DNA from: Syntrophomonadaceae bacterium
GTDB taxonomy: Bacteria; Bacillota; Dethiobacteria; DTU022
Direction of reading: 5' to 3'
Length of the DNA stretch: 32,029 nucleotides
Assembly (NCBI GenBank): GCA_003567725.1
Contig: PWYU01000097.1
Location: 1-32,029, forward strand
Positions 1 through 32,029 of this stretch are shown piece after piece. The position numbers were made by a program, and so were the translations under genes. Each line of letters opens with the position of its first letter. Within the stretch, counting starts at the first letter, position 1. Below the pieces are notes generated by a model. It was not told the DNA's origin and searched no databases. It was given only the letters and a program-made list of their open reading frames with translations.

Positions 1-120
1 ACCTTTGTTAATTACCTCCTGGGGCTTGGCGCCCTCATCAACTAACTTGCGGGTAAGCTCATCGGCTTTGGCCGCATCACATTCGATAATGGCGTTAGCT
101 AAGGTTTCAAAATCTGCCAT
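1..120 (-). CDS. Corrinoid (B12-binding) methyl-carrier protein, N-terminal 40 residues only
   Basis: The first 40 codons of a gene that runs off the left edge are visible. The protein begins MADFETLANAIIECDAAK and continues as an amphipathic helical segment. This resembles the N-terminal helical bundle (B12-binding_2 type) of MtbC/MttC/MtgC corrinoid proteins, which carry a methyl group between a substrate-specific methyltransferase and a corrinoid:tetrahydrofolate methyltransferase. The ATG at 118-120 is preceded by AAGGAGTG at good spacing. The cobalamin-binding DxHxxG motif would lie outside the window, so identity rests on the short N-terminus and on context. The gene sits 176 bases downstream of a BCCT transporter on the same strand, as in glycine betaine demethylation loci. 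A trimethylamine-, dimethylamine- or methanol-type corrinoid protein is equally possible from what can be seen. Confidence 0.68.
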   Translation of the reverse strand, partial: MADFETLANAIIECDAAKADELTRKLVDEGAKPQEVINKG

Positions 121-174
121 TATCCATCACTCCTTTCTTAATTATCTCTTTTTATATTATTAGGTCGGCAAATC

Positions 175-211
175 GCCGCCGGATGTATCTTAACCTTAGA
201 CACCCGGCGGC
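175..211 (-). other. Strong intercistronic hairpin between the BCCT transporter and corrinoid genes
   Basis: On the minus-strand RNA, GCCGCCGGGTGT pairs with ACATCCGGCGGC to give a 12-bp stem with one G-U pair and a loop of about 13 bases. On the plus strand the same position is an A/C mismatch, so the fold belongs to the minus-strand transcript. No T-run follows it, so it is a poor Rho-independent terminator. It is better read as an mRNA stabiliser, processing site or partial attenuator that sets the ratio of transporter to corrinoid protein. Confidence 0.55.
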
Positions 212-296
212 ATTCACCTTTATACTATTGAAACCATAAATATCAGATCTTGCCTGCTGATGATTTACTTACAAGATTGTAAACCCTATAGATAGC

Positions 297-1898
297 TTAG
301 AATTTACCCTTTTCCTGCTTTAACTCTTCCAAGGCTGTATTGATGCGAGCCTTCTCCAGGGGCAAGCTTCCTGCTGCCCTTTCCTGGTTGAGAGCCTTAA
401 TCAAGCAGTAGAGCATTAAAGCCATAATAATCATAAACGGAAAACCGCCGACCACTGAAGCTGTCTGCAGTGAATCGAGGGCGGCTTCTCCTCCCGTGTA
501 GAGAAGAACAGCAGCAATTGCCCCTTCAAGCACACCCCAGGTAATCCTTAAGAAAACAGGCGGATTGGGATTTCCACCGGACGTAAGCATCCCGTTTACA
601 TACGTTCCGGAGTCAGAAGAGGTGATGAAGAAAATTGCCACCGAGAAGGTAGCCACGGCAACCAGGAGTGATGACAACGGGAATTCCTGGAGAAGAGCAA
701 AGAATCCGAGAGCCTCGTCTTCAAAGACCTGGTTATAAATGTAGCCGTGCTCACCGGTTGTCTCCAAGACTCTGGTTACACTCTCAAGAGCGGCTCCGCC
801 AAAGACGGCAAACCAGACCATGCTCACAAGAACCGGCACCAGCATAACTCCAATCACAAAATTACGAATGGTGCGGCCGCGGGAAACCCGGGCAATAAAG
901 GTCCCGACAAAGGGGGCCCAGGCAATCCACCAGGCCCAGTAGAATACAGTCCAGGCATTGGCAAAACCCTCTGTGCCAACCCCGGCAGGGTCAAGGTTAA
1001 AGGAAAGGCTGGGCAGGTGCTGAATATAGTCACCGGTGGCATGAGTTAAAGTATTCAGGATGTAGAGGGTCGGTCCGAGAATAAGCACCAGGAGCATTAA
1101 GGCCAGCGCCGCGAGGATGTTGATCTGGCTTAAGTACTTAATGCCGCGGTCAATACCGGTATAGGTGGAAATAATGGCCGCAATGGTAGTAACAATAACC
1201 ACTATCACCACAACAGTTGGGGTACTCGGAATCCCAAATAGCACTTCAAGCCCAGCAGCAATCTGCATGGCGCCAAGACCAAGGGAAGTAGCCAAACCAA
1301 AAAGGGTGGCAAATACACCGATCACATTAACGAGAATTCCCCAGGGACCTTCAATCCCTTTGCGGCCGAGGATCGGCTCCAGGCAGGAGCTAAGCAGCAT
1401 CGGTAATCCCTTGCGGTAAGAGAAGTAAGCCAGGGAACCGGCCACTACAGCATAAATAGCCCAGGGGTGAAAACCCCAGTGGAAGTAGGAGTAGCGCATA
1501 GCGAGCATCGTCGCCTCTGCTGTCTCGGCTTCTCCATAAGCAGGCCAGGCATAGTGGTTAATCGGCTCAGAAACACCCCAGAATAGCAGGCCGATACCCA
1601 TACCACAGCTAAAGAGCATGGCAAACCAGGCTAGATTACCGTAAGCCGGCTTTTCATCGTCCGCCCCCAGTTTGATTTCTCCAACCGGGCTGAAAAGTAA
1701 GTAAACAATCATCACCAGAAAGATACTGGCTCCAAGGATAAAAGACCAGCCCAGGGTTGGCCTCATCCAATCAAAAACTGCCTGGGTTGCCTCACCGAAT
1801 GGTCCTGCAAATGCGGCACCCAAGATGACAAATACCAGCATTACGATAAGTGCAATGTAAAAAGTTAATTTTGCATTATTATTGCCTTCGTTTTGCAC
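297..1898 (-). CDS. BCCT-family betaine/carnitine/choline-type transporter
   Basis: This 533-residue inner-membrane protein has about 12 hydrophobic segments and the BCCT signatures: the glycine-rich stretch CGMGIGLLFWGVSEP (residues 98-112) and the aromatic substrate box WAWWIAWAP (321-329), followed by FIARVSRGRTIR. The family imports compounds with a quaternary ammonium group, such as glycine betaine, choline and carnitine, usually with Na+ or H+. The short C-terminal tail lacks the long osmosensory extension of BetP, which suits a catabolic rather than an osmotic role. The start is GTG at 1898, preceded by AAGGAGG about 9 bases upstream. A consensus sigma-54 promoter lies upstream at 2175-2192, and a corrinoid-protein gene follows. 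I infer that it supplies a methylated amine for corrinoid-dependent demethylation, but the exact substrate cannot be read from sequence. Confidence 0.93.
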   Translation of the reverse strand: MQNEGNNNAKLTFYIALIVMLVFVILGAAFAGPFGEATQAVFDWMRPTLGWSFILGASIFLVMIVYLLFSPVGEIKLGADDEKPAYGNLAWFAMLFSCGMGIGLLFWGVSEPINHYAWPAYGEAETAEATMLAMRYSYFHWGFHPWAIYAVVAGSLAYFSYRKGLPMLLSSCLEPILGRKGIEGPWGILVNVIGVFATLFGLATSLGLGAMQIAAGLEVLFGIPSTPTVVVIVVIVTTIAAIISTYTGIDRGIKYLSQINILAALALMLLVLILGPTLYILNTLTHATGDYIQHLPSLSFNLDPAGVGTEGFANAWTVFYWAWWIAWAPFVGTFIARVSRGRTIRNFVIGVMLVPVLVSMVWFAVFGGAALESVTRVLETTGEHGYIYNQVFEDEALGFFALLQEFPLSSLLVAVATFSVAIFFITSSDSGTYVNGMLTSGGNPNPPVFLRITWGVLEGAIAAVLLYTGGEAALDSLQTASVVGGFPFMIIMALMLYCLIKALNQERAAGSLPLEKARINTALEELKQEKGKF

Positions 1899-2007
1899 GA
1901 ATAAGAACCTCCTTTAAAATAATTGATCGGAGAAAAAGGCATCCAAGATTCATCTACCAACCCCTTTTAAAAATTATCCAGTTTTTCGAGTTGCTGTAGA
2001 AGCCACA

Positions 2008-2074
2008 GGGGACGGTTCCACCGTCTCCCCTTCGGCCTTAAAGCTATGCTTTAAGGGACGTTCGAACCGTCCCC
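2008..2074. repeat. REP/MITE-like palindromic element in the BCCT leader
   Basis: Terminal inverted repeats GGGGACGGTTC (2008-2018) and GAACCGTCCCC (2064-2074) bracket two internal hairpins. One is GACGGT-TCC-ACCGTC (2011-2025) and the other is a perfect 9-bp stem CCTTAAAGC-TAT-GCTTTAAGG (2036-2056). GGGGACGGTTC-type ends resemble dispersed palindromic repeats in many clostridial genomes, some linked to REP-associated Y1 transposases; this is from memory, not a search. The element lies between the sigma-54 promoter and the BCCT start codon, so it would be transcribed in the leader. Composition is GC-rich compared with its AT-rich flanks. Confidence 0.72.
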
Positions 2075-2174
2075 ATGGCGCCGCTTATCATTCAACAAGG
2101 GCAATAGGCTGAGTAATTACAAAATCCGCTATTATCGCCTTAGAAACTACAATAAAAGCTTTTATCTTTATAAA

Positions 2175-2192
2175 GAAGCAAAATTCGTGCCA
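2175..2192 (-). promoter_or_regulatory. Sigma-54 (-24/-12) promoter for the BCCT operon
   Basis: The minus strand reads TGGCACGAATTTTGCTTC. GG at 2191-2190 and GC at 2179-2178 are separated by exactly 10 bases, matching the TGGCACG-N4-TTGC consensus at every conserved position. The start of transcription is expected near 2165, giving a leader of about 270 bases before the GTG at 1898. The gene immediately upstream on the same strand encodes a sigma-54 activator, which supports function. The 1899-2371 gap (473 bases) contains this promoter, the REP-like element, the BCCT ribosome site and possible activator sites, with no convincing open reading frame. Confidence 0.9.
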
Positions 2193-2265
2193 GATTGCTT
2201 CATTTTTTTGTGAGCTATAAAAACCTGCTACCAAAGCTATTAAAAAAGATGCCTTTTAAACTTTC

Positions 2266-2370
2266 AAAGCACCTTTTTCTCAAAGTAATAATTTAAATAG
2301 TTAAAACCAGGCAATTCCCCTTCTATATAAGCAAATAGGTGCTTTTTATCATATTGAGATTTTTTCTCAA
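2266..2370. promoter_or_regulatory. Candidate upstream activator (enhancer) sites
   Basis: Two dyads lie 75-180 bases upstream of the -24 element, the usual range for sigma-54 activators. TTGAGA-N5-TCTCAA is a perfect 17-base palindrome at 2354-2370. Nine-base inverted repeats AAAGCACCT (2266-2274) and AGGTGCTTT (2337-2345) also occur. The 10-mer TTTTTCTCAA is present twice, at 2274-2283 and 2361-2370. The 17-base palindrome could instead act as a weak terminator for the activator gene, which stops at 2372, but no T-run follows it. Assignment to the neighbouring activator is inference. Confidence 0.42.
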
Positions 2371-2371
2371 T

Positions 2372-4165
2372 TCAAGACACGCCTCTGTCTATCCGTTTTA
2401 GCTTCCTGTAGAGGGTAGCCCTGCTGATGCCAAGAGCAGTTGCTGCTTTTTCTTTACCCCAGGTAGTCTGCCCATATCTTTTCAAAGCGGCTTTAATGGC
2501 TTTTTCTTCAAGTGAGGAGATATCCTCAACTCCAACCTGCTCACTGCTGCTGTAATGCCTGGTAATCTTCTCTGGCAAACTATCCTTGTGAATTTGCGGT
2601 CTTGATTCAATATTTATAGCATATTCGATAGCATTTTCTAATTCACGGACATTACCAGGCCAGGGATAGGCCAGCAAAGCTTCGCGGGATCCTTCTGCAA
2701 ACCCTTTAATATTCTTATTCAACCGAACCGCATAATAATCTAGAAAGTGATGCATTAACAATATAATATCATCTTTACGATCACGCAAGCCGGGCAGTGT
2801 AAAAGGAATCACATTGATGCGATAAAAGAGATCCTCCCGGAATTTACCTTCATTGATTAATTCTTCAAGATCCCTGTTGGTAGCAGCGATGATGCGAACA
2901 TCTACATCGCGATAAGAAACAGCGCCAATACGGGCAATACTTTTATTTTCAATGACATGAAGCAATTTGACCTGAAAATCAAGCGGCATATCACCAATTT
3001 CATCAAGAAAAATGGTTCCACCATGGGCCAGTTCGAATTTTCCGGGTTTGCCTCCCTTGCGAGCACCCGTAAAGGCTCCTTCTTCATAACCAAATAGCTC
3101 CGATTCAAGCAGCGTGGCAGGAATGGCAGCACAGCTAACAGAAATAAAAGGTTTTTTCCGGCGGGGGCTTTCTTCATGGATGGCGCGCGCAAAAATGCTT
3201 TTACCGGTCCCGGTCTCACCCCTGATAAGCACAGTTGAATCGGTAGAAGCTATTAGTTTCATTTTTTCTTTGATTTCTTTGATTTCTGTGCTTGCGCCTA
3301 TTATACCTGACAAGGTGGATTTTTTATTCTCTTTCATGATCCGGGTGGCCATCTCTTCAACTTCCTCTTTCTTGCGAAATGATATAACCGCCCCTGAAAC
3401 TTTTCCATCCTCATACATGGGCGTAACGTTGTAAAAGAGATATAATGTTTTATTGTCAGGCCCAGTGTAGCTGACTTCATTTACATAATAGAGGTCACCG
3501 CCGGCACAGCCCCTGCCGTTTAAGGCATCTTCAACAATAAAACCAGGGAAAAGGTTATTGATGTGGTTACCATTCTGACTATTATGTTTAATTTTCAAGA
3601 TATCTTCTGCTGCCAAATTAACATTAGTAATTAAGCCTTGGATGTTAATGGCAATTACACCCTCATAAATCGAATTAATTACATCCTTAAATTGATTCAT
3701 CAGGCTGGTTATTTTCGATTCCATCCTTTTTTCATTTAGAGAAATAAGGATTATGTTGCATAATTTGCTTAAGAAATCTTGCATTTTTTCATAGTGGTTG
3801 AGCAATTTACGACGATGCTGTTCAGTTAAAGCCAGCAAAGATATACTGCCAACTTTTTTATCTTTAAAAATAATAGGCTGCATTACGAAAGCGAGAACTT
3901 CACATTCCTCAGAATAGTGACAATCTGCGCAGCATACTGCATGAGCAGTATTTTCCACAAAGATTGGTTCATTACTACTTGAAGAGATAAGCTTATGGGT
4001 CATGCAGCCATCGTCATAGACTACTCCTACCTCTTTTTCGAAATATCCGCTGCCGGCAACAACTTCTAGATTGCTGCTTATAACCCCAATCTCAATATCA
4101 ACTACTCCGGCAAAAGCTCCAGTGACCTGCTGTAAAAAACTTTGGATTTTTTTTAATTCCTTCAC
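2372..4165 (-). CDS. Sigma-54-dependent transcriptional activator (GAF-like/PAS, AAA+, Fis HTH)
   Basis: This 597-residue enhancer-binding protein has an N-terminal GAF-like sensor (about 1-145) containing the cysteine cluster CCADCHYSEEC (C78, C79, C82, C88, with C54 nearby). A PAS domain follows (about 155-265). The AAA+ domain (about 285-520) has Walker A GETGTGKS (316-323), the sigma-54 contact loop GAFTGA (363-368) and Walker B TIFLDE (384-389). A Fis-type helix-turn-helix ends the protein (KAATALGISRATLYRKLKRI). All ATPase motifs are intact. The GTG start at 4165 has a modest AGGTGG site upstream. Its stop is about 180 bases from a consensus sigma-54 promoter that drives a BCCT transporter and corrinoid gene, so it most likely controls that operon. 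The cysteine cluster suggests a metal- or redox-linked input, but the ligand is unknown. Confidence 0.92.
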   Translation of the reverse strand: MKELKKIQSFLQQVTGAFAGVVDIEIGVISSNLEVVAGSGYFEKEVGVVYDDGCMTHKLISSSSNEPIFVENTAHAVCCADCHYSEECEVLAFVMQPIIFKDKKVGSISLLALTEQHRRKLLNHYEKMQDFLSKLCNIILISLNEKRMESKITSLMNQFKDVINSIYEGVIAINIQGLITNVNLAAEDILKIKHNSQNGNHINNLFPGFIVEDALNGRGCAGGDLYYVNEVSYTGPDNKTLYLFYNVTPMYEDGKVSGAVISFRKKEEVEEMATRIMKENKKSTLSGIIGASTEIKEIKEKMKLIASTDSTVLIRGETGTGKSIFARAIHEESPRRKKPFISVSCAAIPATLLESELFGYEEGAFTGARKGGKPGKFELAHGGTIFLDEIGDMPLDFQVKLLHVIENKSIARIGAVSYRDVDVRIIAATNRDLEELINEGKFREDLFYRINVIPFTLPGLRDRKDDIILLMHHFLDYYAVRLNKNIKGFAEGSREALLAYPWPGNVRELENAIEYAINIESRPQIHKDSLPEKITRHYSSSEQVGVEDISSLEEKAIKAALKRYGQTTWGKEKAATALGISRATLYRKLKRIDRGVS

Positions 4166-4204
4166 AGTAGATTTGCCACCTTTGCGCTTTGAATCATTAT
4201 CTTT

Positions 4205-4693
4205 TTAAATATAAATGATATCATTGCCACAATGCTTTAGAAATTTTTCAAAATCTTTATAAGAGAGATTGACAGTAGCTGTATTAACATTGGGGTGAAA
4301 GTTAACAGATTCTTTTTTTTGCAAAGTTCGATCGATAACCAGGGTAACTTTTTTATCCTGATCATTGATGATACCAAAAGGCGATACTGCTCCGGTTTCC
4401 AAACCCAGATGCTCCTGTAAGCGCCGTTCGGATGCAAAGCTGAGCTTGCCTGCGGCCAGTTTCCCGGATAGATCTTTTAAGTCGGCTGATTTTGATTGCT
4501 CCAAAACTACCAGGAAATGACGGTTACCTTTATTGTTTCTTAGAAACAAGTTTTTCGCATGAGCTCCATCAATATCCTTCCAGTATTGTTGAGCTTCCTC
4601 AACTGTGTAAACCGGCGGATGTTCATAACGATTATAGGTTATGCCCAGCTGGTCCATAATGTCATATACTTTCTGTTCGTTTTCAGTTATCAT
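4205..4693 (-). CDS. Prolyl-tRNA editing protein (YbaK/ProX family deacylase)
   Basis: This 162-residue cytoplasmic protein matches stand-alone YbaK/INS-like editing domains, which hydrolyse mischarged Ala- or Cys-tRNA(Pro). Visible features are the N-terminal HPPVYTVEEA segment, HAKNLFL with the conserved lysine, and the GAVSPFGIIND loop typical of ProX. Length is normal for a free-standing ProXp-ala type enzyme. The ATG at 4693 is preceded by AAAGGGG. It lies 39 bases downstream of the sigma-54 activator's start on the same strand. Because the direction is leftward, this gene is upstream of the activator and may be co-transcribed with it. A sigma-A-like promoter and a structured leader precede it. 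It has no evident link to the flagellar genes. Confidence 0.88.
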   Translation of the reverse strand: MITENEQKVYDIMDQLGITYNRYEHPPVYTVEEAQQYWKDIDGAHAKNLFLRNNKGNRHFLVVLEQSKSADLKDLSGKLAAGKLSFASERRLQEHLGLETGAVSPFGIINDQDKKVTLVIDRTLQKKESVNFHPNVNTATVNLSYKDFEKFLKHCGNDIIYI

Positions 4694-4783
4694 TTTCCGA
4701 TCCCCTTTCAGTTTATATTTTCAAGCTTTTTACGAAGTTAATTAATGCAAACCGGACCTGAGCAAAATAGGGGGAATCCCTGG

Positions 4784-4818
4784 CAAAGATCCTATCTTTG
4801 ACGCTAAGGGGGTCAAAG
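4784..4818 (-). promoter_or_regulatory. Structured 5' leader with two mutually exclusive hairpins
   Basis: Within the presumed leader of the prolyl-tRNA editing gene, CTTTGAC (4818-4812) pairs with GTCAAAG (4802-4796) around a 9-base loop. CAAAGAT (4800-4794) pairs with ATCTTTG (4790-4784) around a 3-base loop. Both stems need the bases at 4796-4800, so only one can form at a time. Downstream, ATAGG and CCTAT can also pair around a GGGATTCCC palindrome. This alternating layout looks like an attenuator or an RNA switch, but I recognise no known riboswitch family on this strand and see no T-run terminator. Confidence 0.4.
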
Positions 4819-4848
4819 CTTTAATTATAGACACAATTTTACATAAAC

Positions 4849-4876
4849 ATTATCATGATTTGATTTCTATTGTCAA
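4849..4876 (-). promoter_or_regulatory. Sigma-A-type promoter upstream of the prolyl-tRNA editing gene
   Basis: On the minus strand a perfect -35 box TTGACA (4876-4871) is followed after 16 bases by GATAAT (4854-4849), a 5-of-6 match to the -10 consensus. Transcription should begin near 4842, giving a leader of about 148 bases before the ATG at 4693. It lies between the end of the EAL-HDOD gene and the editing gene, which fits a transcription-unit boundary. Confidence 0.66.
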
Positions 4877-5010
4877 ATTATATGTGACTACCTGAACTAT
4901 AAACATCAGGACGAAAACCTGCAGCCAGATTACTAAAATTGCCAGCGATGAGCTATCACCAATCCAATATGCAGCAAGGCTGAGCAGGCATTTTCAGTTT
5001 AGAAACTAGA

Positions 5011-6225
5011 CTAGAAGCTGCCGGCCATGTCAGCCAGTTCTAAAGATTCCAGGTAATAAGACATTACCTCAACCTCATCGAGATTATATTTTTCAGCTGC
5101 AATAGAAAAAGCTTTATCCCACTGACCCTGTTCATAAAAAAGGACCATCTGGAGGATATCCCTGAAAGGGCCGGATTCGCTAATAAGGACATTTTTTATT
5201 TCATCAGCCAGAGGTAAATCATTAAGAATATTTTCCATAGGCTGATCAAGGAAAGTGTCTAAAAGAGAAAACAGGCCGGCAAGAAAAAGGTCGGCTTTTC
5301 TGTCTTGTAAATCTGTAACTTCAGCCATCAATTCACAAAACTTACCTCTGGCAATCGCAGTTACAATCAGTTCATCAGGTTTGTCATAGCCAACATTACG
5401 TAAAGCAACCAGAGAAGCCCATTTGATAATCTCTTTTTGACCCAGCAAAGCCATAGCCTGGCGTATAGAATGAATGGGAAATCGGACGGGAACAGCGATG
5501 GAGTTAATAAAACGTAATAGTTTGTAAGAAAGCGATGGATCTTGCTTGATCAAAGCTTCCACCTGATCAAAATCCATCTCAGGCTTATAGATTTCCTGTA
5601 ACAACCGCAGGTTTTGTAATTTAGTACCAGGTATTTCTTTTCCGGTTATTACAGTTGGTTCACAGAAAAAGAATCCCTGGAAATAATCATAACCATTAAC
5701 CATGGCATCTCCATAGTCATGCACAGTTTCCACTTTTTCAGCGATTAGTTTCTTTCTGCTTCCCTGGAAATAGTTAATAATTTTTTCCCGCTGTACTGTT
5801 TCTGTCTCCTGGTAATCAATTTTTACAAAATCAACATAGTTTAATAAATCTGTATCACCGGCGTGGTGATTGTAATCATCAAGGACCAGTTTATAACCTT
5901 TCTTATGGAGGTTCTTACAGGCAGCAATTGCATTGTGGTCGGAACCAATATCTTCGGTTATTTCTATGGCTACATAGTCTTTAGGCAGCAAAAGTGCGGT
6001 TTCATTATTTAGCAGCTGATTGCTAAAATTGATAAAAGCTCTTTTCCTCCTGGTTAGTTTATCAAGCCCTAAGGCCAGAAAGCTATTAGCTATTACTTCA
6101 GAAGTAGCCAGGTTGCCGTTAATCTCTGGATTGTAGTTTTCTTCACCGGAACGGTAAAGCAGTTCATAAGCATAGACCTTTTGCTGCCTGTCAAAAATCG
6201 GCTGCCTGGCTACATAGATTCTCAT
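5011..6225 (-). CDS. EAL-HDOD signalling protein (YuxH-like), possible c-di-GMP phosphodiesterase
   Basis: This 404-residue cytoplasmic protein has an N-terminal EAL domain (about 1-195) and a C-terminal HDOD domain (about 200-400). The EAL motif reads YELLYR. The catalytic set seen in active EAL enzymes appears conserved: E21, N66, E88 and E91 (EITE), D116-D117, K135, E163 and Q183 (FQGF). The loop after DD is degenerate (DDYNHH instead of DDFGTG). YuxH-type proteins are often regarded as signalling modules without proven activity, so hydrolysis of c-di-GMP is possible but unproven. The start ATG has GGGGAGG upstream. It is the last gene of the fla/che cluster, 133 bases after the FlhB-like gene, and would complement the PilZ protein encoded upstream in the same cluster. 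Confidence 0.88.
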   Translation of the reverse strand: MRIYVARQPIFDRQQKVYAYELLYRSGEENYNPEINGNLATSEVIANSFLALGLDKLTRRKRAFINFSNQLLNNETALLLPKDYVAIEITEDIGSDHNAIAACKNLHKKGYKLVLDDYNHHAGDTDLLNYVDFVKIDYQETETVQREKIINYFQGSRKKLIAEKVETVHDYGDAMVNGYDYFQGFFFCEPTVITGKEIPGTKLQNLRLLQEIYKPEMDFDQVEALIKQDPSLSYKLLRFINSIAVPVRFPIHSIRQAMALLGQKEIIKWASLVALRNVGYDKPDELIVTAIARGKFCELMAEVTDLQDRKADLFLAGLFSLLDTFLDQPMENILNDLPLADEIKNVLISESGPFRDILQMVLFYEQGQWDKAFSIAAEKYNLDEVEVMSYYLESLELADMAGSF

Positions 6226-6242
6226 TTCAAATCCTCCCCTAT

Positions 6243-6276
6243 AAAAAAGCTGGCCCTAATTCTTTATTTTCGCCAG
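6243..6276 (-). terminator. Weak terminator-like hairpin before the EAL-HDOD gene
   Basis: On the minus strand CTGGC (6276-6272) can pair with GCCAG (6254-6250), followed by CTTTTTTAT. The T6 run is convincing but the stem has only 5 bp and the loop is 17 bases, so termination would be partial at best. It may separate the che transcript from the EAL-HDOD gene. Confidence 0.28.
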
Positions 6277-6358
6277 AAACAGGATAAATCCTCCGTAAAA
6301 ATAATTGACCCTTAATATAATTATTGCCTGCAAAAATGTTACTGGGAGCTTTTGATAT

Positions 6359-6652
6359 TCAACCAGATCTATTTCGCTGATCAGCTTCCAAAATAAAAGC
6401 ATAGATAGCCGCAACTGCTTCATAAAGTTCCCGGGGAACTTCTTCTCCCAGGGTAAGATTGTTCAAAACTTTAACCAGCGCGTTATCTTCAACTATTGGA
6501 ACCCGGTTATCCTTAGCCAGGGCAATAATGCGCTCGGCAAGCCAACCCCGGCCGCTGGCAGCGATTGTGGGAGCCTGCTTTTTATCCGGATCATAATGCA
6601 AAGCTACAGCTCTACGGATATGATTGATTTTTTTGTGGTTTTCATCACCCAT
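6359..6652 (-). CDS. FlhB C-terminal-domain paralogue (FlhX/YlqH-like)
   Basis: This 97-residue protein matches only the cytoplasmic C-terminal domain of the export switch protein FlhB. The shared parts are AVALHYDP, LAERIIALAKDNRVPIVED and LGEEVPRELYEAVAAIYAFI. It has no membrane segments and no NPTH autocleavage motif, because it starts just at that point. Free FlhB-C paralogues (FlhX, B. subtilis YlqH) can partly replace the cleaved FlhB C-domain in other species. The ATG is preceded by AAGGAG at long spacing, 17 bases after the stop of the YlqG-like gene. Its presence matters because the full-length FlhB in this cluster has an altered cleavage motif. Confidence 0.85.
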   Translation of the reverse strand: MGDENHKKINHIRRAVALHYDPDKKQAPTIAASGRGWLAERIIALAKDNRVPIVEDNALVKVLNNLTLGEEVPRELYEAVAAIYAFILEADQRNRSG

Positions 6653-6669
6653 GCTCGCGAAAAACTCCT

Positions 6670-7374
6670 TCAGGCTTTTTTGTTCAGATTGATGCCTCCA
6701 TCATGCAAAGCTTCAGTGGCCATTCGGCGTAAATTACCAACCGACCACTGCAAGGCCCGGCCTTGTTTTTGTTCTCCCCAAGCTTCATTTACAAGGCGTT
6801 CCGCCTCTCGTTGGAGAGCTTCTCCAAAAGCTTTGGATTCTACTACAAATTGGCACTCAAGCTTTTCACTGCCGGGATGGAAATAAAAACGAACCATCAT
6901 CAGCCCAAAATTATCTGTATCAATAAAAATTTCCAGTAAAGGTTCAGAAGCTGTTTTATGGGCCTGCTCCTTTTGGCCCCGGGGCAAAAAACGCACTAAA
7001 GCCGGCACGTTGCCAGCCTTGTTAAGCACACCGGGCATTATAGCAAACAAAAAGGGCTCTGTTTGATCACTACGGGCATTAGTGGAAGGTATTTCTGGCC
7101 GGCCCGAAAAACGAGTCATAATCTTGTAATGAGGGCGAGATTCCCTGGTGCCATTATACTTTAATAACAGCACTTCTCCGGGCTCAACTTTGGCATTTAA
7201 AATAGAACTGAAACTTCCACCTTCCCAGCGTAAAACTGCCGCATCCCCTTTTTGGGTGGTTACTTTTGCCACCACCGTTTCCGGTATTGCAGCTCCCGGT
7301 TTGCCTGTTTTCTTCGTCGCCAGGCGGCTTATGACCGGATCTCGAAATAAGGCGTTTAAAAAACCGCTTTCCAA
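6670..7374 (-). CDS. Hypothetical protein, YlqG/FliK-like by position and C-terminal pattern
   Basis: This 234-residue protein begins TTG at 7374 with GGAGGG six bases upstream. There is no signal peptide or membrane segment. The N-terminal half is a basic, beta-rich segment (VVAKVTTQKGDAAVLRWEGG, then EVLLLKYNG). The C-terminal third reads FGLMMVRFYFHP followed by LECQFVVESKAFGEALQREA, recalling the FliK C-domain pattern in which the protein contacts FlhB. It sits directly before the FlhB-C paralogue, just as B. subtilis ylqG precedes ylqH. I infer a hook-length or export-related role; the similarity is weak and a specific function is not proven. Confidence 0.55.
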   Translation of the reverse strand: MESGFLNALFRDPVISRLATKKTGKPGAAIPETVVAKVTTQKGDAAVLRWEGGSFSSILNAKVEPGEVLLLKYNGTRESRPHYKIMTRFSGRPEIPSTNARSDQTEPFLFAIMPGVLNKAGNVPALVRFLPRGQKEQAHKTASEPLLEIFIDTDNFGLMMVRFYFHPGSEKLECQFVVESKAFGEALQREAERLVNEAWGEQKQGRALQWSVGNLRRMATEALHDGGINLNKKA

Positions 7375-7389
7375 GGAAAACCCTCCACC

Positions 7390-8211
7390 TCAATAAACAG
7401 TTATGCCAAGGGTATATAGTAGAGCTGAAACAACATGTAATTGATATTGGATTCGATCTTCAAGCGGCATCTGTTCACATGTTTCGACAATCATTGCCTC
7501 TGAGCCTGCCAGCAGAGCGCCTTTTACAGCGCTGCCAAGAACTACACCACGCAATAGCATAAAGTGTTTGTCTTCATTGTAAATAGATCTATTAACAATA
7601 GTCTGGACTTCTTCAACTATATCCATTGAACCGGCCTTCCGGGGATAAAGTAAGCTCTGCCCCAGGGCTCCAGGCAATACACGCTCACAATATTCAGCTT
7701 CATGAAGATCTATAACCCATACAGGCTCATATTCGATTATAATTTTTATTATTTCCGCTGCCATTTTATCAACAGCATTAGCTGCAAAATCTCCTGGAAA
7801 AACCCGGTTCAGGTCAGCTTCTCCCGGAGCGTTCCTTAACTCTTCTTTTATGGCAGGGATATTGGCCCTTGGCAGAACCAGTAAAGTTCCTCTATCGATA
7901 ACCCAGGTTGAAACTTCATCAGCGGCAAAAATCCCTGCCGGTTCATCACCATGAATACCACCGATCACCATAACGGTGGGCCCTTTAACAGGCGCGGTTA
8001 TTTTATAAAGGGTAGTTTCCCAGGGGGTATCGTTCATAAGGACCACTTCTGTGCGAACCGCACTTATTTCCGGAGCTGAAAGCTCAACCTTACTGTAGTT
8101 CATTCCACTCATTCTTTGCAGGGCTTTAGAACCATCTCCCGTCAAAGTCAACATTAAGATAGCAGCGGCAAAAAAATACATAATCACAAAGAGCCTGCGT
8201 TTTCCAAACAT
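7390..8211 (-). CDS. Membrane-anchored zinc deacylase (AstE/AspA, M14-like)
   Basis: This 273-residue protein opens with a hydrophobic segment (about 7-24) after a KRR cluster, consistent with a signal anchor and an extracytoplasmic catalytic domain. The domain carries the succinylglutamate desuccinylase/aspartoacylase zinc site: H87 and E90 in GGIHGDEPAG, and H170 in VIDLHEAEY. Substrate residues DLNRVFPGD (133-141) and a late VETCEQ glutamate are also present. The family removes acyl groups or, in M14/M99 relatives, trims cell-wall peptides. The substrate here is unknown. The ATG at 8211 has GGAGGA upstream. Its place between cheR and the YlqG/FlhX pair suggests an envelope role linked to motility, which is inference only. 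Confidence 0.8.
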   Translation of the reverse strand: MFGKRRLFVIMYFFAAAILMLTLTGDGSKALQRMSGMNYSKVELSAPEISAVRTEVVLMNDTPWETTLYKITAPVKGPTVMVIGGIHGDEPAGIFAADEVSTWVIDRGTLLVLPRANIPAIKEELRNAPGEADLNRVFPGDFAANAVDKMAAEIIKIIIEYEPVWVIDLHEAEYCERVLPGALGQSLLYPRKAGSMDIVEEVQTIVNRSIYNEDKHFMLLRGVVLGSAVKGALLAGSEAMIVETCEQMPLEDRIQYQLHVVSALLYTLGITVY

Positions 8212-8259
8212 TAATTCCTCCGGTAATAATAGGGCTTACTGTTACAATAACCATATCCT

Positions 8260-9051
8260 TTAACCTATTTTTTTATAGATTGAAGGAATCAAGCGCTCCA
8301 GGTTAAAACGTTCCGGTTTATTTATAAACTCGGCACAACCAATGATAAAATAACCCCCGGGAGCAACAAGTTTGGCAACTTGTTCAACAATCCATTCCTG
8401 AACATCTGTCTTGAAATATATAAAAACATTACGGCATAAAATCAGCTGCATGGGCGATAAACTTTTATAAAGTGCGCTTTCTAACAAATTGTGTTTTTTG
8501 AAAGTAACTGCCTTTTTATAAGCGGGATCCAGAAGGTAAAACCCATTCTGGGCAGTGAAAGCTGTTTTCAAGATATCTTTAGGAACTTTTTCCAGTTGAT
8601 TGCGGCTGTATTTGCCTTCCCTGGCCATATCAAGGGCCTTATCATCTATATCACTGGCCATTATTTCAGCCCGCTGTAAAGAGGATAGGCTGTGAAGCAT
8701 AAGCGCAATAGAGTAAGGTTCTTCTCCATGAGAGCAACCCATACTCCATATTTTAAGGCGGTTAAAGTTTTGTAAAAGGTCCGGCAATACCCTGTCCTGA
8801 AGGTAATCATAAATTTTGATATCTCGATAGAAAACAGAGGTATTAATAGTTAAGTAATTATAGAATTTATGCAAAAGATCATCATTTACCTTTAAATCAT
8901 TAAAAAAAGAACGCAGGCCATCATATCCTTCACGTTCAATTAACTGACCGATCCTTCTTTCCATCTGCTTATCTTTATATCTTTCAAGATCAAGGCCTGT
9001 TAACTGAAAAAATTCTTTTTTAAACCTGATGAAATCCCAGTTTCCATTCAC
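8260..9051 (-). CDS. cheR: Chemotaxis protein methyltransferase CheR
   Basis: This 263-residue cytoplasmic enzyme methylates glutamates on chemoreceptors using S-adenosylmethionine. An N-terminal helical domain (about 1-75) contains the TINTSVFYRD segment, and the SAM fold follows with IWSMGCSHGEEPYSIALML. ASDIDDKALDMAREGKYS and LILCRNVFIYF complete the CheR pattern. The usual GCSTGEE reads GCSHGEE here, a mild change. The GTG start at 9051 has AGGAGA upstream. It follows cheB by 38 bases, pairing methylation with demethylation in one transcript. No chemoreceptor gene is present in the window. Confidence 0.95.
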   Translation of the reverse strand: MNGNWDFIRFKKEFFQLTGLDLERYKDKQMERRIGQLIEREGYDGLRSFFNDLKVNDDLLHKFYNYLTINTSVFYRDIKIYDYLQDRVLPDLLQNFNRLKIWSMGCSHGEEPYSIALMLHSLSSLQRAEIMASDIDDKALDMAREGKYSRNQLEKVPKDILKTAFTAQNGFYLLDPAYKKAVTFKKHNLLESALYKSLSPMQLILCRNVFIYFKTDVQEWIVEQVAKLVAPGGYFIIGCAEFINKPERFNLERLIPSIYKKIG

Positions 9052-9089
9052 AAGCAGTGTTCTCCTTTCTAATGATCTGGCAACTGTAT

Positions 9090-10160
9090 TTATTGTTTGC
9101 TAAATAAACGAGTATGACGTTCAATTTCCGCCGCTATTCTTTCAACTGGAAGCTGGATATCACTTAATCCATCTTTCTGCAATGCTGAAGGCATGCTGGG
9201 AATTAGTGCTGTAGAGGGGTCCTGGATAATAACAACTGTATCTTTTTTCTTTTGTTTCAATACTTTAGTCCCCGCAGCACCATCTTTACCCATACCGGTC
9301 ATTATGACTACAACAACACTGTGTTCACAATCAACCAATGACTCCAGCATAACATCGATAGAAGGCCGGACATAATTAACCCTGGGACCGGAATCAAGTG
9401 CTACGGTTTTATTATGCAGCACCAGGTGATAACCACCGGGAGCTACCAGGGCCTGTCCTTTTAACAGCGCATCCCCCTGTTCAGCTTCTTTTACTTTTAA
9501 AGGAGAAAACAAATCCAGGCGCTGGGCAAATGAAAGAGTAAAACCTGGCGGCATATGTTGAGAAAGCATTACTGCAGCCGGCAGATCCGGCGATAAATTT
9601 TTAAATAAAATTTCTAACGCTTTAGGCCCCCCGGTTGAAGCCCCGATAGCGACTATCACCCCGGCTGTTTCTTTACGGCCTGTTCGCAGAGCATACTTTT
9701 TAGCACCATCATGCACAACAGTTTTTTGTGGCGCGATTAAATCAACTTTTGCGGTAGATGCGGCAATTATTTTTTGAGGCAGTACATTTTTTAGTTCTTC
9801 CACCGAATCTTCAAAGGATCCTGAAAGGTTTCGCGAAGGTTTGGAAATAAAGTCTACTGCCCCTGCATCAAGCGCTTTTAAAGTACTTTCGCTGCCCACC
9901 TTGGTATGACTGCTAAGCATGATCACCGGCAGAGGGTTTTCTGCCATTATGTGCCGCACAGTTTCAATCCCATCCATACGCGGCATCTCTAAATCCATCG
10001 TAAGAACATCAGGCTTGTAATCTTTAATTTTTTTTAAAGCATCTACTCCATCTTTAGCTGTTGCAACCACTTCAAGATCAGGGGTTTCACTGATAATATC
10101 ATTAATTATCCGTCGCATAAAAGCAGAATCTTCAACTATCAACACCCGTACAGTTTTCAC
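9090..10160 (-). CDS. cheB: Chemotaxis response regulator / protein-glutamate methylesterase CheB
   Basis: This 356-residue, two-domain enzyme removes methyl groups from receptors and deamidates glutamines. The receiver domain (about 1-125) has E10-D11, phospho-acceptor D56 in LTMDLEMP, and a KPS lysine. The esterase domain (about 165-350) shows the catalytic serine in IGASTGGPKA, the histidine in SQHMPPGF and the aspartate in MTGMGKDGAAG. The start is GTG in a GTGA overlap with the cheD stop, with AAGGAG inside the end of cheD, so translation is coupled. Activity would rise when CheA phosphorylates the receiver domain. Confidence 0.96.
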   Translation of the reverse strand: MKTVRVLIVEDSAFMRRIINDIISETPDLEVVATAKDGVDALKKIKDYKPDVLTMDLEMPRMDGIETVRHIMAENPLPVIMLSSHTKVGSESTLKALDAGAVDFISKPSRNLSGSFEDSVEELKNVLPQKIIAASTAKVDLIAPQKTVVHDGAKKYALRTGRKETAGVIVAIGASTGGPKALEILFKNLSPDLPAAVMLSQHMPPGFTLSFAQRLDLFSPLKVKEAEQGDALLKGQALVAPGGYHLVLHNKTVALDSGPRVNYVRPSIDVMLESLVDCEHSVVVVIMTGMGKDGAAGTKVLKQKKKDTVVIIQDPSTALIPSMPSALQKDGLSDIQLPVERIAAEIERHTRLFSKQ

Positions 10161-10645
10161 TTCTTCATAGCTCCTTTGCCGACTGTAGTGATAGTAACTT
10201 TGCCGGTATCAACAAAAAAGCGCATTGTCCTTCCACAAGAACCGCCTACCTCTTCACTGTCAATCTTGATGCTTTCCTGCTTTAAAACAGAGCGAACCGC
10301 TTCAATATTTTTTTTGCCAACATTACCTGAATCATTTTGGAAATTAAATAAGCTTGCCCCTCCGGCAAGCCGGGCTCTAATATTATTTTTTTTTGCCCCT
10401 GCAGCAATCATCTGCTCAATTAAGTGAGGAACTGCTGTATCGGCAAATTTGGCCGGGTTAACACTATTGGAGCTGGGCCGGTTAAATTTTGAACTGTCAT
10501 TTAAAAGAATGTGAGCCAGCCCACCTATTTTAGACTGTTGATCGTACAGGGCAACGCCTACACAGGAACCCAGGCCAAAGGTAACCAGCACTCCCGCATT
10601 CTTAATTACAGCCATATCGGCAATTTTAACATGCACTGTCTCCAT
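10157..10645 (-). CDS. cheD: Chemoreceptor glutamine deamidase CheD
   Basis: This 162-residue protein deamidates receptor glutamines and, in Bacillus and Thermotoga, binds and stimulates CheC. The catalytic residues are visible: T22, C28 in FGLGSCVGVALYD, and H45 in GGLAHILL. ARLAGGASLF follows as in the family. The ATG at 10645 is preceded by GGAGG. It lies 54 bases after cheY and overlaps cheB. No stand-alone CheC is in the window, so its CheC-type partner could be the double-CheC FliY encoded just upstream, or a CheC gene elsewhere. Confidence 0.95.
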   Translation of the reverse strand: METVHVKIADMAVIKNAGVLVTFGLGSCVGVALYDQQSKIGGLAHILLNDSSKFNRPSSNSVNPAKFADTAVPHLIEQMIAAGAKKNNIRARLAGGASLFNFQNDSGNVGKKNIEAVRSVLKQESIKIDSEEVGGSCGRTMRFFVDTGKVTITTVGKGAMKK

Positions 10646-10699
10646 CTATAACCTCCGGGCTTTGAAAAGCAAATTATGCCGCATATTTAAAAAAGCGAT

Positions 10700-11065
10700 T
10701 TAGTTTTCCAGCTTGGTCAGGGCTTCAGCAATGCGATCCGGCTGGAACGGTTTTACCACAAAGTCTTTGGCTCCGGCATTTAGAGCTTCTATAACAAGGC
10801 TTTTTTGACCCATAGCACTTACAACGACAACTGTTGCATTAGAATCATAGCTCATTATTTCTTTAATCGCTGTAATGCCATCCATATTAGGCATGGTAAT
10901 ATCCATGGTAACTAAGGACGGTTTTAACTCTTTATAGAGATCCACCCCTTTTTGTCCATCTTCCCCTTCTCCAACAACCTCATAACCGTTTTTTTCAAGC
11001 ATATTTTTCAAAGTCATCCTCATGAAAGCAGTATCATCAACAACCAGCACCGTTTTACTCAACAT
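10700..11065 (-). CDS. cheY: Chemotaxis response regulator CheY
   Basis: This 121-residue single receiver domain carries the switch signal from CheA to the flagellar motor. It has D10-D11, phospho-acceptor D55 (LVTMDITMPNMDG), the conserved serine in VVVVSAMG and the lysine in FVVKPFQP. The ATG at 11065 is chosen over a GTG 15 bases upstream because AGGGAGG sits correctly in front of it, inside the end of cheA. The two genes overlap by 11 bases and are probably translationally coupled. FliM and FliN in this cluster both carry EIDSL/EMDAL-type N-terminal peptides that could bind its phosphorylated form. Confidence 0.95.
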   Translation of the reverse strand: MLSKTVLVVDDTAFMRMTLKNMLEKNGYEVVGEGEDGQKGVDLYKELKPSLVTMDITMPNMDGITAIKEIMSYDSNATVVVVSAMGQKSLVIEALNAGAKDFVVKPFQPDRIAEALTKLEN

Positions 11066-13202
11066 AATCCCTCCCTTCACTTAAAAGGCCGGCAACATCT
11101 ATAATTAAAGTAACACTACCGTCACCAAGCACCGTTGCACCGGCAATTCCTTTTAACCCCCTGATTATTTCACCGAGAGATTTGATCATTATTTCCTGCT
11201 GCCCAATTAAATCATCAACTATAAATCCCGCTTTGCGCCCTGCAGCTTCGACAATAACTACCGAAGATTCACTTTCAGGCAAGTCACCGCTTTCAAAGCC
11301 TAACATACTGCTTAAAAAATAAAGCGGGATCACTTCCCCTCTGAGGTTAACTACAGGGTTGCCACGTATAGTTTTTATTTCCCGCCGATCAAGATATACA
11401 TTCTCATGAATCACTTCTACCGGTATGGCATACAGCTGGTGCATTGATTTGACCAGCAAAGTGGTAATGATTGCCAGAGTAAGCGGCAGGCGTATTTCAA
11501 AACGAGTCATAAAACCAATTTCACTGGCCACTTCCACCGTCCCGTGCAAGGCTTCTATACTGTTTCTTACTGCATCCATTCCTACCCCGCGCCCTGAAAC
11601 ATCGGTAACTTCTTCAGAAGTGCTGAAACCGCTGAAAAATATCAGGCTGACCAGGTCATCATTACTTAACTGGGAATATTCTTCCTCCGTAATCAAACCT
11701 TTTTGAATAGCTATTCTTCCTATTTTCTGAGGATCAATACCGCCTCCGTCATCTTCAACCGTAATAACCACCTGGTTGCCTTCATGACAGGCCTTCAAAT
11801 AGATAGACCCTTCAGGGTTTTTACCTTTTCTGGTTCTTTCTTCCGGAGATTCAATCCCATGATCAAAAGCATTGCGCAGCAGGTGAACCAGCGGATCGGA
11901 AAGCCGGTTAATTATTGATCGATCCAGTTCTGTTTCTTCGCCGCTAATATGGAGTTGAACCTTTTTACCTTTTTCACGGCACAGATCACGCACCATACGC
12001 GGAAACCTTCCAAAAGCATGCCCAATCGGCACCATCCGCAGCTCCATAGCTGTAACATGAAGATTGGTTATCGACCCTTTTAATTGATCTATGGTGCTAT
12101 CCAGATCGTCATTAAAACCGTGGCCAATTTCAGAGATCCTGGTCCTTGCCACAACCATTTCGCCAACCAGGTTTACCAGATCATCAAGTTTCTGAGTTTC
12201 AACCCTGACCATTTTATCAGCAGCCTTATTAGTTTCACTGGCCTTTTCTTCTTTAGTGGAGGGCTGCTCTTTAGTTTCAACATGTTCAGTATTTTTTCCT
12301 GCCTCTTGCTCCGGCTTTTTCACATTATCCCCGGAAATAAAAGTTTCCGTAACTTCCCGCTCCCGGGCTTCAACCGGGGTGATTGAGTCTTTTTCGGGCA
12401 AAACTGCCGGCTCTGGTTCAGCCTCTCCTACGGCTTCATCGGCAGCCTGCCAGGGCCCCAGCTCAATTTCTTCCACATCAGTTATCTGGCTCAATTTAGC
12501 CTGCACTGCTTCCTGGCTGCAATTGTTAGGAACAAAAAGGACTTGAAACTCTAAAGCGAAATTTTCTTCTTCCAAATCCTGCTGAGAGGGGATTGAAACT
12601 ATTACTTCACCACACTCTTCTAAAGCTTTAAAAATCATGTAGATCCGGACTGATTTCATTACAACATTTTCTTTCAAAACGATTCTAACCAGGCAAGGAC
12701 TGTCTCCCCTTTCTAAGGCCTGGCGCAGGATTTCCTGATCCATCACCCCGAGATCAAAAACTGCAGCTTGCCCGGTTTCATTTTGCTCACAGCTATAGTC
12801 ATCCTCTACGTCAGTATCCTGTTTATCACGGGCCTTGTTCATTTCAAAAATTAAATTGCCCCATTTTTTTTCATCTTCCTCATTGTTTACTTCCGGGTTT
12901 TCCAGCGAGTCCTGAAGCAGATCAACTGCTTCAAAAAGCAGATCTACAATCTCCGGGCTTGGCTCCCTGTCAAAAGTTTTAAAATCTTCCATGAAGTTTT
13001 CCAGCCCATGGGCAATAGTGGTGACGTGATTATAACCCATAGTCCCGGCCATGCCTTTAAGGCTGTGTACTGCCCGAAATGCTTCTTTTAGCTGCTCAGT
13101 ATCCCGTGGGTTTTCTTCCAGCTTTAAAAGGCACTGATTTAGGATCTGCATGTATTCCCCGGCTTCTGCCTGAAACAGTTCTGCATACTGCCTGACATCC
13201 AT
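11055..13202 (-). CDS. cheA: Chemotaxis histidine kinase CheA
   Basis: This 715-residue cytoplasmic kinase autophosphorylates in response to receptors and passes phosphate to CheY and CheB. Domains in order are HPt P1 with H46 in AFRAVHSLKGMAG, a P2-like region (about 170-255), an acidic linker of about 80 residues rich in E, K and T, a dimerisation helix pair beginning RVETQKLDDLVNLVGEMVV, the ATPase and a CheW-like P5 domain. The ATPase has its N box in LLRNAFDHGIE, G1 in VEDDGGGID and G2 in SGRGVGMDAV. All motifs are intact and length is normal. The ATG has GGGAGG upstream. No cheW gene is seen nearby, although CheA needs CheW to couple to receptors. Confidence 0.97.
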   Translation of the reverse strand: MDVRQYAELFQAEAGEYMQILNQCLLKLEENPRDTEQLKEAFRAVHSLKGMAGTMGYNHVTTIAHGLENFMEDFKTFDREPSPEIVDLLFEAVDLLQDSLENPEVNNEEDEKKWGNLIFEMNKARDKQDTDVEDDYSCEQNETGQAAVFDLGVMDQEILRQALERGDSPCLVRIVLKENVVMKSVRIYMIFKALEECGEVIVSIPSQQDLEEENFALEFQVLFVPNNCSQEAVQAKLSQITDVEEIELGPWQAADEAVGEAEPEPAVLPEKDSITPVEAREREVTETFISGDNVKKPEQEAGKNTEHVETKEQPSTKEEKASETNKAADKMVRVETQKLDDLVNLVGEMVVARTRISEIGHGFNDDLDSTIDQLKGSITNLHVTAMELRMVPIGHAFGRFPRMVRDLCREKGKKVQLHISGEETELDRSIINRLSDPLVHLLRNAFDHGIESPEERTRKGKNPEGSIYLKACHEGNQVVITVEDDGGGIDPQKIGRIAIQKGLITEEEYSQLSNDDLVSLIFFSGFSTSEEVTDVSGRGVGMDAVRNSIEALHGTVEVASEIGFMTRFEIRLPLTLAIITTLLVKSMHQLYAIPVEVIHENVYLDRREIKTIRGNPVVNLRGEVIPLYFLSSMLGFESGDLPESESSVVIVEAAGRKAGFIVDDLIGQQEIMIKSLGEIIRGLKGIAGATVLGDGSVTLIIDVAGLLSEGRDYVE

Positions 13203-13235
13203 CTAAATGACCTCCCTGTAAATAAACCGGTTTAG

Positions 13236-14993
13236 TTAAAGATCATAACTGTCTATAACTTCCTCGAATTGTATTTCAGTTATCTTAATGCCCAGCTGAT
13301 CGTTAATCATAACAACTTCGCCTTTGGCCAGCAGCTTGTTATTGGCCATCAATTCAACCTGATCATGAACGTTACAGTCAAGATCAACAATACCGCCTTT
13401 ATCCAGGGAAAACAATTTGCCCAGAGAAATCCTGGCTTTCCCAAGGACGACCTCAATATCCATCGGTATATCCTTAATCAGCTCCAGTTTCTGCAGATCA
13501 ATACCATAGCTTGAGTCCGACTTTGGTGCCGGTCTTGAAGCAGGTTCTTTTTCTTTCTGCTGCGAATCAATCACTGCCTCTTCTAGATCTGCGGCATATT
13601 CTAAATCAGGCATATTATCAAACGGATCCACAGCAGGTTGAGCTTCAGAAAGGGCCTCCCCTTCCTGCTGGCCGTAAAGGAGATCTTGCGCCATTTTTTT
13701 TGCAAATTCAACAGGAATAATTTGAATCATAACGCTATCAATTAAATCTTCCACCTTAATTGAAAATTCGACATGAACCACCTGATCTTCAGGCTTTAAA
13801 CCCGATAACTGCGAGTGTTCGCTGGAAAGATCAATCTGTTCAATGGTGGGTGGAGTTATATCTATGGTGCGTTGAAACAGCTCTGACATCGAGGTGGCCA
13901 TTGAACCCATCATCTGGTTCATTGCTTCCTGGACAGCGCTGATCGCAATTTCACCCATCGGGCCTTCCATGCTCCCAGGCGACTCACCCATCATCAAGGC
14001 GGAAATAACCAGCGCATCCTGTTCTTTGATCAGCAGGACATTGCTTCCCTCCAAACCTGAAGAATAATCCACTTCCACCAGCAGGCAGGGAAGCGGGTAA
14101 TCTTCCCGGATTTCCTTTATTTTTCGCACTTCAAGATTAGGCGTGGTTATATCTACAGTTTTGTTCAGAAGCACGGATAGAGCTGTTGCAGAAGCGCCTA
14201 GTGAAATATTTCCCACTTCGCCTACTGTGTCCATTTCCAGATCACTTAGCGGACCTGCTGGCCCTGTTTGATCACCGGAATGGATGGCCGCGGTTTCAAT
14301 TGCATCTTTATCCATTTCATCTGCCTGTTCTGCTTGGTGATCAGACCCAGGATCGGCCTCTGGCCCGGTAGTGTTTTCGCCCGGAACAGAGGCCGCTTCT
14401 GGTTCTTCACCCAACAACTGGGCGGCCATCTTTTTGGCAAATTCAAGCGGAATTACCTGAACCATAACACTGTCAATAATCTCTTCTACTTGCATGGAAA
14501 ACTCAACCTGGACAACTTTCGCTACTTCATTTAAGGGCGAAATTTCAGGTTCTTCGTCGCCAAGGTTGATTAAATCAATTTTAGGAGTGGATATTTCAAT
14601 GGTCCTTTGAAAGAGTTCCGACATTGAGGTAGCCATGGATCCCATCATCTGATTCATCGCTTCCTGAACAGCGCTGGTTTCAATTTCATTTAAAGGCCCT
14701 TCTTTGTCATCCGGCGATTCACCCATCATCATGGCAGCGATTTTTACCGCATCCTGCTCTTTTACCAGCAGGACGTTTTTGCCTTCCAGGCCGGAAATAT
14801 ATTCCACTTCCACTACCAGGCAGGGAACGGGATATATTTGCTGCAGATCGGCGCTATCAACAACATCCAGCCGCGGTGTCGTTATATCAACCATTTTATC
14901 AAGAATAGTTGATAAAGCTGTGGCAGATGCGCCCAGAGAAATATTACCTACTTCGGCAATAGTGTCTTTTTCCAGCAAGCTTAATCCTTCCAA
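13236..14993 (-). CDS. fliY: FliY-like switch protein with two tandem CheC phosphatase modules and a SpoA domain
   Basis: This 585-residue protein is much longer than usual FliY (about 380). Two CheC-type modules (about 1-195 and 248-445) are joined by an acidic linker and followed by a second acidic linker and a FliN/SpoA domain (about 505-580). Each module has both CheY-P phosphatase motifs of the form D/S-x3-E-x2-N: D10-E14-N17, S107-E111-N114, D255-E259-N262 and S352-E356-N359. The spacing between copies is a constant 245 residues. Stretches such as MMGSMATSMSELFQRTI are identical, yet codons differ, so the duplication is not recent. The N-terminal FliM-like CheY-binding peptide of Bacillus FliY is absent. 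The TTG start at 14993 has AAGGAGG upstream. It should sit in the C-ring and dephosphorylate CheY-P. Confidence 0.93.
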   Translation of the reverse strand: MEGLSLLEKDTIAEVGNISLGASATALSTILDKMVDITTPRLDVVDSADLQQIYPVPCLVVEVEYISGLEGKNVLLVKEQDAVKIAAMMMGESPDDKEGPLNEIETSAVQEAMNQMMGSMATSMSELFQRTIEISTPKIDLINLGDEEPEISPLNEVAKVVQVEFSMQVEEIIDSVMVQVIPLEFAKKMAAQLLGEEPEAASVPGENTTGPEADPGSDHQAEQADEMDKDAIETAAIHSGDQTGPAGPLSDLEMDTVGEVGNISLGASATALSVLLNKTVDITTPNLEVRKIKEIREDYPLPCLLVEVDYSSGLEGSNVLLIKEQDALVISALMMGESPGSMEGPMGEIAISAVQEAMNQMMGSMATSMSELFQRTIDITPPTIEQIDLSSEHSQLSGLKPEDQVVHVEFSIKVEDLIDSVMIQIIPVEFAKKMAQDLLYGQQEGEALSEAQPAVDPFDNMPDLEYAADLEEAVIDSQQKEKEPASRPAPKSDSSYGIDLQKLELIKDIPMDIEVVLGKARISLGKLFSLDKGGIVDLDCNVHDQVELMANNKLLAKGEVVMINDQLGIKITEIQFEEVIDSYDL

Positions 14994-15004
14994 AATACCC
15001 CTCC

Positions 15005-15379
15005 TTAACGCAAGTTTTCTAATCTTTCTTTAGGATGGATAATGTTTTGCAGGCGAATTCCAAAAACTTCACCGATGGTAATCACTTCACCTTCGGCAAA
15101 AGGTTTGCCATTAACTACCAGATCAACCGGTTCTTCAATCGAATTTTCCAGTTCAATTACCGTTCCAACTGTTAAATTTAACAGCTGCCCGATGGTCCGC
15201 TGAGTTTCGCCAAGGCGCACAGATACTTCAAGGGGAAAATCCAGGACCAACTTAAGCTTCAAATCCATTTTCAATTCATCTTCACGGCTTGAGTTTTGAT
15301 TTAACAGGGCATCCATCTCTTCTTCGGATAAAAGGTCGCGGCTATCGATAGTTATCACCAACTTTTCCATTATGGTCAT
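15005..15379 (-). CDS. fliN: Flagellar switch protein FliN with an N-terminal EMDALL peptide
   Basis: This 124-residue protein has a SpoA domain (about 45-115: LDFPLEVSVRLGETQRTIGQ, then VDLVVNGKPFAEGEVI). It forms part of the C-ring below FliM. Its N-terminus carries LLSEEEMDALLNQ, the short peptide that binds CheY-P in FliM and Bacillus FliY. The gene overlaps fliM by 38 bases; an alternative ATG at 15370 is equally plausible because neither has a strong ribosome site, so translation is probably coupled to fliM. The stop is 11 bases before the FliY start. One of four SpoA-domain proteins in the window. Confidence 0.92.
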   Translation of the reverse strand: MTIMEKLVITIDSRDLLSEEEMDALLNQNSSREDELKMDLKLKLVLDFPLEVSVRLGETQRTIGQLLNLTVGTVIELENSIEEPVDLVVNGKPFAEGEVITIGEVFGIRLQNIIHPKERLENLR

Positions 15380-16343
15380 CTGTCCGGCCGACTATCTTGA
15401 CCGCCAGCCTTTTGCCCCTGGTACCAGGTTGAACTTTAAAGATAGGTTTGTCTTCAATCATTAACTCTAACGCTTCTCCCTTTCGGCGGCGCAGTGGTAA
15501 AACGTCACCTTCCTGCAGCTGCAAGAAATCATCCAGGGTTATCCGGGCATCGCCCAGAACCGCTTTCACTTCCGCTTCAGGAGCCTGCAGGCATTTTTCG
15601 ATGTCACCGGGCTTGTTTTTAGAGGCGGTTTGTTGAAACTGGTTAAACCAGTGCTGGGCGGTCAGGCTTGATAAAACATGCTCCAACCCCATAAAGGGAA
15701 AACAAAGATTAATAAAGCCTTCCACATTCTGGATCGAAGCTGAAAAGGTAACCAGGGCAACCGTTTCACTGGAAGCAATAACCTGGTTGAATTGGGGGTT
15801 GGTATCCATGCTCTCAATCTGCGGATCGATTTGAATAATCCCTTTCCAGGCATAGCCTAAATTATCCAGGAATTTTTCATTAATCTGCCGCATTACTGAT
15901 ATTTCTATTTCGGTCAGTTCCCTGATCTTACCAGGCTGCCGCCCTTCCCCACCAAATAAAAGATCGATAATGGTAAATACAAAGCTAGGGTTTGTTTCAA
16001 GCATGGCAACGCCCATATCTTTAGACATATTAAAGATGGTCATCAATGTAGGGACGGGAAGTGAAAACACAAATTCTTCATATGAAACCTGAGCAACTGA
16101 AACTACCTGCAGCTTAACGGGAACACGTAAAAAGGAAGTTAAAAAATTACCCATAACCCGAGCATAATTCTCATGGATGATCTGCAGAGTCCTGATCTGC
16201 TCCTTTGAAAACTTCGTCGGGCGCCGGAAATCATATGACTGGTAACCTTCAGTTACATCTTCCGGTTCTTCTTTCAAATCCCCGCTGGAGATAGCATTGA
16301 TTAAAGAATCAATTTCTGATTGAGTAAGCGCATCTTTGGCCAT
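15342..16343 (-). CDS. fliM: Flagellar motor switch protein FliM
   Basis: This 333-residue C-ring protein binds CheY-P and sets rotation direction. It has the N-terminal CheY-binding peptide LTQSEIDSLINAI, a CheC-like middle domain (about 40-225, including YEEFVFSLPVPTLM and FGGEGR) and a C-terminal SpoA domain (about 250-325, with VKAVLGDARITLDDFLQLQ). The ATG at 16343 is chosen over a TTG 15 bases upstream because GGGAGG lies seven bases before it. It ends inside the start of fliN. Length and order are normal for the family. Confidence 0.96.
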   Translation of the reverse strand: MAKDALTQSEIDSLINAISSGDLKEEPEDVTEGYQSYDFRRPTKFSKEQIRTLQIIHENYARVMGNFLTSFLRVPVKLQVVSVAQVSYEEFVFSLPVPTLMTIFNMSKDMGVAMLETNPSFVFTIIDLLFGGEGRQPGKIRELTEIEISVMRQINEKFLDNLGYAWKGIIQIDPQIESMDTNPQFNQVIASSETVALVTFSASIQNVEGFINLCFPFMGLEHVLSSLTAQHWFNQFQQTASKNKPGDIEKCLQAPEAEVKAVLGDARITLDDFLQLQEGDVLPLRRRKGEALELMIEDKPIFKVQPGTRGKRLAVKIVGRTDDHNGKVGDNYR

Positions 16344-16387
16344 TATTCCACCTCCCAACTAAACAAACAAAACCTGAAGTAAAGCTG

Positions 16388-17173
16388 TTAACCTCTTACC
16401 AAAAGAGTAAGGGCTTTTAATTCATCAGCGGTAATCATACTCCTAACATTGGCTTGCAGGGCACGCTGACTTGCAATCAAGTGCACCATTTCCATGGCCA
16501 TATCAACATTGGAGCTTTCAAGATGAAACTGGCGCAAAGAGCCAAAGCCAGCTGTGCCTGGAACCCCTTGCTCCGGCTCACCTGAAGCTTCAGTTACTTC
16601 ATAAAGGCCTGCACTGTCATTTGACAATCCACCTTTATTGACAAAGGTAAATAATTCTATCTGCCCCAGCTCTACCCTGGCTCCGGCTTCGTTTTCACCG
16701 CTAACCTGACCGTTCGGTCCAATAACCAGCGTATTGACCATAATACCATCCAGATCAAAATCAACATCAAGAAAATCGCCCCGATCGGTTACAATACTGC
16801 CCGCTTCATCGACGTAAAATGCTCCTCGCCGGGTATAAGCTTCTGTACCATCATTCCTGTTAACCCTGAAAAAACCTGCTCCCTCTATGGCCAGATCAAG
16901 GGGACGTTCAGTAAGCTGTAAAGCTCCCTGATCAAAAAATTTGGTCACAGGGTACATTTGAACCCCTTTCCCCCTGAAAGGAGGCAGCGCTTCAGGTGCA
17001 GGATCTACTGCATATCTTTTCTCCTGCAGATCGGCATAAAGCAGTTCAGTAAATGACACTTCCGACTTTTTATGGGCATTGGTATTCAAATTAGCCAGAT
17101 TATCGGCAATCTGCTGAAGCGATCGCTGATAAGCGGCAATTCCTGAATAAGCATTAAAAAATGAACGGCCCAT
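16388..17173 (-). CDS. flgG: Flagellar basal-body distal rod protein FlgG (FlhP-like)
   Basis: This 261-residue axial protein is exported by the flagellar type III system and forms the distal rod. The N-terminal rod region has LQQIADNLANLNTNAHKKSE and the C-terminal region has LESSNVDMAMEMVHLIASQRALQAN, the coiled-coil ends shared by rod and hook proteins. DLAIEGAGFFRV and TRRGAFYVDEAG mark the central domain. The common TPGFK after the N-terminal helix is replaced by TNAHK, a modest departure. The ATG at 17173 has AGAGGTG upstream. With the preceding gene it forms the flgF-flgG pair seen as flhO-flhP in Bacillus. Confidence 0.9.
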   Translation of the reverse strand: MGRSFFNAYSGIAAYQRSLQQIADNLANLNTNAHKKSEVSFTELLYADLQEKRYAVDPAPEALPPFRGKGVQMYPVTKFFDQGALQLTERPLDLAIEGAGFFRVNRNDGTEAYTRRGAFYVDEAGSIVTDRGDFLDVDFDLDGIMVNTLVIGPNGQVSGENEAGARVELGQIELFTFVNKGGLSNDSAGLYEVTEASGEPEQGVPGTAGFGSLRQFHLESSNVDMAMEMVHLIASQRALQANVRSMITADELKALTLLVRG

Positions 17174-17208
17174 TAGATTTCACCTCTCTTATTATCGGCT
17201 AAAAACTT

Positions 17209-17982
17209 TTATACTGAAGCACCCACATCATTGGCCACTTTATCCAATAATTGATCGTAAGTAATCATAATTTTTTGAGCAGCTTCATAAGTGCGCCTCA
17301 CCTGCATCAACTTGGCCATTTCGCGAGGCAGGTTTGCATTGGAACCTTCCAAAAAACCCGAAACCACTTCATAATCTTCCTCTCCATCTGCAGCTTCCTC
17401 AGTGGTGAAGTAATTATAGCCCACTTTTTCCATCTGGGCATCAGGCCCAAAAGCAGCTATGTCAAGCCTTCCTGCATCCACATACTGACCTTCATCGTCA
17501 ATATAATACAGCGAACCATCTCTATGGCTGTATATTTCCTCGGTAGTAACAGTGATCGGCCCGCCTTCTCCAAGAACCGGATATCCTTCCGTAGTAACCA
17601 GGGTGCCATCAACATCAAGCCTGAAGCGCCCATTCCTCGTATAAAGAACTTCTTCTTCTCCTTCTACCTGGAAAAACCCTCGTCCCACCAGGGCAAAATC
17701 AAGATGTCGTTCAGTAACTTCCAGCGGACCCTGGACAAAAGAAGTAAAAGTTTCCTGGGTTGCTACATTATGGGCTTTTGAACCTACCTGGTGCAGGGCA
17801 CCCACTCTTTCTGCATCTTTTTGGGGACGCATTTCATAAATCATCCATTCAGCAAAACTGGTTTCCACACCCTGCTCTCTTTTAAAGCCTGGAGTTCTTA
17901 AATTAGCCAGGTTATTACTGATCACCTGCAGCTGGGCTTGCTGAACCAGCATCGCTCCTTCAGAAAGATATAATCCACGCAT
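17209..17982 (-). CDS. flgF: Flagellar basal-body rod protein FlgF (FlhO-like)
   Basis: This 257-residue rod protein has the conserved N-terminal segment VISNNLANLRTPGFKRE, the central DFALVGRGFFQVEG and TRNGRFRLDVDGTLVT, and the C-terminal LEGSNANLPREMAKLMQVRRTYEAAQ. It should form the proximal part of the rod, next to FlgG. The ATG at 17982 is preceded by AAAGGAG. Acidic composition of the surface-exposed middle (for example EEAADGEEDYE) fits other acidic proteins in the window. FlgF and FlgG are hard to tell apart; the order relative to the other copy supports this assignment. Confidence 0.86.
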   Translation of the reverse strand: MRGLYLSEGAMLVQQAQLQVISNNLANLRTPGFKREQGVETSFAEWMIYEMRPQKDAERVGALHQVGSKAHNVATQETFTSFVQGPLEVTERHLDFALVGRGFFQVEGEEEVLYTRNGRFRLDVDGTLVTTEGYPVLGEGGPITVTTEEIYSHRDGSLYYIDDEGQYVDAGRLDIAAFGPDAQMEKVGYNYFTTEEAADGEEDYEVVSGFLEGSNANLPREMAKLMQVRRTYEAAQKIMITYDQLLDKVANDVGASV

Positions 17983-18010
17983 TAGTTTTCAACTCCTTTC
18001 CTAAAAGTAA

Positions 18011-18466
18011 TTATCCTTTTTTATGAACCAGGCCTTCCTGCATGGAAAGGATCAGCTCAATTTCGCCTTTGCCTCTTCCGGTCCGGGACATTATTTCTGA
18101 TAATGAAAGGCCCTCTTCCCACATTTTTAAAACATGGCTCCGATCAACCTTGCGCTCAACGGAAGATATTTGCCTGACCACACCTCTGCCGGAGCGATTT
18201 GCATTTTCTGCTGGAACAGCTTGGGGCTCTAGAGCACGGGTTTCATTGGCCGGGTATTTTAATGCCCTTTCAGGTTGTTCCAGTTCAGCCATTCTTCTTT
18301 CTACATAATCCAACCTGTTTTTTAAAACCGTCAGGCTGCCCAGCTGGCCGTTTACAACCAGTTCTTTTTGCATAAGCTTTTCAAAAACTGGCACGCCGCT
18401 GAACTGCCGCTGCCAGAACCAGCTCACTGTTACACCTAGCACAAATCCAATAATAAGATAACCCAT
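18011..18466 (-). CDS. SwrB/YlxL-like membrane-anchored protein
   Basis: This 151-residue protein has a single N-terminal membrane helix (about 2-16, YLIIGFVLGVTVSWFW), a short coiled-coil region (about 45-65), a flexible middle and a C-terminal helix-turn-helix-like segment (VLKMWEEGLSLSEIMSRTGRGKGEIELIL). This layout and its place directly after the sigma-D gene match B. subtilis SwrB, which helps the flagellar export gate become active. Overall sequence similarity cannot be judged here, so the call rests on architecture and position. The ATG has AAAGGAGG upstream. The C-terminal HTH may mediate protein contact rather than DNA binding, since the protein is membrane-tethered. Confidence 0.66.
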   Translation of the reverse strand: MGYLIIGFVLGVTVSWFWQRQFSGVPVFEKLMQKELVVNGQLGSLTVLKNRLDYVERRMAELEQPERALKYPANETRALEPQAVPAENANRSGRGVVRQISSVERKVDRSHVLKMWEEGLSLSEIMSRTGRGKGEIELILSMQEGLVHKKG

Positions 18467-18512
18467 GCAGAACCTCCTTTAGATATTTTATTGCAGCCTG
18501 TCTTTCCGGCGA

Positions 18513-19271
18513 TTATGATTCAGGATCAGCTAAAATATCGCGCAACCTCTCTATAGCGCGAGCATGCAGCTGAGAAATCCGGGCCGCTGAAACTTTCATC
18601 AAGCCGGCAATTTCTTTCTTGGTCAGTTCTTCATAATAAAACAGTGATAACATCAACTTTTCCCTGGAAGGCAGTTTATCTAAAGCTTCAGCAAGCAGTG
18701 CGATTTGTTCTTTATCTGTAAATACCTCTTCGGGAGTTTGTTCTGGTGAAGCAATTACCCCTTCAAGTTTAAGATTCTCATCTCCTTCGGAAGACATAAT
18801 AACTTTTTCCAAAGAAATAACCGTCATCAAGTTATAATTGGTCCAAACCTTTTCTACCGCTGAAGGAGACCAGCCCAGTGCAGACGCTAGTTCTTCTTTT
18901 TCAGGCTCCCGGTTTAAAGATTGACGGAGTTTTTCCTCAGCCTCATGCAGCTGCCGAAACTGGCTAAAAAATGATCTGGGGGCAGGGCTGCTTCTACGGA
19001 TTTCATCAATCATAGCTCCTTTTATACGCCAGGTCGCATAGGTAGAAAATTGGACACCCCGGGATTTCTCGTAACGCTCCCAGGCTTCGATTAACCCTAT
19101 AATACCGCTCCCCACAAGATCTTCTTCATCCAGGGAAGGGGGCAGAGCAATGCTTAGCTTTCTGGCAAGCTTTTTAATCAAAGGCAGATATTTGTTGATC
19201 ATGTCTTCACTGCTTACACCCTGGTCCTGCTCTTCATATATTTTTTTGGCATTGCGCTCAAGCATGGTCAC
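18513..19271 (-). CDS. sigD: Flagellar sigma factor SigD/FliA (sigma-28)
   Basis: This 252-residue sigma factor directs RNA polymerase to late flagellar and chemotaxis promoters. Region 2 contains NKYLPLIKKLARKL, EEDLVGSGIIGLIEA and QFSTYATWRIKGAMIDEIRR. Region 3 has LRQSLNREPEKEELASALG. Region 4 has KLPSREKLMLSLFYYEELT and the helix-turn-helix KEIAGLMKVSAARISQLHARAIERL. The GTG at 19271 is chosen because AAGGAGG lies eight bases upstream, whereas the ATG six bases on would be too far. It starts three bases after the PilZ gene. Its usual antagonist FlgM is not in the window. Confidence 0.95.
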   Translation of the reverse strand: MTMLERNAKKIYEEQDQGVSSEDMINKYLPLIKKLARKLSIALPPSLDEEDLVGSGIIGLIEAWERYEKSRGVQFSTYATWRIKGAMIDEIRRSSPAPRSFFSQFRQLHEAEEKLRQSLNREPEKEELASALGWSPSAVEKVWTNYNLMTVISLEKVIMSSEGDENLKLEGVIASPEQTPEEVFTDKEQIALLAEALDKLPSREKLMLSLFYYEELTKKEIAGLMKVSAARISQLHARAIERLRDILADPES

Positions 19272-19274
19272 CCG

Positions 19275-20057
19275 TTATACCTCCTTTTCCACTTTTTGAC
19301 GCATTATTGTAAACAGATAACTTATAATCTGTTCCTGTATTTTTTGATCAAGGTTTAAAAAACTAATGCCGGCCCGGTACCTTTTCCATCCGCCGATATT
19401 TAAAGCTGAAACCCTGACCACTTTTCCTTCCAGAAGCAGCAGCTGCTCTTTGTTTTTTTCATCAAGATAAATTTTCATAAGCAAACGGTCCTGTCTTAGC
19501 ATTGGATCAAGGCTGACCAGCCTTAACCCTCCCCCGGACATATCCAATGAAAAGGCAGGTTTTGAAGGGCATGTTTCCTCCATTGCACCCAAATAATCTT
19601 TGACCCACACTGCATCTGACCATAAATCAGGAGAATATACTATCTTTTTAGGGTCAAAATTCTTAATCGGCCTTAATTGATTCCAATGCCAGTAAAGCAG
19701 GTTGTGATGGCAAGGTACCCGGACATGACCACGCCGCTGGTGCCGATGAGCGGTGCCGGGATGTTTGATCTGATAACTTTTTAAAATACCATCACCTTTT
19801 ACCCCGACCACCAGGGAAGTAAAATAATAAACTCCATCATCTTTGTTGAGGTAGAACTGCCAGTTGCTGTATTGCGGCATATTGAGCTGTTTACCGCCTG
19901 AAAGAGGTTCACTGATCAGGATCTCGTTTTCATCAACAGCAATAATATTTGCCGTGTAGTATTCTTGTTCCGGCTTGTTAAATATTTGCAGCCGATCTTC
20001 GATCTGAAGTTTTTTGAACATTTTCGAGGCTATCCTCCTCTTCCAGTAATAAATCAT
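19275..20057 (-). CDS. YcgR/FlgZ-like PilZ protein (c-di-GMP receptor)
   Basis: This 260-residue protein has an N-terminal YcgR-type domain (about 15-105, with LQIEDRLQIF) and a PilZ domain carrying both c-di-GMP contacts, RRGHVR (108-113) and DMSGGG (172-177). The segment between these motifs is unusually long, about 58 residues and rich in H, W and K, where PilZ domains normally have roughly 25-35. Such proteins brake the motor when c-di-GMP rises. The ATG at 20057 overlaps the flhG stop (ATGA). A second ATG at 20021, 12 bases after GAGGAGG, gives a shorter protein beginning MFKKLQIEDR and may be the real start. The EAL-HDOD gene at the cluster's end could supply the matching control of c-di-GMP. 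Confidence 0.87.
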   Translation of the reverse strand: MIYYWKRRIASKMFKKLQIEDRLQIFNKPEQEYYTANIIAVDENEILISEPLSGGKQLNMPQYSNWQFYLNKDDGVYYFTSLVVGVKGDGILKSYQIKHPGTAHRHQRRGHVRVPCHHNLLYWHWNQLRPIKNFDPKKIVYSPDLWSDAVWVKDYLGAMEETCPSKPAFSLDMSGGGLRLVSLDPMLRQDRLLMKIYLDEKNKEQLLLLEGKVVRVSALNIGGWKRYRAGISFLNLDQKIQEQIISYLFTIMRQKVEKEV

Positions 20058-20947
20058 GGCAGTTTTTTTAAACGGTTGATAAAACCGGCAATTCCTTTTT
20101 TTTCTGGCATTACAGTTTCTTCATCTGCCGCTATTCTCCAGGCAATACGGTTCAGGGCAATGGAAGCAGGGCTGCGCGGATTACTGATCACAAACGGGCA
20201 GAGTTCATGAACGGCGCTTTTGACAGCAGAGTCATAACGCACATCCCCTAAATAATCAAGCTCCATCGCCGGCATATACTGCTTTACTACGCGCTTTAAA
20301 CCATTGAAAACCTTTTGACCTTCCTGATAATTCCGGGTGGAATTAACCAGAACATGGCTTTTTTCTCTCAACCCTTCATTCCGAACGACCTTTAACATAC
20401 CATAAGCATCAGTCAGGGCAGTAGGTTCCGGGGTAGTTACTAATATAAAATCATCAGCGGCAGATACAAAGTTGATTACATTCCGGGAGATACCCGCCGC
20501 AGTATCGACCAGTATAAAATCACCTTCCGTTTCAAGATCTATAAACTGATCCAGCAACGCTTTCCTTTTGACCTGGTCGAGATTGGCCAGATCATAAAGG
20601 CCGCTGCCACCAGGAATTATCTTTAAGTCAAGAGGCCCTTTAAATATTACTTCCCGTAATTTTTTAGATCCATTGATCACATCGGCCAGGTTATAGCGAG
20701 GGATGGTGTTAATCATCACATCAACATTGGCCAGACCCAGATCAGCATCAATAACTACCACCCGGTAACCAATCCTGGTTAGAGAAAGGCCCAGGTTGAC
20801 AACCAGGCTGGTTTTCCCCACCCCGCCTTTACCGCTGGCAAAGGCTATAACCCTGGAAAGACCGGCTTTACCAAAACTTTTTGCCGCACCTTGATCCGTC
20901 TTCCCCGGTCGGCATACTTTTCTTAATTGTTCTGCTTGATCTGACAT
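20054..20947 (-). CDS. flhG: FlhG/YlxH, MinD-like ATPase controlling flagellar number and placement
   Basis: This 297-residue MinD-family ATPase works with the GTPase FlhF to set flagellar number and position. Near the N-terminus is DQAEQLRK, the activator motif that stimulates FlhF GTPase. The deviant Walker A is ASGKGGVGKTSLVVNLG, followed by VVVIDADLGLANVD and FILVDTAAG. The ATG at 20947 is chosen over an upstream GTG at 20965 because GGAGG lies between them, 11 bases before the ATG. It begins two bases after the flhF stop and overlaps the PilZ gene by four bases. A C-terminal basic-hydrophobic end (GIAGFINRLKKLP) looks like a membrane-targeting helix. Confidence 0.94.
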   Translation of the reverse strand: MSDQAEQLRKVCRPGKTDQGAAKSFGKAGLSRVIAFASGKGGVGKTSLVVNLGLSLTRIGYRVVVIDADLGLANVDVMINTIPRYNLADVINGSKKLREVIFKGPLDLKIIPGGSGLYDLANLDQVKRKALLDQFIDLETEGDFILVDTAAGISRNVINFVSAADDFILVTTPEPTALTDAYGMLKVVRNEGLREKSHVLVNSTRNYQEGQKVFNGLKRVVKQYMPAMELDYLGDVRYDSAVKSAVHELCPFVISNPRSPASIALNRIAWRIAADEETVMPEKKGIAGFINRLKKLP

Positions 20948-20949
20948 AA

Positions 20950-22062
20950 TTAACCTGTCCTCCACAATAATCCAGCTAGATCCAGTTTAGATGCCGGTTT
21001 CAAGTCTTCCGGAACCCTTTGACCATCTGTCAAATAAACCAGGGGCAGCTTAGTATAGTAAGAGCTGTTTATAACGGTCCCATAAGAATTGGTCTCATCC
21101 AGCTTGGTAACAATCAGATGGTTATATTTAAGTTTTTTAAAGCTGTCAGCGATATAATTAACGTCCTGCCGGCGAGTTGTAGCGCTGATTACCAGGTGAA
21201 TATCAGCCGGTAAAAGCATGTCAATATAAGAAGCCAGATCTGCAAGCTGTTCTTTATCACCTGTTGAGCGACCGGCAGTATCAACTAATATTCTGTCACA
21301 ACCTTCAAGGCGCATCATCGCTTTATATAAATCTTGTGGAGCCATGACCACCTCCAAAGGCAAATCCATGATTTCTGAGTAGGTCCGGAGCTGTTCTACA
21401 GCCCCGATACGGTAATGATCAATGGTAATTAATCCTACTTTTTCGGATTCCTGCAGAGATAAACGGGCAGCCAGTTTGGCCAGGGTTGTAGTTTTACCCA
21501 CTCCTGTCGGGCCCAGAAATACCTGGGTCCTGCAGCTGCAACCACTTGAAGTAATAATTTTATCAGCGGCTTTCTCTCTTAAGATTTCTGCCATCCTGGA
21601 ATGGCTCACACGCCCCGGCCCGGCAGCAGCTGATTCAGCTTCGGTAAAAATTTCCTCCAACAAGGCCGGATCCAGGTCATGATGTTCCAGGTAATTTCGC
21701 CAGTAGGCAACACTTTTCTTTTTAGGAGCTGCTTTTTCAGGAACCGCTGTTTGCGCATCCGAATGAGTCGATGTCGATAATTCCGTAACCCTGCTTTTTA
21801 ATACTTCGAGCTCTTCTGCCATAGTGCCCATTTCTTTTTCTTTTTCAGCAAATTTTTGAAGCATGATCCCGTTTACAGAGTGTTCCTTACTCTTAGGCTC
21901 AACGGCAGCTATTATTTCCATTTGACGGGGAGTGAAAAAACCGCGCAGCCCTTTACGCCTCACCCGGCGGCTGTGTAGAATTACAGCATCGCGGCCCAGG
22001 TCTTTTTTTACCCTCATAAGCCCTTCTTTCATATCAGAGGCAAGATATTTTCTAACTTTCAT
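20950..22062 (-). CDS. flhF: FlhF, SRP-type GTPase for flagellar placement
   Basis: This 370-residue protein is a relative of Ffh/FtsY. It has a basic N-terminal B domain (about 1-110), a helical N domain (about 115-175) and a G domain with G1 GPTGVGKTTT (184-193), LITIDHYRIGAVEQL, RILVDTAGRS and VTKLDETNSYG. The ATG start lies inside the end of flhA, with an 11-base overlap and no separate strong ribosome site, so translation is probably coupled. FlhF recruits early basal-body parts and pairs with FlhG encoded next. Confidence 0.95.
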   Translation of the reverse strand: MKVRKYLASDMKEGLMRVKKDLGRDAVILHSRRVRRKGLRGFFTPRQMEIIAAVEPKSKEHSVNGIMLQKFAEKEKEMGTMAEELEVLKSRVTELSTSTHSDAQTAVPEKAAPKKKSVAYWRNYLEHHDLDPALLEEIFTEAESAAAGPGRVSHSRMAEILREKAADKIITSSGCSCRTQVFLGPTGVGKTTTLAKLAARLSLQESEKVGLITIDHYRIGAVEQLRTYSEIMDLPLEVVMAPQDLYKAMMRLEGCDRILVDTAGRSTGDKEQLADLASYIDMLLPADIHLVISATTRRQDVNYIADSFKKLKYNHLIVTKLDETNSYGTVINSSYYTKLPLVYLTDGQRVPEDLKPASKLDLAGLLWRTG

Positions 22063-24151
22063 TTTCCTTGATCACTCCCACTGCTTCCACTTTTATTTCC
22101 GGCAATACTTCATTTATCGAAAGCACAGCAGCCGGAAGATGAAATCTTTCTAAAAGGCGTTTAAGCGGCATCCGAACTGAGGGTGAAGTAAGGATGATCG
22201 GGCTAAGGCCTTTTTGAGCTAAATTTTCAATTACACTTCCGATCCCGTCTACTAAGTTCTGGGTTACAGTTGGATCCATAACCGGGAAGCTACCCTGTTT
22301 GGTTGATTGAATTGACTCAGCTATTTTCTTTTCCAGCCTGGGATCAATGGTGATTACCTGCATTCGTCCTTCGCTATTGACATGCTGAGCGGTAATAGTC
22401 CGGCGCAAAGCCTGCCTTGCCGCCTCGGTCAGAGTATCGATATCTTTGGTCATCCGTCCCTGATCAGCAAGTTCTTCCAGAATAGTAATCATATCGTGAA
22501 GAGGCACTTTTTCTTTGAGCAAGTTCTGTAATACTTTTTGCACCTCACCGATGGACATGATTTCTGGAGTTAACTCTTCTAAAACCGCCTGGTTAGTTTC
22601 TTTTAAGGAATCAAGCATTTCTTTAACAGCCTGACGATCTAATAATTCATAAGCATGGCTCTTAATAACTTCACTGAGATGAGTAATCAATACCGTCGAA
22701 GCATCAACCACAGTGCATCCCAGTGTTTCTGCTTTGGGTTTTAGCTCTTCAGATATCCAAACCGCCGGAAGATTAAAAGTGGGTTCTTCGGTTTCGATTC
22801 CTTCAAGTTCCTCCGGCAAATCTCCTTCCGGGTTAAGGGCAAGAAATAAACCGGGCCGAGCCTGGCCCCTGGTAATTTCATTTCCCTTCAGCTTAAAACG
22901 GTATTCAAAAGGACCAAGCTGCAGATTATCCCGCATTCGAATCGGTTGAATAATAATCCCCAGTTCATTAACAGCCCTTTTACGGGCAGCAGTAATTCTT
23001 TCCAAAAGGTTTCCGCCGCGGGATTCATCGGTTAATTCAACCAGGTTATAGCCAATTTCAATTTCCAGCAATTCCACCCGCAGCAAAGAACTAAAATCAT
23101 CTGCCTCCACCGGCATTTCTGCTGCTTCTTGATCGGCAGCTGAACTATCTTTTAGTTCGGCCTGCTTCTTATCTCTAAACAAGATGAATGAAAGAACACC
23201 GCCTGCTGCGGCTAGCAGTAAAAAGGGCGCTGCGGGGATGCCGGGAACCATGCCTAATAGTAAAAGTAACACTGAAGCCAGCATTATTACTTTAGGAAAG
23301 GCAACCAGCTGAGCGCTCATTTCTTCACCGAATGAAGCTTCGGCAGTAGAGCGCGTCACCAGCATACCGGCTGAAGTTGAAATCAACAGGGCCGGAACCT
23401 GGGCTACCAGGCCATCTCCCACCGTTAAGATTGTAAACACAGAAGCTGCTTCTTCAACAGACATCCCCAGTTGAAAGGCTCCGATGCCAAGGCCACCAAC
23501 AATATTTATGAGTACGATTACAATACCAGCAATGGCATCACCACGGACGAATTTACTGGCACCATCCATTGATCCGTAAAAATCTGCTTCTTTTTGCATT
23601 TCCTTTCGTTTATTTCGGGCTGTTTCTTCATCAATTAGTCCGGCATTAAAATCGGCATCGATGCTCATCTGCTTACCGGGTAAGGCATCAAGCGTAAACC
23701 TTGCCGCCACTTCGGCCACTCGTCCGGCACCGTTGGTAATAACAACAAACTGAACCACGGTAATAATAACAAAAACAACCATACCCACTACATAATTCCC
23801 AGCAACAACAAATTGACCAAAGGCTTGAATTACCGCACCGGCACTGGCCTCCGATAAAATCAAGCGGGTTGAAGAAATATTCAAGGCCAGGCGGAACAAA
23901 GTGGCCGTCAATAGAACTGAGGGAAAGATATTCAGTTCTCTGGTATCACTGGAAAATAGAGTTATTAAAAGGACCACCAGCGCAAAAGCAATATTGAGAG
24001 TGAGCAGAATATCAAGCACCCAGGGCGAAATGGGAATGATGATAATTACTACCATGGCAATAAAAGCAACGGCGGCAATGATATCTGTATTGCACTTGAA
24101 TATTTTGCTGATTGCCTCAAGGTTAATTTGATTTTGATTGGTTGCTGCCAT
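22052..24151 (-). CDS. flhA: Flagellar type III export gate protein FlhA
   Basis: This 699-residue inner-membrane protein has about eight membrane helices in the first 330 residues and a large cytoplasmic C-domain that docks chaperone-substrate complexes. The FHIPEP-family loop is clear (TLDALPGKQMSIDADFNAGL, then EADFYGSMDGASKFVRGDA). The ATG at 24151 is preceded by GGAAAGG, a moderate ribosome site, 19 bases after the flhB stop. Length is normal and no key segment is missing. Confidence 0.97.
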   Translation of the reverse strand: MAATNQNQINLEAISKIFKCNTDIIAAVAFIAMVVIIIIPISPWVLDILLTLNIAFALVVLLITLFSSDTRELNIFPSVLLTATLFRLALNISSTRLILSEASAGAVIQAFGQFVVAGNYVVGMVVFVIITVVQFVVITNGAGRVAEVAARFTLDALPGKQMSIDADFNAGLIDEETARNKRKEMQKEADFYGSMDGASKFVRGDAIAGIVIVLINIVGGLGIGAFQLGMSVEEAASVFTILTVGDGLVAQVPALLISTSAGMLVTRSTAEASFGEEMSAQLVAFPKVIMLASVLLLLLGMVPGIPAAPFLLLAAAGGVLSFILFRDKKQAELKDSSAADQEAAEMPVEADDFSSLLRVELLEIEIGYNLVELTDESRGGNLLERITAARKRAVNELGIIIQPIRMRDNLQLGPFEYRFKLKGNEITRGQARPGLFLALNPEGDLPEELEGIETEEPTFNLPAVWISEELKPKAETLGCTVVDASTVLITHLSEVIKSHAYELLDRQAVKEMLDSLKETNQAVLEELTPEIMSIGEVQKVLQNLLKEKVPLHDMITILEELADQGRMTKDIDTLTEAARQALRRTITAQHVNSEGRMQVITIDPRLEKKIAESIQSTKQGSFPVMDPTVTQNLVDGIGSVIENLAQKGLSPIILTSPSVRMPLKRLLERFHLPAAVLSINEVLPEIKVEAVGVIKENES

Positions 24152-24170
24152 ATAAGTTCATGCCTTTCCG

Positions 24171-25250
24171 CTAAATATAACTTTTTCTTTCACGCATCCG
24201 GTAAACCATGGCCATTATTTCCGCTACAGTCTGGTATAGCTCAATCGGTATTTCTTCTCCAAGCTCTGTGTTTTTCCAGAGCATCTGGGCCACCGGGGGA
24301 TTTTCCACAATGGCTATATCATTTTCCGCCGCAATTTCCCTGATCCTGCGAGCCAGAACTTCTACCCCTTTTGCAATAACCCGGGGCGCTAAATCTCTGC
24401 CCTCCTGATATTTAAGGGCTATCGCTATTTCGGTAGGATTGGTTATCACCACATCGGCATCCGGGACATCCTGCATCATCCGCTCCCGGGCCAATTGACG
24501 CTGTTTCTCTTTTAGCTTGGATCTAACTAAAGGATCACCCTCAAGGTGTTTATGCTCATCTTTAATTTCTTTTTGGCTCATTTTTAAGCTGGTTTTATGC
24601 TCATATCTCTGGTACAAATAATCCATAAAAGCAATGAAAAGAAAGACCACTCCGACTAAAATGCCCATAAGGGTCATGGTATTCCAAAACACCTGCAGGC
24701 TGGTATCTACACTCTGGTTTACCAGGAGCAGCAGATCGTCCATCCTGCTTTGAACAAATAAAAATGTTACTGTAGTGATGATTACAATTTTTAAAATTGC
24801 TTTTACCATTTCAAACATAGACTTCTTTGAAAATATTTTCTTTAAACCTTCCAAAGGATTAAGCCGGTTTAACTGGGGCGCCATTTGCTGCGTAGAGGTT
24901 AAAAAGCCGACCTGAACCAGGTTGGAAGTAACTCCCAGGATTAATGCTACAGCAAAAACAGGGGCCATAATGGTGAAATAGCGGATCACCGCTTCCCAGA
25001 GTACAGCCTGAGTATTGCCCGGGGTAAGCGGCAATGCCAGCTGGCTGCCAATAAATAAATCAAAAACCTCTTCAATCCCTCTAAAAACAACAGCGCTGAA
25101 AACAAAGAAAAGGATCATCACCCCAAGGATATTGATGGCAGAATTAAGCTCCATGCTTTTGAAAACCTGTCCCTTACGCCGGGCTTCTCTTAGTCGATGC
25201 GGCGTTGGGTCTTCAGTTTTATCTCCGCTTTCCTGAAAGAAAAAGAGCAT
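24171..25250 (-). CDS. flhB: Flagellar export switch protein FlhB with NPTE instead of NPTH
   Basis: This 359-residue protein has four membrane helices (about 35-215) and a cytoplasmic C-domain that switches export from hook to filament substrates. The N-terminus SGDKTEDPTPHRLREARRKG is typical. At the autocleavage site the usual NPTH reads N271-P272-T273-E274 (codons 24440-24429), so the histidine is replaced by glutamate. Cleavage occurs between N and P through the asparagine and may still happen, but its rate could differ. It starts four bases after the fliR stop. FlhB and FliR are fused in some clostridia; here they are separate and adjacent. Confidence 0.95.
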   Translation of the reverse strand: MLFFFQESGDKTEDPTPHRLREARRKGQVFKSMELNSAINILGVMILFFVFSAVVFRGIEEVFDLFIGSQLALPLTPGNTQAVLWEAVIRYFTIMAPVFAVALILGVTSNLVQVGFLTSTQQMAPQLNRLNPLEGLKKIFSKKSMFEMVKAILKIVIITTVTFLFVQSRMDDLLLLVNQSVDTSLQVFWNTMTLMGILVGVVFLFIAFMDYLYQRYEHKTSLKMSQKEIKDEHKHLEGDPLVRSKLKEKQRQLARERMMQDVPDADVVITNPTEIAIALKYQEGRDLAPRVIAKGVEVLARRIREIAAENDIAIVENPPVAQMLWKNTELGEEIPIELYQTVAEIMAMVYRMRERKSYI

Positions 25251-25254
25251 ATTC

Positions 25255-26034
25255 TCACCACCTCTGCATAAAGCCTATTAATGATTGCGTAAAATCTCCG
25301 ATCTGGCTTTCCCAGACGGTCCCAAAAACCGGTAAAAGCATAGCAAATAAGAGCATAGATAAAGCAATTTTTAAAGGCAGGCCCAGAATAAAAACATGAA
25401 TCTGGGGTACCGTTTTGGCTATCAGGCCCAGGGCAATATCCATGAGCATCAAAATTACAATGATTGGTGCAACCAGTTTAAAAGCCATGGCAAACATATC
25501 AGCAAACAACCTTAGCACCCCACCTACAGCGGCTTCTCTCATAAAAGGCCCATCAATGGGGATAATAACGTAACTATCGGCCATGGCCTGCAATAAATAA
25601 TGATGCCCGTTTAAAGTTAAGAAAAAGGCCAGGGCCAGTAAATAGTAGAAATTGCCCATAAAAGTAACCCGGCTGCCAAACTGGGGTTCAAACACTCCCG
25701 AAAGCATTAAGCCTGATTTCAGGTCACTCATTTGCCCGGCATTCAGAAAAACAGAAAACATTAATACAACTAAATAACCTAAAGCCAAACCAACAAGGAC
25801 CTCTTTGCCCAGTAACAAAACCATCTCCAGGGGACCGCGAAAATCAAACTCAGGAATAACTCCCATGGACAGAAAAATTAAAAGGGCTATCACCAGTGAC
25901 AACCATATCCTGAGCATAGTGGGAACACCTTGATAAGTGAAAAAAGGAAACAGGAAAACAATGCCCATTAAGCGGGCCCAAATAAAAAGGTATGCCAGCC
26001 AGTTTTCAAGTTCGAGCGGAAAGAATTCTTCCAA
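25255..26034 (-). CDS. fliR: Flagellar export gate protein FliR
   Basis: This 259-residue membrane protein with about six hydrophobic segments is part of the FliP-FliQ-FliR export channel. It opens with FPLELENWLAYLFIWARLMGI, and GKEVLVGLALGYLVVL and LKSGLMLSGVFEPQFGS are conserved family regions. The start is TTG at 26034 with GGGAGG seven bases upstream. A 129-base AT-rich gap separates it from fliQ, the widest gap inside the export-gate block, and I found no clear promoter or terminator in that gap. Confidence 0.94.
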   Translation of the reverse strand: MEEFFPLELENWLAYLFIWARLMGIVFLFPFFTYQGVPTMLRIWLSLVIALLIFLSMGVIPEFDFRGPLEMVLLLGKEVLVGLALGYLVVLMFSVFLNAGQMSDLKSGLMLSGVFEPQFGSRVTFMGNFYYLLALAFFLTLNGHHYLLQAMADSYVIIPIDGPFMREAAVGGVLRLFADMFAMAFKLVAPIIVILMLMDIALGLIAKTVPQIHVFILGLPLKIALSMLLFAMLLPVFGTVWESQIGDFTQSLIGFMQRW

Positions 26035-26163
26035 GCTTAAACCTCCCAGAACCTTTCTTTTTAAAGAGGGCTTTCCGAATCAAGCTTACTAACATTTTGC
26101 CAGGACTGCTCCACTGCGCAAATTACATCAATATAAAACTATAAAAAACCTTAAATTATTTTA

Positions 26164-26430
26164 TTAAAGCATCGTCAACCCTTCGCTCCACAATTGAATG
26201 GTAAATTGAACCACATTGCTGAATACCCAGCCGCCAAAAATCATCACTGCCAAAAGAACAGCAATAATTTTGGGTACAAAAGCCAGGGTCGGTTCCTGGA
26301 TCTGGGTTGTAGCCTGCAAAATGCTGACCGTTAAACCTACAGCCAGGCCTGAGCCAATGATCGGAGCAACCATAAGCAGGATGATAATTATCGCTTGCTG
26401 AACTATGTTTAACAATCCATCCGGAGTCAT
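26164..26430 (-). CDS. fliQ: Flagellar export gate protein FliQ
   Basis: This 88-residue protein has two membrane helices, beginning MTPDGLLNIVQQAIIIIL and including VGLTVSILQATTQIQEPTLAF, the conserved FliQ loop. It contributes four copies to the export channel. The ATG at 26430 has AAAGGAGG upstream, 14 bases after fliP. A second open frame covering 26156-26593 overlaps both genes but is rich in W and C and has no ribosome site, so it is not real. Confidence 0.95.
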   Translation of the reverse strand: MTPDGLLNIVQQAIIIILLMVAPIIGSGLAVGLTVSILQATTQIQEPTLAFVPKIIAVLLAVMIFGGWVFSNVVQFTIQLWSEGLTML

Positions 26431-26444
26431 CAGGCCGGCCTCCT

Positions 26445-27221
26445 TTAATTAAAACTTTCCAATAATGAGCTGACCACCAGGTGCCAGCCATCAACCAGGA
26501 TAAAGAGCAAAAGCTTAAAAGGCATGGATACAATAACCGGCGGCAGCATAAACATCCCCATAGACATAAGAGTACTGGCCACCACCATATCAATAATCAA
26601 AAAAGGCACATAAAGCATAAAGCCCATCTGAAAAGCAGTCTTCAACTCACTAATTACAAATGCTGGTACCAGCACAAACAGGGGCACATCTTCCTGGGTT
26701 TCCGGCGCTTCAAGATCGGCCATGTTGACAAACAAGGCCAGGTCCTTTTCCCTGGTGTGATAAAACATAAATTCTTTTAACGGTTCCGCTCCTACTTCAA
26801 GGGCCAATTCCTGCTCAATTTCTCCTTCAAGGTAAGGTTGGACGGCCGTATCATTGATGACGTTGATCGCTGGCTGCATAACGAAAAAGGTTAAAAACAG
26901 GGCCAAACCGATTAGTACCTGGTTGGGCGGAATCTGCTGGGTAGCCATGGCATTACGCGTAAAAGATAAAACGATGACAATCCTGGTAAAAGAGGTCATT
27001 AGAACCACGAAGGCCGGGGCCAGGGTTAATAAAGCCATTACCAGCAAAAGCTGTAAAAAACCGACCAGGCTTTCGGGATCATCTTCCCCATCTCCCCCAA
27101 TCTGCAGATCTATCTGGGGCACCTGCAGGGGCTGGGCAAAGGCATCAGCAGGGCATATCAGCATTAAAGCTGTTGCCATCAGGAAAATGAATATTAGCTT
27201 TTTAAAAATATTTAAGCGCAT
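26445..27221 (-). CDS. fliP: Flagellar export gate protein FliP with cleavable signal peptide
   Basis: This 258-residue channel protein has a signal peptide (about 1-29, ending ADAFAQ) and four membrane helices. Family regions include TSFTRIVIVLSFTRNAMATQQIPPNQVLIGLALFLTFFV and PAFVISELKTAFQMGF. It assembles with FliQ and FliR in the centre of the export apparatus. The mature N-terminus is acidic and glycine-rich (IGGDGEDDPES). The ATG is preceded by a weak site (AGGAGA), 21 bases after fliO. Confidence 0.96.
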   Translation of the reverse strand: MRLNIFKKLIFIFLMATALMLICPADAFAQPLQVPQIDLQIGGDGEDDPESLVGFLQLLLVMALLTLAPAFVVLMTSFTRIVIVLSFTRNAMATQQIPPNQVLIGLALFLTFFVMQPAINVINDTAVQPYLEGEIEQELALEVGAEPLKEFMFYHTREKDLALFVNMADLEAPETQEDVPLFVLVPAFVISELKTAFQMGFMLYVPFLIIDMVVASTLMSMGMFMLPPVIVSMPFKLLLFILVDGWHLVVSSLLESFN

Positions 27222-27242
27222 TAAATTCTCCTGCCGCCGGAA

Positions 27243-27599
27243 TTAACGGTTACTATTTTTTCTAATGCTCTCCATTATTTTGGAAAACGGCGTTTTCAAA
27301 TCAAGGTTTTTTTCGGCCAACCCATCTTCAACGTACTGTAAATCTTTCCAATCAAGGGTTTTAAGTAAAGTCACATTTCCCTGGGAGGCGCCAACCAGGT
27401 AGAGGTCTTTCCCCACCTGAATCAGGTAAACCGAACTGCTGCTTTTATGATCTAGTGGAACTCGCTCTAAAACTCGCATATATCCACCATTAGCCCCCCG
27501 GTAAACCGAACGCAAACCGTAGCGAATAGCCAGGTAGGCTAAAATTACAATGAGGATTAAAAACCCCATGGACTGTAACAGCAAACCATATCCTCCCAT
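27243..27599 (-). CDS. fliO: Flagellar export assembly protein FliO
   Basis: This small protein of 118 residues has one N-terminal membrane helix (LLLQSMGFLILIVILAYLAI) and a short cytoplasmic domain with VLERVPLDHKSSSSVYLIQVGKDLYLVGAS, the pattern of FliO/FliZ proteins that help assemble the FliP ring. The ATG at 27599 (MGGYGLLL) is preferred because the longer reading frame would overlap the preceding fliN-like gene by about 47 bases. A GAGGG site lies in front of it, and it begins one base after the upstream stop. Confidence 0.86.
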   Translation of the reverse strand: MGGYGLLLQSMGFLILIVILAYLAIRYGLRSVYRGANGGYMRVLERVPLDHKSSSSVYLIQVGKDLYLVGASQGNVTLLKTLDWKDLQYVEDGLAEKNLDLKTPFSKIMESIRKNSNR

Positions 27600-27600
27600 T

Positions 27601-28014
27601 TTAGCCCTCTTTCCCGGAACCGGGTTCATCTTCATTATCTTCTTCACTAACCAAAGATGTTATCCGGACTCCGAAGCGATCATTAATTACAACAATTTCA
27701 CCATGCGCGAAGGGAGTTTCATTAACCAGGATCATTACTTTTTCATCAGCTACGCGGTTAAGCTTAAGAATAGAGCCTTCTTCAAGGTTAATTAAATCCC
27801 GTACTTTAAGCATTATTTGTCCCAGCTCAGCGCTGATATTTAAGTTAACGCCGTAAAATTCAGGCGCTATGCCCCGCCTGAAAGCTGCTGACCCGCTTTC
27901 ATCCAAAGGCTGAAAGACCACCTTTTTTATAACCGGTTGATCTTGTTCCCCGGTATAGTCGTCATCAGCATAATCAGAAAAAGGCTTCTGTTCTTCCCAA
28001 TAATTGCTTGACAT
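27601..28014 (-). CDS. Second FliN-like SpoA protein between fliL and fliO
   Basis: This 137-residue protein has an acidic N-terminal part (EQKPFSDYADDDYTGEQDQP) and a SpoA domain (about 55-125, with LNISAELGQIMLKVRDLINLEEGSILKLN and VMILVNETPFAHGEIVVINDRFG). The core resembles FliN, and the position between fliL and fliO is where fliM and fliN(Y) often sit. The ATG at 28014 is chosen because AAGGAG lies eight bases upstream. No EIDAL-type peptide is seen. It is the fourth SpoA protein in the cluster and may share or modify the C-ring, or act in export. Confidence 0.88.
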   Translation of the reverse strand: MSSNYWEEQKPFSDYADDDYTGEQDQPVIKKVVFQPLDESGSAAFRRGIAPEFYGVNLNISAELGQIMLKVRDLINLEEGSILKLNRVADEKVMILVNETPFAHGEIVVINDRFGVRITSLVSEEDNEDEPGSGKEG

Positions 28015-28030
28015 TAAAACGGCTCCTTTT

Positions 28031-28528
28031 TTACTGGAAAATAAATTCTTTAAAATATATAGCCCTGACTTTACCAGACTCAAGGCGGTCATTAAGCATA
28101 TCTAAGAGGTCCTGTTCAAGGTTTTTCATCCCACCCGGTTCTTCAAGATCGTCAATGTACTTGCTGCGCAGAACAGCGATAATCTCTGAACGCAGCTCAG
28201 GTTCTCGTTCTTCTATTTCACGGGTCAGTCCCCTGTCATCATAAGCCAGCTCAAAAGTCGTCCGTAAAAATCTCCTCGTCCCTGAATCAGCCAGGTTTAC
28301 CTGGAACTCTGACATAGAGTAGCTGTGACTTGGAAGAGCATCCACTTCTTCTCCATCACCAATTAAATTCCCGATAAAGGGTATATCATCTGCCAAAAAG
28401 AAAAATGCTGCCGCTCCGCCGAGCACCATGAAAGGAACCATGATCAAGATTATTTTTAACAGGGGGCGCCTTTTCTTCTTTTTGGCCTCTTTGTTGTCTG
28501 AACTGGTTTTTGTTTCTTTTTCTGGCAT
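28031..28528 (-). CDS. fliL: Flagellar basal-body-associated protein FliL
   Basis: This 165-residue protein has a basic cytoplasmic start (KEAKKKKRRPLLK), one membrane helix (IILIMVPFMVLGGAAAFFFL) and a periplasmic-side domain with FQVNLADSGTRRFLRTTFELAYDD, the FliL pattern. It supports the stator around the motor. The ATG at 28528 is chosen over a TTG six bases upstream because GGAGG lies 10 bases before the ATG, although the TTG is also possible. It follows motB by 20 bases. Confidence 0.92.
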   Translation of the reverse strand: MPEKETKTSSDNKEAKKKKRRPLLKIILIMVPFMVLGGAAAFFFLADDIPFIGNLIGDGEEVDALPSHSYSMSEFQVNLADSGTRRFLRTTFELAYDDRGLTREIEEREPELRSEIIAVLRSKYIDDLEEPGGMKNLEQDLLDMLNDRLESGKVRAIYFKEFIFQ

Positions 28529-28548
28529 AAGCAATCTACCTCCAGCGC

Positions 28549-29340
28549 TTAGTATGCTTCGCGAATAGAACCTGGATCATGAATAGATATGACAATGGTA
28601 ACCCGACGGTTCCTGGACCGCCCTTCTGGAGTTTCATTGGACTCCAGGGGCCGATATTCCCCATATCCAGTTGCAGTCAACCGGTGCGGATCGAGGTTTT
28701 GTTCCTCTGTTAAGTAACGGGTAACCCTTACCGACCTGATTACTGATAATTCCCAGTTAGTGGGGAATTCAGGCACGTTCATAGGCAGGTTACAGGTATG
28801 CCCTTCAATGATCAAGTTGCGATCAAGGCGCCTAAAAAGTTCAGAAAATTTATCCAGCATTTTTCTAGCCTCGGGAATTAAATCAGCTTTCGCCCTTTCA
28901 AAAAAAATGTAATCGGGCAGTTCCATGACCACACCACGCTCATCAAGGCCCAATTCTACTTCTGCTTCAAGTCCCATCTCCTCCAGGAAAGCCTGCACTT
29001 CCTCCATCACTTCTTCCGCTTCCCGGATTTGCTCAACCAGAGCCGCTTCTGCAAAAACCCCTTCTTCATGGCTAAGAGCTTCTCCGGTCGGTTCATAAGG
29101 ATCAGGAGTTTGATCCATAATCCCCGTCTCACCAAGGAATGAAGTTTGGATAGAAATGATCACGGTTTGAAAGCGCTCGATATCGATAACCGACATGGTG
29201 TATAAAAGGATAAAAAAGGTCAGCAAAAGGGTAACCATATCGGAATAGGTCGTCATCCAGTGCGGGCTGCCCTGCGGCCCTTCGCTTTTTTTCTTGCGCT
29301 GCCGGGTATTGGCAGAACGGTCCTGGTCAGAATCAGGCAT
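28549..29340 (-). CDS. motB: Flagellar stator protein MotB
   Basis: This 263-residue stator subunit has one membrane helix with the ion-binding aspartate D34 in TYSDMVTLLLTFFILLY, and a C-terminal OmpA-type peptidoglycan-binding domain (about 130-255, with IIEGHTCNL and TGYGEYRPLESNETPEGRSRNRRV). The plug and linker are acidic. Whether it uses H+ or Na+ cannot be settled by eye. It overlaps motA by 8 bases, so the pair is translationally coupled. Confidence 0.95.
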   Translation of the reverse strand: MPDSDQDRSANTRQRKKKSEGPQGSPHWMTTYSDMVTLLLTFFILLYTMSVIDIERFQTVIISIQTSFLGETGIMDQTPDPYEPTGEALSHEEGVFAEAALVEQIREAEEVMEEVQAFLEEMGLEAEVELGLDERGVVMELPDYIFFERAKADLIPEARKMLDKFSELFRRLDRNLIIEGHTCNLPMNVPEFPTNWELSVIRSVRVTRYLTEEQNLDPHRLTATGYGEYRPLESNETPEGRSRNRRVTIVISIHDPGSIREAY

Positions 29341-30148
29341 TGATCAACATATCCTCCTCATCGTCTTCATCAGGGCTTTCTTTTGCCTTCTCAAAAAGTC
29401 TTTTTTCCTCAGGAGAAAAGTACGATTTAATTTGTTCTTGCAGCAAGCGCGGGTTTATACCGCTTTGCAAAGCTAACAGCGCCTCAATTACGATTTCCTT
29501 TATGCGCACTTCTTCTTCGCTGTAAATAGTAAGCTTTCCAGCCATAGGGATAAAAATCAGGTTGGCCATAAGCACTCCATAAAAGGTAGTTAAAAGAGCT
29601 ACAGCCATACCCGGGCCGATAGCGCTGGGATCGTCAAGTTCAGCCAGCATCATTACCAGGCCAATTAACGTTCCAATCATGCCAAAGGAAGGAGAGAGCG
29701 CACCCCAGGTCTTAAAAAGGTTTTGACCCATTTCATGACGATTTTCCAGTGATGACAGCTCGGCATTTAAAATATGGCGGATGTTATCCGGCTCAAAGCC
29801 ATCTATAACCATCTGCAGCCCGTTACGAAAAAAAGGATCGTCTATTTCGTCAAGCTCATCCTCCAGGACAAGCAGCCCTTCACGGCGTGCTTTTTGAGCC
29901 AGATCAACAAACCTGGCATGCAAATCAAGAATTGATTCATCTTTGCGCACAAATGCTTTCCTGGTTACCTGGGCCACGGTTTTCAATTCATCCAGGCGGA
30001 AATTAACCATGAGCGCACCCATAGAACCGCCAACAGTAATCATCAGGCCGGCCGGATTCCAAAAAGCGCTCAGATTATTGATGCTCGCTATAATCAAGCT
30101 AAACCCGAGGATGATTCCTACCACTGTTAAAAAGTCGAATTTTTTCAT
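29333..30148 (-). CDS. motA: Flagellar stator protein MotA
   Basis: This 271-residue stator subunit has four membrane helices and a cytoplasmic loop that contacts FliG. Conserved parts include PAGLMITVGGSMGALMVNF, the charged loop RREGLLVLEDELDEI, FGMIGTLIGLVMML and GPGMAVALLTTFYGVLMANL. The C-terminus is strongly acidic (ESPDEDDEEDML). The ATG at 30148 has GGAGAGGT upstream. A strong stem-loop lies in the 68-base gap after flgE. Confidence 0.95.
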   Translation of the reverse strand: MKKFDFLTVVGIILGFSLIIASINNLSAFWNPAGLMITVGGSMGALMVNFRLDELKTVAQVTRKAFVRKDESILDLHARFVDLAQKARREGLLVLEDELDEIDDPFFRNGLQMVIDGFEPDNIRHILNAELSSLENRHEMGQNLFKTWGALSPSFGMIGTLIGLVMMLAELDDPSAIGPGMAVALLTTFYGVLMANLIFIPMAGKLTIYSEEEVRIKEIVIEALLALQSGINPRLLQEQIKSYFSPEEKRLFEKAKESPDEDDEEDMLINA

Positions 30149-30174
30149 GGCTACCTCTCCACGCCAGATGCCGC

Positions 30175-30204
30175 CAGGGCCGGCCTGTCAATAAACCGGC
30201 CCTG
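30175..30204 (-). other. Strong intercistronic stem-loop between flgE and motA
   Basis: On the minus-strand RNA CAGGGCCGG (30204-30196) pairs perfectly with CCGGCCCTG (30183-30175) around a 12-base loop. It begins 13 bases after the flgE stop. The sequence after it is GC-rich with no T-run, so it is not a standard Rho-independent terminator. It may protect the 3' end of the abundant hook mRNA or separate hook from motor expression. Confidence 0.55.
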
Positions 30205-30216
30205 TCTGCATTATGA

Positions 30217-32029
30217 TTATCTCTTCATGTTAACAACTTCAGTCAGAATTTCATCGGAAGTCGTAATCACCCTGGTATTGGCCTGAAAAGCCCGGCTGGT
30301 GGTAATCAGTTCGGTAAATTCATAGGCCAGGTCCGTATTGGACAGCTCCAGGGCGGACGACTGGATCAAACCACGCCCGGCTCCCCCGGGGACCCCGGCA
30401 GCAGCTTCACCGGAGTTAACAGTCTCCCTGTAAAGGTTGCCGCCCTGCTTGGCCAGCCCTTCGGGGTTGGGAAAAGTGGCTGTTTCAATCTGCCCGAATT
30501 CTTCAGTCAAACCGTTGGTGTAGGTACCGACAACCAAACCGGTCCGTTCAATGTTAAAACCGGCCAGAGTGCCGGCGGCAAAACCGTCCTGCGCACGGGC
30601 AAGAAGGCTGTTTAAACCGGCCAGCTGAGTAGCAGCGCCGAAATCAGGAGTTACAGCCATGGGCGCTGCTTCCCCCGGCGGGTTAAATTCGATATCGGGT
30701 ATATTGGAGTCTCCAGGAATAAGCCCACCGTTTTGATCAAAAACCAGCATGCCATTTCCTCCGCCGTCTACCTCGATTATATTGCCGCCTTCATCTGTGA
30801 CGGTTAAGTTGTACTCCCAGACGTTATAATCCACCGGGGTAAAGGTAAAATCAATGTTATTGCGCCGCCCGAGTGAATCAAACACGTAGTACTCGTACTG
30901 GTGTTCCCTGATCACGGCATCGCTGCCGGCCTCTGTAGCAATATTACCGGCAAAAGTATCACCAAAAAGAGAATCATCACGAAGGATAACCGATGAAGCA
31001 TTACCTGTGGTTCCGGAGGTAATCACCAGGTTATTACCCTCAAAACTGGCATTTGCGCCATTGAGCTGAGCATTGATAGCACCAAGCAGCGCCGCCTGGG
31101 TATCATAATTATTCATGTTCAAATCAATTTGCTGTTCGGCCCCGCCATCAACTGCCACGGCAAGCCTTACCGGGCCGGTTAATTCTTCGATGGCGAGATC
31201 GGTTAGCAGGGCTTGCCCGGTGATAATACCGGGTTCAGCAGGGATCGCATCTTGCCCCAAAGATTCTGTTCCGGTAGCGCCAAAAAGAACCTGAACATCA
31301 GGATCGCTAAAATCAAGGGATACACTGGAGGCTGCCCCTGTAGTAGATGAAGTGACCCTGAGCTGATCGCTATCGTTAACATCAGCTACTGCACCAGTAA
31401 GCGCATTGTTCAATGCGGTCAATAATTCAGTTATATTATCTACATCATCCATATTCAGGTTTATATTTTCAGGATTGCCATCAACGGTCAAGGTTATATT
31501 TACAACTTGATCAAGGTTATTAATGTCGGCATCGGTAAGTACCAGATCTCCAACCACCGAACCTGCAGTGGCCGGGGTTCCATTAACCCCAAAACCAGTT
31601 TGCGGTACCGCACCAAAGAGAGCGGTGGCGGTAACATCGAATATTTCTACACTGGAATTATCGCCGGCAGTAGTAGAGCTGATTGTTAATAGATTACCGT
31701 CGAATTCAGCGCCTGCTCCTGCAACCTGGGCATTAATAGCATTGGCCATAGCCTGTTGGGTATTAATTGCGGACATATCAAGGGAAACAAACTGCACCGC
31801 GCCGCCATCTACCGCTACCCCAAAAGTAACCAGGTCATTCATCGCCACCAGATCAGCATCTTCCAAAGGCACATTGAAGAGTGCCGAACCTTCTGTTGCA
31901 TCCTGGTAACCCCTGGCGTCTAAGTTTCCGGCAAAACGCATTTCGCCTGTAGCCTGGGCGACCATGTCGTCTCCAATGGGAATGGTGATATTATTAGTGG
32001 CAAAATTACTGAGGTAAAGGCCGTTATCG
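30217..32029 (-). CDS. flgE: Flagellar hook protein FlgE, 5' end beyond the window, with three IN-like repeats
   Basis: The visible C-terminal 603 codons run to the right edge; the frame is open past the first internal ATG at 31965 (DNGLYLSNFATNNITIPIGD precedes it), so the true start lies outside. The hook signatures are MVAQATGEMRFAGNLDARG, EYYVFDSLGRRNNIDFTF and the C-terminal LELSNTDLAYEFTELITTSRAFQAN. Between them lie three tandem modules of about 90-100 residues (31890-31609, 31554-31276 and 31221-30958), each ending in an INA-type helix, an I/V-T-S-S-T/G-T-TG motif and an LFG segment, like the flagellin IN motif. The protein is strongly acidic with very few lysines. It is far larger than Bacillus FlgE (about 264 residues). 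Confidence 0.93.
   Translation of the reverse strand, partial: DNGLYLSNFATNNITIPIGDDMVAQATGEMRFAGNLDARGYQDATEGSALFNVPLEDADLVAMNDLVTFGVAVDGGAVQFVSLDMSAINTQQAMANAINAQVAGAGAEFDGNLLTISSTTAGDNSSVEIFDVTATALFGAVPQTGFGVNGTPATAGSVVGDLVLTDADINNLDQVVNITLTVDGNPENINLNMDDVDNITELLTALNNALTGAVADVNDSDQLRVTSSTTGAASSVSLDFSDPDVQVLFGATGTESLGQDAIPAEPGIITGQALLTDLAIEELTGPVRLAVAVDGGAEQQIDLNMNNYDTQAALLGAINAQLNGANASFEGNNLVITSGTTGNASSVILRDDSLFGDTFAGNIATEAGSDAVIREHQYEYYVFDSLGRRNNIDFTFTPVDYNVWEYNLTVTDEGGNIIEVDGGGNGMLVFDQNGGLIPGDSNIPDIEFNPPGEAAPMAVTPDFGAATQLAGLNSLLARAQDGFAAGTLAGFNIERTGLVVGTYTNGLTEEFGQIETATFPNPEGLAKQGGNLYRETVNSGEAAAGVPGGAGRGLIQSSALELSNTDLAYEFTELITTSRAFQANTRVITTSDEILTEVVNMKR

Follow-up and report, generated by a model that had tools for sequence, protein, structure and literature searches.

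FliY is an established kind of flagellar switch protein. In B. subtilis, CheY-P is bound by the N-terminal LSQXEIDALL peptide of FliY and dephosphorylated by its middle domain (PMC7595845), and the EIDALL motif has been stated to be present in FliM and the FliYs of all motile bacteria (PMC9126983). The usual view of FliY is one of a single docking peptide, a single phosphatase and a single SpoA domain. The FliYs of B. subtilis and T. maritima (NF005995/PRK08119; PDB 4HYN) are flagellar switch gene products with one CheC-type module, which carries two motifs, and a C-terminal SpoA domain. A double-CheC FliY is also known already as a curated family, NF005275/PRK06782 (model length, 516 aa), to which the 527-aa FliY of Listeria farberi belongs (845.6; cut-off, 681); it has two CheC modules and one SpoA domain. 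In that Listeria farberi genome, FliY accounts for all four CheC stretches found, and no stand-alone CheC was detected. Stand-alone CheC (1XKR, 2F9Z) has the same fold and motif pair and is free of SpoA. The activity of B. subtilis CheC is only 6% of that of FliY, and its residue D149 lies at the CheD interface, where a D149K substitution strongly decreases CheD binding and leaves hydrolysis normal (PMC3513319).

The window, that is, the whole 32,029-nucleotide stretch of Syntrophomonadaceae DNA analysed here, contains a fliY gene (13236-14993) for a protein of 585 aa; this gene and all other window features given below lie on the minus strand. The start codon is TTG, upstream of which stands AAGGAGGGG, and it is preceded by a good Shine-Dalgarno sequence, AAGGAGGGGTATTTTG. 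Pfam recognised four CheC stretches (PF04509) and one C-terminal FliMN_C/SpoA domain (PF01052, 6.2e-19; residues 505-574, 13272-13481), a FliN-like C-ring domain of the kind seen in the FliN structures 1O6A/1YAB. The protein scored 551 bits against the FliY model NF005995, whose cut-off is 218. It has three attributes of a FliY, namely paired D/S-x3-E-x2-N motifs within a CheC-type module, a C-terminal SpoA/FliN-like domain and a score above the curated cut-off, and it differs from the B. subtilis and T. maritima proteins in having two such modules and four motifs. Like Listeria farberi FliY, it combines two CheC modules with one SpoA domain, but it scored 435.2 bits against NF005275, under the cut-off of 681.

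The N module occupies residues about 1-200 (14394-14993) and folds like 4HYN; the C module, delimited by repeat alignment and predicted fold, occupies residues about 249-445 (13659-14249). Between them lies an acidic flexible linker (residues about 201-248; 14250-14393), whose length varies from about 15 residues in one relative (L035) up to about 60 elsewhere. The phosphatase motifs are DTIAEVGN (D10-E14-N17; 14943-14966) and SAVQEAMN (S107-E111-N114; 14652-14675) in the N module, and DTVGEVGN (D255-E259-N262; 14208-14231) and SAVQEAMN (S352-E356-N359; 13917-13940) in the C module. A fifth match to the pattern, SSGLEGSN at residue 311, lies outside the expected positions and was taken as chance. 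The modules repeat without gaps at a period of exactly 245 residues. A sequence-only reading of this DNA had described two complete CheC modules on one SpoA domain, with four intact motifs at that period; Pfam, the motifs and the relatives described below bear this out. An AlphaFold2 model, built on an alignment of seven rows, gave both modules the same helix-strand order and fold (pLDDT about 70-84), left the linker unstructured (residues 196-246, pLDDT near 25-30) and modelled the SpoA domain poorly. The best Foldseek match was T. maritima FliY 4HYN (target TM 0.89), followed by FliM middle domains (about 0.8) and CheC (about 0.73); both modules agree with the fold of the T. maritima phosphatase.

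The two modules are about 66% identical. Over the repeat alignment, 127 of 207 residues are the same, only 66 of these 127 being written with the same codon; at the DNA level, the copies share 69% identity over 300 nt at a spacing of 735. Synonymous sites are near-saturated (dS about 1.6-2.0), and dN between the modules is 0.26-0.30.

The gene order around fliY is fliM - small fliN - fliY - cheA - cheY - cheD - cheB - cheR. FliM (15342-16358; Pfam, NCBIfam) carries an N-terminal LTQSEIDSLI docking motif, and the small FliN (124 aa; 15005-15379) has an N-terminal docking-type LSEEEMDALL peptide and a SpoA domain, without a CheC module. The two genes share 38 bp (15342-15379), an overlap that suggests translational coupling. 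A second SpoA-only, FliN-like gene, flanked by fliL and fliO, has no docking motif (27601-28092); FliM, the two FliNs and FliY are the four SpoA proteins in the window. Downstream of fliY are cheA (11055-13202; Pfam), a cheY-type receiver gene (10700-11080; PF00072), the product of which is the likely substrate of FliY, cheD (10157-10645; PF03975), cheB (9090-10160; Pfam) and cheR (8260-9051; Pfam).

The window FliY contains no EIDALL-type peptide, which is carried instead by the window's FliM and small FliN. Bacilli FliY has the LSQxEIDALL peptide at its N terminus, whereas Listeria farberi FliY also lacks it and has separate short SpoA proteins nearby. Across the class, the docking motif stood ahead of the first CheC module in 0 of 44 FliYs and was present in 43 of 45 small FliNs, a large contrast, scored with a regular expression that was widened after some of the sequences had been seen. 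We treated the peptide as a trait of the B. subtilis subtype rather than as a requirement for being a FliY. Single-module FliYs of the class are without it as well, and thus loss of the peptide alone does not force duplication.

The same two-module architecture was found in six other genomes, G002 (L007/L032), G008 (L008), G010 (L009), G031 (L010/L033), G064 (L034) and G065 (L035); these are draft genomes from at least three genera, and wherever the record is named, it is a Syntrophomonadaceae MAG. Since the window itself comes from a draft genome of 127 contigs, an assembly-made duplication, raised at the outset as a possible refutation, had to be considered. Because the copies are so divergent, agreeing at only 69% of DNA positions, this explanation fails, and the recurrence of the architecture in the six other drafts also speaks against it; we regard an artefact as scarcely credible.

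Throughout the seven genomes of the window's family, the D-E-N and S-E-N residues are kept at all four sites (7/7). Mean dN across orthologues is 0.209 for N modules and 0.209 for C modules, and omega is about 0.09-0.10 for both, an approximate value as dS is near saturation and often not computable. These equal, constrained rates uphold the proposal, first made from identical protein stretches with different codons, that both copies are under purifying selection. By the criterion used, the N and C sets of the window's family differ consistently at a single position, near the module start, and share identical catalytic residues. Gene conversion between the modules was considered and gave no signal, the N-C identity being 0.669 within a genome and 0.665 between genomes.

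Module trees, proposed earlier as a check, indicated an ancestral duplication, with the N and C modules mostly sorting apart in species order. The 14 modules of the seven genomes formed one clade in two module trees (support 100/98 and 100/97). In the first, the N modules (90/33) and the C modules (96/81) each formed a group, sister to the other and following species order; in the second, the C set was united (94/86) and the N set was split by a short, weak branch. Both sets were clades, with weak support, in the tree used with the AU tests. The simplest reading of these trees is one duplication before the seven genomes diverged and after the split from the single-module genomes G022 and G024, although homogenisation in the common ancestor before that divergence could also have made the 14 modules monophyletic. 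A duplication common to the window's family and the f6 double-module FliYs of the class was rejected by AU tests, both for uniting the N modules (p 3e-7) and for uniting the C modules (p 2e-8). The Listeria module pair grouped apart from the modules of the window's family. In G087 (L130), the two FliY modules were near neighbours, which suggests a recent duplication or gene conversion. These three results show that the duplication arose more than once.

The distribution of extra modules was surveyed in 98 genomes of the class, 48 of which had an assessable FliY once contig-edge fragments were left out. Two or three modules were found in 29 of the 48 and one module in 19; many class members have a single-module FliY plus a small FliN. 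The doubles and triples (L011-L017, L122-L137) share the tandem CheC and SpoA plan and mostly a fliM-fliN-fliY arrangement. Three FliYs, of 805-821 aa, from further genomes of the order (L012:6271-8685, L013:6437-8884 and L014:6398-8860) have three modules and SpoA. The premise that a FliY usually has one module, with its implication of rarity, hence does not hold in this class, and a double-CheC FliY is already curated from Listeria. Whether the architecture might prove common and described in this lineage had also been asked: it is common (29/48), and we found no description of a double- or triple-module FliY in the open literature searched, a weak sign of novelty as most subscription papers lay outside its scope. 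The window FliY is part of a class-wide expansion separate from the curated family NF005275.

In a sample of the phylum outside the class, the FliYs among the matches listed, beyond which lie about ten weaker FliYs, were of single-module length with two exceptions of more than 500 aa. Those two, in G162 (513 aa) and G145 (515 aa), were rejected as multi-module FliYs, each having one module and long linkers. In L142 (G182), the start of FliY and its first motif are in a different reading frame from the remainder, which suggests a frameshift or a sequencing error.

Not all extra modules have kept their motifs. Most f6 doubles, the duplications of which are separate from that of the window's family, retain all four. 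The f5 forms, with up to three modules, have a degenerate N-most module (EES, GEG, SEG), and the N-most module of L012, L013 and L014 is without catalytic residues. In the doubles of G072 and G073 (L136, L137), the C module, not the N module, has lost its motifs (ELR or ELQ with SES). Because of the losses in f5 and in G072/G073, extra modules can evidently become non-catalytic or dispensable.

The sequence-only reading had also offered that one module might bind CheD, which would make FliY a rotor-bound substitute for CheC, and the presence of cheD in the same operon is in keeping with this. The D149 context is LDMFGA in B. spizizenii CheC and IDMAGA in the genome's own CheC, which is encoded on another contig (contig 12 of G000), whereas the corresponding stretch is shortened in the FliY modules. 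A DMxGA segment is present in 14 of the 16 stand-alone CheCs examined but in none of the 78 FliY modules, both window modules included. The window FliY, in addition, carries SpoA, from which the CheD-binding CheCs are free. With the interface segment missing from every FliY module examined and a separate DMAGA-bearing CheC in the same genome, we consider CheD binding by either module very improbable.

As the earlier reading had suggested, the most economical interpretation of two complete, separately conserved modules is that each FliY has twice the usual number of CheY-P phosphatase sites, with the activity itself a prediction from sequence. We propose, with a probability of about 0.6, that a tandem CheC duplication gave both modules as competent CheY-P phosphatases on a FliY held near the switch by SpoA, with docking on FliM and the small FliN. 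The CheC module would have been duplicated in the ancestor of at least the seven genomes of the window's family. One SpoA domain would hold both modules on the rotor through flexible linkers; CheY-P would dock on FliM and the small FliN by way of their EIDALL-type peptides, and the two FliY heads would hydrolyse it near the switch. The number of modules would then set the number of catalytic sites per FliY subunit, and the doubled FliY probably sets the amount of CheY-P removed at the motor. The two heads may compensate for ring positions shared with two CheC-less FliN proteins, and for the docking peptide that FliY itself has lost. We infer catalytic competence of both modules from the motifs, the predicted fold and the constraint, and the ring composition and dosage advantage are likewise inferred. 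The operon, running from fliM through fliY to cheR, fits this account.

Two other explanations take the duplication as real and give the second module a different meaning. Tandem duplication within fliY may simply be frequent in this class and bring no dosage benefit, with the extra module persisting neutrally, or serving as a structural spacer, up to its decay. The repeated duplications, the commonness of single-module relatives across the class and the motif losses in f5 and G072/G073 speak for such carriage, and these losses keep the explanation alive. In the window's family, however, the four motifs have survived in seven genomes past near-saturated synonymous sites, with omega about 0.1 in both modules, and most f6 doubles are likewise intact, so that neutral carriage seems to us unlikely there. 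The alternative of split roles would keep phosphatase activity in one module and leave the other to bind, or act as a scaffold for, a partner such as FliM or FliG; it draws on the FliM middle domain, a structural switch part that shares this fold (target TM, about 0.8), and on the decayed modules retained in relatives as non-catalytic domains. A division of labour sits poorly with equal rates in the two modules, identical catalytic residues and one consistently differing position near the module start, and we hold it to be distinctly improbable.

A class-wide extension can be put forward tentatively, as a possibility rather than an expectation: the classic FliY may have been split, with docking on the small FliN and catalysis on FliY, after which the module was multiplied repeatedly, from one to three, as an evolvable dial for CheY-P turnover, Listeria being an independent parallel. 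The class departs from the usual view in having a FliY without the peptide, a separate FliN with it, and one to three phosphatase modules. It is a natural series in which to ask how switching and adaptation depend on the number of CheY-P phosphatase sites at the motor.

Several other genes of the window were also noted. An EAL and HDOD protein (5011-6225) is encoded close to the chemotaxis operon, a possible link to c-di-GMP. A 234-aa ORF (6670-7374) had no match in NCBIfam or Pfam, and a 151-aa protein (18011-18466), encoded beside the sigma factor gene, gave only weak DUF6115/DUF2802 matches. A 97-aa protein (6359-6652) resembles the C-terminal part of FlhB (TIGR00789, under the cut-off).
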